The notes under the pieces are model-generated. The model did no database searches and had not been told where the DNA came from. It was given only the letters and a program-made list of their open reading frames with translations. A stretch of DNA of 64,000 nucleotides from Blastocatellia bacterium (GTDB lineage Bacteria; Acidobacteriota; Blastocatellia; Pyrinomonadales; Pyrinomonadaceae), in contig PMSM01000014.1 in assembly GCA_003168335.1 (NCBI GenBank), forward strand, positions 310,001 to 374,000, given 5' to 3'. The translations under genes and the position numbers were made by a program. Of this stretch, positions 1 to 64,000 are shown piece by piece (within the stretch, counting starts at the first letter, position 1; each line of letters starts with the position of its first letter).

Positions 1-1
1 C

Positions 2-274
2 GACCTGACTTTGCTGTTTGATTTGTCAGTGGCTGAGTCGGCAGTGCGCACTCGGCGTCGGGTGGCCAGCAAAACTACCGACCGTCTGGACAGCGAGGAC
101 GCCGGGTTTCACACCCGCGTGCGCAATGCTTATCTTGAGATCGCGAAATCCGAGCCGCGGCGTTTCCGCGTCATCGACGCCCGTGGCTCAGTCCAGGAAA
201 CGCACGCAACGGTCATGGATATCGTAATGCCGTGTCTTAAAGATCGCGGACTGATCGGGGAGCCGGGCCAGTAG
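2..274 (+). CDS. tmk: Thymidylate kinase, C-terminal part (gene enters from the left edge)
   Basis: Phosphorylates dTMP to dTDP in the cytoplasm. Only the last 90 codons are inside the window, and the frame is open from base 2. The visible part begins with the DLTLLFDL strand that follows the conserved proline of the family. It continues with a basic LID-like stretch (VRTRRR) and the typical tail in which R-F-R-V-I-D-A is followed by a helix. The stop lies 18 bases before the start of holB. A tmk-holB pair is a common replication gene order and supports the assignment. No start or Walker A motif can be seen because the N-terminus is outside the window. Confidence 0.88.
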   Translation, partial: DLTLLFDLSVAESAVRTRRRVASKTTDRLDSEDAGFHTRVRNAYLEIAKSEPRRFRVIDARGSVQETHATVMDIVMPCLKDRGLIGEPGQ

Positions 275-292
275 CCCCTCTTACTATTACCC

Positions 293-1333
293 ATGTTCTC
301 TAGACTCATCGGCAATGACGAAGTAAAGGAATCGCTGCGGCGCTTGATTGCCGGCGGGCGTCTACCCGGCTCGCTACTATTCACCGGCGAAGAAGGAATA
401 GGCAAAAAGCTTTTCGCGCTCGAGTTGGCTAAAGCCCTGAACTGCCGCCACCGGAACGGAATCGAAGCCTGCGACGAATGCTCCTCATGCAAGAGAATCT
501 CGCGATCGACGTTTCCGCCGTTCGGCAAAGACGACGACGACAAGGAAAGGATGATTTGGAGCGAACACGCTGACGTGGCCATGGTTCGCCCATACAAGCA
601 ACTTATCCGTGTGCCGCCGATGCGTGAGCTGGAACGCGAAGCCAACTTTCGGCCATTTGAGGGCGCTGCGCGCGTCTTTATCGTTGCGGATGCTGATTAC
701 ATGAATGATCCGGCGTCGAACGCTCTTCTCAAAACGCTGGAAGAGCCTCCGCCCACGTCTCACTTGATCCTGACCACGTCGAATCCCACATCGCTGTTGG
801 CAACTATTCGTTCGCGTTGTCAGATAATTCGGTTTGCGCCCATTGCCGCCGGCGAGGTCGAACAATTCCTGCTTGAGCAAGAACATCTGCCGGCCGAGGA
901 TGCACGGCTCCTGGCCCGCACGGCACAGGGCAGTATCGGCCGCGCCCTGTCCGGAGACGTCGAGACCTATCGCGAACGGCGCGAGAAGATGCTGGGAGTT
1001 CTGCGGGCGTTGACGCTCACCAACGATCGCGCGCAATTGTTGCGCTCAGCGGAAGAGTTGGCCGCGGTAAAGGATCGTCACGAGTACGAACAACGGCTTG
1101 ATGCGCTTGAGATTCTGATTCGGGATGCGTGGGCGCTGGCGCTGGGCCGGCCAGGCGGAACAATCGTGAATGGCGATTTGCTAACCGAGCTTCAACGGAT
1201 TGCCGCCGAGTTAAAGAGTGCACAAGCTGCTGCCTGGCTCAGTCAGATCGAAGAACTCCGCGGCACTCTGGAGGTCAATATCAATCGCAAGGTAGCCAGC
1301 GACGCGCTCCTCCTGACGATGGCCTCGACTTAG
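293..1333 (+). CDS. holB: DNA polymerase III delta-prime subunit
   Basis: AAA+ subunit of the clamp loader that helps place the beta clamp on DNA. The 346-residue protein has a Walker A-like motif (GEEGIGKK, about residues 32-39) and the family zinc module with Cys51, Cys60, Cys63 and Cys66. It also has the lid sequence NALLKTLEEPP and the sensor/SRC motif TIRSRCQ. Length and domain order are normal. It starts 18 bases after tmk and the two are probably cotranscribed. The convergent neighbour is ispG on the other strand, with a terminator hairpin between them. Confidence 0.94.
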   Translation: MFSRLIGNDEVKESLRRLIAGGRLPGSLLFTGEEGIGKKLFALELAKALNCRHRNGIEACDECSSCKRISRSTFPPFGKDDDDKERMIWSEHADVAMVRPYKQLIRVPPMRELEREANFRPFEGAARVFIVADADYMNDPASNALLKTLEEPPPTSHLILTTSNPTSLLATIRSRCQIIRFAPIAAGEVEQFLLEQEHLPAEDARLLARTAQGSIGRALSGDVETYRERREKMLGVLRALTLTNDRAQLLRSAEELAAVKDRHEYEQRLDALEILIRDAWALALGRPGGTIVNGDLLTELQRIAAELKSAQAAAWLSQIEELRGTLEVNINRKVASDALLLTMAST

Positions 1334-1345
1334 AACCGGTCCGCG

Positions 1346-1375
1346 CAAAATCAAAAGGCTGCCGGGCGGCAGCCT
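1346..1375 (-). terminator. Rho-independent terminator for ispG
   Basis: A perfect 8-bp stem (AGGCTGCC, 1356-1363, with GGCAGCCT, 1368-1375) closes a GGGC loop. Read on the minus strand it is followed by TTTTGATTTT, so it fits the end of ispG. On the plus strand no T-run follows, so it would serve holB poorly. Confidence 0.7.
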
Positions 1376-1402
1376 CAAACCCAATTGAGTTGTATTCTGC
1401 GT

Positions 1403-2509
1403 TCAAGTGATGGTCACCAATTCGTGACGCACGTCTGATTTGGCGGCTGCACCTTCAGCCAACAGTTTTTCGGTTTCTTTCACGAACGCTTCGACGATGT
1501 CTTCGCCGGATACCTTGCGCATGGGCACGCCGTCTTTGAAGATCATACCGACGCCGCGACCAAACGTGATGCCCAGCTGCGAATCGTGCGCTTCGCCCGG
1601 ACCATTGACCGCGCAACCCATGATCGACAGATGCAACGGCTCTTCAACATGAGCGAGGCGCCGTTCGATTTCAGTAACGATCTCGACAAAGTTATCAACA
1701 TCCAAACGTCCGCACGTGGGGCACGCCACGACCGTGACGCCGCGGGTGCGCAGCCCCAGCGACTTAACGATTTCCCAGGCCACGCGCACTTCCTCCTGCG
1801 GTTCCGCGGCCAGCGAAACGCGAATCGTGTCGCCGATCCCTTCGTGTAAGAGAATGCCCAGACCGATCGACGACTTAACCGTTCCGGTGAATGCGGTACC
1901 TGCCTCAGTCACACCGAGATGAAACGGATAGTCGACCTTTTCGGCGAGCAGGCGATAGGCGGCGACGGTCCGCTGCACGTCTGAAGCCTTCAGCGAGATG
2001 ATCGTCTCGGTGAAGCCGAGGTCCTCGAGAATCTGAATATGGCGCAGCGCCGATTCGACCATCGCTTCCGGCGTCGCCGTGCCGTACTTCTGCAGCAGAT
2101 CTTTTTCCAACGATCCACCGTTGACGCCAATGCGAATGGGGACGTTCTGGGCTTGCGCGGCGCGGACGACCTCAACGATTCGTTCGTGCTTGCCAATATT
2201 CCCCGGATTCAAACGCAGCTTGTCGATGCCGGCTTCCAGGGCCAGCAAAGCCAATTTGTAGTGAAAGTGGATGTCCGCGACGATCGGCACTTCGGGCACG
2301 CGCTTGCGAATCTCTTTGAGGGCGATAGCAGCGTCATTATCCGGCACCGCCAGGCGCACGATCTCACAGCCGGCGCTGACCATCTCTTCGATCTGAGCGA
2401 CGGTTGCATCTACATCCGCCGTGTCGGTCTTGGTCATCGACTGGATGGCGACGGGAGCGCCACCGCCGATTTGAACGTTCTTAACTTGTACTGCTTTGGA
2501 CTTTCTCAT
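1403..2509 (-). CDS. ispG: 4-hydroxy-3-methylbut-2-enyl diphosphate synthase (flavodoxin/ferredoxin)
   Basis: Penultimate enzyme of the MEP isoprenoid pathway: a [4Fe-4S] enzyme that reduces MEcPP to HMBPP. The 368-residue protein begins MRKSKAVQVKNVQIGGGAPV and carries the TIM-barrel motif IQSMTKTDTADVDAT. The C-terminal Fe-S domain has CPTCGR and GCAVNGPGE, which hold the cluster cysteines. Length is that of the short bacterial form, without the plant-type insert. It is the last gene of a minus-strand run that also contains dxr and uppS, which groups three isoprenoid enzymes in about 6.5 kb. The start is an ATG at 2509. Confidence 0.97.
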   Translation of the reverse strand: MRKSKAVQVKNVQIGGGAPVAIQSMTKTDTADVDATVAQIEEMVSAGCEIVRLAVPDNDAAIALKEIRKRVPEVPIVADIHFHYKLALLALEAGIDKLRLNPGNIGKHERIVEVVRAAQAQNVPIRIGVNGGSLEKDLLQKYGTATPEAMVESALRHIQILEDLGFTETIISLKASDVQRTVAAYRLLAEKVDYPFHLGVTEAGTAFTGTVKSSIGLGILLHEGIGDTIRVSLAAEPQEEVRVAWEIVKSLGLRTRGVTVVACPTCGRLDVDNFVEIVTEIERRLAHVEEPLHLSIMGCAVNGPGEAHDSQLGITFGRGVGMIFKDGVPMRKVSGEDIVEAFVKETEKLLAEGAAAKSDVRHELVTIT

Positions 2510-2523
2510 AATGAATAGGCGCC

Positions 2524-2588
2524 GTTTAGCGGCGGGCTACCGCCCGCCGGTCCCTGGTGAATTGACGGGCGGTAGCCCGCCTCTAAAC
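2524..2588. repeat. Dispersed palindrome, family A, copy 1
   Basis: An inverted repeat whose arms begin and end with GTTTAG...CTAAAC and contain GCGGGCTACCGCCCGCC. Each arm can form its own hairpin. A second copy lies at 8720-8788. It fills the gap between ispG and rseP. Confidence 0.85.
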
Positions 2589-2601
2589 GAGACAAACAAA
2601 C

Positions 2602-4032
2602 TTATTTCGTCGGCGTCGTTGCCGGAGTTGGCGATGCGGTTGCCGGCGGGTTGCTGTTACCGCCGCGCCAGATCGAAGCCTGCTTCAACAGATCGTTCGT
2701 GATCACGAAAACCATTAATAGGATGACCATGACAAAGCCCACTTGCTGAACCCGGTCGCGGACGATCGCCGATATCTTCATTCCCACCGTCGCCAGCAGG
2801 CCCTCGATCAATAACAGGAAGATCGCTCCGCCGTCCAGAACCGGAATCGGCAAGAGATTGAAGACTCCCAGGTTCAGACTCAGGAAACCCAGCATGGCAA
2901 AGACACCGGCCCAGCCCAAACGAATCGCTGAGGTCGAGGCAACTCGGTAGATTCCTATCGGCCCGGAAATTGTGTTCCGCACCGAGCGCTTGCCGGCGAA
3001 CAACTGCCCCATCGCTTTCCCGGTAACGCGAACGTATTCAAAATTCGTATCGACCGCAGTGCTCAACGCTCCCGCGATACCCACTCTTTGATATGGAATT
3101 TCTTCGTCCGGCGAAAACCCCAGGCGTTCCTTGCCATCGCTCAAACGTCTGGGAGTTGCCGTAATATCTACCGGACTGCCTTTACGCTCCACGCGCAGGG
3201 TGATTGGCTGCCCCTTATGCTCCCGAATGAGTTGCGTTACCTGCTCTGCACTCTTCACGGATTCGCCGTTAACGGCGACGATGCGGTCCTCAACCTGTAA
3301 GCCGGCTTCGGCTGCCGGCGTATTCGGCTCGACAGCTCGCACTACAATCGGGACCGCACCATAGTCGGGAAGAAAATCCAGGAAGCCGGCCGTCTCTCCC
3401 TCTTCAGTGTGCGGTGTCGGTTTGATAGTCAGCTTGATTCGTTGCCCGTTTCGCTCAACCTCGACCGGGATTGGCTGACCCGGTGACAACAACGCATCGT
3501 CGGCGATGGTTCGCCATTTGGGATTTTCGTTACCGTCGAAAACGACGATGCGATCACCCGGCTGCAGGCCAGCCGCTTGCGCCGCTCCACCGTTTTGGAC
3601 CTCTCTGACAACCGGTGGGGGACTTATCTGCACGCCATAAATCATCGCGCCCACAAAAGGAATCGACAGCGCCAACACGATATTCATTGCCGGCCCGGCG
3701 AGGGCAACCAGGATTCGTTGCCACCGCGGCCGCAGATCGAATCTTTCTTTTGCGGGGATGTCTGAGGCGCCCTCGCCTTCGATCGGCGAGTTTGATTCGT
3801 CGCCACCCAGCTTCACGTAACCACCGAGTGGGATCAGAGAGATGCGATAATCGGTCGTCCCGAACTTGTGGCCATGCAGTCTCGGTCCAAACCCGAACGA
3901 GAAAGTCTCAACCCGGATTTTCAAGAGCTTGGCAACTATGAAGTGGCCAAACTCGTGTAGCGTGACTGCCGCACCGAGAATGAAGATGAAGGCGAGAATG
4001 CTTATGACAGTTGGATTCTGAAATATACCCAT
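2602..4032 (-). CDS. rseP: RIP metalloprotease RseP (site-2 protease)
   Basis: Inner-membrane zinc protease that cuts anti-sigma factors and signal-peptide remnants within the bilayer. HEFGH at residues 26-30 lies in the first membrane helix, and the second zinc/LDG motif is NLLPIPVLDGG near the C-terminus. Two PDZ domains lie between (each with a GLQPGDRI or GLQVEDRI-type sequence). The ATG at 4032 gives MGIFQNP and the expected short N-terminus. A GTG at 4053 with GAGGAG just before it is an alternative. At 476 residues the size is normal, and the tail is Thr/Pro/Ala-rich. The dxr-rseP order is widely conserved. Confidence 0.95.
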   Translation of the reverse strand: MGIFQNPTVISILAFIFILGAAVTLHEFGHFIVAKLLKIRVETFSFGFGPRLHGHKFGTTDYRISLIPLGGYVKLGGDESNSPIEGEGASDIPAKERFDLRPRWQRILVALAGPAMNIVLALSIPFVGAMIYGVQISPPPVVREVQNGGAAQAAGLQPGDRIVVFDGNENPKWRTIADDALLSPGQPIPVEVERNGQRIKLTIKPTPHTEEGETAGFLDFLPDYGAVPIVVRAVEPNTPAAEAGLQVEDRIVAVNGESVKSAEQVTQLIREHKGQPITLRVERKGSPVDITATPRRLSDGKERLGFSPDEEIPYQRVGIAGALSTAVDTNFEYVRVTGKAMGQLFAGKRSVRNTISGPIGIYRVASTSAIRLGWAGVFAMLGFLSLNLGVFNLLPIPVLDGGAIFLLLIEGLLATVGMKISAIVRDRVQQVGFVMVILLMVFVITNDLLKQASIWRGGNSNPPATASPTPATTPTK

Positions 4033-4201
4033 CGCTGATTCGACTGACAACACTCCTCACAAGCCTGATTTGCACCACAATTTCCAGTGCTTGCAACCGA
4101 TCCGACCGCTTACCTGACCGAGTTTACGTGGCCCCTGGGGGCAGGGTCAAACAGGTAGGCTATTTAGTCGTGCCCTCTTTTGAGAGATTGCTTTGCCAAG
4201 T

Positions 4202-4280
4202 CGAAACGATCCACGAAAATACACGAAGCGGAACCGGTTTGTGTTCGTGGCATTTCGTGTGATTTCGTGGATCGTTTTCG
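4202..4280. repeat. Dispersed palindrome, family B, copy 1
   Basis: Arms CGAAACGATCCACGAAAA and TTTCGTGGATCGTTTTCG with internal ACACGAA/TTCGTGT repeats. Other copies lie at 30547-30612 and 53339-53417. It occupies the gap of about 280 bases between rseP and dxr, where I see no gene. Confidence 0.85.
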
Positions 4281-4312
4281 TCTAAGCGGAAACAAAGCAC
4301 GAAACCAGACAG

Positions 4313-5515
4313 TCAAGCGACCCCTGTAACCCGAACCTCTCGCGAGCGTTGCGTAATTGCGGCCTGGGCGGCCACGCGGGCTGATCGATCCGCATCGATA
4401 ACCGCATGAAGATCCTTTAGGTCGGCGACGTCATGTTCGTCCATCACACTTTCGATGACCCGCGGAATGTCAGGGAAAGAAATCCGTTCATCGATGAACG
4501 CCTGCACAGCCTCCTCATTGGCAGCATTCATCGTCGCCGGTAGAGTGCCGCCGGTCCGCAGGGCACGATAGGCGAGCGAGATGCAGGGGAAGCGTTCAAG
4601 ATCAGGCTCTTCAAAGTGCAACGAAGAAAGTCGCGCCAGATCGAGCGGGGCCAGATCCGAAGGATAGCGCTCTGGATAAGTCAGCGCGTATTGAATCGCG
4701 TGGCGCATATCTGTAACGCCCATCTGAGCGATAACTGAGCCATCCACCATTTCGATCATCGAGTGAATGATGGATTCGGGATGTACGACGATGCTGATTT
4801 CGTCGGCGCCAAAGCCAAACAGCCAGTGGGCTTCGATCACTTCCAGCCCTTTGTTCATCAAGGTAGCGGAATCAATTGTGATCTTCGCGCCCATGTTCCA
4901 GGTGGGGTGCTGCAGAGCTTCGGCCACGGTAGCGGCTTGAATTGCAGCTTTATCGCGGGTGCGAAACGGGCCGCCCGAGGCCGTCAAAATAATCCGCCGC
5001 ACCTCGGATCGCTGCTCGCCGCGCAGACATTGATGCAAGGCGTTGTGTTCCGAATCGACCGGCAACAGTTCCGCGCCGGACTTCTCAGCTGCGCGCGTCA
5101 TTAACTCGCCGGCCATCACCAGAGTTTCTTTGTTGGCCAGGGCGACGCGCTTGCCTGCTTCCAGGGCCCGCAACGTCGGCACGAAGCCGACCGCGCCCAC
5201 TGTGGCCGAAACTACGCAATCGGCATTCGGATGCGTAGCGACTTCGACCAGCCCGGCCTCACCAGTGACCAGACGCGGGACTGAGACGCCACGTTTGTGG
5301 AGCTCGGCTTTGAGTTGGGCAGTGACTTTTTCGTTTTCGACTGAGACCAGGTCCGGCTGATGGCGGGCAATCTGGTCGGCGAGTTTCGCAACATTACGTC
5401 CGGCGCCGAGCGCTACCACGCGAAACTTCTCCGGACCGAGCGATTCAAGGACGCGGAACGTGTTGCATCCAATCGAACCGGTCGAACCTAAGATGGCGAC
5501 GCCGCGTGCTGGCAT
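4313..5515 (-). CDS. dxr: 1-deoxy-D-xylulose 5-phosphate reductoisomerase
   Basis: Second step of the MEP pathway: NADPH-dependent conversion of DXP to MEP. The 400-residue protein starts MPARGVAILGSTGSIG, so the NADPH-binding loop lies at the very N-terminus as expected. The catalytic metal-site sequences (LLPVDSEHNA, SATLMNKGLEVIEAHWLF) and the conserved IHSMIEMVDGS are present. An upstream in-frame start at 5593 would overlap the preceding gene by 68 bases and adds non-homologous sequence, so the ATG at 5515 is chosen. It follows the Coa1-like gene by 10 bases. Confidence 0.96.
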   Translation of the reverse strand: MPARGVAILGSTGSIGCNTFRVLESLGPEKFRVVALGAGRNVAKLADQIARHQPDLVSVENEKVTAQLKAELHKRGVSVPRLVTGEAGLVEVATHPNADCVVSATVGAVGFVPTLRALEAGKRVALANKETLVMAGELMTRAAEKSGAELLPVDSEHNALHQCLRGEQRSEVRRIILTASGGPFRTRDKAAIQAATVAEALQHPTWNMGAKITIDSATLMNKGLEVIEAHWLFGFGADEISIVVHPESIIHSMIEMVDGSVIAQMGVTDMRHAIQYALTYPERYPSDLAPLDLARLSSLHFEEPDLERFPCISLAYRALRTGGTLPATMNAANEEAVQAFIDERISFPDIPRVIESVMDEHDVADLKDLHAVIDADRSARVAAQAAITQRSREVRVTGVA

Positions 5516-5525
5516 AGGGTTGAAT

Positions 5526-5948
5526 TCAATTCGCAGGTGGTGTTGGTGTCGCGGCCGGTTCGTAGCCGCGCAGTAAATCGACCGTCTGGCCATCCCGGTT
5601 ATAGGTCGCCCCCGTTACTCGCCATGATCGATTGTTGCGGTAAGAGAGATTGACCGTAGCATTCACGTCGCGTTTCTCGCCGATGACTTTCAGATTCAGG
5701 GTCGCTTCACCATCGGTGTTCTGTACGTTGACGTTGCCGGTGACAAATGAACCGAAGTCTTTCACCTCGCCAATGTCGCTCTTCAAAATCTCGTTCTGAC
5801 GCAGAAAAGTCCGCGCTGTCTCTGCGGCTTCGCTGGTTCCAATCGTGTGAAACACGAACCAGAAAATGCCGCCAACGAATAGGGCCACTATGAGGCCGAG
5901 GACGGCCAGGATACCGCCGATGATTAGGATTATCTTCTTTGTGCTCAT
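5526..5948 (-). CDS. Single-pass membrane protein resembling Coa1/Tim21-domain proteins
   Basis: A 140-residue protein with a very hydrophobic N-terminal helix (about residues 4-32). A soluble domain follows, containing A-R-T-F-L-R-Q-N, then a GNVNVQNTDGEATLNLKVIG strand pair and RSWRVTGATYN. This layout resembles bacterial members of the cytochrome oxidase assembly Coa1 family, but identification from sequence reading alone is tentative. The tail is Pro/Thr-rich. An ATG at 5948 is preferred over a TTG at 5960. It sits between cdsA (12-base gap) and dxr, probably in one operon. The role is unknown. Confidence 0.6.
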   Translation of the reverse strand: MSTKKIILIIGGILAVLGLIVALFVGGIFWFVFHTIGTSEAAETARTFLRQNEILKSDIGEVKDFGSFVTGNVNVQNTDGEATLNLKVIGEKRDVNATVNLSYRNNRSWRVTGATYNRDGQTVDLLRGYEPAATPTPPAN

Positions 5949-5960
5949 CCTGGTGCTCAA

Positions 5961-6845
5961 CTAAGAGTTGAAATACAACCTGGCAAAATAGTAGATGACC
6001 GGCGCATTGAACAGCAAGCTGTCAATTCGATCCAGTACGCCGCCATGACCGGGAAGAATTTTGGCGGTGTCTTTCGCGCCCGCACTCCGTTTGAGAGCGC
6101 TCTCAGTCAGGTCACCGATCACCCCGATGACGTTCATCACCGCCGCCAGCGCCAGGGCAAACCTCGTCGGAAGTTCGGGGAAAAACCAGTAATGAGCGCC
6201 GGCGGCGACCAGCAAACTCGCCAGCATTCCCGCCACTGCGCCTTCCCAGGTCTTCCCGGGACTTACGCTGGGCGCCAGTTTGTGCTTGCCAAAAGCTCTC
6301 CCGCCATAATAGGCGGCCGAATCCGACCCCATAATGACGAGAAAGAAAAACGAAAGCAGATGTTTGGAAAGCTGCGGGGCGAAACCTACTCGCAACGCGA
6401 CCAGATGTCCGCCGAGCAACACAATGTACATCACCCCGAGGACCGTAACCCCAGCCGACGTGATCATTCTGTCGAACGGCGCACCGCGCAACATAGCGGC
6501 CACGAGCGATCCGATGGTCAGCAGGATCAGGATGATCTGAATCATCAGGAGATCCAAAAACCCCGGCCGGGCAAAATAGAAGACCGTCAAGAGCGCGGCC
6601 GCGCTCAGGAACATGGCGGCGGCGTCGGCGCGAATTTGTTGTTTGCGCGCCAACAACCAGAATTCGACCAGCGCGGCCACCATCGCTGCGCCGGTCAGCA
6701 CCACAAACAAGAGAGCCAGCTTGGGAAAGATGATCGAAACCACGAGAATCGGTAGCAGAACCGCAGCGGTTAATACCCGCGCCACCGCCGGCGGAAGACT
6801 TGCGAGAATGGATTTCGGTTTTGGTGCTGGTGGTTTAGTTTTCAA
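5961..6845 (-). CDS. cdsA: Phosphatidate cytidylyltransferase (CDP-diglyceride synthase)
   Basis: Makes CDP-diacylglycerol from phosphatidate and CTP for phospholipid synthesis. It is an integral membrane protein with about eight hydrophobic segments. The C-terminal signature is present: SPGKTWEGAVAGM, GDLTESALKRSAGAKDTAKI and LPGHGGVLDRIDSLLF (about residues 195-275). The only start giving the full N-terminus is a TTG at 6845, without a strong ribosome site, so the exact start is uncertain. The uppS-cdsA-dxr-rseP order is the classic envelope/isoprenoid cluster. Confidence 0.95.
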   Translation of the reverse strand: MKTKPPAPKPKSILASLPPAVARVLTAAVLLPILVVSIIFPKLALLFVVLTGAAMVAALVEFWLLARKQQIRADAAAMFLSAAALLTVFYFARPGFLDLLMIQIILILLTIGSLVAAMLRGAPFDRMITSAGVTVLGVMYIVLLGGHLVALRVGFAPQLSKHLLSFFFLVIMGSDSAAYYGGRAFGKHKLAPSVSPGKTWEGAVAGMLASLLVAAGAHYWFFPELPTRFALALAAVMNVIGVIGDLTESALKRSAGAKDTAKILPGHGGVLDRIDSLLFNAPVIYYFARLYFNS

Positions 6846-6914
6846 GGTTTGGCCGGTTAGGAATTTCTATCGATCGAGTGAAAACAACCTTGCGCGCTGA
6901 TAGGTCAATCTAAA

Positions 6915-7036
6915 ATCTCATTAGCACCGCACTTCAGGGCGGCGATTAGGCGACTACGATTTGACACCAACCGTTTCAACGGTCCAGGAAACAATGACCT
7001 TTGTAAACACCTGGATAAGCCAGGTGCTAATGAGAT
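6915..7036. repeat. Palindromic element with 14-bp perfect terminal inverted repeats
   Basis: ATCTCATTAGCACC at 6915-6928 is exactly inverted at 7023-7036. The 122-base element contains a CCGTTTCAACGG palindrome and an ACACCTGGATAAGCCAGGTG hairpin. It separates cdsA from uppS. The CCGTTTCAACGG core recurs at 59584-59622. Confidence 0.75.
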
Positions 7037-7044
7037 CATGACCG

Positions 7045-7836
7045 CTATTTCGCATTCGCGACCAGCTTTAGCCCGCCAAAGCGCCGGCTCCGTTGCTGGT
7101 AATCGACTACAGCCTCGAGCAGATGCACTCGACGAAAGTCAGGCCAGAGCGTTTCGGTCACATAGATCTCAGCGTAAGCGCTCTGCCAAAGCAGAAAATT
7201 GGAAATTCTCAATTCACCACTGGTGCGTACCAGCAGGTCAAGCTCGGGCAAGCTACGCGTGTAAAGTTCTCGCTCAACATCCTCTTCACTCAACTCATCG
7301 GCTGACTTGCCTTCCGCCTGAAGTTTTCGCATCGCCGCGCGACAAGCATCGACAATTTCGGCGCGCCCACCGTAGTTTAAGGCCACACTCAACACCATGC
7401 CGGTGTTCGACGCCGTGCGTTCAGAAGCCCGCGCGATCTCGCTCCTGACAGTCGACGCCAGGGCCTCAATCCGACCGATCGTTTGAAAGCGAATATTCTG
7501 ACGATTGATCTCGTCCAGTTCTAATCGCAGATACTTCCTGAGCATGCGCATCAGGGCATCGACTTCATAGCGAGGACGCTTCCAGTTTTCAGTCGAGAAG
7601 GCGTATAGCGTCAGTGCGCCCAGTCCCAGCCGGGCACCGGTATCAACCACGGCGCGGACCGCTTCCACGCCGGCGCGATGGCCCGCAATCCGAGGCTGAC
7701 CGCGTTGCGCCGCCCAACGTCCATTCCCGTCCATGATGATGGCGAGGTGACGAGGCAGGCGATCCCAGTCAACGGAGGTCAGCAGACGCTCGTCGGCACT
7801 GCCTGGGGATACGACTTCTGCGAAATCAGTAAGCAC
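7045..7836 (-). CDS. uppS: Isoprenyl transferase (undecaprenyl diphosphate synthase)
   Basis: Condenses isopentenyl diphosphate units into the C55 carrier used for peptidoglycan and other envelope polymers. The motif HLAIIMDGNGRWA carries the catalytic Asp36, followed by GHRAGVEAVR. The C-terminal signature is DLLVRTSGELRISNFLLWQSAYAE, broken here by the conserved RTSGE core. At 263 residues the size is typical. The start is a GTG at 7836 with a weak ribosome site, so the first 20 or so residues are less certain. Confidence 0.95.
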   Translation of the reverse strand: MLTDFAEVVSPGSADERLLTSVDWDRLPRHLAIIMDGNGRWAAQRGQPRIAGHRAGVEAVRAVVDTGARLGLGALTLYAFSTENWKRPRYEVDALMRMLRKYLRLELDEINRQNIRFQTIGRIEALASTVRSEIARASERTASNTGMVLSVALNYGGRAEIVDACRAAMRKLQAEGKSADELSEEDVERELYTRSLPELDLLVRTSGELRISNFLLWQSAYAEIYVTETLWPDFRRVHLLEAVVDYQQRSRRFGGLKLVANAK

Positions 7837-7907
7837 TGTCTTTATTACTAAACCTTTAGGCTTTCAACCTGTGGGCCGTTTCATTCTTACTGCAACGGTG
7901 AGCACTG

Positions 7908-8660
7908 TCAATCATACTGCACCCTCTGCAATGTCAGACCACAGGCGGGTGCGGTTGCGCCGACCAGCTTGCGGTCCCCTTCCCGGATCGCGCAAGCGAC
8001 AGTCTCCGTTGCAATCTCGCCGCGGCCGACGGCCAACAGCGTGCCAACTATCGAGCGCACCATATAGCGCAGGAAACCATTCGCGGTAATAGTGAGTTCA
8101 ACCAGATGGCAAAGACCGCGCCCATCCCAGCCGTCGTCGATGTCCAACTGTGTAATCCTTCGGACGCGCGATTCAGCGTCCGATTGCGCGGCCGAAAAAC
8201 CCGTCCAATCGTGCTCGCCGATGAAGATTCGGGCACACTCGCGCACCCGCTGGAGATCGAGTGGCCGCGTTTCGTGATGCGCAAAGCGGGTCCAGAAGGG
8301 CGACATTACCGGGCCGTGAACCAGGCGATAGACGTATGTCTTGCTAACCGCTGAATAGCGCGCGTGAAAATCATCGGGAGCAATCTCGGTAAACAGCACG
8401 CGCACGTCGCGCGCCAGATTTCCGTTGATTGCGTTACGGAGTTTATCAGCGGTTATCTCGCGTTGGAGTTGGACGCTGGCAACTTGTCCTTCGGCGTGGA
8501 CGCCGGCATCGGTCCGACCTGATCCGTGAACCATGACCTCGCGGTCATCCAGCAGCGACAGGACGCGCATCAGTTCGCCCTGGACCGTGCGCAGGCCGTC
8601 CTGTGTCTGCCAGCCGTGAAAGTCAGTGCCGTCGTATTGAATCAGCAATTTGAAGTTCAT
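7908..8660 (-). CDS. truA: tRNA pseudouridine(38-40) synthase
   Basis: Isomerises uridines in the anticodon arm of many tRNAs. The 250-residue protein begins MNFKLLIQYDGTDFHGWQ. GSGRTDAGVHA carries the catalytic Asp51, and the C-terminal half has FLRYMVRSIVGTL. Length and motifs are standard. The ATG at 8660 is clear. The gene lies about 70 bases upstream of uppS with no obvious terminator between. Confidence 0.96.
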   Translation of the reverse strand: MNFKLLIQYDGTDFHGWQTQDGLRTVQGELMRVLSLLDDREVMVHGSGRTDAGVHAEGQVASVQLQREITADKLRNAINGNLARDVRVLFTEIAPDDFHARYSAVSKTYVYRLVHGPVMSPFWTRFAHHETRPLDLQRVRECARIFIGEHDWTGFSAAQSDAESRVRRITQLDIDDGWDGRGLCHLVELTITANGFLRYMVRSIVGTLLAVGRGEIATETVACAIREGDRKLVGATAPACGLTLQRVQYD

Positions 8661-8719
8661 CGGAACCGATCTTACTGTGCGTCTTGGAATCCTGCTCGCG
8701 GTTTACCAACTTAGTTTGA

Positions 8720-8788
8720 GTTTAGAGGCGGGCTACCGCCCGCCCGTTTCTTGAGCGTGATTGGGCGGACGGTAGCCCGCCTCTAAAC
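8720..8788. repeat. Dispersed palindrome, family A, copy 2
   Basis: Same sequence family as 2524-2588: GTTTAGAGGCGGGCTACC on the left and GGTAGCCCGCCTCTAAAC on the right, with inner self-complementary GCGGGC/GCCCGC. It fills the gap between pyrE and truA. Confidence 0.85.
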
Positions 8789-8792
8789 CAGG

Positions 8793-9368
8793 TCAAGTTG
8801 TCTTTCTGCTTCCGGGTTTTATTGCGTGATCGCCTCGCTTGCAGGCCTCGCAATCAGCAGGAGTAACAGCGGGAACATCAAGGGCGACCAACGACACGCG
8901 CGGTACGCCGACGTCAGCCTTGCCTCCGGAGCGATCGATGATCGCAGCGGCCGCGACGACCTGTGCGCCGGCACCGGTCAGGGCGGCAATGGCTTCGCGC
9001 GTCGACCCGCCCGTCGTAATCACATCTTCAACCACCAGCACACACTCGCCGGCTCGCACCTGGAAACCTCTTCGTAAGGTCATCCGGCCGGCTTCACGTT
9101 CAGTCCAGATGAACCGCACTCCCAATTGTCTCGCGACTTCATACCCGATGACGAGGCCACCAATTGCCGGCGAGGCCACAGTTTCGATCTGGCTGTCCCG
9201 AAACGATCGGGCCAGCGCGGCGCCGAACTCTGCGGCTGACGATGTTGATTCAAGTGCTTTGGCGCATTGTAAGTACACCGGGCTGTGAAGCCCGCTCGAC
9301 AGAACGAAATGGCCCTCCAGCAACGCGCCGGCGCTTCTGAACCTGTCGATGACTTCTTCAGCACGCAT
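8793..9368 (-). CDS. pyrE: Orotate phosphoribosyltransferase
   Basis: Joins orotate to PRPP in pyrimidine synthesis. The 191-residue protein has the PRPP-binding motif VLVVEDVITTGGST (about residues 110-123). The N-terminal HFVLSSGLHSPVYLQC segment of the family is also present. The ATG at 9368 is clear. It stands alone between two palindromic repeats on the same strand as truA. No UMP-synthase partner domain is fused. Confidence 0.95.
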   Translation of the reverse strand: MRAEEVIDRFRSAGALLEGHFVLSSGLHSPVYLQCAKALESTSSAAEFGAALARSFRDSQIETVASPAIGGLVIGYEVARQLGVRFIWTEREAGRMTLRRGFQVRAGECVLVVEDVITTGGSTREAIAALTGAGAQVVAAAAIIDRSGGKADVGVPRVSLVALDVPAVTPADCEACKRGDHAIKPGSRKTT

Positions 9369-9382
9369 TTCTCACATTTTAG

Positions 9383-9459
9383 CGGTGTTTAGAATACCAA
9401 CTTTAGTTGGGTTCTTTCTCAGAAACAAAAACCCGACTGAAGTCGGTACTCTAAACGCC
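9383..9459. repeat. Dispersed palindrome, family C, copy 1
   Basis: Left arm contains GTTTAGAATACCAACTTTAG and right arm CTGAAGTCGGTACTCTAAAC, a long imperfect inverted repeat. The other full copy is 14373-14450, and a half copy is near 62914-62943. Confidence 0.8.
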
Positions 9460-9514
9460 CGTCGGTGAAACTTGCCGTTTCAAAAACTTCCGCCAGCGAC
9501 TACAATGCACCCGG

Positions 9515-10366
9515 ATGAAATCTCATCGCAACTTGATTTCCGATTCGGCGCTGGTCCAGGAGACGTTCGACCTGCTGAGCAAAAACGGCGGGCGCGCAGC
9601 CTTTACCGAAGTTGTCGACGTCGTCTTCCGTCTGGCTCACGCGGACAAAGAATTGGCCGCTTCGCTGGTCGGCGATCTGGTTCGCGACGATCCACGCTTC
9701 AGCATTGAAGCAACTCATCTCATAATCCTTGACGATCCGATTGAACGTCGCCGGCTGAGTGAAATCGACTTCGTGGTACTCGACGTCGAGGCGATTGGCG
9801 CCCGGGGCGTGCCCGCGAGAATCATTGAACTCGGCGCGTATCATGTTCGCTCGGGAAAGATCGTTGACGAGTTTCAAACTTTGATAGACCCGGGCGTACG
9901 GCTGCCACGCTTCATAGCTACGCTCACCGGAATTTCGGATCAAATGCTCAGGGGCGCTCCGAAGTTTGCCGAGATCGTCGACGCGTGGCTTGATTTTGCC
10001 GGCGACGCCGTGCTGGTAGCGCACAATTCAACGTTTGATCTGGCGCTGCTGAACCAGGAGATCGCGCGCGTATTTCCCGGCTGCCGGATGCGCAATGCGG
10101 AGCTTTGTACGGTAAAACTTGCGCGGCGCCTGATGGGCGCTCTGGACAGCCATAACCTCGATGCTCTGGCTGAACACTTCGGGTTTGAGATCGCTCAACG
10201 TCACCGCGCCGCCGGCGATGCGCACGCGACCGCGCAGCTACTGCTCCGTCTGCTGGATCAACTCGACTCTCAGGGCGTGCATACTCTGATCGAGGCGCGC
10301 AGCTTTCGCGCCAACAGCGAAACGTTTGGCGGCGAACTGGGGTTGCAATTAGCTCTCGACCTCTGA
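9515..10366 (+). CDS. DEDDh 3'-5' exonuclease (DNA polymerase III epsilon-like)
   Basis: Probable proofreading or repair nuclease. ExoI is VVLDVEAIG (Asp and Glu at the expected spacing), ExoII lies in VAHNSTFDLALLN, and ExoIII is HRAAGDAHAT with the catalytic His and Asp. About 85 residues precede the nuclease fold. This helical part is typical of DnaQ-like proteins that are not the replicative epsilon. The last 18 bases overlap the convergent gene at 10349. ATG at 9515. Confidence 0.88.
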   Translation: MKSHRNLISDSALVQETFDLLSKNGGRAAFTEVVDVVFRLAHADKELAASLVGDLVRDDPRFSIEATHLIILDDPIERRRLSEIDFVVLDVEAIGARGVPARIIELGAYHVRSGKIVDEFQTLIDPGVRLPRFIATLTGISDQMLRGAPKFAEIVDAWLDFAGDAVLVAHNSTFDLALLNQEIARVFPGCRMRNAELCTVKLARRLMGALDSHNLDALAEHFGFEIAQRHRAAGDAHATAQLLLRLLDQLDSQGVHTLIEARSFRANSETFGGELGLQLALDL

Positions 10367-10981
10367 GATGGGCTCCGGTGCCTGACTACGCTTCAGCAGG
10401 TTCCTGGCGACAAACACAATGATAATCAGCAGGGCGAGTCCAACACCGATAGCTGGATAGTACCGGCCCAGTATTTCCTTCGCGTGGTCGCCGTAACGAG
10501 CGGCGAGATATCCCTCAAGCAAATAGCGAAACGTCCTGCCGGCGGCGACCGCAACCGTGAACCGCACCAGGTTCAGTCGGAAGACACCGGCCGATACCAC
10601 GAACAACTTGAACGGGAAAGGCGGCGGCAGCAGTGAAGCAACCAGCACCGAGAGCACGTCGTACCGGTCAATCAAATTCTTAACTCGCTTCTGCTTTGAC
10701 TCGGAAAAGCGTGCCAGCGCTCGATGTCCCGCCCGCAGCGAAATGTAATAAAGAACGACGCAACCCACAGTCGAGCCAATCGTGGCGGCGGCGACATAGA
10801 CGAGCATCCACGATGGACGTGAAGCCGACAGCAGCAGCAGCACGGCGTCAACCCCACCAGGCATCGGAATCATTACGGAGTCAAGAAACGCGATCGCCAG
10901 CAGCCCGAATGGTCCAAATGAAACCAGGTAGTGGGTGAACTTTGTCAGCCCACCAGCAATCTTATGAATAAGTGTTTTCAA
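10349..10981 (-). CDS. VTT/DedA-family membrane protein (YqaA-like)
   Basis: A 210-residue polytopic protein with about four to five hydrophobic segments. The family pattern G-P-x-G-L-L-A-I-A-F-L-D-S is near residue 30, and G-S-T-V-G-C-V-V-L-Y-Y and L-L-P-P-P-F-P-F-K-L follow. VTT proteins act in membrane lipid handling, including carrier-lipid or phospholipid flipping, but the substrate of this one cannot be told. It is a paralogue of the next gene, 33 bases upstream, and the two probably form an operon. The start is a TTG at 10981. Confidence 0.8.
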   Translation of the reverse strand: MKTLIHKIAGGLTKFTHYLVSFGPFGLLAIAFLDSVMIPMPGGVDAVLLLLSASRPSWMLVYVAAATIGSTVGCVVLYYISLRAGHRALARFSESKQKRVKNLIDRYDVLSVLVASLLPPPFPFKLFVVSAGVFRLNLVRFTVAVAAGRTFRYLLEGYLAARYGDHAKEILGRYYPAIGVGLALLIIIVFVARNLLKRSQAPEPISEVES

Positions 10982-11014
10982 TAAATTGACCGTATCCTTT
11001 CAAAAGCACGTTCG

Positions 11015-11653
11015 CTATTCGTCTTCTTTTGCCTTGTTCACCGCTGCGCGTCCCCTGCCTGACAGCAGATAGATGACCAAAGCAATCACGAGAATGCCGG
11101 CCACCACGCTAATGATTAACAGCGCATTGTCTTGCGAGAACCGCAGCACCCGTTCGCCATAGAAAACTGCCAGCGTCCCTTCAGCATAATAGCGGAGGGA
11201 ACGGGCTACCAGTATCGTCAGCAGAAACTTCCGTCGCGGAAATTGCAAAGCACCGGCCGTCGCCACGAAGATCTTGAACGGCATCGGCGGCGGCATCAGC
11301 GCGGGCACCGCCAGCGCCAAAATCCCGAAGCGCGCATACACTCGCTCGACCCGCTGAATGTGCTCGACATTAAACTTGCTATGCAAGACCGCGCGGCCTC
11401 CGCGGCTAAGGATCGTGTAAAGCAAGAGGCAGCCCAGCACTGATCCGATGGCCGCAAACATCGGAAAGAAAAAGACGGCCCGCGGATGAGTGTAGCAGCG
11501 CGCCACCACCAGATAGTCGTTCACCTCTGGCAACGACAAGAGCGACGAATCGAGCGCTGCTATCACAATCATCGCCGGACCGGCCACGAAGATCGGGACG
11601 TGTACGATGAAGTGACCCAGCCGTTGGCCGAGGACATGCAACCAATCAAACAT
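11015..11653 (-). CDS. VTT/DedA-family membrane protein (paralogue of the neighbour)
   Basis: The 212-residue protein has the same architecture as the preceding entry: A-L-D-S-S-L-L-S-L-P-E, then G-S-V-L-G-C-L-L-L-Y and L-M-P-P-P-M-P-F-K-I. The two are clearly homologous at moderate identity and lie head to tail, suggesting an old tandem duplication. ATG at 11653. A third, more classical DedA protein is at 17854-18504. Function is inferred only at family level. Confidence 0.8.
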   Translation of the reverse strand: MFDWLHVLGQRLGHFIVHVPIFVAGPAMIVIAALDSSLLSLPEVNDYLVVARCYTHPRAVFFFPMFAAIGSVLGCLLLYTILSRGGRAVLHSKFNVEHIQRVERVYARFGILALAVPALMPPPMPFKIFVATAGALQFPRRKFLLTILVARSLRYYAEGTLAVFYGERVLRFSQDNALLIISVVAGILVIALVIYLLSGRGRAAVNKAKEDE

Positions 11654-11740
11654 AGAAAGACTGACAAGTGGCGAATGATCAGTGAGAGCCGAAACGCGCC
11701 CGAGATTTCTAACCCGTCACTTGATCGCTCGTCACTGATT

Positions 11741-12619
11741 TCACTTGGCTGGCGTAAAGATTGAGGGAGTATCGTACGTAACGCCCACAGTGAGTCCTGA
11801 CCGCGGGCTGAGCTTAGTCAGCCCTTTGATACCGGCGAAATCGAAGCGAAGTCCCGAAGCGCGCACCTGCATTCCCAGGCGGGCCTCGCCCTGCGACTCA
11901 GTTCCCAGTGGACCACTACCCGGGCGCGTGTTCGCGCGTCCGTTGACTTCACCCGCGACGCTGAACTGTTTGTTTAGCCGCACGATGCCGGCAAAGCCAT
12001 AAGTCAAAACATCGTTCTGGGTAAACAACCCTGTCGGAGCGGTGAGAATTCCAATCCCCAGATTACCAAAGGTATTCACCCGTCCGTCCGGGCCGAACTT
12101 CTTGCCGAAGAGTACCTGCCCATAAGCATTCGTTGCATTTAATCCGAGTCCGCGCGCCTGGTTAGAGTTCGGCAGTTGTACGCCGAAACGAAAACCAAGC
12201 GAAGGCAAATTGGCCGTCTCGTTTCGCAGCTTGATCTTTGCCCAGAGGGTGAAGTCACCGATGTCGTTCGTCGAGTTGGCATTGCCCGCCAGGCTCAGCG
12301 GGATCGCGGACGTTCCGCGGGAGTTGATGCTCAGAAAGTTCTGCGCTACTCCTTCGATTTGGAATTCTACGTTGGGCGCGAACCCGATATTGATGCCAAT
12401 CACGCCGGCGCGTGTCAGATCGCCGGTCAACCCGGAGACCGGATACTTCGCCCTCTGCACAAAATCAATTCCCGCTTCGATTCGCATCGAACCAGGTGGG
12501 ATGATGTCCACGTCCTCGGTAACCAGCGGCCGTTGCTGGCCATATGTGGCCACAGCAAGACTGAGGGCAAGCGCCACCGAGGCGATGCTGAGTGCAATTG
12601 ATTTGATTCGGCTATTCAC
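11741..12619 (-). CDS. Putative outer-membrane beta-barrel protein
   Basis: A 292-residue exported protein with a signal peptide (about residues 1-28, ending near ATYGQQ). It then has alternating beta strands with many Gly, Asn and aromatic residues (SMRIEAGIDFVQRAKY, GVIGINIGFAPNVEFQIEG). It resembles proteins annotated as transporters of the phenol-MetA-degradation type, but I cannot name a substrate. The start is a GTG at 12619. No conserved partner gene is nearby. Confidence 0.6.
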   Translation of the reverse strand: MNSRIKSIALSIASVALALSLAVATYGQQRPLVTEDVDIIPPGSMRIEAGIDFVQRAKYPVSGLTGDLTRAGVIGINIGFAPNVEFQIEGVAQNFLSINSRGTSAIPLSLAGNANSTNDIGDFTLWAKIKLRNETANLPSLGFRFGVQLPNSNQARGLGLNATNAYGQVLFGKKFGPDGRVNTFGNLGIGILTAPTGLFTQNDVLTYGFAGIVRLNKQFSVAGEVNGRANTRPGSGPLGTESQGEARLGMQVRASGLRFDFAGIKGLTKLSPRSGLTVGVTYDTPSIFTPAK

Positions 12620-12725
12620 GTTGATTCGGTTTTCTCAAACGCTCTTGAATTCAGGCGGATTGTAATGCGTGCGGGAGGGGCACGTCAACGGCAATCGGAT
12701 TCGGATAGTGGGGTAAGGTTGCGTT

Positions 12726-13010
12726 GTGGTGGAAACAATTACGAAGATTCAAATTGGTGATCCCGATCCTAGTCGAATCTGCACGTCAATCGTTGAGCGT
12801 TCAAACCTCAGCATGAGGTCATCGATCCGCAGACTCACGCGCCTGACGAATGCCTTCTCGAAAAAGTGGGAACACCTCAAGGCAATGCTCGCGGTCTACT
12901 TTGCCTATTACAACTTTTGCCGGATTCACAGTTCGATCCGATGCACACCGGCGATGGAAGCCGGAATCACAAATAGCGTTTGGACTATGAGAGACTTACT
13001 CGCTGCATAA
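12726..13010 (+). pseudogene. IS1-like transposase, C-terminal remnant
   Basis: About 95 codons that match the C-terminal end of IS1-type DDE transposases. The pattern G-D-P-D-P-x-x-I-x-T-S-x-V-E-R-x-N-L-S-M-R is followed by R-L-T-N-A-F-S-K-K, YYNFCRIHSSIR and C-T-P-A-M-E-A-G-I-T. The catalytic Glu of this end survives in the V-E-R segment. The N-terminal two thirds, with the zinc and first Asp motifs, are absent, so it cannot be active. The left inverted repeat described separately runs into its first codon. Confidence 0.75.
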
Positions 13011-13061
13011 CCGGAAAATTCAATGCGTAAGACTACTTTGCAATCAAGACCTTGGCCGAGC

Positions 13062-13967
13062 TTACTTGGCCGAGTAAGTGCCGGTGAAATTCCCGTTCGT
13101 GCCGTTGTCCTCAAGCGTGTTGGTAAACACGCCGTTCGAGATGCGCGAAAGAATCGCGCCTATAGCTGACACCCCAATCGTGTTGTTGGTGATGTTCGAG
13201 TTGGACACACGAACCTGTGCTAAGGCATAACCTGAAAAGATACCAATACCATTGCGGGAGATTTGACAATTATCTATCATTGCCTGACCCGTTACATACA
13301 AACCGTTACCTGAGTTTCCCGCCAACACGCAATTGTGCAACGTTGCTTTCGCTCCAGACTGGACGTCAATTCCATCATTGGCGCTCAACTCGAACCGGCA
13401 GTTCTCAAAGACGGCGATTGTGGTGGAATTTATGTCAACGGCTGTCGTATTCCCATAGAAATTGCAGTCGATTAGATCATCCGTCGCGTTTGATACGCTA
13501 AGCCCACTGTTTAATTGAGTGAACCTGCAATTCTCGATCACCAACTGACCGCTATTATGCTGAACTCCGATGGTGTTGGCGGCGTTGGCCCCATTGAAGT
13601 TTATGTTGCGCAAAACAATCATGTCGGTGGCCCCCCCGTTGACGGTGAAGCCGGCTGTGCCCGTCGCCGCGACGACGAAAGCCGTCGCGCCAGGAACCGC
13701 CGCGATCGTGATCGCCTTATTGATGTTGGCAATGGGACCGTACCCAGATGTGTCGAGCGCGATCAATTCGCCTCCGGGGGTAACCGCAGCTATCGCCACA
13801 TTGAACGTTTTGCACGGAGTGGCTTGAACGCAATTCGCGCCAATGTTGGCATCCTTGCCGGTGCTAGAGACAAACGCCCGCAGCACAGTCGCCTGGGTTG
13901 CCACCGCAGAAACCATAATCAACAGAGATGCCGTCAGGGCAATCTCTATCCATCTAGTCTTATTCAT
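13062..13967 (-). CDS. Secreted right-handed parallel beta-helix protein
   Basis: A 301-residue exported protein: a signal peptide (about residues 1-27), then R-A-F-V-S-S-T-G-K-D-A-N and C-x(5)-P-C-K-T-F, the usual opening of pectate-lyase-like repeat proteins. Successive coils follow (VIENCRFTQLNSGLSV, VFENCRFELSANDG, TLHNCVLAGNSGNGL, MIDNCQISRNGIGI, VSNSNITNN). No catalytic residues are evident, so a surface or adhesive role is as likely as polysaccharide cleavage. A ribosome site GGAGAA precedes the ATG at 13967. It lies inside the inverted-repeat-bounded segment. Confidence 0.8.
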   Translation of the reverse strand: MNKTRWIEIALTASLLIMVSAVATQATVLRAFVSSTGKDANIGANCVQATPCKTFNVAIAAVTPGGELIALDTSGYGPIANINKAITIAAVPGATAFVVAATGTAGFTVNGGATDMIVLRNINFNGANAANTIGVQHNSGQLVIENCRFTQLNSGLSVSNATDDLIDCNFYGNTTAVDINSTTIAVFENCRFELSANDGIDVQSGAKATLHNCVLAGNSGNGLYVTGQAMIDNCQISRNGIGIFSGYALAQVRVSNSNITNNTIGVSAIGAILSRISNGVFTNTLEDNGTNGNFTGTYSAK

Positions 13968-14133
13968 TCTTTAGTTCTCCTCAAAAATTCAGTTCAAGCA
14001 GAAGGTTGCAGACTGGGCGGACTTTACACCCGGAATAAGGATCCGGCAACGCAAGTCTGTGGATGGTGGATGCAGCAACACAACCTTACCCCACTACCCG
14101 GATTCGGGTAGTCCTCATTGAATTACCTTTCAG

Positions 14134-14280
14134 CTACATCGCCATATGCGAACTCGGGTCACTCCAATCGGATTGCCCTGTCGAGCCACCGATCGCCCGC
14201 ACTTCAATGGTGTAGACCGTCCCCGGCGTCAGCCCGTCGAACGTGATGTGCTGTGAATCGCCGGTGAACACGGGTTCAGT
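14134..14280 (-). pseudogene. Fibronectin type III domain fragment
   Basis: Forty-eight codons closed by a TAG upstream and a TAG at 14134-14136. The reading includes ITFDGLTPGTVYTIEVRAIG and ends GQSDWSDPSSHMAM. The L-T-P-G-T-x-Y-x-x-x-V-R-A pattern is the F and G strands of an FN3 domain. No start codon or upstream domain remains. It is the stump of a longer secreted protein, and it lies just outside the inverted repeat end at 14099. The rest of 13968-14554 contains no gene that I can support. Confidence 0.65.
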
Positions 14281-14372
14281 CTACGTTGGGCGAATAGCCT
14301 GAAGTTAAGATTTATAGATGTCTCCTTAAGAAATCTGCGCCCCACTTTGGTAATGTCCTACCTTGATAAGCA

Positions 14373-14450
14373 GTGTTTAGAGTACCGACTTTAGTCGGGC
14401 TTTTATTAAGCCCAGCAAGAACCCAACTGAAGTTGGTACTCTAAACGCCG
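14373..14450. repeat. Dispersed palindrome, family C, copy 2
   Basis: GTTTAGAGTACCGACTTTAG on the left and CTGAAGTTGGTACTCTAAAC on the right. The inner hairpin bases are exchanged relative to copy 1 at 9383-9459 (CGACT here on the left, CAACT there). Confidence 0.8.
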
Positions 14451-14554
14451 CTAAATTAGGACACCACCCCTACTGCGGACGGATCAATTGCCTCCCGACG
14501 ATGTGCTACCATGCTCACTTTTGCGAGCTAGATTCCCAACCGGAAGGCGAAGCG

Positions 14555-17005
14555 ATGAGTATTAAGTCCAGGAAAATACTGTTAGCGATTATGACCGCCG
14601 TCGTGTGCGCTGCGGGATACAGTTTTCACCTTCCTGCCGCGGTTGCCCAACAGGCTAATCGCACCGTCAACATGCCGGGCCTGCATAGTCGGGTCACCGT
14701 ACGACGCGATGAACGCGGCATTCCCTACATCGAAGCGGCGAACGACGAGGACCTCTATTTCGCGCAGGGCTACGTCACAGCCAGCGATCGACTGTGGCAG
14801 ATGGATCTCATGCGACGAACCGCCCGCGGCGAATTGGCAGAGATCCTGGGAGCCGGTCCAAACAACGCCGCGCTCGAACAAGACAAACAGCATCGCACGT
14901 TGGGATTTGCGCAGGAAGTTAACGCCGAGTTGGCCCAGGCCTCACCGCAGACACGCGCCCTGCTTGAGGCGTATGCGCGCGGGGTGAATGCTTACATCGA
15001 CTCACTCGATTCCAAATCGATGCCGCCCGAATTTCAGATACTTCAATACAAGCCACGGCCCTGGACCGCAGCGGATTGCCTGCTGCCCGTCAAATTGTTT
15101 GCGGAAGCGCTCTCTACCACCTGGCGGCTGGACGTGATGCGCGAAGCGCTGGCCACCGTGCCGGCGGAAAAGCGCGCCGCCCTACTGCCGGAGATATCTC
15201 CGCTCGATGTTCTCGTCGTCGGCAAAGACACAAAGAAACTCAACGCGTCGTTCGCTAACCAGAATGCAGTCCCTCGCGAAAGCAGAATTCCTGCCCCCGT
15301 CTCCACGGAATTGGTCGCGGCGCTGGCGAAAGATCAAGAAGTCGCGTTGCAGGCCCTTGAAAGGATCGGCCTATACGCCGAAGGTCTCGCCGCGAGCAAC
15401 AACTGGGTGGTGAGCGGAAAACACACGGTGTCCGGCAAGCCTCTGCTGGCAAACGATCCTCATCTGGCCGCGTCGGCGCCGTCAATCTGGCATCTCGTTC
15501 ATCTCAGCGCACCCGGACTGCGAGTGGCCGGCGTTACGGCGCCCGGCCTTCCCGGAGTGGTCATTGGTCACAACGATCGCATTGCCTGGGGCTTCACCAA
15601 CGTTGGTCCCGACGTGCAGGATCTTTACATCGAGAAGTTCGACCCGGCGAACCCCCGTCGCTATCTGACGCCGCAAGGCTGGCGCGATGCAGAGGTGCGT
15701 CACGAAGAGATCAAGGTGCGAAAGGGATTCACCAGCTCGGAAACTGACGTAGTGCCTTTCGATGTAACTGTCACGCGCCACGGCCCGATCATCCTGGAGA
15801 AGGATTCCAAGCGTTACGCCCTGCGTTGGACCGCGCTTGATCCGAAAGCGAATAATGCCGACAGCACTTACCTTGTGGCGCACGCGCGCAACTGGAAAGA
15901 ATTCACTCAAGCGCTCCGATCCTTTACCGCTCCGACGCAGAACATCGTCTATGCAGACGCAGATGGGCACATTGGTTATTACGCGGCCGGCGTTATTCCC
16001 ATTAGAAAATCAGGAGACGGCAGCGTGCCGTATGACGGGTCTACTGACGACGGCGAATGGACGAGCTACATTCCGACAGATAAGCTCCCGCATCTTTTCG
16101 ATCCGCCGGCGGGCATTATCGTCACCGCAAATCAACGTATCGTCGGCACGGACTATCCCTACTTTCTAACCCATTCATGGGCCCAGCCCTATCGCGCGCG
16201 CCGTATCTTCGACCTGCTGAACCAGAAACCCAAGCTCACGCCCGATGACTTTCGCAGGATTCAAGGTGACATCCATTCCATCGGTCTGTCTTCATTTGCG
16301 CGAGACATCGCCAAGCTACTAAAGCCAGGATTGACGCCTGACGATCAGAAACTGCGAGACTCTGTTGATGCACTTGAGAAGTGGGACGGCGAGGTTAATG
16401 CTGAATCTTCCGTCGCGCCGTTGGCTTTCCAAATGCGCGCCGCTTTTCGTTCGCGGATACTGGCCGCCGCACTCGGGCCCGATCTGGTAAAGATTTACGG
16501 TTGGGCCAACTTCGAAACCACGCTCGATCGCCTAATCGCCGAGCAGCCAAAGGAGTGGCTGCCAAAAGAATTCGGTAGTTATGCTGAGCTCTTGCGCGCG
16601 TGCTATGGCGATGCTCGTCAGGTGTTGACGAGAAATTTGGGCGCGGACGAATCCAAGTGGAAATGGGGAGACATGGTTAAGGTGCGCTTTCCGCATCAGC
16701 TGGCGGCCGCGCCATTGATCGGTCTGCAATTCACGATTCCGCCGTTTCCGCAGAACGGAGTGGGCAGTCTTGGTACCACTGTCAACGTCGGCAGCAATGT
16801 CTCAATGCGCTTCATCGCCGATCCAGGCGATTGGGACAAGACCCAACACGGCATCACTCTGGGTGAATCGGGTACCCCTTCAAGCCCGCATTGGAAAGAC
16901 CAACTTGATGATTGGCGCCACGTCACCCCACGCGCATTTCCTTTCACCAAAGCCGCGGTTGAGAGCGCCACGAAGGACCTATTGATCCTCGAGCCGGCGA
17001 AATGA
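14555..17005 (+). CDS. Penicillin acylase-family N-terminal-nucleophile amidohydrolase
   Basis: Exported, self-cleaving amidase. Family members hydrolyse penicillins, acyl-homoserine lactones or other N-acyl compounds, and the substrate here cannot be told. A signal peptide spans about residues 1-31. The alpha-chain sequence RRDERGIPYIEA and FAQGYVTASDRLWQMDLMRR is followed by the spacer. The beta chain begins at Ser281 in SNNWVVSGKHT, the expected nucleophile. NDPHLAASAPS and the Asn of WGFTNVGPDVQDLY complete the active site. The ATG at 14555 (GGAAGG ribosome site) is chosen over an upstream ATG that would bury the signal peptide. The mature length is normal. Confidence 0.9.
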   Translation: MSIKSRKILLAIMTAVVCAAGYSFHLPAAVAQQANRTVNMPGLHSRVTVRRDERGIPYIEAANDEDLYFAQGYVTASDRLWQMDLMRRTARGELAEILGAGPNNAALEQDKQHRTLGFAQEVNAELAQASPQTRALLEAYARGVNAYIDSLDSKSMPPEFQILQYKPRPWTAADCLLPVKLFAEALSTTWRLDVMREALATVPAEKRAALLPEISPLDVLVVGKDTKKLNASFANQNAVPRESRIPAPVSTELVAALAKDQEVALQALERIGLYAEGLAASNNWVVSGKHTVSGKPLLANDPHLAASAPSIWHLVHLSAPGLRVAGVTAPGLPGVVIGHNDRIAWGFTNVGPDVQDLYIEKFDPANPRRYLTPQGWRDAEVRHEEIKVRKGFTSSETDVVPFDVTVTRHGPIILEKDSKRYALRWTALDPKANNADSTYLVAHARNWKEFTQALRSFTAPTQNIVYADADGHIGYYAAGVIPIRKSGDGSVPYDGSTDDGEWTSYIPTDKLPHLFDPPAGIIVTANQRIVGTDYPYFLTHSWAQPYRARRIFDLLNQKPKLTPDDFRRIQGDIHSIGLSSFARDIAKLLKPGLTPDDQKLRDSVDALEKWDGEVNAESSVAPLAFQMRAAFRSRILAAALGPDLVKIYGWANFETTLDRLIAEQPKEWLPKEFGSYAELLRACYGDARQVLTRNLGADESKWKWGDMVKVRFPHQLAAAPLIGLQFTIPPFPQNGVGSLGTTVNVGSNVSMRFIADPGDWDKTQHGITLGESGTPSSPHWKDQLDDWRHVTPRAFPFTKAAVESATKDLLILEPAK

Positions 17006-17146
17006 ATTTGCGCGGCTGCGCCTGATGGACGGAAAGGCAGCCACGGCTCGAAGTATGGCACGGTGCTTGTCCCGTTTCGGCATTGTCTCACCTTCTGATC
17101 CGTGATATAAGCGTCGCTCCCAGACGATTCAAACCATGAGGGAGCC

Positions 17147-17389
17147 ATGAAAAGTAAACGGAAGATACTAGTAGCGGCCACGATTAGCGCGATTCTTGCT
17201 TTAGGTGGCTTGGCCTTTAGCGAGGCCGCAAGCCGCCGCCCGTTGGCAGAAGCGCCGCAAGGAATTAAGAAGATCAGCAAGATGCGTAAAATGAGTAAAA
17301 TGCGCAAGATGAGTAAGATGCGCAAGATGAGTAAGATGCGCCGTATCGTCGGTCGGAAAAGGCATCGCCGTCGTTCGCGACTGGGCTGA
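17147..17389 (+). CDS. Small exported Lys/Met/Arg repeat protein
   Basis: An 80-residue protein of unknown function. It opens with a clean signal peptide or membrane anchor (MKSKRKILVAATISAILALG), followed by a short spacer. A tandem hexapeptide K-M-R-K-M-S is then repeated about four times (residues about 45-66), and the tail is very basic (RRIVGRKRHRRRSRLG). The DNA shows the matching 18-base unit (17278-17341). A good ribosome site (GAGGGAGCC) precedes the ATG, and a terminator follows 22 bases after the stop, so it looks like a real monocistronic gene. The charge suggests binding to an anionic polymer, lipid or nucleic acid, which is inference only. Confidence 0.7.
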   Translation: MKSKRKILVAATISAILALGGLAFSEAASRRPLAEAPQGIKKISKMRKMSKMRKMSKMRKMSKMRRIVGRKRHRRRSRLG

Positions 17390-17410
17390 CGCAAACGCGA
17401 AATCAATAAG

Positions 17411-17444
17411 AGCGCCGGGATTCTCAGTCTCGGCGCTTTTGTTT
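17411..17444 (+). terminator. Rho-independent terminator after the small repeat protein
   Basis: A 7-bp stem AGCGCCG/CGGCGCT (17411-17417, 17431-17437) is followed by TTTTGTTT. It ends the 17147-17389 transcript. Confidence 0.8.
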
Positions 17445-17553
17445 GCCTTCGCCTTTCTCTGCCTCGCCGGGAAGGCCAGAGATCGCTTTTGAAACGCTCA
17501 AGCTATGGTCGATTTGTGTTTTTAAATATCGAGGAATTCAACAAACAGAATCT

Positions 17554-17648
17554 TTAGGATTAAGATCAATCCTAACCTAAACACACTCTCTGTACGCCGG
17601 GGTTTGGTGGCTGGGTGAGTCGTGAGACGGAAGGCGGACCAAACCCCG
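17554..17648. other. Gene-free stretch with two strong hairpins
   Basis: TTAGGATT/AATCCTAA (17554-17561, 17568-17575) is a perfect 8-bp inverted repeat with a 6-base loop. CGGGGTTTGGT/ACCAAACCCCG (17598-17608, 17638-17648) is a perfect 11-bp stem with a 29-base loop. No reading frame in 17445-17690 looks coding. A small RNA is possible but no known family was recognised. Confidence 0.5.
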
Positions 17649-17690
17649 CAGCGAAGGGTTGCGTCACAATCGCCGTCACAAAACATTAAA

Positions 17691-17710
17691 GGCCACTCTC
17701 ACCGGTGGCC
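17691..17710 (-). terminator. Terminator downstream of tRNA-Pro (possibly bidirectional)
   Basis: Stem GGCCAC/GTGGCC with an 8-base loop. On the minus strand it is followed by TTTAATGTTTT, 27 bases after the tRNA end. On the plus strand it is followed by TTTTCTTTT. Confidence 0.65.
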
Positions 17711-17736
17711 TTTTCTTTTACTTTGCTGAATGTTAT

Positions 17737-17815
<79 letters not shown>

Positions 17816-17853
17816 CTAACAGTGTTGGATTCTATGTGACCCCAGACGCACTG

Positions 17854-18504
17854 TCAAACCTGCATACTTTTTTCTTTGTCCTCTCGCAAGTGCTTGATGT
17901 GGCGCCAAACCCACCAGGCAACCGCTAATGCCAGGATGATTCCAATGATGAAATCGAATCTATGAAATAGTGTCTTAAGCGTTGGATCTTTGTCCCACTT
18001 CTCACCGAGTCGCTGTCCTACGTACGCCAAACCAATGCACCAGGGCAGCGAGCCGGCAAAAGTGTAGATCACGAATTTTTTCAAGTTCATTCGGGCTACG
18101 CCCGCCGGGAACGCAATGAACGTGCGAATCGCCGGCAACAAGCGGCTCGCGAATACAATCACCTCGCCGAAACGAGCAAACCATCGATCAGCCAGGTCAA
18201 GATCGTGATGTGAAATCAGCAGGTAACGGCCATACTTCTCAACTAACGGTCTGCCACCATACATCCCCACCCAATATGCCACGAGCGATCCAAGCACACA
18301 GCCAAACGCACCCGCCACCCCCACCAACCAGAGATTGAATTCCCCCTTGGAAACCAGATAACCCGAGAAGGGCATGATTATTTCCGAGGGGAGCGGAATG
18401 CAGGCGGACTCAATGGCCATTAGCAGGACAACTCCCGCATAGCCAAGCCGGGAAATCGTGGCCACGATTAAGACTGAAAGCAGCTCGATGATTTTGCCAA
18501 TCAT
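17854..18504 (-). CDS. DedA-family membrane protein
   Basis: A 216-residue polytopic membrane protein of the classical DedA type. Recognisable segments are E-S-A-C-I-P-L-P-S-E-I-I-M-P-F-S-G-Y (about residues 32-49) and G-S-L-V-A-Y-W-V-G-x-Y-G-G-R. The strongly conserved FASRLLPAIRTFIAFPAGVA is also present. DedA proteins move undecaprenyl phosphate or phospholipids across the membrane and affect proton-motive force. It ends a minus-strand run surE-pcm-dedA with a short gap before pcm, which suggests cotranscription. Confidence 0.88.
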   Translation of the reverse strand: MIGKIIELLSVLIVATISRLGYAGVVLLMAIESACIPLPSEIIMPFSGYLVSKGEFNLWLVGVAGAFGCVLGSLVAYWVGMYGGRPLVEKYGRYLLISHHDLDLADRWFARFGEVIVFASRLLPAIRTFIAFPAGVARMNLKKFVIYTFAGSLPWCIGLAYVGQRLGEKWDKDPTLKTLFHRFDFIIGIILALAVAWWVWRHIKHLREDKEKSMQV

Positions 18505-18526
18505 TTCTAATCAAAAAACAACGTCA

Positions 18527-19210
18527 CTAATTTAGGGCCCATCCGTGCTGGCCAATCAGTGGTACAAACTGACAAGGCCCGTGCTCTTCGACCTGATGCC
18601 CACCCTCAGTCTTGTTCACGCGGATTAATTTCTGCGACTCGCGCGTCTCTCCGACTGGAATAACCAAGCGTCCGCCGATCTTCAATTGCGCGACAAGCGG
18701 ATCCGGGATTCGCGGCCCACCGGCCGCGACCAGAATTCCATCATACGGTCCGTAGGCATTCCAGCCCAGAGTACCGTCAAACGCCTTGACCGTCGCATTG
18801 TAGATTCCCAGTTCGCAAATCCTGGCCTGCGCCTGGCGCGCTAGTTCACCGATGCGCTCAATCGAGTAAATCTGCGCCGCAAGTTGCGCCAGCACGGCCG
18901 TTTGATAGCCTGAGCCAGCGCCGATTTCCAGCACTCGACTCTTCTTATCCAGCTCAAGCAGCTCAGTCATTCGCGCTACGATGAACGGTTGTGAGATCGT
19001 CTGATTGAAATCGATCGGCAGCGCGTGATCGTCGTAGGCACGTCCGCGGAGCGCCTCAGGAACAAAGAAATGCCGCGGGACGCAGCGCATGGCTGCCAGG
19101 ACACTTTCATCGCGAATGCCGTAATGATCGCGCAGGCGTTCGACCATGCGCTCGCGAGGGATGCCATACTCGGCCTGCAGTGCGTGTTGCCGTGATTGTG
19201 TGGAACTCAA
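18527..19210 (-). CDS. pcm: Protein-L-isoaspartate O-methyltransferase
   Basis: Repairs isoaspartyl damage in aged proteins by SAM-dependent methylation. The 227-residue protein has PIDFNQTISQPFIVARM, the SAM-binding VLEIGAGSGYQTAVLA and a conserved VAAGGPRIPDPLVAQLK segment. The first start, a TTG at 19210, gives an N-terminus like those of other members. The ATG at 19147 is an alternative. It follows surE closely, the standard stationary-phase repair pair. Confidence 0.94.
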   Translation of the reverse strand: MSSTQSRQHALQAEYGIPRERMVERLRDHYGIRDESVLAAMRCVPRHFFVPEALRGRAYDDHALPIDFNQTISQPFIVARMTELLELDKKSRVLEIGAGSGYQTAVLAQLAAQIYSIERIGELARQAQARICELGIYNATVKAFDGTLGWNAYGPYDGILVAAGGPRIPDPLVAQLKIGGRLVIPVGETRESQKLIRVNKTEGGHQVEEHGPCQFVPLIGQHGWALN

Positions 19211-19243
19211 TTCTTTGCTGCAAGGAAGTCGTGATGTTTGTTA

Positions 19244-20011
19244 CTAAGTATGCAAGAGTTCAGAAGACGCCAAACAATTCCAGGAGCCTATTTCTGTTAG
19301 TGCCCGGTGATCAGTCATGTCGCTTCTCAACGGAGTGACCGATACAAAGCCGTCTTCTATTGCTCGATAGTCGGTGCCCTCTTCCGCATTCAAGCGGAAA
19401 TATTGTTCTCCGATCCAAAAATACGGTTTACCGCGAGGATCTATATGCTCTGTAATCACGGGCCTGGCATTCTTGATCCCCTGGCGAGTCACTTTCACGC
19501 CTTTGATCTCACCCAGCGGGACGTTCATGTTCAAGAGTGTTCCCTCAGGCAGGCCTTCACTAAGTATCTTTCGCACAGCGAGCACCGCGAATCGAGCAGC
19601 GTCGGTAAAGTCAAGGTTCTCTCTTGCTACCAGGCTGACTGCAATTCCCTTCACTCCCAGGATCGTCGCTTCCAAAGCACCCGCCACCGTGCCCGAATAC
19701 GTCGCGTCGTCTCCAAGATTCCCGCCGTGGTTAATCCCTGACACGCAAACATCCGGTAGTTCATCGTCCTTGAGAATTTTGTGCAGCGCCAGCGTCACAC
19801 AATCCGTGGGCGTCCCGTCGACAGTCCAATGCCGATCATCGATCTGCCGAATGCGAAGAGGCCGAGCGAGTGTTAAGCTGTGCGAAGCACCGCTCATCTC
19901 AGCCGCCGGCGCGACGACAAACACATCCCCGACCTCGTGTAAAGCTCTTTCAAGCTTCAACAGCCCGTCGGAGTGAATTCCGTCGTCGTTGGTCAATAAG
20001 ATGCGCGTCAT
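19244..20011 (-). CDS. surE: 5'/3'-nucleotidase SurE
   Basis: Metal-dependent survival-protein nucleotidase. It begins MTRILLTNDDGIHSDG with the metal-binding Asp9 and Asp10. It has SGASHSLTL, the V-S-G-I-N-H-G-G-N-L-G-D-D-A-T-Y-S-G-T-V signature and a typical 255-residue length. The ATG at 20011 is clear. It stands between rpsU and pcm on the minus strand. Confidence 0.96.
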   Translation of the reverse strand: MTRILLTNDDGIHSDGLLKLERALHEVGDVFVVAPAAEMSGASHSLTLARPLRIRQIDDRHWTVDGTPTDCVTLALHKILKDDELPDVCVSGINHGGNLGDDATYSGTVAGALEATILGVKGIAVSLVARENLDFTDAARFAVLAVRKILSEGLPEGTLLNMNVPLGEIKGVKVTRQGIKNARPVITEHIDPRGKPYFWIGEQYFRLNAEEGTDYRAIEDGFVSVTPLRSDMTDHRALTEIGSWNCLASSELLHT

Positions 20012-20148
20012 CGCTCGCTCATCCGGTTGGTAAATTCGTTGCGGTCGCTTTGCACACGTGCCCTTCCCGCTTTGAAAACGTTTTGCCGAACCTCACTTCT
20101 GGTTGTGGACAACTTGGTGAGTCTCGTGGAATGCAGGCTGCGCGATTA

Positions 20149-20361
20149 CTATCTGCCGCCGACGGGACGCGGTCGTGGGCGTCCCTTCTTCTTGTTACGC
20201 TTGCGAGCCAAAGCCGACTTGAGCTTGGCCTTTTGCCCCGGAGGCATGAAAAAGGCATGCTTCTTTGCGTCCTTAATTATCTCTTCGGTCATCACCTTGC
20301 GCTTAAAGCGACGCAGTGCGCTTTCAATCGACTCGCCCTGGTTAACTGTCACTACTGCCAT
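20149..20361 (-). CDS. rpsU: 30S ribosomal protein S21
   Basis: A small-subunit protein that takes part in mRNA recruitment. The 70-residue, very basic protein has the family opening V-x-Q-G-E-S-I-E-S-A-L-R-R-F-K-R-K-V and the RKRNKKKGRPRPRP tail. ATG at 20361. It is immediately downstream of the COG1964 radical SAM gene, but a terminator lies between, so the two may be separately transcribed. Confidence 0.95.
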   Translation of the reverse strand: MAVVTVNQGESIESALRRFKRKVMTEEIIKDAKKHAFFMPPGQKAKLKSALARKRNKKKGRPRPRPVGGR

Positions 20362-20449
20362 CTATTTCTCCGATTGATCAGTCTTTGATTCTTTCCCGCT
20401 TTTCGAACTCTATTTAACACGTCTTCCTGCATCATGGTCAAGCAGACAA

Positions 20450-20490
20450 CGAAAACCCCGCGAACGGTCAGAAACGTTAGCGGGGCACTC
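20450..20490 (-). terminator. Terminator after the radical SAM gene
   Basis: On the minus strand, CCCCGC (20485-20480) pairs with GCGGGG (20461-20456), strengthened by AACG/CGTT, and is followed by TTTTCGTTGT. It lies just beyond the stop at 20510. Confidence 0.75.
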
Positions 20491-20509
20491 GTCAAAAGCT
20501 AGCCGATGA

Positions 20510-22546
20510 CTAAGCTGAGACAACAGCTAAATCCTTCTTCCGGCTCAAGCCTTGGATCTGCACTGGCTTGTCACCGTTGTCTGACTTGATATCTTGCTGT
20601 TTAAGTACCATTTCCTGATAGAGCTTACGCATCATCACGGTTTCTTCATGCGCAGTCTTGGGACCTTCCATATGCGGCTTGTTCGGCCGCATCAGATCCA
20701 CTTCGTTCAGCTTAAGGCCGTGAGTAGGATCCGCCAGATCGACAGTCTTGCCGCCCGCGAAGATCTCGTGCCGTCCATGTTCTTCATACCACTTAGCGAC
20801 GGTCGCGTTTTGGTGCATGTGCTCGATAATGTTGCGCCAACCAATACCGGTGTTATAGGCGCAGAAGCTAATCTCGCCTTCCTGCGTTCCGTAAGGAATA
20901 ATGCACATCTCTGTGCGGCGGAAATCATAGTTGAATAGATCCTGGAACCACATGCCCGCGATGAACAGAAAGTTCCACCGATCGGACCGCCGTTTTTGGA
21001 TGTCGTCCTTGCTACGGTCACCGCTCACCTTGCCATAGTCCTTCCCGGTCAACCCAAAGGACTTGTCAAACTTCTTGAAAAGCTCATAAAGATTGAATTG
21101 GGACGGCGCGTTCTTCGGGTTGTAATGCTTTAGAAGTGCGAGCCCCATCATTATGTTGGAGGCCCATTTCCCCCGCGCGGCATCCGTTATCTTCCGCATA
21201 TCCTTAACAAGTCCAGGGATATTAAGGAATGCCGGGACAGGACTCATTTCTTTCGTCTCTTTGTCGATCATAACCGCCGTGCCGACGCCACAGTTCGGGT
21301 GGCAACCACAGGATACTTGGCCCCATTCCGAGTTTGGTCCGTGAACGAGGTCGGCAAAATCTGCGAAGGCCCCCATTAGCGAAAGCGGAAACCAGTCTCG
21401 GGTTGGTTCCGTAATTCCAACCTGGTTCTTGACGTCGTGCGCCAGATGGGAAAGCGTGTATCGCTGCTGCAAGCGCCGCTCGGCAGTAATAGCCTCGTCA
21501 CGACCGGTAAAAGAAACCGGCTGGAAGGAAAGAAACGCAATCTTCTTTGGGTTATCCAATGCAAAGCGGATGATCGATCCAACCTGATCATTATTGATGC
21601 CGTTTACCAGCGTCGTGACCAGAACAATCTCTACCCCAGCCTCGTGGAGATTATTAATCGCCCGCAGCTTCACATCGAACAGATTGCCTACCTGGCGGTG
21701 GCTATTAGCGTCGTTGCCAACACCGTCAAATTGGAAATATACATAACGCAATCCCGCCTCTGCCGCTTGACGGCAAAACTCCTTGCTCTTTGCGAACTCA
21801 ATACCGTTAGTGGCTGCCTGGACCGAGTTATACCCAACCTTGCGAGAGTACTTAATCGCCTCAATGAAGTGCGGTGAAATCGTTGGTTCACCACCTGAAA
21901 ACTGCACCGACATTTGCCGACGTGGCTTGATCGAGATTGCGTTGTCGAGGATCTCCTGGATATCCTCCATGCTCAACTCATGGACGAACCCCACCTGGTT
22001 AGCATCCATGAAACACGGATCGCACATCATGTTACAGCGGTTCGTAAGATCCACTGTCAACACAGCTCCCCGGCCGTACTTGATCGTACTCGTCCCGTGA
22101 TTGTGTAGCTTCTCGTCGTTATGCGCAGGAATGTCACGACCAGGAAACATCGCTTCGATGTGGGTCAGGAACTTCGAGTCGATGGCCATCATGTCCTCGA
22201 AATGACCGTGAATCGGGCAGTCCTTCACCATCCAGATCTCGCCGTCACGCTCAATGATTTGCGCCTTAATCTCTCCAACCTTTTCGTCCAACAGAACCGC
22301 AACATCCTGCTTGCCGCTAAGAATCTCCTCCCGCGCCTCAATGACGCAGTTGGGACAAAGAGAGTCAGTAACGCGAGGCCAGCCCAGCGTTGGTTTTGTC
22401 TTCTGCCATGATTTCAACAGGGGCTTGTCGGACCACTTAGGCGTAAACGATGGATTTGGCTTGTACTTGTTAACTACTTGAATTGTATTGAAGAGCCCGC
22501 CAGCCACCGCGGCTACGGCCCGTTCTGAATACCTTATAACTTTCAT
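20510..22546 (-). CDS. COG1964 radical SAM protein, tetraether/membrane-spanning lipid synthase (Tes/MSS)-like
   Basis: A 678-residue radical SAM enzyme. The N-terminal zinc/rubredoxin-like part has CPNC (64-67) and DCPIHGHFED. The radical SAM cluster is C-N-M-M-C-D-P-C (Cys171, 175, 178), followed by VQFSGGEPT and QAATNGIEF. The C-terminal part has C-G-C-H-P-N-C and W-F-Q-D-L-F-N-Y-D, then C-I-I-P-Y-G-T-Q-E-G and FCAYNTGIGWRNI. This order is what I recall for COG1964 proteins such as archaeal MJ0619 (Tes), which couples lipid tails through a radical at methyl carbons. Acidobacteria make iso-diabolic acid by tail-to-tail coupling of iso fatty acids, so that role is an inference here. ATG at 22546, with a GTG 36 bases upstream as alternative. 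Confidence 0.8.
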   Translation of the reverse strand: MKVIRYSERAVAAVAGGLFNTIQVVNKYKPNPSFTPKWSDKPLLKSWQKTKPTLGWPRVTDSLCPNCVIEAREEILSGKQDVAVLLDEKVGEIKAQIIERDGEIWMVKDCPIHGHFEDMMAIDSKFLTHIEAMFPGRDIPAHNDEKLHNHGTSTIKYGRGAVLTVDLTNRCNMMCDPCFMDANQVGFVHELSMEDIQEILDNAISIKPRRQMSVQFSGGEPTISPHFIEAIKYSRKVGYNSVQAATNGIEFAKSKEFCRQAAEAGLRYVYFQFDGVGNDANSHRQVGNLFDVKLRAINNLHEAGVEIVLVTTLVNGINNDQVGSIIRFALDNPKKIAFLSFQPVSFTGRDEAITAERRLQQRYTLSHLAHDVKNQVGITEPTRDWFPLSLMGAFADFADLVHGPNSEWGQVSCGCHPNCGVGTAVMIDKETKEMSPVPAFLNIPGLVKDMRKITDAARGKWASNIMMGLALLKHYNPKNAPSQFNLYELFKKFDKSFGLTGKDYGKVSGDRSKDDIQKRRSDRWNFLFIAGMWFQDLFNYDFRRTEMCIIPYGTQEGEISFCAYNTGIGWRNIIEHMHQNATVAKWYEEHGRHEIFAGGKTVDLADPTHGLKLNEVDLMRPNKPHMEGPKTAHEETVMMRKLYQEMVLKQQDIKSDNGDKPVQIQGLSRKKDLAVVSA

Positions 22547-23418
22547 AAGAATGCCCCGCTCCCACTTAGAGGATTTGTACACTACTCGCTCGCAAATCTA
22601 CGAGCAATGGCTGTGCCGACGCGCCACGAGCCGTTACTCCCTTGATAACACGCAGGTTAGGCTCTCTACATTGGCTTCCAGGGAACCTCACTTATGCGTG
22701 TCATCGTAACCCGCGGGGGTTGTCGCGACTCCTCACGACACTGACCTTGAACCGCCTGGCCCGCCCTAGTCATTCGGATTGCTAGTAAGAGGAAATCACA
22801 CCGAGGTACGGCTGGCATTTCCGTTCGCCGCGCGTACGCCGATTTAAGCGCTTAATAGCACTTACCTGATGTAACTGTTGAGGTTAGCTTGTTGAATTGT
22901 TGTAAAGAAATGGTCTTGCCTCAGATCTACTCAGGTGCTAAAGTCGGCGCCACTTGCCGTAAAGCATTGTCGCGCAAGGAATTGAAAAGATAATGACCAC
23001 TGTATCTTGGGTGTGGCGTCAGTTTCCAGCCACTTATATGGTGGTTAGGTCGTTTAAGACTCTACTGTCAGAAGAGGCTAGGAGCCAGGAGATGAAGAGA
23101 AAACCGCTCGTGTCCCCAAGAACTCTGCGTCAGTTTCGGGCAAGCGTCACCACTCGGAGAAAGATGGCATCCTTGCGCGTTTCCTCGCAGCGACGGCGAC
23201 TGCGGCGCGCACAGTTTTGTACTAACAACTCGGCGATCTTCATTCAGTTGCCAACCGAATTGGACCGGGCCGAGCCGGGATGTCGCTGAAGATGTGCGCG
23301 CGCGACACGGTCGGAACGCGATCCTGGGACTGGATCGTACGGCACTTTTGGCCGATGGTCATGGCTGAACCGAACTGAACCCAAGCGATAAGTTGAAACG
23401 AGACTGAGGAGGTGTTCC
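22547..23418. other. Long gene-poor interval with a perfect 12-bp palindrome
   Basis: About 870 bases between the divergent radical SAM and FtsL-like genes. TTAAGCGCTTAA at 22844-22855 is a perfect palindrome that could be an operator. A 98-codon frame at 22993-23289 (Arg-rich, ATG after a weak AAGGAA) has no recognisable features and I do not call it. The interval probably holds the promoters of both flanking genes. Confidence 0.4.
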
Positions 23419-23859
23419 TTGAACAGGGTAGGAGATACTTACTGGCTTAGAAATCGGCACGTCACACAACAAGTTGCCGCGCAAGCGCTTCCGGTACGCG
23501 AACTGTCTCGCGAATGGCTCCCGGCAGCGGTTGATTGGTTATGGCTGCTTCCGTCGTGGATTTTTTTGGCAATGATACTTATCGCCACCCTCGGAATCTG
23601 CTCGACCGTGATAATGCGGTCAAGAGCTGAGCTAAAGGCTTCGTCCCTCGAGTATGGTCGGATGACCTCCGAAATCGATTCCATGCGCCGCTCAAATGCT
23701 TCCCTGCAGGTGGAAACACGTCTCATGGCGAGTGATCCAGGCACGATCGAATCCGCCGCGCGCGAAAGATTGGGGATGGTAAGACCGAACGACATCGTGG
23801 TTCCCATTGAATCGATTGGTCCAGTTTCAAGTTTTGGAACGTTATCGTTTGTCCGCTAA
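23419..23859 (+). CDS. FtsL/FtsB (septum formation initiator)-like membrane protein
   Basis: A 146-residue bitopic protein: a 47-residue N-terminal part, one hydrophobic helix (about residues 48-68), then a coiled-coil helix (RAELKASSLEYGRM...SEIDSMRRSNASLQVE). It ends with D-P-G-T-I-E-S-A-A-R-E-R-L-G-M-V-R-P-N-D. The last pattern is characteristic of divisome FtsL/DivIC proteins. The start is a TTG at 23419, set by a strong GAGGAGGT 5 bases upstream. No division gene is adjacent, so the role rests on architecture alone. Confidence 0.65.
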   Translation: MNRVGDTYWLRNRHVTQQVAAQALPVRELSREWLPAAVDWLWLLPSWIFLAMILIATLGICSTVIMRSRAELKASSLEYGRMTSEIDSMRRSNASLQVETRLMASDPGTIESAARERLGMVRPNDIVVPIESIGPVSSFGTLSFVR

Positions 23860-23914
23860 TAGCGTCCGCTCTACTCTGCTGCTGTGTCCACGAATTCAGG
23901 GTCCTTCCGAGATC

Positions 23915-23955
23915 GCGCGGCTGTGAGTATTACCTCAGCCGCGCGCCCTTCTTTG
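23915..23955 (+). terminator. Terminator after the FtsL-like gene
   Basis: A 9-bp stem GCGCGGCTG/CAGCCGCGC (23915-23923, 23936-23944) with a 12-base loop, followed by the pyrimidine-rich GCCCTTCTTTGTCT. Confidence 0.65.
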
Positions 23956-24089
23956 TCTAGACCAAAGTCTGGGCCGACCTCGCGGCACTGCCTACTCCGC
24001 TTGGATTGACACACCCAAAACCATCAACTAGTATCCAAGGAATCAAGGATTTTGACAGTAACGGCCCCTGTCGCCAACAAGTCTGGACG

Positions 24090-25769
24090 ATGCAAGAGAT
24101 CAAAGAAGCTTCTTCTGAAGACCAAGCCAAAGAACGCTGGGAAGAAGAGGTTTTGAAGCCTTCTCTGATGCGTCAAGGTGAGCGTAAGCTCAGCTTCAAA
24201 ACTGTTTCTCTCGACGAAGTCAACCGACTCTACACCCCATCGGACACTGCCAACATCGACTTTGATCGCGACCTTGCGTTTCCGGGGCAGTTTCCATACA
24301 CGAGAGGTATTCATGCCACTGGCCACCGCGGCAAACTTTGGACAATGCGTCAATTTGCCGGTTTTGGCACACCCGAAGAGACCAACGCGAGATTTAAGTA
24401 CCTTTTAAGAGAAGGGCAAACTGGTCTCTCGGTAGCCTATGACCTTCCGGCGCTGATGGGCTACGACGCCGATTCCCCACTCTCGGAAGGTGAGGTCGGA
24501 AAGTGCGGGGTGGCTGTTTCTTCTCTCGCTGACATGGAAGCCCTGTTTGACGGAATTCCCCTCGAAGGCGTTACCGTTTCTCAGACGATTAATGCGCCAG
24601 CCTCGGTCTTCCTCGCCATGTATCTGGTAGTTGCCCAGAAGCAAGGGGCAGACTGGAAAAAGATCTCCGGCACGCTACAAAACGACATTCTTAAGGAGTA
24701 CATAGCGCAGAAGGAGTGGATTTATCCGATTCGCTCCGCGATGAAGCTGGTCATCGATACATTTGAGTTTTGCACGAACCATGTCCCTCGTTACAACCCG
24801 ATTTCCGTAAGCGGCTATCATATTCGCGAAGCTGGCGCCACGGCGCTACAGGAACTTGCCTTTACCTTGCGCGACGGGATCGAATACGTGGAATGGGGCG
24901 TTCGCGCGGGTCTTGATATTGAGCAATTTGTGCCGCGCGTTTCTTTCTTCTTTAACGCTCACAATGACTTTTTTGAAGAAATCGCCAAGTATCGAGCGGC
25001 GCGGCGCATGTGGGCGCGAGCGATGCGCGATCGCTTTGGTGCTCGGTACGAGCGGACGATGCAAATGCGTTTTCACACTCAGACCGCCGGCGTGTCGTTG
25101 ACGGTGCAGCAACCGCTGAACAACATCGTGCGCGTGGCGATTCAGGCACTAGCTGGCGTGCTGGGCGGAACCCAATCCCTGCACACTGATGCGTTCGACG
25201 AAGCGCTGGCATTGCCGACCGACAAAGCTGCGTTGATCGCTCTACGAACTCAGCAAATTATTGCCGAAGAAACCGGCGTCGCCAACACTGTCGATCCATT
25301 GGGTGGCTCTTACTTCGTGGAGGCGTTAACAAACAAGCTGGAAGAGGGCGCGTTGGATTACTTCGATCGGATCGATAAGATGGGCGGCATGGTTGAAGCC
25401 GTCGAAAAGGGTTTCCCGCAACGCGAGATTCAAGAATCGGCTTATCAGTTCCAGAAAGCCCTGGAACGTGGCGATCAAACTATCGTCGGCGTGAACAAGT
25501 ACGAAATGAAAGACCAGCCCCAGGAAGTCCCGACTCTGGTCATCGATGAGTCAGTGCGCCAGCGCCAACTCGAGCGGCTCGAACGAACACGCACCAAGAG
25601 AGACAAGGGTGCGGTTGAGAAGGGACTTGATTCCCTGAGAATGGCCGCGCAACGCGGCGATAACACCATGCCGGCGACCATTGAAGCCGTCCGCGCTTAC
25701 GCCACGCTCGGCGAGATCTGTTCAGCTCTTCGGGACGTTTATGGAATTTACGAAGAGCCCGCCATCTAG
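24090..25769 (+). CDS. icmA: B12-dependent acyl-CoA mutase large subunit, isobutyryl-CoA mutase type
   Basis: TIM-barrel substrate domain of a coenzyme-B12 mutase, 559 residues, without its own cobalamin domain. Methylmalonyl-CoA mutases hold the substrate carboxylate with a Tyr in RQYAGF and an Arg ten residues after the Gln of T-I-Q-N-D-I-L. Here these are Phe89 (WTMRQFAGF) and Gln207 ([16 protein letters not shown]), the pair known from isobutyryl-CoA mutase. Interconversion of isobutyryl-CoA and butyryl-CoA is therefore more likely than the methylmalonyl reaction. [11 protein letters not shown] and [11 protein letters not shown] are standard. The ATG at 24090 is preferred; a TTG at 24006 is possible. 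The cobalamin subunit lies two genes downstream. Confidence 0.85.
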
Positions 25770-25793
25770 CTCGAAAGGAATTCCCCAAGTCAG

Positions 25794-26570
25794 ATGAAAC
25801 ACGTTCGCCTGTCTTCACTACTCCTCGCCTTACCTCTCACTCTGTGCGCGATCGTCGCCCAGGCTCCAAGCGTCGCGGCGCAGGATCGGGTCACCGTTCA
25901 ACCCAGGAGGGTCGTCCTACTTCGCAGCAGTAAAGTTGCGCGCGATTTTCCTGAACGCAAGACGGCAATCGTCAGATACCCGATCGTTCTGGGCTTAGCT
26001 GACGCAACCGTTCTGCGCAGGATCCAGAACACCCTAGCGATAAAGACTGTCTTCGACTCTACGTTAGAAGAATACCGGCAAGATTCCTGGTTGACCGAGT
26101 TCGACTATAAGGTCAACTACAATGAGAACTATCTTTTCGACATTACGTTTCAGCAGAGCGGAGTGGGCGCTTATCCAGACACCCAAACGAAGCACTTTCT
26201 AATTAACCTGAGAACCGGATTGGTCATCAAAGCTGTAGACAGTTTCAATCCAGACTCGCTGGCGACTCTGGCTCAAATGGCAAATCGAAAGTTGAAGGTC
26301 GAAACCAGAGAACGCATCAAAGAGCTCGCAGCCGATAAAGACACCGACGCGGATCAGAAAGGCTCTCTTAAGGATCAATTGGAACAACTGACGTTCACAG
26401 TCGAAAACCTCGACGAGCTCCAAGTTAGCGACAAAGGCGTGACGTTCTTGTATGACGCAGGATTTCCGCATGTAATTCAGGCTCTCCAGCCTGACGGCCG
26501 CTATGTTTTCAGCTACGCTGAACTGCGTCCCTACACAAAACGCAACGGGCCGCTCGGCATCTTCAAGTAG
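25794..26570 (+). CDS. Exported protein with a DUF3298/RsiV-like domain
   Basis: A 258-residue protein with a signal peptide (about residues 1-29, ending VAAQD). The central part has YNENYLFDITFQQSGVGAYP, HFLINLRTGLVIKAVDSFN and, at the end, VTFLYDAGFPHVIQALQPDG. The pattern of a beta sheet followed by an output-like Tyr/Asp/Phe region resembles DUF3298 proteins. No membrane anchor or sigma-binding region is visible, so an anti-sigma role is not supported. It is placed between the two mutase subunits, 24 bases after one and 15 before the other, and is probably cotranscribed. Function unknown. Confidence 0.6.
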   Translation: MKHVRLSSLLLALPLTLCAIVAQAPSVAAQDRVTVQPRRVVLLRSSKVARDFPERKTAIVRYPIVLGLADATVLRRIQNTLAIKTVFDSTLEEYRQDSWLTEFDYKVNYNENYLFDITFQQSGVGAYPDTQTKHFLINLRTGLVIKAVDSFNPDSLATLAQMANRKLKVETRERIKELAADKDTDADQKGSLKDQLEQLTFTVENLDELQVSDKGVTFLYDAGFPHVIQALQPDGRYVFSYAELRPYTKRNGPLGIFK

Positions 26571-26585
26571 TAGGGAAAAGGACAA

Positions 26586-26990
26586 ATGAACGAAAGGAAG
26601 ATTCGTGTTCTGGTTGCGAAACCCGGCCTCGACGGTCACGACCGCGGTGCCAAGGTGATCGCGCGTGCTCTCCGAGACGCCGGCATGGAAGTCATCTACA
26701 CCGGCTTGCGTCAGACCCCGGAGATGATCGCCGCTGCGGCTTTGCAAGAGGACGTTGACGCAGTCGGAGTGTCGATCCTGAGCGGCGCCCACAACACGCT
26801 GTGTCCGCGTATCGTGTCGTTGTTGCGCGAACAAGGAATGACGGACACTTTGGTAATCCTGGGCGGGATCGTTCCCCAGGAAGACATCGCCAAACTTAAA
26901 GAGCTAGGCGTCGCCGAAATCTTTCTCCCCGGTACATCGACACAGGATATTGCGAAGTTCATTCGCGAGCATGTACACCCGCGAACGTAA
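26586..26990 (+). CDS. icmB: Cobalamin-binding subunit of the acyl-CoA mutase
   Basis: The 134-residue B12-binding domain that pairs with the large subunit encoded at 24090. It has the base-off/His-on motif [11 protein letters not shown] (D-x-H-x-x-G, His18 region). [15 protein letters not shown] and LGGIVPQED follow in the usual order. ATG at 26586 with AAAGGA upstream. Separate small subunits occur in both isobutyryl-CoA and archaeal-type methylmalonyl-CoA mutases, so the substrate must be read from the large subunit. Confidence 0.93.
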
Positions 26991-27057
26991 AGCGCGCCCA
27001 CCTTAAGATACTTTTTATGCGGTCTCAGGTTGAATTGCTGCGGCCAGAAAAACTGGA

Positions 27058-28356
27058 ATGAAGTATATACCGTTGAGCCTGGTGCTCGTCTTTTTGAGCG
27101 CGTTGACCGCCACTGCAGCGCGTGCCCAGAACGCCGCTGCGCTTGAACACCGGGCCGGCGAGGTCTGTGGACAGTTCCGCCAGACGCCGGGCGATTACGA
27201 CAAGATGTTTGCGCCGAGTTTTCTCGCGCAAGTCCCTGCTCCGAAGCTCACTGAAATCTTCTCTGACTATTTCTCGAAACTGGGCCGCTGCACGCAGGCA
27301 AAGCAGACTGCGTCTCTAAGCGCCTACGCGGGACGCTTCGACTTCATCTTCGAGAAAGGTTCCAGCGTGTCCGCCACGCTGGCCATCGACGCTGACGAGC
27401 CGCGCCTGCTCAACGGCTTGTTGCTCGGCATACCCATTCGTAATTCTGCAACTCTCGACGAAGTAGTCAGCGAGCTGAAAACTCTACCAGGTGAGACCAG
27501 CCTGCTGATCACCAGTCTAGGCAAAGACGGCTCACGACCGATCCTTGCGTACAATGCAGACCGCGAGATGGCGATTGGCTCGGCATTCAAGCTCTACATT
27601 CTGAGCGAGTTGGTGCGGGAAGTTGGTGCGCGTCAGCGCAAATGGACGGATGTCGTGCCGTTGGATGGGAAGATCGCATCGCTACCCTCGGGCATGTTGC
27701 AATCATGGCCCGCGGGCTCGCCCGTCACGCTGCACACGCTGGCCAGTATGATGATCTCGATCAGCGACAACACGGCGGCCGACGAGTTACTCATGACTCT
27801 GGGCCGCGAGCGAGTGGAAGCTATTTTGCCCGCCACAGGTCATTCCAAACCTGAACTCAACGTTCCGTTCCTCACGACGCTGGAAATGTTCAAGTTGAAG
27901 GGCGAGCCAACTGGCCAGGCGGCCACCGCATATCTCTCGCTTGACTCTAAGGGTCGTCGCGCCTTCCTCGCGGATACCATCGCGAAAGTCAAAAGCGAGG
28001 ACGCCAAACCATTTCAGGATGGTAAGCCGGCATACGTGGATAAGATCGAGTGGTTCGCATCGGCTACCGATATGTGTCGGGTGATGAATTGGCTGCGACA
28101 GCAGACCGAAGGCGACAAAACCGCCCGGCAGATCCTCGGGATTAACCCGGGCACTGGACTGATCATCGCGCGCGACAAGTGGCAATACGTTGGCTTCAAG
28201 GGCGGGTCGGAACCGGGTGTGCTGAATATGACTTATCTGCTGCAATCAACCAAAGGCGATTGGTATGCGCTCAGTGTCGGCTGGAACAACCAGCAGGCCC
28301 CGCTTGAGAACCAAAAACTGTTCGCGCTCCTACAGCAGATTCTCAAAATAATCTAG
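27058..28356 (+). CDS. Exported serine hydrolase, class A beta-lactamase fold
   Basis: A 432-residue protein. A signal peptide (about 1-23) precedes a domain of about 100 residues of the Cpa/NTF2-like kind found before such hydrolases. The beta-lactamase-type domain follows. Its S-x-x-K motif is S-A-F-K (Ser175-Lys178), the S-D-N motif is Ser236-Asn238 (SISDNTAAD), and GFKGGSEPGV stands in for the K-T-G strand. It could be a beta-lactamase, but the extra domain and divergent third motif fit the broader serine hydrolase group, so resistance should not be assumed. It is convergent with the enoyl-CoA hydratase gene. Confidence 0.85.
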   Translation: MKYIPLSLVLVFLSALTATAARAQNAAALEHRAGEVCGQFRQTPGDYDKMFAPSFLAQVPAPKLTEIFSDYFSKLGRCTQAKQTASLSAYAGRFDFIFEKGSSVSATLAIDADEPRLLNGLLLGIPIRNSATLDEVVSELKTLPGETSLLITSLGKDGSRPILAYNADREMAIGSAFKLYILSELVREVGARQRKWTDVVPLDGKIASLPSGMLQSWPAGSPVTLHTLASMMISISDNTAADELLMTLGRERVEAILPATGHSKPELNVPFLTTLEMFKLKGEPTGQAATAYLSLDSKGRRAFLADTIAKVKSEDAKPFQDGKPAYVDKIEWFASATDMCRVMNWLRQQTEGDKTARQILGINPGTGLIIARDKWQYVGFKGGSEPGVLNMTYLLQSTKGDWYALSVGWNNQQAPLENQKLFALLQQILKII

Positions 28357-28382
28357 TCGCCTCGCTGCCGCCACGATCTGCT

Positions 28383-29156
28383 TCACGATTTCTTTAGGAA
28401 GCGTTCAATTCCCTTTCGGCAATCTTCCGTCATCCGGGCAATCACGTTCGTGTCAGCTCCGCACTCCAACGCATCCTTGAACGTCATCGCATCGCCTTCA
28501 TAAAACAATTGCTTGGATAGCCTGACGGCCGAACTACTAACTCTCCCAAATTGCTCCCCAAAAGCGGCAACCTCATCTGCAAATGCTTCATCATCCAGAA
28601 CCCGGTTGACTAAGCCGAATGCCTGAGCTTCCTCAGCGCCAATGTCGTTGCCGAGGGTCAACAACTCGAATGCCCGCTTCTCAGAGGTACTGCGCCGCAG
28701 AATTGCCATCACCATCGCGGGGACGAATCCGATCTTCACTTCGGGAAAGCCAAAGCGCGCCGAGCGCGATGCCAAGACCATGTCGCACGCCAGCGCGAGT
28801 CCGCATCCCCCGGCTAATGCGCGTCCCCGCACTGCCGAAATCACCGGGATGCGCACTTCCCTGATGAGCAGAAACAGTTCCATCAAAGATCGCGCGTCTT
28901 CAATATTTTCTGCCACCGTCGCTGTCGAAACCTGCTGAAGTGCGGCCAGATCAGCGCCCGCACAAAAGTCCGATCCGGCACCTGACAAGACGACTGCGCG
29001 CACATCTTCATCGCGATCGGCGCGGCGCAATGCATCTTTGAGTCCAGCGATCAGTTCTTCATTGAGCGCGTTTCGCTTCTCGGGACGGTTCAGCGTGATG
29101 CGCGCAATGCGGCCCTCAACTGCATAGAGAATCGTTGCGTTACTGTCTTCAGACAT
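28383..29156 (-). CDS. Enoyl-CoA hydratase/isomerase family protein
   Basis: Crotonase-fold enzyme of 257 residues. The oxyanion-hole segments are VVLSGAGSDFCAGADLAAL and ALAGGCGLALACDMVLAS, and FGFPEVKIGFVPAM follows. Members hydrate enoyl-CoAs; in the Atu/leucine type of cluster they act on isohexenylglutaconyl-CoA or methylglutaconyl-CoA. The substrate cannot be told from the sequence, but the neighbours (AtuA pair, MCC-type carboxyltransferase) point to that branch. ATG at 29156, directly after a GTG. The abhydrolase gene upstream is 27 bases away. Confidence 0.88.
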   Translation of the reverse strand: MSEDSNATILYAVEGRIARITLNRPEKRNALNEELIAGLKDALRRADRDEDVRAVVLSGAGSDFCAGADLAALQQVSTATVAENIEDARSLMELFLLIREVRIPVISAVRGRALAGGCGLALACDMVLASRSARFGFPEVKIGFVPAMVMAILRRSTSEKRAFELLTLGNDIGAEEAQAFGLVNRVLDDEAFADEVAAFGEQFGRVSSSAVRLSKQLFYEGDAMTFKDALECGADTNVIARMTEDCRKGIERFLKKS

Positions 29157-29183
29157 CACTTACTCTCATCAACGTCAGCGGTG

Positions 29184-30074
29184 CTAAGCAAGAAACTCAA
29201 GCAACGCTTCGTTCACCTCTTCGATCGCTTCGTTCTGCACCCAGTGCCCGCTGTCCGGAATCCGGAGTTCCCTGTAGGGCGCATCGATGAACCGATCTAC
29301 TCCGCGAACAGTATCGGGAACAATCGCCATATCATGCTCACCATAGATGAAGAGCGTTGGGACTCGAATGCGGCCATCGGCATCCCTGGGAGTCTCTACT
29401 CCGCCACGGAAGAGCGACTTAAAGACGTTCGCCCGATAGTAATTGATCCCACCAGTCAAAGCGCCGGGCTGGCGCAAGGCTTCTTTATAAACCGCGATAT
29501 CTTCTGCAGTGAACGCCCCGGGCCTGAATATTGTCTCACGATACATCTTTTCTATGCGGGCGAAATCATTTGCGCTCGCCCACCATTCGGGCAGATGCGG
29601 CAACTGAAAGAAGAACATGTACCAACTATGTCGCAGTTGCCGCCACCTGAAGTTAGCTCGCCATGCCGCCGGGGGTGGCACCTGCATCGCCACGAGTTTC
29701 GCAACAGTGTCCGGATGTCTGTAAGCCAGAGCCCACGCCACGCCTGCGCCCCAGTCGTGCGCCACAATGGCAGCCTTGTCCTTACCGAAATAGTGAATCA
29801 AGCCGAGCACATCTTGCACGAGCAATTCAATTCGGTAGTTCTTAACTCCAGCGGGCTTGTCGCTGAGATTGTAGCCGCGCATGTCCGGAGCAACGACGTG
29901 ATATCGTTCGCCCAGGACTGGCAACTGATGTCGCCATGAATACCAGCATTCCGGAAAACCGTGCAGGAGGATGACGAGATCCTGGTCGTTGCCGCCGCAT
30001 TCCGCGTAATGCAGACGAATGCCGCCAACTTTCGCGAAACCGTGGTTTACTGCCAACTCGTTTTCAGGTTTCAT
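29184..30074 (-). CDS. Alpha/beta hydrolase, epoxide hydrolase-like
   Basis: A 296-residue hydrolase. LHGFPECWYSWRHQLPVL is the typical opening, with H-G-F-P oxyanion sequence. The nucleophile elbow is V-A-H-D-W-G-A-G-V-A-W (Asp), and the late acid/His segment contains YGEHDMAIVP and DSGHWVQNE. Asp as nucleophile and the H-G-x-P motif are those of epoxide hydrolases and haloalkane dehalogenases. Cap-domain tyrosines support the former. It stands between the AtuA C-terminal protein and the enoyl-CoA hydratase on the minus strand. Confidence 0.85.
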   Translation of the reverse strand: MKPENELAVNHGFAKVGGIRLHYAECGGNDQDLVILLHGFPECWYSWRHQLPVLGERYHVVAPDMRGYNLSDKPAGVKNYRIELLVQDVLGLIHYFGKDKAAIVAHDWGAGVAWALAYRHPDTVAKLVAMQVPPPAAWRANFRWRQLRHSWYMFFFQLPHLPEWWASANDFARIEKMYRETIFRPGAFTAEDIAVYKEALRQPGALTGGINYYRANVFKSLFRGGVETPRDADGRIRVPTLFIYGEHDMAIVPDTVRGVDRFIDAPYRELRIPDSGHWVQNEAIEEVNEALLEFLA

Positions 30075-30112
30075 GGGCGACAACGCCGACTAGCGCGCCG
30101 TTCGGAACCACT

Positions 30113-30454
30113 CTACAAGCCAAGTCTCTTCGCTTCGTCGTCAGGAACCTCAATCTTCATTCTTAAGAGTGCGGTGGAAAACGTCTTCCCTTGGGCGTCG
30201 GTCATCAGGGAAAGCGTGCCGCCGCCACCGAGACTTTCGTGCAGCAAAAAGTTAAGCGCGCCGAGATTGGGCAACTCGAATCGCTCGACTTCGCCTTTGC
30301 AGATTCCTTTGAAATGTTCCTTGACGCGCGCTGCTGTGACCTCGCGAGTCAGCAACGGGTAGAGATCGTCTCGGAAAGCAATTAGCCCGACGTTCGCCGT
30401 GTCGCCTTTGTCGCCGGAGCGGGCGTGCGCAAGTTTTCTAAGTTGCACTTTCAT
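30113..30454 (-). CDS. AtuA C-terminal domain protein
   Basis: A 113-residue stand-alone version of the C-terminal ferredoxin-like domain of AtuA proteins: L-A-H-A-R-S-G-D-K-G-D-T-A-N-V-G at the start, and F-L-L-H-E-S-L-G-G-G-G-T-L-S-L near the end. In acyclic-terpene degraders this domain is fused to the larger N-terminal domain. Here the larger part is a separate gene about 220 bases upstream, with a palindromic repeat between the two. The biochemical activity of AtuA is not established. Confidence 0.85.
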   Translation of the reverse strand: MKVQLRKLAHARSGDKGDTANVGLIAFRDDLYPLLTREVTAARVKEHFKGICKGEVERFELPNLGALNFLLHESLGGGGTLSLMTDAQGKTFSTALLRMKIEVPDDEAKRLGL

Positions 30455-30546
30455 AGCGAACTCTTTGATTGAAGCCCCGGGGAACTAGATTTTCCATTTA
30501 TCATTTTTCATTTGACACGCATTTGCCATTCTTCTCTGTGTGGCCG

Positions 30547-30612
30547 TTCGTGTGATTTCGTGGATCGTCCTGCATTGCTCAGCCAAGCGAACGATCCACG
30601 AAGTGACCCGAA
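30547..30612. repeat. Dispersed palindrome, family B, copy 2
   Basis: TTCGTGTGATTTCGTGGATC on the left and GATCCACGAAGTGACCCGAA on the right. It lies between the two halves of the AtuA gene pair. Same family as 4202-4280. Confidence 0.8.
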
Positions 30613-30670
30613 GCAACGCGAAATAAATCCAGCAATTGACAATAGGAGAATCTTTCTCTCAGACTTCTTT

Positions 30671-32038
30671 TCAGACATCAAGCACTTCAACGCGTGACTT
30701 AATCTCACTCTTCGGGATCAGTGCCGGCCAGTAGGCCACAATTTCCTCTACCTTGGGCCGCCCACCGGCGAAACCGGTAACCGACGGAGGTCCAGTCAGA
30801 ATCAACGGCGCGATCTCCTTGGTGAATCGCTCAATGGCCTTGCGATCATCGCCTCGCACGCCCACGCGCAATTGCACCTCAGCGAGATCGGGCGACGGTT
30901 CCCCGGCCAGAGGCCCATGCGTCGCGTTCGCGCCTACGAACTCGGTCAAAATCTGATCGAAGCGCAAACCCAACCGCTCCAGACGCGCCCGCAAAATCTG
31001 ATCCGCGGCCCTGGCCTTCTCGTAAGCATCCGGCCATGCATAAACGAGCGTGCCTACGGCCTTGTAACCCGCCGAATAACTGATCGAGACCTTCAGAGTG
31101 TCAGTTGCCTGTTTTCCCTTGATCCCAAACACACGCACGCGGTCTGGTCCATCAGCGACCAAATGCACTGTAGTGAAGTCGGCAACGCAGTCCGGCGTTA
31201 TGTACCCATGGGGATCGCCCATTTCGTAAACTAGTTGTTCCTTAACGGAAGGCACGTTAACGCGCCCCCCCGTGCCATCGTGCTTCGTAATCACAAACGT
31301 TCCATCAGACGATGCTTCGGCAATCGGAAAGCCAACGTTCGCGAGATCGGGGATGCCTTGCCATTCATATTGGCAGTTGCCGCCCGAACATTGCGCGCCG
31401 CACTCAATGATATGACCGGCGATTGTACCTGCCGCCAAACTGTCCCAATCATCCGGGCCCCAACCGAACTCATGAATCATCGGCGCCAGTGTCAGTCCCG
31501 TATCAGTTGCGCGTCCGGTAATGACGATCTGAGCACCCTGGTTCAACGCTTCAACAATCGGCGCCGCCCCAAGATAAGCGTTCGCGCTTTGAATTCGGTC
31601 GCGCACGGTAGCCAGCGGTGCGGCGGTGTCCATGTTGCGCAGTTCGATTCCGCGAGCGAGTAGATCGTCGAGGCGATCCATAATGTTGTCGCCGGTGACG
31701 ATCCCTATTCTTAGTTTGCCTCTGAGGCCCAACTCCTTCGCCACGTCCCGAACTGCCGCGGCGCAGCCTTCGACATTCACCCCGCCGGCGTTCGCCGTCA
31801 CGCGGATATTCCGTGCGACGCACGCCGGCAGAATCTGCTTCATCAGCGGCACAAAGTCACGCGCGTAGCCGGCACTCGGGTCGCGCGCCTTCTGCTTCTG
31901 CATGATCGACATCGTGACCTCAGCCAGATAGTCGAGCATCAGATAATCAATCGGCCCGCCTTCCACCTGGCGGACGGGAGCATCAGGCAGATCGCCCCAG
32001 AATCCCTGGCCGGCGGCAATGCGAATCTTGTCTCTCAT
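30671..32038 (-). CDS. AtuA N-terminal (acyclic terpene utilisation, DUF1446) protein
   Basis: A 455-residue cytosolic protein starting [16 protein letters not shown]. Conserved segments are [47 protein letters not shown] and [14 protein letters not shown]. These are hallmarks of the AtuA family seen beside acyl-CoA carboxylase and enoyl-CoA hydratase genes. The upstream start at 32098 would add 20 unrelated residues, so the ATG at 32038 is used. Exact reaction unknown. Confidence 0.88.
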
Positions 32039-32193
32039 TTTTGCTGGATCGCGTTTGTATAGTTTACAGAAGAAGACACGGGAAACCCCAACGCGCACAG
32101 AACGACGATCGTGCTAACTATTCTCGTCTCTGTCTCGCCGTGTTCCCGTGTCTCCGCGTCGCCGCGTCGATCACTTCACTGGCACTCCACCTC

Positions 32194-32784
32194 TTACTGC
32201 TTGGTCTTCGCCGGCGTTGCTTGAGTGCCAGTCGTCGCTTTGGCCTTCGCCTTATGTTTCCGCGGCCGAGGCTTGGCCTTCATCGCGCCGCTCGTGCTAA
32301 AGGTGACCATTTGCGGCTCGCCCGGCACGCTGGTTAGCGTTAGGTTGTCGCCGACCTTCTTGGCGCGCAGTGACATTGCCCGTGGCGCGCCTTCCATCAT
32401 CATTGTCACTGCCGTGTAGCCGCAGGTTGTGACCGCCGTTATTCGTCCCGAATGCGTCTCAGTGCCCATCGTTCCGGTAAAGTTATTGCCGGTGATCGTC
32501 AGCTTAGCGTCAACCGCCGCTTCGTTGCCATGCTTTAGCTTGCCGGTGTACGTACCGGAAAGATCAGTCTGCTCCTGTTTCGTCGGATCGCAACGACCGG
32601 TAGCCATCATCCCAGCCATGGCTTTACGCCGACGAGGTTTTTTCTTCGCGGCGGTATTAGTAGGGGCCATCGTCATCGACGAATTCGTATTCTGCGCGGA
32701 GACTACCAGTCCCGCGCTGGCCAGCGCCGTCAACGCGACCACAGCTACTCCCAGAACGAAAAGATAGATGGTGCTCTTTCTCAC
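32194..32784 (-). CDS. Exported lipid- or ligand-binding-like protein of unknown function
   Basis: A 196-residue protein with a signal peptide or N-terminal anchor (about residues 1-31). A basic Lys/Arg/Pro linker, a compact beta domain (LSGTYTGKLKHGNEAAVDA, FTGTMGTETHSGRI, LTLTSVPGEPQMVTF) and a highly basic tail (KPRPRKHKAKAKATTG) follow. The L-S-G-T-Y-x-G-x-L pattern is seen in many small exported beta proteins. The start is a GTG at 32784, set by AGGAGA 6 bases upstream. An earlier GTG at 32808 lacks a ribosome site. No function can be given. Confidence 0.7.
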   Translation of the reverse strand: MRKSTIYLFVLGVAVVALTALASAGLVVSAQNTNSSMTMAPTNTAAKKKPRRRKAMAGMMATGRCDPTKQEQTDLSGTYTGKLKHGNEAAVDAKLTITGNNFTGTMGTETHSGRITAVTTCGYTAVTMMMEGAPRAMSLRAKKVGDNLTLTSVPGEPQMVTFSTSGAMKAKPRPRKHKAKAKATTGTQATPAKTKQ

Positions 32785-32987
32785 GTGTGTTCTCCTTTGT
32801 TTGTTCACTCCCTAACGAGTGAAAGACAGTGGCCAGGTACAAGCGCTAAACGCCCATGCCTGGCACCAAGCAAATCAAATGCATGCACCTAGGAAGGTGC
32901 GCGAAAAACCCAGTCAAGATTTCTGTGCGTGAACTCTTTGTCTCTGCGCAATCTGTGCCATCTGCCGATGTCCTGGCGTAAACTCGT

Positions 32988-34772
32988 CTACGCCAGCGTA
33001 GCCGGCAAAACAAACTGCCCCAGATGTGGTCCTGAATAATTCAAACTCACTCGTAATGCAAGCTCCAGCGCGTCTCTGGTCTCTTCCGGAGCGATTACTC
33101 CATCGACAAACCCGCGGGCCGCAGCATACTTCGCGTCAAGGTCGCGCTCATAAGTTTCACGCACCTTCTGCATCTCTGCCTCGAACTCCGCGTCGGGTCG
33201 CTGACCGCTCGTTTTCAATCTCTGCAGTTCACTACCAAATACAGCCTGGACAGCGGAATCACCTTCCATCACCCCCATCCGTCCAGTGGGCCAACTGAAA
33301 ATGAAATCCGGATCAAAGCCCTGCCCCGCCATTGCATAATAACCGGCGCCCGATGCGTGGTTCACCGTCAAGACGATCTTCGGCACGGCTGCCGTGGCCA
33401 TCGCTTCGACAAAGCGAGCACCTGCTCGAATGATTCCCGAATGTTCAGCTTCCGAGCCGACCATGAATCCGGAAACATCCTGAACAAACAAGAGCGGCGT
33501 TTGATGCCGGTTACAGGTCTCGATAAAGTAAGCAACCTTCTCAGCCGAATCGGTATAGATGATCCCGCCAAATTTTGGCGAGCCGCCCGCGGGATCGCGA
33601 AACATGCCGCGGTTGTTGGCAATCACGCCCACCTGGATTCCGCGAATCCGGGCATGCCCACAAATGATCTCCTTGGCATAGTCCGCCTGGAACTCGTCCA
33701 GATGTCCCCCGTCGAGCACACAATCCAGCAGCTCGAACATGTTGTAAGGCTGGCGATGATCTTCGGGAATGATGTCGTAGAGTTTTTCCAAAGGCGTCTT
33801 GGTGGGCGCGCTCTCGGTAATCGAGACGGCACACGACGACCTTGCCGGTAACTCAGAAACAAACCCGCGAATCTTCGTGATGCAGGCTTCATCGTTCGCG
33901 ACACGATAGTGCGCAACCCCCGAGAGTTCGTTATGCGTCCGCGCGCCGCCCAGAGTTTCATTATCGATCGTCTGGCCGGTTGCGCCTTTGACCAGGTTAG
34001 CTCCGCCCAATCCCATGAACGAAGTGCCTTCGACCATGATGATGATGTCCGAGAGCGCCGGCAGATAAGCGCCGCCGGCGATACACGGCCCCATCACCGC
34101 CGCAATCTGCGGGACTTTTAAGTAGCGCCGCATGATCGAGTTGTAATAGAAAATTCGCGACGCGCCGTACTGTCCGGGAAACACGCCGCCTTGATAGGGA
34201 AGATTCACGCCCGCCGAATCGACGAGATAGATGATCGGCACATGCGAGCGCATCGCGATCTCTTGCGCGCGCAGAATTTTCTTGATCGTTTCCGGCCACC
34301 ACGATCCGGCCTTGACGGTGGCATCGTTGGCCACCACGACAACTTCGCGCCCGCTGACTCGACCGGTCGTCGTGACCACACCCGCTGCCGGCGCGCCGCC
34401 CTTGTACTCGTCGTAGGCAACAAACAAGCCGATTTCTTGTCTATAGGAATCCTTGTCGAGCAGGAGATCGATTCGCTCCCGAGCGGTCAGCTTATGAGCT
34501 TTGTGCTGCTTCGCTATCTTGTCCGGACCACCGCCGAGACGAAGCTTTGCTTCAAGCGCGCGCAGTTCATCCGTCAACTCATGTAACCTTGATCGTTGAA
34601 CTTTGATTTGTGATTTCGAATCGTGAGGTTCCGAAGAACTGCTTTCTGCCTTTTGCTTACCGCTTACTGCTTTCTGCGGTTCAGCCGGAGACGAGTCTGC
34701 CTTTGCGACCTTAGACAAAGGCCGCACCTTGAACCCGGAAGTGGACACTGCTTCAGACTCTGTCTCAGCCAT
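32988..34772 (-). CDS. Acyl-CoA carboxylase carboxyltransferase (MCC/GCC-beta-like) with repeat-derived N-terminus
   Basis: A 594-residue carboxyltransferase subunit. GRVSGREVVVVANDATVKAG, IKKILRAQEIA, IYLVDSAGVNLPYQ and V-M-G-P-C-I-A-G-G-A-Y match the methylcrotonyl/geranyl-CoA group more than propionyl-CoA carboxylase. Crotonase-like CoA-site glycines are present in both halves. The biotin-carrying partner is not in the window. The first 60 or so residues are not part of the family. They are Ser/Lys/Gln-rich (K-A-V-S-G-K-Q-K-A-E-S-S), and the DNA there (about 34596-34690) looks like the dispersed low-complexity repeats found between genes here. Confidence 0.9.
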   Translation of the reverse strand: MAETESEAVSTSGFKVRPLSKVAKADSSPAEPQKAVSGKQKAESSSSEPHDSKSQIKVQRSRLHELTDELRALEAKLRLGGGPDKIAKQHKAHKLTARERIDLLLDKDSYRQEIGLFVAYDEYKGGAPAAGVVTTTGRVSGREVVVVANDATVKAGSWWPETIKKILRAQEIAMRSHVPIIYLVDSAGVNLPYQGGVFPGQYGASRIFYYNSIMRRYLKVPQIAAVMGPCIAGGAYLPALSDIIIMVEGTSFMGLGGANLVKGATGQTIDNETLGGARTHNELSGVAHYRVANDEACITKIRGFVSELPARSSCAVSITESAPTKTPLEKLYDIIPEDHRQPYNMFELLDCVLDGGHLDEFQADYAKEIICGHARIRGIQVGVIANNRGMFRDPAGGSPKFGGIIYTDSAEKVAYFIETCNRHQTPLLFVQDVSGFMVGSEAEHSGIIRAGARFVEAMATAAVPKIVLTVNHASGAGYYAMAGQGFDPDFIFSWPTGRMGVMEGDSAVQAVFGSELQRLKTSGQRPDAEFEAEMQKVRETYERDLDAKYAAARGFVDGVIAPEETRDALELALRVSLNYSGPHLGQFVLPATLA

Positions 34773-34884
34773 GTGGAGTCTCTACTGACCACCAACTGCC
34801 AGCGACTGACTTTTTGAATTGATTATTCTGCCGTGGAAAATATCACAGGTGAGTGAGGTGCGGCAATTTTCGAGTAGGGCCGGC

Positions 34885-36360
34885 TCACTGCCACAGAGCT
34901 CTTATTAGAACTCGGCCATCGACGCGCCCGGAGGTGCCTTCGACAACCAGCACCCGCAAGCCGCGCAGTTCGATCACGACATCACCTTCACCCGTGCCGA
35001 ACGCCCGGATACTGCTTGACGGAGATTGGGTGTTGGATAATGGCGTCGCGTTGGGATAGCGCAGCCCGGTGCGCTTGACATACGCATCAAAGAATTCGCG
35101 GGCGTCGTTCTCGGTGTCCCAGGCTGAGAGGGACGCTATCAGGACTCCGCCTTTGGGACCTTCGTAGACTGCGAAGCGGTCGCCGCCCCAGCCCGCAGCG
35201 GCGCGGCGTGATTCGACGGGCGACTTCAGGAATTCATCGAGCAGCAGATAGAATCCCCACTCACCCTGAACGTCGTAGTCGAGGCGTTTCCAGGCGGCCC
35301 GCTCAGTCCCCTGCGTGTCGTTTGCGACAAGACCAAAGCGGCGACTAGTCGCCGCACTCCAAAGCTGTTCGCGCTGCGCGCTCACAGCAAGGCGAGTGCT
35401 CTCTGATCTCGGACTTCTGAACTCCGACCTCTGATCTCTGACCGCTGATGACCGAGCGCCACCAGCGTTAAGTAGCTTCGTGAGGTCCGGCAGAGTGACC
35501 TTCACCGGCGCTTCGTGCGCAAAATATTTTTCCGGATGCAGGATTTGCTCAGTCGATTGTGGCAGGTCAGTGAAAGCCTTCGAGACGCGCTCCCAACCAC
35601 TCTGTTTGTACAAGCTCCTGGTCCAGTCAGTTCCTTCCTGGTATGGAAACAACAAAGTCTCGCGCAACGCGCGCGGCGCTTTCTCGAGTTCCGCGGAAGG
35701 CATGCCCGCCGCGCCCAGCGATTTCAGGAAGGCGAGCGCCCGCAACGGATTGTTCGCGACATAGAGCGCCATGGCGAGCGTAGCATCACCTTCGATCAAT
35801 GCGTGCACCGCCAGCTCGGCGTCAGAGTCACCTTTGGGCCAGTGCTCAAACCGGCGCAGATTGAAATGCTGATCCTGAAGGGCGTGCGTGAGTTCGTGCG
35901 CCATGATCGGCCTCTGACCGTCGAGATCAATCCAGTCGGCCAGATGAAATTCACCCGTCTTCGGATCGTAATAGCCGGCAACCTGTTCAGTGAGCAGGCG
36001 AACCATCAAAGCTCGATATTGAAAGTCGGCAGGCGCCAGCCCGAGCTTCTTCAAAGTGACCTCTGCCGCATGCATCTGCGCCGGCGTTGATTCTTCGTCG
36101 AGGTTCTTCATGATCATGCGCTCGATCTCCGCCCGCGACTGGGCAGAGCTTCGCACCGGGCGCAGGATCGAGAGCTGCCGAATCTCGCTGGTCTCTTTGA
36201 GGACGTCCCGGGTGGCGGCAACGAGGGCGGCATTGCGAGAGGCAGTGGTGGTGGCGACCGGTGACTGCGCAGAGCTGGATAACGAAAAGAAAGGGCCGGC
36301 GACGAGCGCCGCAATCAGGAAAATAGCCAGCGGGAAGAACTTGATTGTTTTGGGCATCAT
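34885..36360 (-). CDS. Exported zinc peptidase-like protein with an in-frame repeat insertion
   Basis: A 491-residue protein from the ATG at 36360 (earlier starts give no homology). A signal peptide spans about residues 1-32. The metal motif H-E-L-T-H (His155, Glu156, His159) lies in IMAHELTHALQDQHF, with a later Glu-rich helix giving the third ligand (not certain). About residues 335-375 are foreign in character: R-D-Q-R-S-E-F-R-S-P-R-S-E and then Q-L-W-S-A-A-T-S-R-R-F-G-L. The DNA for the second string (35335-35364) is a copy of a palindrome found between genes at 53174 and 62118. The frame is kept open. Substrate unknown. Confidence 0.75.
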   Translation of the reverse strand: MMPKTIKFFPLAIFLIAALVAGPFFSLSSSAQSPVATTTASRNAALVAATRDVLKETSEIRQLSILRPVRSSAQSRAEIERMIMKNLDEESTPAQMHAAEVTLKKLGLAPADFQYRALMVRLLTEQVAGYYDPKTGEFHLADWIDLDGQRPIMAHELTHALQDQHFNLRRFEHWPKGDSDAELAVHALIEGDATLAMALYVANNPLRALAFLKSLGAAGMPSAELEKAPRALRETLLFPYQEGTDWTRSLYKQSGWERVSKAFTDLPQSTEQILHPEKYFAHEAPVKVTLPDLTKLLNAGGARSSAVRDQRSEFRSPRSESTRLAVSAQREQLWSAATSRRFGLVANDTQGTERAAWKRLDYDVQGEWGFYLLLDEFLKSPVESRRAAAGWGGDRFAVYEGPKGGVLIASLSAWDTENDAREFFDAYVKRTGLRYPNATPLSNTQSPSSSIRAFGTGEGDVVIELRGLRVLVVEGTSGRVDGRVLIRALWQ

Positions 36361-36569
36361 TAGCTTCTTACCACCGCCATTATTCGTGCTTCGCGCCAAT
36401 GCGGGCAAGGGCGCGCGCGTTCCCCGTGCTCGGATGACCCCAGCGCTCGCGGCGGGGCAGTGGGGGATTTGCTTTGACATCCACATATTTCGCTCTTATA
36501 GTCCGCTAAACGCACCCAGTTTACTTGAATACAGAAGTTGAAGCTAACGCTACAGCCAGTCGTTAAGCC

Positions 36570-36714
36570 GGAGTTCCATAGGAACGAAATGTTTATAGTC
36601 CCGAGTGCCATCTCTGTTTTCATAGCCCCGGCAGGGACGAGATATTTCGCTCCTAAGGAGCTGGATCGTTTCAATCTCGGCTAAAGCTATAAACATTTGG
36701 CTCCTAACGGAGCC
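36570..36714. repeat. Inverted repeat in a gene-free gap
   Basis: Arms GGAACGAAATGTTTATAG (left) and CTATAAACATTTGGCTCC (right) frame inner palindromes such as CCTAAGGAGC. The rest of 36361-36734 holds no gene. The arrangement is typical of interspersed palindromic elements. Confidence 0.65.
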
Positions 36715-36734
36715 AGGGTCACGTAAACTCTGAA

Positions 36735-37217
36735 ATGATGAATCCGATTGAACTAGAAGAAACTGACCAGTGGCACGAGGCGCTCCTGCGCGTGCGCTAT
36801 GCCGAAACCGACAAGATGGGCGTGGTCTATCACGCGAACTATCTGATCTGGTTCGAGATTGGCCGCACTGAATTCTGTCGCGCCCGCGGCTTCTCGTATC
36901 GCGACATGGAAGAGAACGAAGACGCGTTTCTGGTAGTCGTTGAAAGTTACTGCCGCTACAAAGCGCCGGCCTACTACGACGACGTGCTGAGGGTGAGGAC
37001 CCATATCACCGAACTGCGCCGGAGATCCTTACGCTTTGGGTACGAGATAGTTCGCGAGTCGGACGGCACGGTCATCGCCGAAGGCGAAACGGGCCACGTG
37101 GTTACTGATGCCAATGGTCGCGTGCGTTCGATGCCGCCGGGCTTCGCCGAAATGCTGCTCGCCCCGCCGACCGAGACGGATATTGAGCCAGTTCCTCAGG
37201 ACGACGCGCCGCTCTGA
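36735..37217 (+). CDS. YbgC/FadM-like acyl-CoA thioesterase
   Basis: A 160-residue hotdog-fold enzyme that hydrolyses acyl-CoA. R-V-R-Y-A-E-T-D-K-M-G-V-V-Y-H-A-N-Y is the 4-hydroxybenzoyl-CoA thioesterase signature, with the catalytic Asp in the T-D pair. WFEIGRTEFCRARG follows. Size is slightly above average because of an acidic tail. There are ATG codons at 36735 and 36738. It is on the plus strand, alone, next to the REP/RAYT element. Confidence 0.88.
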   Translation: MMNPIELEETDQWHEALLRVRYAETDKMGVVYHANYLIWFEIGRTEFCRARGFSYRDMEENEDAFLVVVESYCRYKAPAYYDDVLRVRTHITELRRRSLRFGYEIVRESDGTVIAEGETGHVVTDANGRVRSMPPGFAEMLLAPPTETDIEPVPQDDAPL

Positions 37218-37232
37218 AGCGGTGGGCGGCGG

Positions 37233-38024
37233 GCATGTGCGGCTCTGCCGCCGCACATGGCGGTAAGCCTCCGGCTTACCGGCGCGCTTCTCAAGGATAT
37301 TTGGGAGGCTATGCCTCCTATTTCTTGCGCCACCGAATTCGATCGATATCCATTAGCAGCGGTTCATCTTGCAGAATCTTTCTGCTCCAACACCGGACAC
37401 TAGACCAGCGATATTCTTCCGGGTGTTCCACCAGGCCCGCTCGCACCGGATTCTGATGAGTGTAGTGCACCCGTTGCATCAACATCTTCTCACTAAGCAG
37501 TAGCCGCGCATCGGGATGATGGTCCCAAAGAGAATAGCTATAGCGACGCGGTCTGATTTCATGCCGTAGCTTTTTCAATGAGCCTTCATGATTCTGTTCT
37601 TTTAGATAATCGATTACCCGGCGCCCGGTAATTCCATTTATGAACTGGAGGGTTCGAGTAGCAGAGAGAATGGAATCGGTAATGACGTGGATGTGATCGG
37701 GCATGATGACATAAGCATACAAAGCAAACTTGCCCGACCGCCGCGCTTCATCCAAAGCAGAGCACGCGATGACCTTAATTGCTTCGGTGCGAAAGATTGG
37801 CAAGCGGTCCCTGGCTACAGAAGTGAGATAGTAACAAGGAGAGTCGCGAGAGACTATGTGCATGAGATTGCCGGAACCTCGGCGGGGATTATACGTGACG
37901 CTGCGCGGGAAGATATCGCCAGTTTTTTGCTAACGGAGATTGGAGGCATAGCCTCCGGAATATCTTTAAGAGGCCGCCCCGGTAAGGCAGAGCCTTACCG
38001 CCATGTGCGGCGGCAGAGCCGCAT
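37233..38024. mobile_element. REP/RAYT element (REPtron) with mirror-image palindromic ends
   Basis: An approximately 790-base unit. Each end contains two hairpins: a GTGCGGC...GCCGCAC palindrome joined to GGCGGTAAG...CTTACC, and GGAGGC-ATA-GCCTCC. The two ends are inverted relative to each other (37233-37318 and 37942-38024), and a REP-associated tyrosine transposase gene lies between them. Structure and gene content fit an intact autonomous element. A copy without the transposase is at 48626-48795. Confidence 0.85.
37318..37863 (-). CDS. REP-associated tyrosine transposase (RAYT)
   Basis: Single-strand HUH endonuclease of the IS200-like superfamily, 181 residues. The HUH motif is M-P-D-H-I-H-V (His57, His59), and the catalytic Tyr134 lies in VHYTHQNPVRAGL, the signature RAYT string. 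SLWDHHPDARLL is also typical. RAYTs cut and rejoin REP hairpins, and the copies on both sides of this gene are the expected substrates. The frame is complete with an ATG start at 37863, so the protein may be active. The first base of the stop region touches the left REP end. Confidence 0.92.
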   Translation of the reverse strand: MHIVSRDSPCYYLTSVARDRLPIFRTEAIKVIACSALDEARRSGKFALYAYVIMPDHIHVITDSILSATRTLQFINGITGRRVIDYLKEQNHEGSLKKLRHEIRPRRYSYSLWDHHPDARLLLSEKMLMQRVHYTHQNPVRAGLVEHPEEYRWSSVRCWSRKILQDEPLLMDIDRIRWRKK

Positions 38025-38032
38025 CAGCCCAC

Positions 38033-38815
38033 TTATTGCTCATGACTCAAGTTGAGCCGCTCGATCGATCGCGCGCGTCCCGTCGCTTCATCGACATCAA
38101 CGATCGCGCCGCAGATGCGCACTTCACTTCTGGAATGATCAGGTTTGCGATGAATGGGTGAGGTGAAGCGATTGATGATGTCGCCTTTCTTCATGCCGAT
38201 CACTCCGCCGTAACTTCCGGTCATGCCCAGATCAGTGAGGTAGGCGGTGCCTTCGTGCAGAATCCGTTCGTCCGCGGTTTGCACGTGCGTGTGCGTGCCA
38301 ACTACCGCAGAGGCCCGGCCATCGAGATACCAGCCCATCGCCATCTTTTCCGAAGTGGCTTCGGCGTGCATATCGACAACCCGAATCTTAACCTCGTCGG
38401 GGAGCGCGGTAATCAGCTCATTAGCGATGCGGAAAGGATCGTCGGCGGGCTGCATGAAGACGCGTCCGAGCAAATTCATCACGGCAACCGGGACACCTTT
38501 CACACATCCGACCCAGATTCCCTGGCCCGGCGTGTGCGGCGGATAGTTTGCCGGGCGCAGCAAGCGCGGCTGTTTTTTGATGTATTCGATGACTTCGTGC
38601 TTATCAAAGATGTGATTGCCTGAGGTCATTACATCAATGCCGGAATCAAAAAGCAGATCGGCGATCGCCGGAGTGATCGAGAAGCCGCCCGCGACGTTCT
38701 CAGCGTTCATCACAGTGAAGTCGATCGCGTGCTGCTCTTTTAGATCCTGCAAACGATCGAGCAGGGCCGTCCGGCCCGGCTTACCAACCACATCACCAAT
38801 CAGCAAGAGTTTCAT
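38033..38815 (-). CDS. YmdB-family metallophosphoesterase
   Basis: A 260-residue calcineurin-like phosphoesterase of the TIGR00282/YmdB type. MKLLLIGDVVGKPGRTAL gives the metal Asp, and V-M-N-A-E-N-V-A-G-G and V-M-T-S-G-N-H-I-F-D-K give the other ligands. HAEATSEKMAMG and VGTHTHVQTADE complete the site. In Bacillus the homologue acts on cyclic nucleotides and affects biofilm choice. A role in this organism is not known. ATG at 38815. It is downstream of the 6S RNA gene on the same strand. Confidence 0.9.
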   Translation of the reverse strand: MKLLLIGDVVGKPGRTALLDRLQDLKEQHAIDFTVMNAENVAGGFSITPAIADLLFDSGIDVMTSGNHIFDKHEVIEYIKKQPRLLRPANYPPHTPGQGIWVGCVKGVPVAVMNLLGRVFMQPADDPFRIANELITALPDEVKIRVVDMHAEATSEKMAMGWYLDGRASAVVGTHTHVQTADERILHEGTAYLTDLGMTGSYGGVIGMKKGDIINRFTSPIHRKPDHSRSEVRICGAIVDVDEATGRARSIERLNLSHEQ

Positions 38816-38820
38816 AAAGA

Positions 38821-38926
38821 CGTAAACCGCAAACCGTAAATCGTGAACAGAGAAAAGCCGCGAACCCCAAATCGGAAACCGTTAATAGATGCGATCTATT
38901 CACGATTTACGGTTCACGGTTCACGG
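38821..38926. repeat. Low-complexity inverted repeat, family G
   Basis: Short near-repeats of AACCGTAAATCGTGAAC on the left face TTCACGATTTACGGTT and TTCACGG on the right. The same style of sequence occurs at 42416-42491, 45600-45665, 46535-46612 and near 48825-48855. It lies between 6S RNA and ymdB and may end the 6S transcript. Confidence 0.7.
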
Positions 38927-38933
38927 CTTTGAT

Positions 38934-39136
38934 AGCAGGAGGGAAAACCGCCGAGCCGTTCCAAAGCCGTAATTGAACCTGGGTTAACAGGTGGGTGACC
39001 TGCTTTTCGTCGCTCGCTCTTGGCCTTTCTTAACGATGAAGAAACGCACTAGCGCGCGGCGTCGGTCTCCCTTTTCAACGACGTTGGCTCAATCATCTTT
39101 GCTCGGTGACGAACCCGGCAGAACCTTCCCTCTGCC
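38934..39136 (-). ncRNA. ssrS: 6S RNA
   Basis: The minus strand downstream of zapA folds as a long rod. The 5' segment GCAGAGGGAA pairs with TTCCCTCCTGC at the 3' end. CTGCCG/CGGCGG pairing continues inward, and a central open region follows, as in 6S RNA. The 203-base length, the position next to zapA and the preceding -10 element all fit. 6S RNA binds RNA polymerase holoenzyme and mimics an open promoter. Ends are estimated from the -10 box and the terminal stem. Confidence 0.78.
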
Positions 39137-39142
39137 GCGGGG

Positions 39143-39148
39143 ATATTA
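39143..39148 (-). promoter_or_regulatory. Extended -10 promoter of 6S RNA
   Basis: TAATAT preceded by TG at the extended position (TGCTAATAT on the minus strand), ending 6 bases before the predicted 6S start. No convincing -35 at 17 bases is seen. Confidence 0.5.
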
Positions 39149-39214
39149 GCACAAGGCAGCATTCGGTTGTTAGCAAGCTTTGCTGATGGAAAATCGGGTA
39201 TCTATCAGGACTAT

Positions 39215-39574
39215 TCAGGACGCTGCCGGCCGAGTGAGACTGCGCGGGACTTTCAGCAGACGATCAAGCATCTCTGAGCACTCAGCGCTGCGGGTGGCCA
39301 GCTGCTCATCCGCCTGCTCCTGAAGTTTTCTTAGCTGATGCAACTCGTCCGCGATGTAGAGGGCGGCGAGAATAGCGACTTTGCGTGAATCAACTGTGAG
39401 CGTGCCGGAAGAAATCTCGCGCATGCGCTGATCAACGTACTCGGCCAATCCCTTCAGGTAGTCAGGATCGCCATCAGACCGGACCGTATAAGCCTGGTCG
39501 TAGATTTCGACCTTAATAGTGGGTGTCGCAGCCCAGGCGGTGTTTCCGTCCGGGTCCGATGTGTCTCTGCTCAT
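39215..39574 (-). CDS. zapA: Cell division protein ZapA
   Basis: A 119-residue FtsZ-ring associated protein. I-K-V-E-I-Y-D-Q-A-Y-T-V-R-S-D-G-D-P-D-Y-L opens the ZapA globular domain, and A-A-L-Y-I-A-D-E-L leads into the coiled coil. Its ATG overlaps the stop of the upstream gene (ATGA), so the two are translationally coupled. Located upstream of 6S RNA, as in many bacteria. Confidence 0.92.
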   Translation of the reverse strand: MSRDTSDPDGNTAWAATPTIKVEIYDQAYTVRSDGDPDYLKGLAEYVDQRMREISSGTLTVDSRKVAILAALYIADELHQLRKLQEQADEQLATRSAECSEMLDRLLKVPRSLTRPAAS

Positions 39575-39840
39575 CCGCGCAATGCCTCCGCAATTTCAGG
39601 ATCGGCCGCGGCCACCACGTCGAGCATGGTCTGGACCCTGGCTCTGATCGCTTCGCGCTCGACCAGCAACCGCTCAATCTGATTTACGAGCGCCTGCTTA
39701 TCTCCCCCAAGATTACGGACCGTGGCGAGCTGGCGTTCCAGATCGTCCTTTTCCTGGCGCAGGGTCTTGGTGAGCTCGATCGTGCGATAGATTTTGTCTT
39801 CGAGGTGCGAGAATTTTTCGAGTCCGTTCAGTGCCACCAT
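39571..39840 (-). CDS. Coiled-coil protein, ZapB-like
   Basis: An 89-residue, almost wholly helical protein (LEDKIYRTIELTKTLRQEKD, LERQLATVRNLGGDKQAL, LVNQIERLLVEREAIRAR) with heptad-type spacing. It overlaps zapA by four bases and sits between pheT and zapA. The position and coiled coil suggest a divisome partner similar to ZapB, although sequence alone cannot prove it. ATG at 39840. Confidence 0.75.
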   Translation of the reverse strand: MVALNGLEKFSHLEDKIYRTIELTKTLRQEKDDLERQLATVRNLGGDKQALVNQIERLLVEREAIRARVQTMLDVVAAADPEIAEALRG

Positions 39841-39978
39841 CAGTCGTCTCCTGGGCTTAAGACCTGAGCCGTTGAAAAGTCTGGCTGATTATCCGACTTC
39901 ACCCGCGCGAGCGCAAGACTAATTTGCGCAGTAGCAAGACACTAGATTCGGTCAGTGCTTCGGCGCAGGTAATGAGCT

Positions 39979-40063
39979 CAGTACTATCTGCGGGAGCAGA
40001 TGCATCCTGCACTCGGCGCGCATGTTGAGCACTTGACCCACCCGCTCGCGCGGGTGGTACTGA
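39979..40063. repeat. Dispersed palindrome, family E, copy 1
   Basis: TCAGTACTATCTGCGGGAGC on the left is inverted against GCTCGCGCGGGTGGTACTGA on the right. A better-preserved copy is at 55148-55235. Confidence 0.65.
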
Positions 40064-40091
40064 CCTCTTCACGCCGAAGGCGTGACATGTA

Positions 40092-40243
40092 ATAGCCGCG
40101 GGCAACGCCCCGGGTTAAGGCCCCAGAGTCAATATCGACCCTGAAAGGGTCGCATAGAACGTGCGATCATTCGACCCCTTCAGGGTCGACGTTTATACAG
40201 GGAACGTGATCCGGGGGCGTCGCTCCGCTTTGCCCCCGGCTAT
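40092..40243. repeat. Composite palindromic element
   Basis: Outer arms ATAGCCGCGGGCAACGCC and GGCAAAG-type inverse GCCCCCGGCTAT, with two inner hairpins (CGACCCTGAAAGGGTCG at 40136-40152 and CGACCCCTTCAGGGTCG at 40172-40188). No gene lies in 39841-40351. Confidence 0.75.
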
Positions 40244-40351
40244 TTTGTTTGACGCCTTCAGCGTCAGATCAGCAACTTCCTCTGAGGACGGTGATCATGA
40301 GCGCAGGTTCACAATTGAGGCAATCGCAGAAACTAAGACCCGCGCCTCGCT

Positions 40352-42415
40352 TCAACGAATTTCGGCCATGAACTCTATTTTTAGAGCGGACACAACCGCG
40401 ATGTGCATCCTGTCGACTTCTTCATCCCTGAGAGTTCGATCCGACGCTCGATATTCCAGGCGCAGCGTGACCGAACGCTTGCCTTCCGGAATCCCTTCAC
40501 CTTCGTAAGAGCCCACGAACCGGGTGGCCACTAGATTCTCGATCTTGAGATTCAGAGTGAATGCCAGTAGCTCGGCTACGGTGACTTTGCGATCGAGGAG
40601 CAGCGAAACGTCGCGCACGATCGCCGGAAACCGAGGCAAGGGTGAATAGAGCGCCGGAAGCTCTTTAATCTCGAGCAGCGCCGTGAGATCGACTTCCGCG
40701 ACGAAGATGGGCTGGCGAAACTTATAAGCGCCGGCGAGGCTCTCAGTCAGGCAACCAATTGACCCAACGCGCGCGCCTTCAATGCTAATTGCGGCCGACT
40801 GGCCGGGACGCAGATGTTTGACGGCCGCGATTTTGAAATCCAGCGGCGGAAGATTCATCGCCGCCACCGCCGATTCGATCGCGCCTTTGAGATCAAAGAA
40901 ATCCAGTTCGCGCTCAGCCTGCGCGCGGTCCGCGGCCATCGCACCGCCGGTCGCCGCTAACGCAAAGGCCTCTCGTTCAAGCGGTAATTGACCCGGCTCG
41001 CTGACGACAAACACCCGGCCCGTCTCGAACAGGCAAACGTCGCGGACGCCGTGATTCAGATTGTGACGGATTGAATTTAGCAGGCCCGGCAGCAGCGTCT
41101 GTCGCATGCGCGAAGACTCTTCAATGATCGGGTTGGTGAGCGTCACCGCGCTTTCCCGTCCGCGTCCCGCAAACTCAGCAATCAAATCAAAGTCCTCAGT
41201 CAGCTCGGTAAAGCTCAGACTAATCGCTTCATCAAATCCGCGTCCCGACATTGCCTGGCGCAAAGCGCGCTTGCGCCGCTCGCTCGAATGATATTCGCCG
41301 GCCAGGCTGGCGGGAGGAAGTGCGGTCTTGATCTGGTCGTAACCTGTGTGACGCGCTACCTCCTCGACTAAATCCTCTTCGATAGCCACATCGTGGCGCC
41401 ATGAAGGAATGGTGAAAATGAGCCTGGCAGGATTGTCTTCGCGAACCTCAAAACCAAGGGCCGTTAAGATGCGCAACACCTCCGCCCGGGGAACTTGCAA
41501 ACCGGTTATTGCCTCGACGCGCTCAGGACGCAACTCAACGCTTTTCGCTGGTAAAGCAGCGGGATAGACATCGAGCACGTCCGCGGTCGCCACGCCACCG
41601 GCGATTTCGCAGATCAAAGCCACGCAGCGTTCCTGCGCGCGCAGGACGCCTTCGGGATCGACGCCACGTTCGAAACGATGCGAGGCTTCCGTATGCAGGC
41701 CAAGGAGCTTTGCAGTGCGGCGCACGGAAGCAGGATTGAAGTATGCGCTCTCGATCAAAACGTCCTGCGTAGTGCTTGAGATCTCGGATTCTTCGCCACC
41801 CATTACGCCGGCGACCGCCACCGGTCGCGTGGCGTCAGCAATCACCAGCATCTCGCGCTCGAGTTTGCGTTCCACGCCGTCCAGCGTCTTGATCGTTTCA
41901 CCTTTGGCGGCGCGGCGAATGACGATTCGGGACTCGCCGAGTTTCGCCAAATCGAAAGCATGGAGCGGCTGACCAAACTCGTGCAGCACGTAATTGGTTA
42001 TGTCGGCAACGTTGTTAATGGGACGCTGGCCGAGGACCTCCAAAAGCTTCACCAGCCATTCCGGCGACGGCGCAATCTTCACGCCCCGGATAACTCTGGC
42101 GGCATATCGCGGACACAAATCAGGGTCGCGAATCTCGACCCTGGCGAGGTCGCTGATTTTGCCTTCTGGGTTTTCGACCTTGGGCTTTGGACTGTGGACT
42201 GTGGACTTCTCTATGACCGCGAGTTCGCGGGCGATACCAATATGAGACAGACAATCACCGCGATTCGAAGGCACTTCAACATCAAGCACGTGATCACCAT
42301 CGCGTTCTTCGACGGCGTCGACCGCCAGACCGACATTGGTCAGCCGTTCCCTCACCTCCTGGGGGTCGAGCTTTGTGGCGGTCAATTCGCGCTGCCAGTT
42401 GTAACTAATAAGCAT
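40352..42415 (-). CDS. pheT: Phenylalanine-tRNA ligase beta subunit, short form
   Basis: A 687-residue subunit of the alpha2-beta2 enzyme. It lacks the OB-fold (EMAP-like) tRNA-binding insert near residues 40-150 of most bacterial PheT: VGLAVDAVEERDGDHVL runs straight into DVEVPSNRGDCLSHIGIARE. The B3/B4, B5 (YFNPASVRRTAKLLGLHTEA) and C-terminal FDX-ACB (Y-S-P-L-P-R-F-P-A-I-V-R-D-V) domains are present. A short E-K-S-T-V-H-S-P-K-P-K-V-E-N-P-E-G-K string (DNA about 42165-42215) looks like an in-frame low-complexity repeat. ATG at 42415, 79 bases after pheS. Confidence 0.94.
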   Translation of the reverse strand: MLISYNWQRELTATKLDPQEVRERLTNVGLAVDAVEERDGDHVLDVEVPSNRGDCLSHIGIARELAVIEKSTVHSPKPKVENPEGKISDLARVEIRDPDLCPRYAARVIRGVKIAPSPEWLVKLLEVLGQRPINNVADITNYVLHEFGQPLHAFDLAKLGESRIVIRRAAKGETIKTLDGVERKLEREMLVIADATRPVAVAGVMGGEESEISSTTQDVLIESAYFNPASVRRTAKLLGLHTEASHRFERGVDPEGVLRAQERCVALICEIAGGVATADVLDVYPAALPAKSVELRPERVEAITGLQVPRAEVLRILTALGFEVREDNPARLIFTIPSWRHDVAIEEDLVEEVARHTGYDQIKTALPPASLAGEYHSSERRKRALRQAMSGRGFDEAISLSFTELTEDFDLIAEFAGRGRESAVTLTNPIIEESSRMRQTLLPGLLNSIRHNLNHGVRDVCLFETGRVFVVSEPGQLPLEREAFALAATGGAMAADRAQAERELDFFDLKGAIESAVAAMNLPPLDFKIAAVKHLRPGQSAAISIEGARVGSIGCLTESLAGAYKFRQPIFVAEVDLTALLEIKELPALYSPLPRFPAIVRDVSLLLDRKVTVAELLAFTLNLKIENLVATRFVGSYEGEGIPEGKRSVTLRLEYRASDRTLRDEEVDRMHIAVVSALKIEFMAEIR

Positions 42416-42491
42416 TTGTCAGTGGTCAGTGGTTAGTTGTTTTTTGTTGTTGTTGCTACAGACGAAAGCAACTGACTACTAACAACTGACA
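42416..42491. repeat. Low-complexity inverted repeat between pheS and pheT
   Basis: GTCAGTGGTCAGTGGTTAGTTG on the left, shortened here to GTGGTTAGTTG, faces CAACTGACTACTAACAACTGAC-type sequence on the right. Family G in style. Confidence 0.65.
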
Positions 42492-42494
42492 GCC

Positions 42495-43598
42495 TTATCG
42501 AAATTGCTCTAAAAACCGAACATCGTTCTCGAACAACAAGCGAATGTCGTCAAGTTGATAAATCCGCGCGCAGGTGCGATCGATGCCGAGGCCGAAGGCG
42601 AAACCGGTAAACTCTTCTGGATTCACGTTCGCCGCGCGCAGCACATTCGGATGGACCATGCCGGAACCGCCCAGTTCAATCCAACCTGAGCCCTTGCAGA
42701 TGCGACAGCCACTGCCGCCGCAATTGAAACAGCTGTAGTCAACTTCGGCGCTGGGCTCCGTAAACGGAAAGTATGAAGGTCGAAAGCGCGTCCTGGTCTC
42801 CGGGCCAAAAAGACGATGGACAAACTCTGCCAGCGTGCCTTTCAAATGCGCCATAGTGATCCCGCGATCGACGCACAATCCCTCGACCTGAAAGAACATT
42901 GGATTGTGCGTCGGATCCGGCGTGTCGCGACGAAAGACACGGCCCGGCGCGATCATGCGCACCGGCGCGCCGCGCCTTTGCATCGCGTGAATCTGCACCG
43001 TCGAGGTTTGCGATCGCAGAGCAAACCCGTCGGTGGTGTAGAAGGTGTCCTGCGGATCGCGCGCGGGATGACCCTCGGAAATGTTGAGCGCGTCGAAATT
43101 GTAAAAGTCAGTTTCGATCTCACGATCGTCTTCGACGGCGTAACCGAGCGAGACAAAGATGTCCTCGATTCGCTCGCGCATCAAAGTGACTGGATGCAGG
43201 TGCCCGGGACGCGGGCGACGTCCGGGCATGGTCACATCGATGCTTTCGCGTTCGCTGCGCGAGGTTTCAATTAGGCGTTTGCGATAGTCCTCTTCGTCAT
43301 CGAACCCCTGAACCAATACCCCTTCTGTTTGTTGAATCCGTTGACCAAAATCAGCACGTCCCTCGGCAGGAAGCCGACCAATCGATTTCTTAAGGTTTGC
43401 GAATTCGCTCTTCTTTCCCAGGGATTTAGTCCGTAGATCCTTCAAATCCTGCAATTGCTTTTCGGCTTCTGAAGGCGAAAGCGTGGCCCTGCCCTGCGCC
43501 TCAATATTATCAAAGCGGGCCTTTAATTCCGCACGCACCGTCTGACTAATATGATCCAACTGCTCGTCGGGCGTTTGTTGAGGTTGTTGGTCGCGCAT
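42495..43598 (-). CDS. pheS: Phenylalanine-tRNA ligase alpha subunit
   Basis: The 367-residue catalytic subunit that charges tRNA-Phe. The class II motifs are present: motif 1 around [14 protein letters not shown], motif 2 in [19 protein letters not shown] with PGRVFRRD, and motif 3 as [11 protein letters not shown]. The [14 protein letters not shown] segment is the usual Phe-site neighbourhood. An N-terminal coiled coil binds tRNA. ATG at 43598. Part of the thrS-infC-rpmI-rplT-pheST series. Confidence 0.97.
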
Positions 43599-43639
43599 AG
43601 TGAATGTCAGCGTTTCAGTTATTGCCGACCCGTCTCCGT

Positions 43640-43775
43640 TACAGAACCGCGAGCGGTAGCGAGCGGATCAAAAACTCACCTTGCCTGATTAGTCCGATGA
43701 TAGAGCTTCCAGTAAAATCAAAAGAGTTTTCCAAGTTGAATCTTTGATCCGCTCGCTACCGCTTGCGGTTCTGTA
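43640..43775. repeat. Dispersed palindrome, family D, copy 1
   Basis: TACAGAACCGCGAGCGGTAG on the left is inverted against CTACCGCTTGCGGTTCTGTA on the right, with about 70 bases of spacer. Copies 2 and 3 are at 43893-44013 and 49119-49212. Confidence 0.85.
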
Positions 43776-43822
43776 CCAGTTTGCACGTGTTCCACGTCCG
43801 CGAAGCGGACGGACGAAAACAG

Positions 43823-43842
43823 CCCAGCAATTCAGTGCTGGG
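43823..43842. repeat. Short palindrome CCCAGCAATTC-type
   Basis: CCCAGCA-ATTCAG-TGCTGGG forms a 7-bp hairpin. A sister, CCCACCGATGAATCGGTGGG, is at 44069-44088. Confidence 0.6.
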
Positions 43843-43892
43843 TAAGCCGATGCAGAATGAAATCAAAGGCCCGCGAAACGGGCGACAGAAGC

Positions 43893-44013
43893 TACAGAAC
43901 CGGGAGCGGTAGCGACCGGATCCCGCAGCTCAACTTGGAAAGAAAGCGCAAAACGGAGCCAATGGTTCACGGTTAAATGTTGGTGTCCGGTTGCTACCGC
44001 TTCGGGTTCTGTA
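43893..44013. repeat. Dispersed palindrome, family D, copy 2
   Basis: TACAGAACCGGGAGCGGTAG and CTACCGCTTCGGGTTCTGTA as arms, same family as 43640-43775. It lies between pheS and the exported protein at 44131, where no gene is seen. Confidence 0.8.
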
Positions 44014-44068
44014 ACCAACACGCTGCCGTCCGCTTTGCGGACTACTTAGTCAAAATATGAACTGCGAT

Positions 44069-44088
44069 CCCACCGATGAATCGGTGGG
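44069..44088. repeat. Short palindrome CCCACCGATGAATC-type
   Basis: CCCACCGAT-GA-ATCGGTGGG is a perfect 9-bp hairpin, followed by a GTCCGC-TGC-GCGGAC palindrome at about 44100-44115. Confidence 0.6.
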
Positions 44089-44130
44089 CTATTTTCGTTC
44101 GTCCGCTGCGCGGACTGAAACCGTGCCGAA

Positions 44131-44886
44131 CTAGGGCTTTTTCCTCGTCGCGACCCACTTGCCCGACAACTGCCCGTTGTAATCGTAATCACCCACCAGT
44201 TTTCCATCGACCATTGTACCGACCAGGGCTGTCTGGCCGTTGGCCGACTCGAGCACAAGAGCCAACTTGCCGTCCTTGAAAGTCCCGGATGAAATCGTCG
44301 AATTTCCCAACTCCGAGCTGCTGCTTCCGGTCACTTTGTCGCCGTCTACTTTCAGCGCGAGGGTAAACGGAAATGCCTGGCCTTGCGCGTCCGCGGCCGC
44401 GTCCCACTCGCCCGATAACAAATCGGCGGCCGCGGGCGATTTCTTCACTTCGGCGATCGGCGGATCGGTTGCGGCCGGCACTTTCTGAAACTCAACCGCG
44501 CGCGTCCTGGCGCTGGTCTTCCATTCGCCCACCAGCTTGTCACCGCGAAGTTGTAACGCCAACACACCGGCACTGCCAGCCGAACCAAACTTGATTGTTA
44601 GCTTGCCGTCAACTATCTCACCAGAAGTGAAAGGTTGCTCGCCTTGCGGCGTAACCAGGCGTCCGGAAAGTCTGCCATTCTCGGACTTGATTTCCATGGT
44701 TAAGCCGATATCGCCCTCAGGACTCTTCGCGTTCCCTTTGTAGTTGCCGGCAAACTGATCAGCACCGGGTGGCTTCGAAGCGGGCGCGCCGTTCTGTCCG
44801 AACAGGACGAGCGGCGACAGCAGCAAGAGCAAGAAGACTGCCGCTGATTTCGAGGCTTTCATCCGGTTTAGCAATTGCCGTTTCAT
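44131..44886 (-). CDS. Exported two-repeat beta protein in the ribosomal operon
   Basis: A 251-residue protein with a signal peptide (about 1-31, ending LFGQNG). It has two similar halves: F-A-G-N-Y-K-G-N-A-K...LTMEIKSENGRLSGRLVTPQ and L-S-G-E-W-D-A-A-A...LALKVDGDKVTGSSSSELG. Each half is followed by a GEIVDGKLTIKF or GTFKDGKLALVL strand and an R-G-D-K-L-V-G-E-W or V-D-G-K-L-V-G-D-Y strand. No family function is known to me. The ribosome site AAGGAGA is 5 bases from the ATG at 44886. It starts only 27 bases after rplT ends, so it is probably cotranscribed with translation genes, which is unusual. Confidence 0.75.
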   Translation of the reverse strand: MKRQLLNRMKASKSAAVFLLLLLSPLVLFGQNGAPASKPPGADQFAGNYKGNAKSPEGDIGLTMEIKSENGRLSGRLVTPQGEQPFTSGEIVDGKLTIKFGSAGSAGVLALQLRGDKLVGEWKTSARTRAVEFQKVPAATDPPIAEVKKSPAAADLLSGEWDAAADAQGQAFPFTLALKVDGDKVTGSSSSELGNSTISSGTFKDGKLALVLESANGQTALVGTMVDGKLVGDYDYNGQLSGKWVATRKKP

Positions 44887-44913
44887 ACCAGTCTCCTTTT
44901 TATTCTCTTGAAC

Positions 44914-45297
44914 TCAGGCCGCCGCGCGGGCCTCCGGTTTATTCTGCAAAGCTGTCTTGGCTTGCGCGGCCAGTTCGGTGAAGGCTTCGGGCTGCTTCGC
45001 GGCAAAGTCCGCCAGGATCTTACGATCGAGTTCGATTCCCGCCAGCTTCAATCCGTGCATGAACTGCGAATAGTTCAGGCCATTGAGCCGCGCGGCGGCG
45101 CCAATACGAACGATCCACAGCGACCGGAAATCGCGCTTCTTCAATTTGCGTCCGGTATAAGCGAAGTTCAAACCGCGCTCGACAGATTCTTTCGCTGATC
45201 GATAAAGCTTGGACTTGGTTCCGCGATAGCCCTTGGCTAACTTCAGAATTTTCTTCCGCCGTTCCAGGCGTTTGTTTCCTCTTTTTGCTCTCGGCAT
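44914..45297 (-). CDS. rplT: 50S ribosomal protein L20
   Basis: A 127-residue large-subunit assembly protein. [20 protein letters not shown] opens the basic N-terminal extension, and [17 protein letters not shown] and Y-S-Q-F-M-H-G-L follow. L20 autoregulates this operon in several bacteria; a leader structure was not identified here. ATG at 45297. Confidence 0.97.
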
Positions 45298-45389
45298 AAT
45301 TACTCTCCTTCAACTATCCGACAAACTCGAGTTTGTCGCTACGCTTACGCTCAGTGCCCGGACAAACCGAAGTTTGTCGGGCAAATTCT

Positions 45390-45593
45390 TTATTTTCTTC
45401 CGTACGGCAGCATTCGGTTGACGCGCTCGATGTCGCCATCCGCCACCAGAACATCTATATCCAAATATCGTTTCCGTTTGTTGGTTTTCTTGGTCAAGAT
45501 GTGCCGAGCGTGCGAATGTCCGCGCTTGATCTTACCCGTGCCCGTAATGCGAAAACGCTTGGCCGCGCCTTTATGTGTCTTTAGTTTTGGCAT
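45390..45593 (-). CDS. rpmI: 50S ribosomal protein L35
   Basis: A 67-residue basic protein: [14 protein letters not shown], then [17 protein letters not shown]-like sequence with the family R-H-I-L-T-K-K motif. It lies in the standard place between infC and rplT. ATG at 45593. Confidence 0.96.
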
Positions 45594-45700
45594 AATTGCT
45601 CCCTTTCAAAATCTCAAGTTCTCAACTTCAAATCTCAACTCTTCGATCTCAGATTTCAAATTTGAAATCTCACCGGCCGGCGCCGGCCTTTCAAAACATC

Positions 45701-46519
45701 TTAAGCAGGCGGCTCCTCGCCGGACGAAACCGGAACCGGCGGATTCTCCCCGGACGAAGCCGGAGCCGGCGGCTTCTCGCCGGACGAATCCGTAACCTGA
45801 GGGTTCTCGCTGGTCGCAGCCGGCGCCGCCGCTGCGGGTGCTGGCCCACTTCCTCCAGTTCCCTGGATTGCCGCGGCGCTGCCGCCCGGCGCCTGATTCG
45901 TTGATCCTCCACTTCCTGATCTCTTGCTCGGGGCCGCCGGCGGACGATCAGGTTTGGCGCCGCCCTTATGTCTCTTCGGCCCAAAGATCGTGAACATCTG
46001 ATTGCCCTCCATCCGGGGCCGCATTTCAACTTCGCTGACGTCCGCCAGGTCTTTTTCCAGCTTTTCCAGAATGCGTGCGCCCAACTCGCGGTGCGTCATC
46101 TCGCGACCGCGGAACCAGATGGTGGCCTTAACTTTGTCGCCGCCAGTCAGCCACTCGCGCGCGTGCTTCATGCGATAGCTGTAATCGTGCTCGTCGGTGC
46201 CGGGACGAAACTTAACTTCCTTGACGGTGATGACCACCTGCTTCTTCTTCGCTTCGTTTGCCTTCTTCTTGTTCAGGTATTGAAACTTGCCATAGTCGAT
46301 GATCTTGCAAACGGGCGGCTCGGCATTCGGCGCGACCTCGACCAGATCCATACCCTTCTCGCGCGCAGCACGAATGGCGTCACGAGTGTCCATGACCCCA
46401 AATTCTTCACCGTCTTCGGCAACCACGCGCACCTGGGGTACGCGAATCCGTTCGTTAATTCGTATGACCGGCGCACGGCGAAAATCGGGACGACCGCGGC
46501 CTCGAAAACCTGTAGCTAT
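45701..46519 (-). CDS. infC: Translation initiation factor IF-3 with a non-standard AUA start and a repeat tail
   Basis: Binds the 30S subunit and checks start codons. The conserved N-terminus [15 protein letters not shown] lies before the first ordinary start codon (GTG at 46432). An in-frame TGA at 46534-46532 closes the frame upstream. Between them the only plausible start is ATA at 46519, six bases after GGAGGT. IF-3 genes in other bacteria use AUU-type starts for autocontrol. The 272-residue product is about 90 residues longer than usual: a Pro/Ala/Ser/Gly tail with S-S-G-E-x-P-P units repeated three times near the end. The core domains look normal. Confidence 0.93.
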
Positions 46520-46525
46520 TGCTGC

Positions 46526-46531
46526 ACCTCC
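46526..46531 (-). promoter_or_regulatory. Ribosome binding site that sets the infC AUA start
   Basis: GGAGGT on the minus strand directly follows the in-frame TGA and stands 6 bases before ATA at 46519. No ATG, GTG or TTG occurs in frame until 46432. Confidence 0.8.
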
Positions 46532-46609
46532 TCAGTTAGGAGTCCCAAGTTTCGAGTTTGGAGTCTCGATTCATAGCAGAACCCGAAACCCGTAACTCGA
46601 AACTCGAAA

Positions 46610-48583
46610 CTATTCGTTTTTGAGTGCGCGCGTTTCAACTAACCGCCGCGCCATTTCCTTAAACTCCTCGAGTGACATCGCGCCGATGTCACCCTTCGAT
46701 CGCTCGCGGACCGCGACTTTGCTTTGCTCTACTTCGCGGTCGCCGAGCACCAGCATGAACGGGATCTTTTGCATCTGCGCGTCACGAATCTTCGCGCCAA
46801 TCTTGTCACTGCGAACGTTAACCTCGACCCGTAAGCCCGCGGCGCGCAGCTCCTGCGCGATTGTTTCCGAATACTCGTTGATGCGATCCGTAATCGGCAG
46901 CACGGCCACCTGGACGGGCGCCAGCCACAACGGAAAGGCGCCGGCATAATGCTCAATCAGGACGCCGAAGAACCGCTCAACCGATCCGAACAATGCCCGA
47001 TGCACCATCACCGGCCGGTGCGGTCGATTGTCTTCGCCGATGTATTCCAGTTCAAAGCGCTCGGGAAGATTGAAATCAAATTGGACCGTCGTCAATTGCC
47101 ACAGACGGCCAATAGAGTCTTTCACCTTGATATCAATCTTTGGCCCATAGAAAGCCGCCTCATCTTCCATCCGTTCATATGAGAGATTTTGCTCTGCCAG
47201 AGCCTCAACCAGAGCACTCTCAGCGCGGACCCAGTCCTCATCGGAGCCGAGATACTTCTTCGTAGATTTGGTCCCCCTGACCGACAGTTCGATTTTGAAT
47301 TCATCAAAGCCGAAGGTACCGAGCAGAGCGAAGGCAAACTGGATGCAATCGACGATCTCGCTGCGCACTGTCTCGGGAGTGCAGAAAATGTGCGCGTCGT
47401 CCTGCGTGAAGCCACGCACCCGCATCAGGCCGTGCAGAGTGCCGGATAGTTCCGCTCGATAGCACGTCCCGAGTTCGGCATATCGCAGCGGCAAATCACG
47501 ATAGGAGTGCTGAGACGATTTGTAGATGCCGATATGGAATGGGCAGTTCATTGGCTTGAGCCTGAACTCCGTTTCCTCCAGCTCCGTGGGCGCAAACATC
47601 ACGTCTGAATAGTTCTCTTCGTGGCCGCTCAACTGCCAAAGGTCGCGCTTGGCGATGTGCGGCGTGAAGACCAGGCCATATCCGCGTTCCACAAGTTGCT
47701 CGCGCAGATAGTCCTCCATCTCTTTACGAATGGCGCCGCCCCTGGGATGCCACAGCACCAGGCCCTGCCCGTATTGTTCCTGAATTGAAAATAGATCAAG
47801 CTCGCGGCCCAGCCGGCGATGGTCGCGCTTTTCGGCTTCTTCGCGTTGCTTCAACCAGGCGTCGAGTTCCTCCGGCGTGAAGAACGCCGTGCCATAGATG
47901 CGCTGCATCTGCGGATTCTCGGCGTCGCCTTTCCAGTAAGCTCCCGCCAGCGACAACACCTTGAATGCGCGCAGCCGATTCGTATTCGGCACGTGCGGCC
48001 CGAGACAAAAATCGATGAAGGGCGAACCATCGATGTAATAGACACTGACGACCTCGCCGGCTTTCTCATCAATCAATTCACGCTTCAAGGGCTCGTCTCG
48101 TTCGGCAAAGATGCGCAATGCTTCAGCTTTTGAAATCTCATCCCGCCGGTAAGGCATATTGCGCTTGGCGATGTCGCGCATCCGCTTTTCGATCACCGGC
48201 AGGTCGGCTTCGGTTAAGGTCTGCGGCGCAATCACATCATAGAAGAAGCCATAACGCGGATCCTCAAGGAGCGCCGGCCCAATTCCCAGTTTCGTGCCCG
48301 GGAATAAATCGAGCACAGCCGCCGCCAGCAGGTGCGCGGTCGAATGACGTAGCACGTCGAGACCTGCCAGGGTCTGCGGCAGCACCGGCTCGATCCTTAC
48401 CACCTCTCCATTGGCTTGCGAATCGAGAGTGTATGCCAGATCGACTTCGCGTCCATTGACGCGCGCAGCCAGCGCCTGCTTCGCCACGTCGCGATCAAGC
48501 TTCTTCAAAGCTTCCCCGACCGTAACCGGCGCAGGCATCTGCGCGGATGGACCACCGTTGAGTTGTACGTTAATCTCGCTCAT
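46610..48583 (-). CDS. thrS: Threonine-tRNA ligase
   Basis: A 657-residue class II synthetase with editing. The N-terminal TGS domain is followed by the editing domain ([12 protein letters not shown], then C-L-G-P-H-V-P-N-T). The catalytic core has the zinc residues in [19 protein letters not shown] (Cys) and the histidines of HR and [11 protein letters not shown]. The anticodon domain is near the C-terminus ([18 protein letters not shown]). ATG at 48583. First gene of the operon. Confidence 0.97.
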
Positions 48584-48625
48584 CTCTTGCTGATCTTACA
48601 GAAATCAAGAGCGTCTTGAATTCGT

Positions 48626-48795
48626 CTGCGGCTTGGCCGCCTGACGTGCGGAAAGGCTATGTGCCTTTCCGGTTGCGTATCTTCCTAAGCTTCCTGCGAG
48701 GCTGCGCCTCGCAGGAGAGGCATAGCCTCCACTCATTCAAGACGGCCTGCCGGAAAGCCTGAGGCTTTCCGCACATCGGGCGGCAGAGCCGCGTA
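48626..48795. mobile_element. Non-autonomous REP element, no transposase
   Basis: Outer arms GCGGAAAGGC...CTTTCCGG and CCGGAAAGCC...GGCTTTCCGC are inverted. GCGGCAGAGCCGC lies at the right end, and GAGGC-ATA-GCCTCC plus CCTGCGAGGC-TGC-GCCTCGCAGG lie in the centre. The inner GGCATAGCC hairpin and the GGCGGCAGAGCCGC end match those of the REP/RAYT element at 37233-38024. Confidence 0.75.
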
Positions 48796-49118
48796 AGACT
48801 AATCGCTCCAGCGCTCCCGACTCACGATTTACTATTCACGAATTACTAATTGCCAACGATCGGATTCGATAGGAGCGCCTTCGCCGCCGGGCCGCCTGAC
48901 TGGGCCCAGCAATCAAAATGTGAATCGAGTGGTTCGGCGATTCATGACGAAGGTCTTCCGGAGCTTCCTATCAAAAATTCGAATCAGACAAGCGTCACGC
49001 CCGTCCGTCGTATTAATTACGAAGATGAATCTTAGCAAAGCCCTTCCAGAGCGTGCAAGTGTCGGCAGGGCCGGGGCATGCCCCGAGCTTCGAGAGACTC
49101 GCTTGCCGAGTGGGTGGA

Positions 49119-49212
49119 GTCAGTACCGAGAGCGGTAGCGACCGGGTCTCAATCGCGCGATCTCGACCGAGTGACGTGTTGAGACCCGGTCGCTACCCCT
49201 CTCGGTACTGAC
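49119..49212. repeat. Dispersed palindrome, family D, copy 3
   Basis: GTCAGTACCGAGAGCGGTAG and CTACCCCTCTCGGTACTGAC are the arms. Inner TTGAGACC/GGTCTCAA is also inverted. The rest of 48796-49298 shows no gene. Confidence 0.8.
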
Positions 49213-49298
49213 CACCTCATCCCTGAGCCAAACGAACCGGATTGCGATAGTATGTGCGCCCAGCAAACCGACTGATGAACTTTGAAGGAGAAATGAAG

Positions 49299-51317
49299 AT
49301 GAAGCGCGCATCACGCCCCCTGACACTGGTCTTATCCATAGGATTAGGTCTAACGGCCTGTTTCGTAGTTAAAGCACCTGCGCAAACTTCGGCGCGGAAC
49401 GCGAAACCTGGCGCTGCGGGTCCCAACAAAACGCCGAAGCCAAGTGCCGACAACTCATTTGATGCCGAGGAGACCACTTCACGTGAAAGCGAGATGCGCC
49501 CGCTGATCGAACGCTACACGGTCGATCGCGGCAGTCTCACGCGCTCGTATCCGGTATCAATGTCACCAGCGCGCGCGGCGCGGTTTAGACAGCTCTATTC
49601 CGACTGGCTGGCTCAACTTCAGAAATTGAATTTCGATGCGATGAGCCAGGAAGGCAAGGTCGATTATCTCCTGCTCAAGAACCATCTCGAATATGAGACC
49701 CGACAGTTAGAGATTCAAACGAAACAACTCGCTGAGATTCAGCCGCTCGTCCCTTTCGCGACGGTCATCATTGGTCTCGAAGAGGCGCGCCGCCGCATGG
49801 AGCCGATCGATTCGGCCAGGACCGCGGCCTCGCTTACAAATCTCAAGAAACAGATCGATGACACCCGCAAAGCCGTTGAAGCCGGGTTACGGCCCGAGCG
49901 CGGAACGACAACCCCACCCGAAGGTCCCGAGGTGATCAAGGCCAAGAAGACAGTCGCGTTCCGGGCCATAGGCGCAGTGAACACTCTGCGGAACAACCTG
50001 CGCAACTGGTACACGTTCTACAACGGCTACGATCCGCTGTTCACCTGGTGGAACGAAGAGCCTTACAAGAGCCTCGATCAGACGCTCACAACTTATGCCG
50101 CTTTCCTGAGTGAACGCGTTGTGGGTTTACGCTCCGAAGGAACCCAAACCGCCGGTCCAGCGGCGAATCGCGGCACCGGCGGCGGCCCAGGTGGCGCCGG
50201 ATCCGGGCAGGGCCCGGGAGGTTTCGGACAAGGACAAGGGCAACAGCGCGCGGTGGCGCCGGCCAGGGCAGGCGACGCCAGCGATATCGTCGGTGATCCC
50301 ATCGGACGCGAAGCGCTCTTAAGCGAACTGCAGTCCGAGATGATTCCCTACACGCCCGAAGAACTGATCGCGATCGCGCAGAAAGAAATGGCCTGGTGCG
50401 AGACAGAGATGAAGAAGGCCTCGCATGACCTTGGTTATGGCGATGACTGGAAGAAGGCGCTGGAACACGTCAAGACTCTGTACGTGGACCCGGGCAAGCA
50501 ACCCGAGATGATTCGCGATCTCGCTTTGGAGGCGATCAAGTTCGTCGATGACCACGACCTCGTCACCGTGCCTCAACTTGCGCGCGATACCTGGCGCATG
50601 GAGATGATGACGCCTGAGCGTCAACTAGTGAGTCCGTTTTTTCTCGGTGGCGAAACGATTTTGGTTTCCTTTCCGACGAACACAATGTCGCACGAGCAGA
50701 AGATGATGAGCATGCGCGGTAATAACATTCACTTTGCGCGCGCCACAGTGTTTCACGAGCTGATCCCCGGACATCACCTCCAGGGCTTCATGACCGCGCG
50801 CTACAAACCTTATCGCGGACTGTTCGGCACGCCGTTCTGGACGGAAGGCAATGCGCTCTATTGGGAGCTGTTGTTTTGGGATTTGAAGTTTGCCAAGACG
50901 CCCGAGAATCGCATCGGCATGCTCTTTTGGCGGATGCATCGCTGCGCGCGCATCATTTTTTCCCTCAGTTTTCACCTCGAAAAGATGACACCACAGGAGT
51001 GCATCGACCTTCTGGTTAATCGCGTTGGTCACGAACGCGACAACGCAATCGCGGAGGTGCGCCGGTCGTTCGACGGCAGCTACGGACCGCTTTATCAGAT
51101 CGCCTATCTGATTGGCGGGCTGCAGCAATACTCGCTTCATCATGATTTGGTGGATTCAGGCAAACTGACCAACCGACAATTCAACGACGCGCTGCTCAAA
51201 GAAAATCGCATTCCGATTGAAATGATCCGCGCGATCCTGACGAATCAAAAGCTGACGCGCGACTTCAAATCCAATTGGAAGTTTTACGGACCGAGCCCGG
51301 CGGGAGTCCAGCAATGA
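49299..51317 (+). CDS. DUF885-family exported metallopeptidase-like protein
   Basis: A 672-residue protein with a signal peptide (about residues 1-30, MKRASRPLTLVLSIGLGLTA). The C-terminal half has H-E-L-I-P-G-H-H (His486, Glu487, His492-493) and TEGNALYWELLFWDL, the probable zinc site of this family. A Gly/Gln/Ala-rich insert (about residues 290-330) interrupts the middle. The ribosome site AAGGAG lies 8 bases before the ATG at 49299. An ATG six bases earlier is possible. Substrate unknown. It is a long free-standing gene between repeats. Confidence 0.85.
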   Translation: MKRASRPLTLVLSIGLGLTACFVVKAPAQTSARNAKPGAAGPNKTPKPSADNSFDAEETTSRESEMRPLIERYTVDRGSLTRSYPVSMSPARAARFRQLYSDWLAQLQKLNFDAMSQEGKVDYLLLKNHLEYETRQLEIQTKQLAEIQPLVPFATVIIGLEEARRRMEPIDSARTAASLTNLKKQIDDTRKAVEAGLRPERGTTTPPEGPEVIKAKKTVAFRAIGAVNTLRNNLRNWYTFYNGYDPLFTWWNEEPYKSLDQTLTTYAAFLSERVVGLRSEGTQTAGPAANRGTGGGPGGAGSGQGPGGFGQGQGQQRAVAPARAGDASDIVGDPIGREALLSELQSEMIPYTPEELIAIAQKEMAWCETEMKKASHDLGYGDDWKKALEHVKTLYVDPGKQPEMIRDLALEAIKFVDDHDLVTVPQLARDTWRMEMMTPERQLVSPFFLGGETILVSFPTNTMSHEQKMMSMRGNNIHFARATVFHELIPGHHLQGFMTARYKPYRGLFGTPFWTEGNALYWELLFWDLKFAKTPENRIGMLFWRMHRCARIIFSLSFHLEKMTPQECIDLLVNRVGHERDNAIAEVRRSFDGSYGPLYQIAYLIGGLQQYSLHHDLVDSGKLTNRQFNDALLKENRIPIEMIRAILTNQKLTRDFKSNWKFYGPSPAGVQQ

Positions 51318-51329
51318 ACTGCGCTTGAA

Positions 51330-51420
51330 GCTAGTGTGGTGTCTCAGAAATTCGCTTAATTGATTAATCACCGGGGCACTAGCCAATCTTGTTTAGCGAA
51401 CTTTAGAGACACCACACTAA
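51330..51420. repeat. Short inverted-repeat element downstream of DUF885 and kinase genes
   Basis: TAGTGTGGTGTCTC is repeated inverted at the right as GAGACACCACACTA, and TTCGCTTAA-type sequence is partly mirrored by TTTAGCGAA. About 90 bases lie between convergent genes, where it could also end both transcripts. Confidence 0.75.
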
Positions 51421-52805
51421 GGAGCGATCGAGAATGGCGGCGGCGTGACGATCGGGGCCTTTGAATGCGCGCTGTCTGCGCGACGCAGCGAACGCTTTTG
51501 CTTTTCATTTTTTCGAATCGCTTCGCTGCTGGAAGTTGCGGGCACACTTACTGTGCCGGTCGCATCAACGCGTGACTTCTCAGACTTGCTCGGGTGCACT
51601 GTGACGCTACCGCTTTGGTCTTTGCCTGAAGTCGTCCTGGCATAGTCCAACAAAGAAGCCTTCGAATCGATCCAGTGACCAAAACCGTAGAACGCGCCCG
51701 CGCCGGCGGTCAAAAAGATCGCCAGCACGGCAGCGATTACGCCGGGGCGTCGACCGTGTTTAGGAACCAGCCAGGCTGTCTCGGCAGGCTTCAATATTGA
51801 GTAACTATCGAACGGATCAAATGACGCAGCGAGCGTCTTCCTGACCACGGCCGTGTTGATGGTCGAGTCACCCGCAGATTCAGTGATACAAAGATCGGCG
51901 GCGGGCCCGACCGCCGCCTCCCTGCGACCTACTCCGCGCAACGCTCCGCGAAACTCGCTGGCAGTCCGATAGCGATCTTCCGGACTGAGTGCCATAGCAC
52001 GACAAAGAATTGCAGCGATCTCCTGACCGACGGCGCGATGAACTTCGTCGGCCGGCCTGAGCGGATCTGACTTTGCATGGGCCAGCGCCGCGGCCCGCGT
52101 CAGCGCATCTTGAGGTTTGACCCCGGTAAGTAAATGATAAAGCGTCGCGCCGAGAGCGTAGATGTCGCTCTGCGGCGTCGTCCCCTGATTCTGAATCTGT
52201 TCGAGTGGCGAATAGCGCCGCGTATACCCGAAGATGCTGGTCGAAGAGTTGCTGCCGGAAGGATCCGGCGTCTGCGCCTTGGCCAGGCCAAAATCGAGCA
52301 AGGCAATCTGCCCGCTCGCGGTAACTTTCAGATTGTGCGGTTTGATATCTCGATGGATGATCTGGCGGTCGCGCGTGTGAAGATAAACCAGCGTATCAAG
52401 CAACTGGTCAGCCCAGGCGATCACCTGGTTGCGCGGGAGCGGCCCGGGCTGGGCGGCAATAATCTCAGCCAGGTCTACGCCCGCGATAAACTGCATCACC
52501 AGAAAAGCCCGATCGCCTTCAGTGAAGTAGTCACTGACGCGAGGCAAGGCTGGATGATGGAGCTGGGCCAATAGACGTGCCTCCTGCTCAAACTGTCGAC
52601 GGAGCCGATCATCTACTGAGAAAGTTTCCTTCAGGGCAACGACCGCATCAAGTCGCTGATCGATTGCTTCGTACACCGCACCCATCCCGCCTCTACCCAA
52701 CTGCCGAACGATACGGTAGCGGTCTTGCAGGATGGCGTCTGGCGCCAGCACAGATGAACGACTATTCAATTTACTCGCGGGAGCAGACGGCAATAGGTTC
52801 TCCAT
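51417..52805 (-). CDS. Serine/threonine protein kinase with one membrane helix
   Basis: A 462-residue Hanks-type kinase. The glycine loop is G-R-G-G-M-G-A-V-Y-E-A, the invariant Lys is in VVALKE (about residue 59), the catalytic loop is IIHRDIKPHNL (Asp153), and D-F-G is at about 171. The activation segment ends with R-Y-S-P-L-E-Q rather than the standard A-P-E motif, a form also seen in other bacterial kinases. A helix at about residues 355-377 anchors it, leaving a small C-terminal exported part rich in Ser and Pro. The ATG at 52805 is used; a TTG at 52856 is possible. Confidence 0.88.
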   Translation of the reverse strand: MENLLPSAPASKLNSRSSVLAPDAILQDRYRIVRQLGRGGMGAVYEAIDQRLDAVVALKETFSVDDRLRRQFEQEARLLAQLHHPALPRVSDYFTEGDRAFLVMQFIAGVDLAEIIAAQPGPLPRNQVIAWADQLLDTLVYLHTRDRQIIHRDIKPHNLKVTASGQIALLDFGLAKAQTPDPSGSNSSTSIFGYTRRYSPLEQIQNQGTTPQSDIYALGATLYHLLTGVKPQDALTRAAALAHAKSDPLRPADEVHRAVGQEIAAILCRAMALSPEDRYRTASEFRGALRGVGRREAAVGPAADLCITESAGDSTINTAVVRKTLAASFDPFDSYSILKPAETAWLVPKHGRRPGVIAAVLAIFLTAGAGAFYGFGHWIDSKASLLDYARTTSGKDQSGSVTVHPSKSEKSRVDATGTVSVPATSSSEAIRKNEKQKRSLRRADSAHSKAPIVTPPPFSIAP

Positions 52806-53297
52806 TCCGAGACCGAAATCAAGGCCCTGCGGGATCGATGCCGCAAGCCTCACCAAAGTATTCGATCGACTACCCTGGACATCGAGGCAAGTATTGGGGC
52901 GGTACTTTCCGGATTACCGAGAGGACTCTAAGACTGACAGACAGTGTTTACTGACTGTCAAAAATGAATGGGAAGTCAGGGCTGGTTAAAGCAACTTCCT
53001 CGCCTTCGACTATACGCTACGGGCAGGAGCAAGAACAAGGGCAATATCGAGGAGATCGGGTGTGATATGGGTCCCGAGAGAAGAGCCAGTTCTGTCGATT
53101 CCAGCTTTCACACCGCCTTTTGATAAAGATACTTCTGAAAGCCGGCGAAGACCTTTCCAACACTCAGATGAACAAAAAGCCGGCGACAGGTCACCGCACT
53201 CCAAAACAAAACGGCGAGACAGAGAATCCCGCCGCTTTTGGTTTTGTCAGACCAGTTCAGCCTGACGGTAGTTTCGATTTTCGAGGCGAGGGTCTAG
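52806..53297. other. Gene-free interval with a fragment of a dispersed palindrome
   Basis: The stretch contains AAGCCGGCGACAGGTCACCG followed by CACTCCAAAA at 53174-53206, part of the GGAGTGCGGTGAC-type palindrome also at 35335 (in a gene) and 62118. Open frames here are short and repeat-derived. No promoter or RNA was recognised. Confidence 0.4.
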
Positions 53298-53440
53298 CAG
53301 GTTGCTGAAAAAGATTGTAGAGCGGTCAACAGCAGCAAGACGATCCACGAAACCACACGAAATAACTCGCAGCAGGGGTTCTCTTAGTGTCGTTTTAGTG
53401 TGGTTTCGTGGATCGTCATTGCAGTTTTTCAGCAGCCTGC
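53298..53440. repeat. Nested palindromes: family B inside another inverted repeat
   Basis: Outer arms GCAGGTTGCTGAAAAA (53298-53313) and TTTTTCAGCAGCCTGC (53425-53440) enclose a family-B palindrome (ACGATCCACGAAACCACACG at 53340 and CGTGTGG-type mirror to 53417). It appears to be one repeat inserted in another. Confidence 0.8.
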
Positions 53441-53502
53441 CGGGGGGCTTACGCCAGGCTAGCCCAAAGCAGCCGGCGAGGGCGCCCGCGTTCCCAGTGA
53501 GC

Positions 53503-54630
53503 TCATGCGTGGCGTCTCATCCAATACTGCTCGTGGCCGCGCTTGGCCCAGGCCCAGAACCTACCCTGTTTAATTTTGGCCGGATCGTCAGTCCGCAAAT
53601 CCTTGTGTAGATAGATCGAATCTTTGCCGTCCGTCTCAAGCACCAACGTCAGGTCGTGATCATAAACCGCTGAGACGGCGCGGCCAGCAATTTCAGCCGC
53701 TATGTTTTCCGCGGCAATTTCAGCCTGCTGCACTGCCATGTGGCCCATTTTTGGTCCGGGAAGACTTACGCAGTCACCGACCGCGTACATCCGCTCGACA
53801 CCCGTTACCCGCATGTTCGCGTCAACCGGGAGATAACCTTCGGCATCCGTAATTCTGCTATGAAGAACCGCGCCCTGACCAGAGAACGGAGGAATCACCA
53901 TTGAGAGATCGCAATTCATCTCGCGACCGTCATCGGCGATCACGCTGTGGGGCGTAATGCGGGTGATAGGAAAGTCTGACACAAACTCGATCCCGCGGGA
54001 TGCCATTGCCTCGTTGAGCGCTTTGCCAACCGCAGCGTCGCCGAACATCTCCTCCGGCGTTTCATGACTAACAATGGTAATCGCTGAGCGGTCGGCCTCA
54101 TTCCGTCCTTCGATCAAACGCGAGAGCGCAAAGGCCGTCTCGAATAGCGGCACTGGAAGTCGCGCGCCCGGGCAATAACCAAGCAGTATGTGACCGTGCT
54201 GGAAGGTTCGCAGGGCCTCGCCGAACTTGAAAGCTCCGTCCAGGTCGAGTGTGTGGTGCGCATATTCGAAGAAACCGGCAATCCGCTCCGTGGCCATGCG
54301 CCGGCCCAGCGCGAAAACCAGATAGTCGTAATGCATTTGCCCGGTGAATTCGCCGCGGGCGATCGTCACGTGGCGTTTGGCGGGAGCAATGCGGGCAATC
54401 TCGCCTTCATGGAAGGTTATTCGCCGGTCGAGCATTGCCTCACGCAGATCGAATGAAACGTCGTCCGGCTCGCCTCGCCCGAATGCGAGCCGGACCAGCG
54501 CTGGATAGAAAAGAAACTTCCTCGATCGCGATACCAAAACAATCTGATGTTCGCGTTCAAGCTTTCTCGCCAGCGATTCGGCGGCGACGACTCCTCCAAA
54601 GCCGCCACCAACAATTAGGACCTTTGCCAT
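53503..54630 (-). CDS. FAD-dependent pyridine nucleotide oxidoreductase (NDH-2/SQR-like)
   Basis: A 375-residue flavoprotein. The FAD-binding opening is V-L-I-V-G-G-G-F-G-G-V-V-A-A-E-S, and the second dinucleotide region is near ILLGYCPGARLPVP. M-Y-A-V-G-D-C-V-S-L-P-G-P-K-M-G binds the FAD again. This resembles type II NADH dehydrogenases and sulfide:quinone reductases. One Cys is present in GYCPGA, but a full SQR cysteine set is not clear. It is close to UspA genes, which fits a stress or respiratory role. ATG at 54630. Confidence 0.8.
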   Translation of the reverse strand: MAKVLIVGGGFGGVVAAESLARKLEREHQIVLVSRSRKFLFYPALVRLAFGRGEPDDVSFDLREAMLDRRITFHEGEIARIAPAKRHVTIARGEFTGQMHYDYLVFALGRRMATERIAGFFEYAHHTLDLDGAFKFGEALRTFQHGHILLGYCPGARLPVPLFETAFALSRLIEGRNEADRSAITIVSHETPEEMFGDAAVGKALNEAMASRGIEFVSDFPITRITPHSVIADDGREMNCDLSMVIPPFSGQGAVLHSRITDAEGYLPVDANMRVTGVERMYAVGDCVSLPGPKMGHMAVQQAEIAAENIAAEIAGRAVSAVYDHDLTLVLETDGKDSIYLHKDLRTDDPAKIKQGRFWAWAKRGHEQYWMRRHA

Positions 54631-54631
54631 C

Positions 54632-55108
54632 TCAGGCCGCCCTTACTTCTCCCGTCCGGTGATTGCGAATGCGCACAACTTCAACGGAACATTTCGCGTG
54701 GGAAACGATGGCTTGAGAAACTGAACCCAGCAGAAACCGGTGCCATGCCCCATAGCCATGCGATCCTACAACAATCAGATCAGCCGTCCAGCGATCAGCT
54801 TCTTCGAGAATTATTGAACGCGGTGAGCCGGGTAGAATGTTGCCGGTGACCTTGACTGAAGAATCGCAAGACTTGGCGAGTTTAAGCACCACTGCATGCT
54901 CAACTGCCTCGGCGTGTTCGCGCGCAGCGCGATCCAGGGTCTCGAAATAGTCCGGCGGTAGGGCCCAGGTTTCCGGCGCCGGCGCCAGCGGCAATTCGTA
55001 CGCGGTGATTACTCGGACCTCTGTGTCCTCAGGCCAGACCCGTGCGGCTACTTCATCTACGGCGGCATCACTGTATGGTGATCCATCGACTGCTAGAAGA
55101 ACTCTCAT
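54632..55108 (-). CDS. Universal stress protein, UspA family
   Basis: A 158-residue single-domain UspA protein. M-R-V-L-L-A-V-D-G-S-P-Y-S-D-A opens the fold, and the ATP-loop motif is G-S-H-G-Y-G-A-W-H-R-F-L-L-G-S-V-S. The start at 55108 has AGGAG upstream; the longer frame to 55183 reads through part of a palindromic repeat and is rejected. The gene ends one base before the oxidoreductase start region and is probably cotranscribed with it. Confidence 0.9.
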   Translation of the reverse strand: MRVLLAVDGSPYSDAAVDEVAARVWPEDTEVRVITAYELPLAPAPETWALPPDYFETLDRAAREHAEAVEHAVVLKLAKSCDSSVKVTGNILPGSPRSIILEEADRWTADLIVVGSHGYGAWHRFLLGSVSQAIVSHAKCSVEVVRIRNHRTGEVRAA

Positions 55109-55124
55109 GATTGCTCCTTCCGGT

Positions 55125-55266
55125 GGCACAGACTTTAGTCTGTGATTGTCAGTACCACGTGCGTCAGCGGGTGAGTCAAACACTCAATACCCAGGTCGAC
55201 CGCTGGAACCACCCGCTGACGCAGGTGGTACTGACCTTCCCACAATCACAGACTGAAGTCTGTGCC
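55125..55266. repeat. Nested palindromes: family E inside a CAGACT palindrome
   Basis: Outer arms GGCACAGACTTTAGTCTG and CAGACTGAAGTCTGTGCC surround a family-E inverted repeat (GTCAGTACCACGTGCGTC at 55148 and GACGCAGGTGGTACTGAC to 55235). Arms are nearly perfect in both layers. Confidence 0.85.
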
Positions 55267-55272
55267 GCCATT

Positions 55273-56253
55273 TCAACGCGCCTCACCCAAATTTGTCAGA
55301 GCAGCTTGCGAGACCGTCCGGTCTACTCTTTCGGCCACCTTCTCTGTTTTCAGCTCGGCAACGACTAGCGATTGTGAATGCCTTAGCGGTCGCGCGACCA
55401 GCACCGGACAGGGCGCCTGCCGCAGCACGCGGTCGACGTTCGATCCGAACAGCGTGAGCATGCCAAAGCCGGCACCGTGCGCACCGATGCAGATTAGATC
55501 GATCTGGTTTCTTTCAGCGTAATTCAGAATCTCGCGATACGGCTGGCCTTCGCTGACTGCGTGCTTGATCGAGCACCACAGATGCGCTTCGCTGGGCACG
55601 GCTTTCTGCAAGCGGCTCGCGGCTTTGTGATAAGGACCGTCGTTGCCCAGCGGATACCAGGCGATCTCGGCCTCGTCCAGAGTGAAGCGCGGCAGAACAT
55701 GCAGCAAGTGCAATTCGGACTGGTACTCTTGCGCTAAACACAACGCATAAGTCAGTGCCAGCTCAGAGTAATCAGAAAAATCGTAAGCGACCAGGACCCT
55801 CTTCAAATCGATTTCCCGAGTTGTCGCCCCAACCCATTCACGCTCGTCGGCGTGCGTCACCATCACCGCGCAGGGCGCCGTGCGGCTGACCGATTCCGCG
55901 GTCGAGCCGAGCAGAGCCGCCCGGTGCGGTCGCCGGCGAGAACGCATTACTATCAAATCAACTTTGAGCTCCGCGGCCTGCTCCGAAATTGCTTTTCCCG
56001 GATCCTCGTCAGAGACGACGACGCCTTCCCAGTCCAGATTCAGCAGATCTCCCGCCCCCAGATGCGGGATTATTGACTGCTCGAGCAGCGCCTTCGCTTC
56101 ACCATTGACCAACCCCGCACCCGGCGTGTCGGGCGTGCAGTGGAAAACAATCAGCTTTGCGTCATAGGCGCGTGTCAGAGCCAGGGCGTAGCGCAAAGCT
56201 TCGTCCGACTCAACCGTAAGATCTGTTGGACACAGAATCCGCTTGATGGTCAT
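55273..56253 (-). CDS. Tandem-domain universal stress protein
   Basis: A 326-residue protein with two UspA domains. The first begins I-L-C-P-T-D-L-T-V-E-S-D-E-A and the second R-V-L-V-A-Y-D-F-S-D-Y-S-E. The second domain keeps an ATP-type loop, G-A-H-G-A-G-F-G-M-L-T-L-F-G-S-N, and the first has a related M-R-S-R-R-R-P-H-R-A-A-L-L-G-S sequence. Such tandem proteins are common in oxygen- or starvation-responsive loci. ATG at 56253. Confidence 0.9.
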   Translation of the reverse strand: MTIKRILCPTDLTVESDEALRYALALTRAYDAKLIVFHCTPDTPGAGLVNGEAKALLEQSIIPHLGAGDLLNLDWEGVVVSDEDPGKAISEQAAELKVDLIVMRSRRRPHRAALLGSTAESVSRTAPCAVMVTHADEREWVGATTREIDLKRVLVAYDFSDYSELALTYALCLAQEYQSELHLLHVLPRFTLDEAEIAWYPLGNDGPYHKAASRLQKAVPSEAHLWCSIKHAVSEGQPYREILNYAERNQIDLICIGAHGAGFGMLTLFGSNVDRVLRQAPCPVLVARPLRHSQSLVVAELKTEKVAERVDRTVSQAALTNLGEAR

Positions 56254-56433
56254 GAGCTTTGCATGGGGCCTTCGCGCCCCTCCTCCTTAGCAGTTCTTCC
56301 TTGAGCAACGACCGTGCCGAGATCGTGAGAGCGAAGTTTCTGAGAAAAGTTGGGTTTGATTAGCGGTGCTCAAGGGCTTTCTGAGGTCTTTTACTCAATC
56401 TGTGGGAAAGTTTGCCCAAGACACCGAAGCCAC

Positions 56434-58146
56434 TCAGGAGGCGGCCCGCCCGAAAGGAACGTAATCGGGTTTCCACATTTTGCCGCGGACCGTTTGTTCC
56501 AGCTTGTCGAGATCAACTTCAGCCAGGCCGGCGCGCTGCGCTTCGCGGGCAACTTCCAGCGCCACTTTGAATGAGATTTCGCGCACCTGCTCCAACGGCG
56601 GATAGAGTGGCCCTTCGGGGTCATGCAACACCGGTGCAAATTCACTTAGCACGCGCGCGGCGGCTACGAACATGGCGTCGGTTACCCGGCGCGCGCCAGA
56701 GGCGATCACCCCCAGCCCGACACCGGGAAAGATAAACGAATTGTTGCACTGCCCAATCCGAATCACGCGGCCTTCGTGAACGACGTCCGGAAATGGACTA
56801 CCGGTGGCGATCACCGCCCGACCTTCAGTCCAAGCGAGCAGATTAGAGGGAGTTGCTTCGCACTTCGAGGTAGGATTCGAAAGCGGAAAGATCACCGGAC
56901 GCTCCACATGTTTCGCCATCTCGCGAACGATCTCTTCGGTGAAGGCCCCGGGCTGCGCTGACGTCCCAATCAGAATCGTGGGCTGCACATTCTTAATCAC
57001 GTCGCCGAAGTTGAGTTGCGAAGGATCGTCCACTTTCCAGCTCCGGGTCTCCTCGATGGCATGAGCATATTTCTGCTTGAATGGTTCGACCTTGGTCCGT
57101 CCCGTGAGCACCAAACCCTGGCTGTCAACCAGCCAGAGTTTTGCGTGCGCTGCGACCTCTGCAGTGCCCTCAACCAACATCGCCGCCACGATCTGATTAC
57201 AGATACCGATCGCCGACGAACCCGCGCCGAGAATGACTATGCGCTGCTCGCTAAGTTTCGAGTGCGTTAGCTTTGTCGCCGCCAGTAACCCGGCGACGGT
57301 GACAGCGCCTGTTCCCTGTATGTCGTCATTGAAAGTGCAAAGCCGATCGCGATAGCGTTCGAGTATCCGGGGGGCATTTTGCTTTGAAAAGTCTTCCCAT
57401 TGCAGCAGCACGTGCGGAAATTTCTGCCCGATCGCTGCGACAAAGACTTCGATAAAGTCGTCGTAATCTTTCCCGCGCACCCGTTCATGTCGCCAGCCGA
57501 GGTACAGAGGATCGTTGAGCAACTCTCGGTTGTCAGTTCCAACGTCGAGCAGAATCGGCAGAGTTCTCGCTGGATGAATACCTGCGCAGACCGTATAGAT
57601 TGAAAGTTTACCGACCGGGATCCTCATCCCACCCACGCCTAGATCTCCCAGACCGAGGATGCGTTCGCCATCGGTCACCACGATTACTTCAGCGTTTTCC
57701 GCGGGCGCATTGTTGAGCAGCGCCGGAATCTCGTCGCGATAAGGGTAAGAGACGTATAGACCGCGCGGCCGGCGAAACACATGGCTGTATTGCCGGCAGC
57801 CCTCGCCTACTGTCGGCGTGTAGATGATCGGCATCATCTCAGTAACATGCTCCTGCAAGAGCCGGTAGAAGAGTGTTTCGTTTCGGTCCTGCAAGGCGGC
57901 GAGAAAGATGTAACGTTCGATGTCGCTGTCTTTACGCTGGTAGTTTTCGTACACCCGCGCCAGTTGTTCTGCGATGGTCGAAGTATGCAGCGGGAGCAGT
58001 CCCATTAAACCCAGCTCGCGCCGCTCTGCTTCGGGGAAAGCGCTGCTTTTGTTCAGCAGCGGATCGTCGAGTAGTCGTTGGCCGGTAATCGAGATGGTCT
58101 GTGATTCTGATTCAGTAGACTCCTGTGCGGGCATAGCCGAATTCAT
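56434..58146 (-). CDS. NAD-dependent malic enzyme
   Basis: A 570-residue enzyme that oxidatively decarboxylates malate to pyruvate. [15 protein letters not shown] and [16 protein letters not shown] hold the catalytic Tyr region. [18 protein letters not shown] binds metal, and [19 protein letters not shown] is the NAD fold. The large size places it with the MaeA-type enzymes. The ribosome site AAGGAA precedes the ATG at 58146. It lies 20 bases after the citrate synthase gene on the same strand. Confidence 0.93.
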
Positions 58147-58166
58147 CTTGCAGTTTCCTTTCGTGG

Positions 58167-59480
58167 CTACGCTATCGCGCCTTCAGTCTTTCCATTACGT
58201 TCCGCCATCGGCACATACTCTCTGGTCCGTTGGCCCAGATACACCTGACGGGGGCGCGCGATTTTCTGATCGGCATCCCCGAGCATTTCGGCCCATTGAG
58301 CCAGCCAACCCGCGGTGCGGGGAATCGCAAACAACACCGGGAACATGTCCACCGGAAAGCACAGCGCCTTGTAGATGATTCCCGAATAGAAGTCGACGTT
58401 TGGATAGAGTTTCCGCTTGACGAAGTACTCGTCTTCCAGCGCGATTCGTTCCAGTTCGAGCGCCACGTCGAGCATTGGATCCTTGCCCGTAACCTCAAAC
58501 ACTTCATCCGCGACCTGCTTAATTATCCGGGCGCGCGGATCATAGTTTTTGTAGACGCGATGACCGAATCCCATCAGGCGAAACTCCCCGGCCTTCACGC
58601 GCTTGATGTAATCCGGCACTTTATTGACCGATCCGATCTCGCTCAGCATCCGCAAGACCATCTCGTTCGCGCCCCCATGGAGCGGTCCATACAACGCGGC
58701 GGCGGCGCCAGCCATTGACGAGAAGGGATCTGTCTGGGCGCTGGCAATGCTGCGCATCGCGTTGGTGCCGCAATTCTGTTCGTGATCGGCGTGCAGAATG
58801 AAAAGCACGTTCAGCGCGCGCTCGATCACCGGATCCGGCTTGTACTTCAGCTCCGTCGTCTTGAACATCATGTTGAGGAAATTGCCTTCATAGCTCAGGT
58901 CGTTGTCCGGATAGGCATACTGCATCCCGATCCGGTGCCGATATGCGAAGGCCGCAATAGTCGGCGCCTTGGCGATCAGCCGGTAGATCTGTTTCCAACG
59001 CGCCTCTTCATTGAAAATATCTTTCGCATCGGGATAGAAAGTCGAAAGCGCGCCTAACATGGATATGAACATGCCCATCGGGTGGGCGTTGTAGTGAAAG
59101 CCGTCCATGACCTGCTTGATGCTCTCGTTGATGAAGGTGTGATGAGTGATGTTCCAGGTCCAGTCTTTGAGTTGTGATTCGGTGGGCAGTTCGCCGTGCA
59201 GCAGGAGGTAAGAGACCTCCAGGTAGCTGCTCTTTTCGGCCAGCTGATCAATCGGAAATCCGCGATACTCAAGAATGCCTTTATCGCCATCGATGAATGT
59301 TATCCGGCTCTTGCACGAGGCAGTGTTCATGAACGCGGGATCGTAGGTCATCAAACCAAAGTCGTCGTTAGACACTTTGATCTGCCTCAGGTCCAGGGCT
59401 TTGATCGTTTCGTTTTCAATGGGAAGCTCGTACTGTTTTCCAGTGCGATTGTCGGTAATGGTTAGGGTGTTGTTACTCAT
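58167..59480 (-). CDS. gltA: Citrate synthase (type II)
   Basis: The 437-residue entry enzyme of the citric acid cycle. [11 protein letters not shown] is the usual start region. The catalytic His is in G-P-L-H-G-G-A-N-E, and the second His and nearby residues are in [14 protein letters not shown]. The long N-terminal domain is that of hexameric type II enzymes. The ATG at 59480 is used in preference to a codon 15 bases upstream. Probably an operon with the malic enzyme gene. Confidence 0.95.
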
Positions 59481-59583
59481 CGTTTCGCATCTCACTTTCC
59501 CAGACCCGCGCTAATCTCCGCTGCGAATAGCTCGCGCGCCTGCTTCAGCAGGGTGTGTTAACGGAACATTAGCGCGAACACGG

Positions 59584-59622
59584 AACCGTTTCAACGGTTT
59601 GCCCGGGAAGCCGTTGAAACGG
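59584..59622. repeat. CCGTTTCAACGG palindrome
   Basis: AACCGTTTCAACGGTT and AGCCGTTGAAACGG side by side, the same core as in the element at 6915-7036. It lies between citrate synthase and the next gene. Confidence 0.55.
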
Positions 59623-59702
59623 ATCATCAGATCAATCGGCGGCTTTCGCCACCGTGCAAGAGCAAGGCGCTAGTGAATCGGGAAACCAACTGATTCTCCT
59701 GC

Positions 59703-60134
59703 TCAATTCAGTGACGCGATGGTCGCATACGCCACGTGTTGACTAACCGGCACCAGATGGGATTCGGTGCTGCCGCCAAACTGAAATTCTCTTAGCTCGG
59801 TTTGTCCCGAACTAGAGAAAGTTCGCACTGTAAAGCCGGCAACCTTCGTGCGTTCCACCGGCGTGCAATGGAAAGAAATAACCAGCTTGTCCGGGATTTC
59901 GGCGACACCTTTATAGACGAATGTGCACGCTTCTCCGCGGGCCATCGCCGCGTCGTCATGGACGAACAGGTATTCGCCTTTCAGCGTCACGCCCATGAGT
60001 TTCACTGGCTGGCTGAATGTCATTATCGCCCGATCCTTCTTTACAGTATTGGCGGCGTTGGCAACCGATGGTGCCGCACTGCTGCTCAGAGTGACGGCAC
60101 AAAGAAGTGCGATGAACAATAGAAAACTCTTCAT
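59703..60134 (-). CDS. Small exported protein of unknown function
   Basis: A 143-residue protein with a signal peptide (about 1-28, ending SVANA). A compact beta domain follows (AIMTFSQPVKLMGVTLKGEY, LFVHDDAAMARGEACTFVYK, ELREFQFGGSTESHLVPV). The ribosome site AAGGAG is about 7 bases from the ATG at 60134. The longer frame to 60410 has no homology-like content. The pattern F-x-x-P-V-x-L-x-G-x-x-L-x-x-G-x-Y-x-F is common in small Acidobacteria exoproteins. Function unknown. Confidence 0.75.
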   Translation of the reverse strand: MKSFLLFIALLCAVTLSSSAAPSVANAANTVKKDRAIMTFSQPVKLMGVTLKGEYLFVHDDAAMARGEACTFVYKGVAEIPDKLVISFHCTPVERTKVAGFTVRTFSSSGQTELREFQFGGSTESHLVPVSQHVAYATIASLN

Positions 60135-60457
60135 GATGATCTCCTTTTCGACTGCATGTATCTTTTGACGTACATTTAGATAACCACTGAGAAGTTGCAA
60201 CGCACGTGCCGAGACAGCTTCGTCGATTTGCCCTTTATTTACCTGGATGAAACGCCTGGCGGAGACCTGTGCTGCGAAAAGTTTCCCAACCGGCGGGAGA
60301 AAGACCGCAATGTTCGGCGGCTGGCTCTGCTCCGATTCTGCGGAACTCAGCCAATTCTTACGACAAACCGGTTTCGGAATAAGTCTTGCTCCGCGTCGCT
60401 GCACCAACACGAGTTAGTGCTTGGCTAAGAACATTTATTTGCGAGTGGGGTGAAATC
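60135..60457. other. Gene-free stretch between divergent genes
   Basis: About 320 bases between divergent genes. The frames present are short or extensions of the neighbours. No repeat family or hairpin of note was seen. It probably holds the promoters. Confidence 0.35.
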
Positions 60458-60859
60458 ATGGACGGGATCTTGCTGCAAACTGTGGAAGGCCTGGGGGACG
60501 CGCCGCTGGTCCGCACCGGCTGCGAGATTTGGGAATGGTTGCAGGGCGAAAAGGAAGAAGTCGCTCACGAGCTTTTGTCAGACGGTCCGCTCTGCCAGAC
60601 CGCAGTGAGCGGAGTGCAGGAAGCCGAAGCTCCGGAAGAAAACAGCCGTGAGATTGAATGGCGCCACCGCGGACACCTGGAAGCTCGGCTCCGCGAGATC
60701 AATGACGCGCAGGACCGTCTGATGGATGGCGCTTATGGCCGCTGCACGGATTGTGGTGCTGAGATCGACAGCCTGCGCCTGGCGGCAGACCCGGCCGCTT
60801 CCCTGTGTATCGCCTGCCGGCGAAGCATCGAAGCCGAAGCCGTATTCTGCACGCTGTGA
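60458..60859 (+). CDS. TraR/DksA-type zinc-finger protein
   Basis: A 133-residue protein. The C-terminal finger has C-T-D-C-G (Cys96, Cys99) and C-I-A-C (Cys117, Cys120), the pattern of DksA/TraR. The preceding helix contains E-I-N-D-A-Q-D-R-L-M-D-G-A-Y-G-R. The N-terminal 60 residues differ from DksA and lack a clear coiled-coil tip with two Asp residues, so transcription effects are uncertain. The ATG at 60458 is chosen; the longer frame from 60386 has no matching domain. Confidence 0.8.
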   Translation: MDGILLQTVEGLGDAPLVRTGCEIWEWLQGEKEEVAHELLSDGPLCQTAVSGVQEAEAPEENSREIEWRHRGHLEARLREINDAQDRLMDGAYGRCTDCGAEIDSLRLAADPAASLCIACRRSIEAEAVFCTL

Positions 60860-60992
60860 GGCACTATTCCGGGTCCGGCTAATTCTCTGCCCTTCCTGCG
60901 TGTTAGGCGTCTCGGTGGTGAGTGTGATTCCATGTCCCTTCACCGCGCCGGCGCTAAGGCCCTAGGGATTGCCCTGAGAAGACCACTGCATC

Positions 60993-62096
60993 ATGCAAAC
61001 CAAGATCACCACACTCATCAAGCCGATCAACCACCGGCCCGAAGCGAATTCGATTTCAAAGACGCCCACGCGCTTCAACCAGTTGAAGCACATGATCGGC
61101 AATACGCCACTGCTCGCCATTCGCTTCGCCCTCCGCGGGAAGGAACGGGTCATCTATGCCAAGGCCGAGCACCTCAACATGACCGGCAGCATCAAGGATC
61201 GGATGGCCTTTCACATTCTCAAGCGGGCCTATCAGGAGGGTCACATTCAACCCGGCGACACGATTGCTGAAGCAACCAGCGGCAATACCGGCATTTCATT
61301 CGCGGCGATTGGCAGAGCGTTAGGCCACGAGGTGGTCATCTTCATGCCTGAGTGGATGAGCCAGGAGCGCGTCGCATTGATCAGAAGCCTGGGCGCGAAG
61401 ATCGTTCCCGTTAGTCACCTTCAAGGCGGATTTCTCGGCAGCATTCGCATGACTGAGGACCTGGCGAATCAGCAGCCTCATATCTTTCTGCCGGCCCAGT
61501 TCGCAAACGAGGCGAACGTTGAGGCCCATGAGAAAACCACCGGCCCTGAGATCTGGTGGCAGCTCTACTTTCATTCGATTAGGCCCGACGCCTTCGTCGC
61601 CGGCGTGGGCACGGGCGGCACGATCATGGGCGCCGGCAAATTTCTTCGCGAGCGTAATCCGGCGATTAAGCTGCATCCTCTACAGCCCGCTGAATCGCCG
61701 ACGCTTACAATTGGGCATAAGGTCGGCCAGCATCGCATCCAGGGCATCTCTGACGAGTTCATCCCCTCGATTCTGGAACTGGAACAACTTGACCCGGTAG
61801 TCAGCGTTCACGATGGCGACGCGATCCTGATGGCCCAGAAACTGGCGGCCGGCCTCGGTCTGGCAGTGGGAATTTCATCGGGCGCTAATTTCCTTGGCGC
61901 TTTGATGACCCAGAACGACATGGGCGACGACGCCGTGGTCACGACCGTCTTTCCCGATGACAACAAGAAGTACCTCAGCACGGATCTCCTCCGCGAAGAA
62001 CCCGTGAAGCCTGCTTACTTAGCCCCCGAAGTCGAGCTACTGGGATACGAGGCGTTCAAACGAGTTTGCTTTACGTGCTTTGATGGGGAAGAGTGA
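60993..62096 (+). CDS. Cysteine synthase-family PLP enzyme
   Basis: A 367-residue fold-type II PLP enzyme. The Schiff-base Lys is in [11 protein letters not shown], the substrate loop is [11 protein letters not shown], and the phosphate loop is [12 protein letters not shown]. It matches O-acetylserine sulfhydrylase or cystathionine beta-synthase relatives, but about 30 extra N-terminal residues and a C-terminal [10 protein letters not shown] tail set it apart from plain CysK. ATG at 60993. Confidence 0.85.
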
Positions 62097-62117
62097 GTGC
62101 TCGTCGAGCGCGGATTG

Positions 62118-62196
62118 TTTTGGAGTGCGCCGACTTGTCGGCGCTTTTTCTGTGACAGCAATTCCCAAAACGGTGACAAATCACCGCACTCCAAAA
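62118..62196. repeat. Dispersed palindrome, family J (GGAGTGCGG/CCGCACTCC), complete copy
   Basis: TTTTGGAGTGCGCCGACTTG on the left and CACCGCACTCCAAAA on the right, with GCCGAC-TT-GTCGGC inside. The first hairpin followed by a T-run may terminate the upstream gene. A fragment is at 53174, and a gene-embedded copy is at 35335-35364. Confidence 0.75.
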
Positions 62197-62229
62197 AATG
62201 GCGCCGCTGAGATCGCTCTCGGCGGCGCC
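62191..62229 (-). terminator. Terminator for the Spy-like gene
   Basis: GGCGCCGC/GCGGCGCC (62200-62207, 62222-62229) with GAGA/TCTC inside, followed on the minus strand by ATTTTTTGG. Confidence 0.75.
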
Positions 62230-62264
62230 TTCGATTGACTGCTGTATGCAGAACGAAGTTTAGC

Positions 62265-62768
62265 TTAGTTCGGACGCGGAACCTGGGGTCCGAACAACCC
62301 ATGGTTGGCCCGGCGTGTCTTGATCATCTCTTCGAGCTTCGCTTTCTGCTCGGGCGTGAGTACGCCGGTCAACTGAGTACGCACGCCCTTTCTTGATTCT
62401 GCAAGTTGCCCGCGCAACTCCTTTGCCCGCGCCAAGCCCTCCGGCGCTAGCGTTCCTTGCCGCCATTGCTGAGTCAGTTGCCGGAGCTCCTGACGTTGCG
62501 CCTTGGTACTCTGCAGGTTGGTTTGAATGATCGACCGCGCCTGCTGCTTCTGCTGATCAGTCAGACCTAGCTGACGCAGGATGCGGAACATGGGCTGTCT
62601 GGCCCGCCGATCCGTTCCGCGTCTGGCCATGGCAGCCCGGCGCGTTTTCTGCACTCCTGCGGCAGGATTCTGTGCGGTAGTCTGAGTCTGCTGTGCCAGA
62701 GCTACGCCGCCAAAGGCCGACAAACTAATTGCCAGGCCGGCGACCGAAAGTTTCGTCCGTAGGAACAT
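62265..62768 (-). CDS. Spy/CpxP-like periplasmic protein
   Basis: A 167-residue protein with a signal peptide (about 1-25, ending ALAQQ). The helical mature part has two L-T-x-x-Q motifs, L-T-D-Q-Q-K-Q-Q-A and L-T-P-E-Q-K-A-K-L, with heptad-like Gln, Arg and Leu. Spy-type proteins act as periplasmic chaperones in envelope stress, while CpxP inhibits a sensor kinase. Neither role is settled here. ATG at 62768. Confidence 0.85.
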   Translation of the reverse strand: MFLRTKLSVAGLAISLSAFGGVALAQQTQTTAQNPAAGVQKTRRAAMARRGTDRRARQPMFRILRQLGLTDQQKQQARSIIQTNLQSTKAQRQELRQLTQQWRQGTLAPEGLARAKELRGQLAESRKGVRTQLTGVLTPEQKAKLEEMIKTRRANHGLFGPQVPRPN

Positions 62769-62958
62769 GTCTCTATTACTCCTTTAGGGTTATGTATTAA
62801 GTTACGCGAGTCTCAATTGGATATCGCTGGATATCCATGAATTAGAAGACGCCGCGAAGTATTAGACGCTTAGGAGACGTGTGTGGCCTGAGGAATTTCG
62901 GAAGTGCAAACAACAAGAACCTTACTGAAGTCGGTACTCCGAGACCTCGAAAGAGGAA

Positions 62959-63168
62959 CTATTTTCTCAGAATTTGAACCGGACTGGTTCCGACATCTTG
63001 TTTCATCGGCTGCCTCGCCCCACAGCCTCCACAACCGTCACTGCAAGATGGAGCATTGATTCGCTTAGAGAGAGACAGTGAAGAAAGGCGCAACCAACCG
63101 CGCCGGCCCACATAGAGGCAGGCTAACAACAGTGCGCATACGACCAGGATTACTTGCCAGTCAAACAT
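62959..63168 (-). CDS. FeoB-associated Cys-rich membrane protein
   Basis: A 69-residue protein: one hydrophobic N-terminal helix (about residues 5-22), then a C-x(3)-C-G-G-C-G cluster (CSDGCGGCGARQ). This is the pattern of small proteins encoded next to feoB, possibly iron or redox binding. It is 10 bases after feoB on the same strand. ATG at 63168. Confidence 0.85.
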   Translation of the reverse strand: MFDWQVILVVCALLLACLYVGRRGWLRLSSLSLSKRINAPSCSDGCGGCGARQPMKQDVGTSPVQILRK

Positions 63169-63178
63169 TTTCCAATCT

Positions 63179-64000
63179 CTAACTAAAGCCCAGCAGTCGC
63201 CCGCCCTGAAACGTGATCAAGGAAGCAACGTATGCCAGCACAAGCATGTAGGCCACCATAAAGAGTGGCCAGCGCCAGGAGTTGGTTTCGCGCCTGACAA
63301 TCGCGACGGTCGACATGCACTGGCATGCGAGCAGAAAGAACACCATCAAAGACAGCGCCACCAGGGGCGTCCACACGGGCGAACCGTCCGCACGCTTGGC
63401 GTTGCGCATAGCGTCAACCAATGACGACTTCTCATCAGAACGCTCACCAACGTTGTAAACAATGCTGAGCGTCGAAATGATCGTTTCGCGCGCCGCGAAC
63501 GATGAAATCAAACCAATGCCGATCTTCCAGTCAAAGCCGAGCGGCCTAATCACAGGTTCGATCAGACGACCAGCCCGGCCCGCAAAACTATTTTGTATCT
63601 GTTGGCTCGATCCATCTGATCCGTTCAAACCTTGCTCTGATACTGCTGTCTGAGGGCTTGAGCTGTTCGCTACCTTCGCGCGCGGAAATGCAATAAGTGC
63701 CCAGAGCAGAATCGAGATCGCCAGAATCACCGTGCCGGCGCGCTTGAGGAAGACCGTGGTGCGAGTGAGCAGCGCGTGCGCGACGTTGCCGAAATCAGGG
63801 ACGCGATATGGCGGCAACTCCATCACAAAGGGTGGCGGCGGCGCGTTAAGGATCGTGTGTTTCAAGATCCAGGCCACGATTATCGCTACCGTAATCCCCA
63901 ACAGATACATTCCGAGAATGATCAGCGCGCCCAGGGAAACCACTCCGAGAACTTTCCGCCCGGAAAAAAACGCCGCAATCATCAGGGTGTATACCGGCAG
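63179..64000 (-). CDS. feoB: Ferrous iron transporter FeoB, C-terminal part (gene leaves the window)
   Basis: Only the membrane domain is present: six or so hydrophobic segments, with L-P-V-Y-T-L-M-I-A-A-F-F at the edge. M-E-L-P-P-Y-R-V-P and F-L-K-R-A-G-T-V-I-L follow. Then come G-L-I-S-S-F-A-A-R-E-T-I-I-S-T-L, the conserved gate sequence, and F-F-L-L-A-C-Q-C-M-S-T-V-A, a Cys-containing pore motif. The N-terminal GTPase domain and start are outside the window, and the frame is open to the last base. Confidence 0.93.
   Translation of the reverse strand: MPVYTLMIAAFFSGRKVLGVVSLGALIILGMYLLGITVAIIVAWILKHTILNAPPPPFVMELPPYRVPDFGNVAHALLTRTTVFLKRAGTVILAISILLWALIAFPRAKVANSSSPQTAVSEQGLNGSDGSSQQIQNSFAGRAGRLIEPVIRPLGFDWKIGIGLISSFAARETIISTLSIVYNVGERSDEKSSLVDAMRNAKRADGSPVWTPLVALSLMVFFLLACQCMSTVAIVRRETNSWRWPLFMVAYMLVLAYVASLITFQGGRLLGFS

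Follow-up and report, generated by a model that had tools for sequence, protein, structure and literature searches.

Our analysis showed that the protein encoded at 20510..22546 (minus strand, 678 aa, stop codon included) of a 64,000-nt stretch of DNA from a Blastocatellia bacterium, hereafter the window, is clearly related, along its full length, to the archaeal tetraether synthase Tes/GDGT-MAS, and is a Tes-like radical-SAM gene product by its open reading frame, motifs and profile matches. This protein is probably an acidobacterial membrane-spanning lipid synthase that joins two fatty-acid tails end to end. With somewhat less assurance, we would propose that it represents a separate, ancient Tes subfamily without the N-terminal auxiliary cluster (N-cluster), which nearly all Terriglobia and Blastocatellia and many members of the class of Luteitalea carry, and that this subfamily is the long-sought iso-diabolic acid synthase of Acidobacteriota, working in aerobic hosts and having one auxiliary [4Fe-4S] cluster less than the archaeal enzyme. 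The original prediction had given the gene a lipid-making role, for which the Tes-like fold, the active site, the position in the tree and the distribution all speak; a score below the Tes cut-off and the absence of the N-cluster ligands speak against it, as do two replaced SAM-site residues, the lack of lipid genes nearby, the lipids of Solibacter and the other orphan radical-SAM proteins of Terriglobus.

The motif order noted in that prediction was found in full: C64-x2-C67 (paired with C110-x2-H113), C171-x3-C-x2-C178, SGGEPT at residues 217–222, FQDLFNYD at 534–541 and FCAYN at 561–565. The best NCBIfam model for the protein is Tes (NF045702; 322 bits, 5.3e-96), short of its equivalog cut-off of 450 bits, while the radical-SAM half reaches 210 bits with the TrsS model (NF045646), for which the cut-off is 490. 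The Radical_SAM Pfam match (5.5e-21) and the HMPTM N-terminal zinc ribbon (PF23545; 47.9 bits, 9.7e-13, gathering score 27) lie above their thresholds, the best PDB sequence match is 7tol (GDGT-MAS, MJ0619; 1.8e-61), and there are at least 583 related loci; such profile matches are far too strong for chance resemblance, which is excluded. An AlphaFold model built on an alignment of 59 orthologs (mean pLDDT 73, pTM 0.81, low-confidence in the cofactor loops 141–188 and 535–586) has 7tom as its top fold match (Foldseek 7.6e-23; Z 22.8 over 408 residues, rmsd 3.2), followed by MoaA over the radical-SAM core only (Z 15.7, 241 residues); a Tes-like fold and active site are supported. Simple identity with canonical Tes was ruled out by the 322 of 450 bits and the missing N-terminal cluster, and we take the protein to work like Tes but keep it out of the equivalog, since it falls short of the curated cut-off and at one of the cluster sites.

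We compared residue conservation between 87 window-type sequences and 30 canonical Tes sequences (all features in this and the next paragraph lie on the minus strand). The reading frame starts with the ATG at 22546, a start codon shared by most of the closest orthologs, and residues 1–27 (22466..22546) are modelled as a helix (AlphaFold helix 2–26, pLDDT 80–93) that belongs to an extension of about 55 aa ahead of the rubredoxin motif. Membrane contact by this modelled helix is possible; as an amphipathic anchor it was rejected, its hydrophobic moment of 0.41 not being significant against shuffles (p ~0.10). Behind it, C64, C67, C110 and H113 (22208..22357) equal C9, C12, C33 and H36, the rubredoxin-like site of GDGT-MAS (PMC9433317), and these Cys and His are conserved in 85–87 of the 87 sequences. 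The Cys-x-x-Cys part that had been called zinc-binding is thus present as a motif, but in the solved relative CxxC/CxxH holds a rubredoxin-like iron. The segment matching the N-terminal auxiliary [4Fe-4S] ligands of Tes (C73, C77, C80 and a His) lies at 22067..22135 and has instead a gap, H150, S153 and K156, the last position being mostly K in the window type. Cysteines of this cluster are found in none of the 87 window-type sequences and in all 30 canonical ones; with these ligands absent, two Fe-S sites and a rubredoxin site are therefore expected, and not the three Fe-S sites originally predicted. In GDGT-MAS this cluster lies at the surface and has no known role.

The remaining sites are well preserved. 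The radical-SAM cluster motif CNMMCDPC (residues 171–178) with F179 (22010..22036) is invariant in 87 of 87, as are the SAM-loop residues Q342, S345, T347 and R349 (21500..21523; Q268, S271, T273 and R275 of GDGT-MAS); SGGEPT (21881..21898) is a GGE-type SAM-binding motif, and Y270, D274, V310 and T312 are further invariant SAM-site residues, R210 and N108 of that site being replaced in the window type. Towards the C terminus, the auxiliary cluster ligand C419 stands with two other invariant cysteines, C413 and C415 (21290..21310), and M532, C548, Y552 and C562 (20861..20953, a stretch that contains FQDLFNYD and FCAYN) are again invariant in 87 of 87. In GDGT-MAS this cluster sits next to the lipid pocket; M532 and Y552 correspond to the labile Met439 and to Tyr459, whose roles have been described in GDGT-MAS and which are completely conserved in the archaeal enzymes (PMC9433317). 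C413 and C415, in SCGCHPNCG (aa 413–419), are additional to the three mapped C-cluster ligands, and might alter ligation of the C-terminal cluster or substitute for a lost ligand. Taken by its residues, the window clade appears to have kept the catalytic outfit intact and to have lost a surface cluster.

If the protein works like its solved relative GDGT-MAS, from which all of the following steps are borrowed, the [4Fe-4S] cluster at C171/C175/C178 would cleave SAM, and the resulting 5'-deoxyadenosyl radical would abstract a hydrogen from the methyl group at a chain end. A sulfur of the C-terminal [4Fe-4S] cluster (C419, C548, C562 and the labile M532) would then hold the carbon radical so formed until a second SAM cleavage yields a second chain-end radical that couples to the first. 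Such methyl-to-methyl coupling of two iso-C15 chains would give 13,16-dimethyl octacosanedioic acid. What our data establish is homology, fold, conservation of residues, N-cluster loss and distribution. Phytanyl and iso-C15 tails both terminate in an isopropyl group (PMC8941075), so the chain ends suit Tes-type coupling.

Tree inference by maximum likelihood from 91 proteins (quick mode, with SH-aLRT as the only support measure and several long branches) placed the window protein inside the Tes-like tree, in keeping with the kinship originally predicted, and within a clade of 43 that has 100% support and is broadly split by class. This clade, a paralog (L082) and two similar proteins together form a group of 46 rows, also with 100% support, on a long stem beside canonical bacterial Tes, and it is to this stem that loss of the N-cluster maps. 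A motif check of the tree set found the N-cluster motif missing from every window-type and paralog sequence and present in the canonical ones, two of which were mis-parsed, with the N-cluster motif taken as the radical-SAM motif. A third, TrsS-leaning group stands apart in the tree; it consists of Tes/TrsS-like proteins of 430–550 aa (L150–L157, L161–L163, L165), two of them in a Chloracidobacterium genome (G109) and one in a Luteitalea genome.

The claim that the gene is single of its kind did not hold, as its genome (G000) carries two Tes-like genes, the window gene and a Tes-like paralog at G000:C9:484801-486351. The paralog (L082:1300-3273, minus strand, 658 aa) is 49–52% identical to the window protein and is also without the N-cluster. 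Such a second copy is carried by at least about half of the genomes in the family; unlike the window type, it is patchy in the family and forms a separate branch outside the window-type clade. Canonical Tes scores above the equivalog cut-off in 33 of 396 Acidobacteriota genomes. These canonical proteins (L085–L114) belong to the same superfamily as the window type, at about 32–36% identity and with the same C-terminal cluster, but they keep the N-cluster motif and lie mostly above the Tes cut-off; since they do so, and since L086 reaches 511 bits against MJ0619, true Tes-type enzymes exist in some Acidobacteriota. They are probably the Koribacter/Solibacter homologs of Zeng 2022. Three subdivision-1-like genomes have a window-type gene within about 6 kb of canonical Tes on the same strand, with about 190 bp between the reading frames in G243, about 3.4 kb in G107 and about 5.6 kb in G065. 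These adjacent pairs (L115, G243:C7; L116, G107:C21; L117, G065:C24) may mark a shared lipid locus: at about 33% identity the neighbours are not recent duplicates, so that their closeness suggests a shared pathway.

Apart from these three genomes, gene neighbourhood was dropped as a line of support, as no recurrent lipid gene was found in the flanks of 84 loci; these hold surE, pcm, sugar-phosphate mutase, FtsL-like and QueG-like genes, as far as their sequences could be recognised by eye. In the window itself, with names likewise read from sequence, an rpsU-like gene lies directly downstream, with surE (19244-20011), pcm (18527-19210) and a DedA-like protein (17854-18504) also present on that side, and an FtsL-like gene (23419-23859) and methylmalonyl-CoA mutase (24006-25769) on the other. 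All of these are non-lipid genes, which agrees with the earlier remark that the gene has no lipid gene neighbour. The large and small subunit genes of the mutase (24006-26990) are interrupted by an unrelated gene at 25794-26570. The terminator of its own that the gene had been credited with is plausible: a hairpin at 20447..20494 on the minus strand (-29 kcal/mol, z -3.95) is followed by UUUU and is a probable intrinsic terminator. The hairpin was not in the output of a stock terminator scan, probably because that scan permits loops of 3–8 only.

When the genomes more than 90% complete were counted (P0001 at E<=1e-150, which takes in window type or paralog), the gene was found in 146 of 151 genomes of the class of G368, which we take to be Terriglobus saanensis, in 83 of 119 in the class of G111, presumably Luteitalea pratensis, and in none of 63 in the Holophagae-like class of G026, which we believe to hold Geothrix-like and Acanthopleuribacter-like members. 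Among the records that bear a name, window-type genes occur in Bryobacteraceae, Sulfopaludibacter, Angelobacter, Acidobacteriaceae, Chloracidobacterium (G109 being, we assume, C. thermophilum) and Aridibacter. In the window's own class, Blastocatellia, the count is 95 of 97; presence here, set against published iso-diabolic acid profiles, had been named beforehand as a way to refute the lipid role, and it fits. PMC13274423 reports iso-diabolic acid from subdivisions 1, 3, 4 and 6 of seven surveyed, and at 20–40% of fatty acids in cultured members of subdivisions 1 and 3, mostly without branched GDGTs. The remaining surveyed subdivisions would be 8, 10 and 23, judging by the strain list in PMC5462960, which also assigns Luteitalea pratensis to subdivision 6. 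Edaphobacter has 12–30% iso-diabolic acid (PMC11354219), Chloracidobacterium has it too (PMC12816986), and in Pyrinomonas, a type of bacterium included in the window's family, iso-branching glycerol ethers together with iso-diabolic acids that span the membrane account for more than 40% of the lipids (PMC4644332). The view that the gene's distribution follows the lipid thus gains support, the class-level pattern amounting to few independent evolutionary events. Two families in the class of Luteitalea, f41 and f83, miss the gene that most of the class has, and are predicted to be without iso-diabolic acid.

Terriglobus offers the sharpest comparison, as the window-type gene is the sole Tes-like gene of G368 and of G225 (presumably T. 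albidus), neither genome having a match at E<=1e-25 that is canonical Tes, the paralog or TrsS-like. We compared the 21 radical-SAM proteins of G368 with those of G000, G109, G111 and G026. Fourteen of the 21 could be given an NCBIfam name or a clear closest family, and besides the window type the genome has four radical-SAM orphans and two proteins with a loose assignment. The housekeeping proteins MoaA, MiaB, RimO, LipA, MqnC, MqnE, HemW, RlmN and QueE were found in all five genomes. The window-type protein of G368 has orthologs in G000 (66% identity), G109 (63%) and G111 (74%) and none in G026, and no other radical-SAM protein of G368 has strong orthologs in the first three genomes and none in the last: orphan1 is absent from G111, orphan3 has a weak counterpart in G109, and all remaining candidates fail in two or more. 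It follows that, if a shared radical-SAM enzyme makes iso-diabolic acid, the window type is that enzyme; an enzyme outside the radical-SAM superfamily is also conceivable. An unassigned radical-SAM family (L173 in G368, L083 in G000, L216 in G109) is 57–60% identical between subdivisions 1 and 4, and is absent from G111 and G026.

The alternative that survives best, although we consider it unlikely, is that the protein couples lipid carbons but has a main product other than iso-diabolic acid, such as ether lipids leading to branched GDGTs only, or some other tail-to-tail link, with ester-bound iso-diabolic acid being made by the paralog, canonical Tes or an Mss-type protein. The 49–52% identical paralog in the same genome and the canonical Tes of the 33 genomes would be available for this, Tes and Mss are said to be non-selective for ester or ether (PMC13274423), and Solibacter usitatus, with two Tes homologs, makes branched GDGTs and no detectable iso-diabolic acid (PMC10087280). 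Terriglobus, however, does without both paralog and canonical Tes at E<=1e-25, yet strains of subdivisions 1 and 3 contain 20–40% iso-diabolic acid, and ether genes of the PlsA/Ger type (PF09989) were not found in G000, G368, G109 or G111. This absence from G000 and from the genomes examined in subdivisions 1, 4 and 6 removed PlsA/Ger as a candidate partner, and implies that ether bonds there are formed another way. A PlsA/Ger-type DUF2229 protein (L166, G010:C1:514003-514695) occurs in a genome without any Tes-like gene.

It is less probable still that another enzyme makes iso-diabolic acid and that the window protein catalyses an unrelated radical-SAM reaction, such as TrsS-like peptide maturation or another modification. 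The 210-bit match of its radical-SAM half to TrsS, the functional divergence that N-cluster loss marks and the orphan radical-SAM proteins of Terriglobus would be consistent with this; on the other hand, the score stays well short of the TrsS cut-off of 490 and is higher with Tes, all 87 sequences keep the C-cluster and its Met439 and Tyr459 equivalents, and Terriglobus has no other radical-SAM protein of the right distribution. That the protein is a degenerate Tes with catalysis lost is very hard to credit, as all radical-SAM and C-cluster ligands are invariant and its 66–74% identity across subdivisions exceeds that of MoaA, MiaB and LipA between the same genomes.

Should the window type indeed be the iso-diabolic acid synthase, the window gene would supply the enzyme so far missing for a climate biomarker in wide use, as the acid (20–40% of fatty acids in many soil Acidobacteria) is thought to be a precursor or analogue of the branched GDGTs that underlie palaeothermometers for soils and lakes. 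One conserved gene with a clear profile would serve as a genetic marker for producers and as a knockout target in cultured strains, and the clade would be a natural experiment on which Fe-S clusters Tes chemistry can spare.

Acidobacterial Tes homologs had already been proposed as lipid makers in 2022. Mss, the membrane-spanning lipid synthase of Thermoanaerobacter and Thermotoga, reportedly couples fatty-acid tails by radical-SAM chemistry (Sahonero-Canavesi 2022). Thermotoga maritima, a diabolic-acid maker, matches the Tes model at E<=1e-10 and not at E<=1e-25, a weak match by which Mss may be a different radical-SAM family; counting Mss within COG1964, as the original prediction did, gained no support. 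Mss has been described with an architecture shared with Tes (PMC13274423), and coupling in Thermotoga is mostly at omega-1 carbons (PMC8788747). For branched GDGTs, Zeng 2022 put forward Tes homologs of bacteria, noting just one, weak, in Edaphobacter aggregans (32%; PMC8941075); for membrane-spanning lipids Halamka 2022 pointed to one of the Solibacter homologs or to both (PMC10087280), and later work still calls the activity of acidobacterial Tes homologs unconfirmed (PMC11868695), in line with our literature search, which found no experimental test of them. TrsS, a radical SAM (seleno)protein (NF045646), has a related radical-SAM core, but the best match to it spans the first two thirds of the model only. 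With Tes/GDGT-MAS (MJ0619; 7tol, 7tom; NF045702) the window protein shares the whole-length fold, the rubredoxin-like site, the radical-SAM core, the SAM-loop residues and the C-terminal cluster with its Met439/Tyr459 equivalents. It differs in its 31% identity and sub-threshold score, in the missing N-terminal [4Fe-4S] ligands, in extensions of about 55 aa at the N terminus and about 80 aa at the C terminus, in the extra invariant C413 and C415, and in a bacterial host with iso-fatty acids instead of archaeol. What is new is a clade without the N-terminal cluster, distinct from canonical acidobacterial Tes, that matches the lipid profile and is the sole such radical-SAM protein in the genomes compared.
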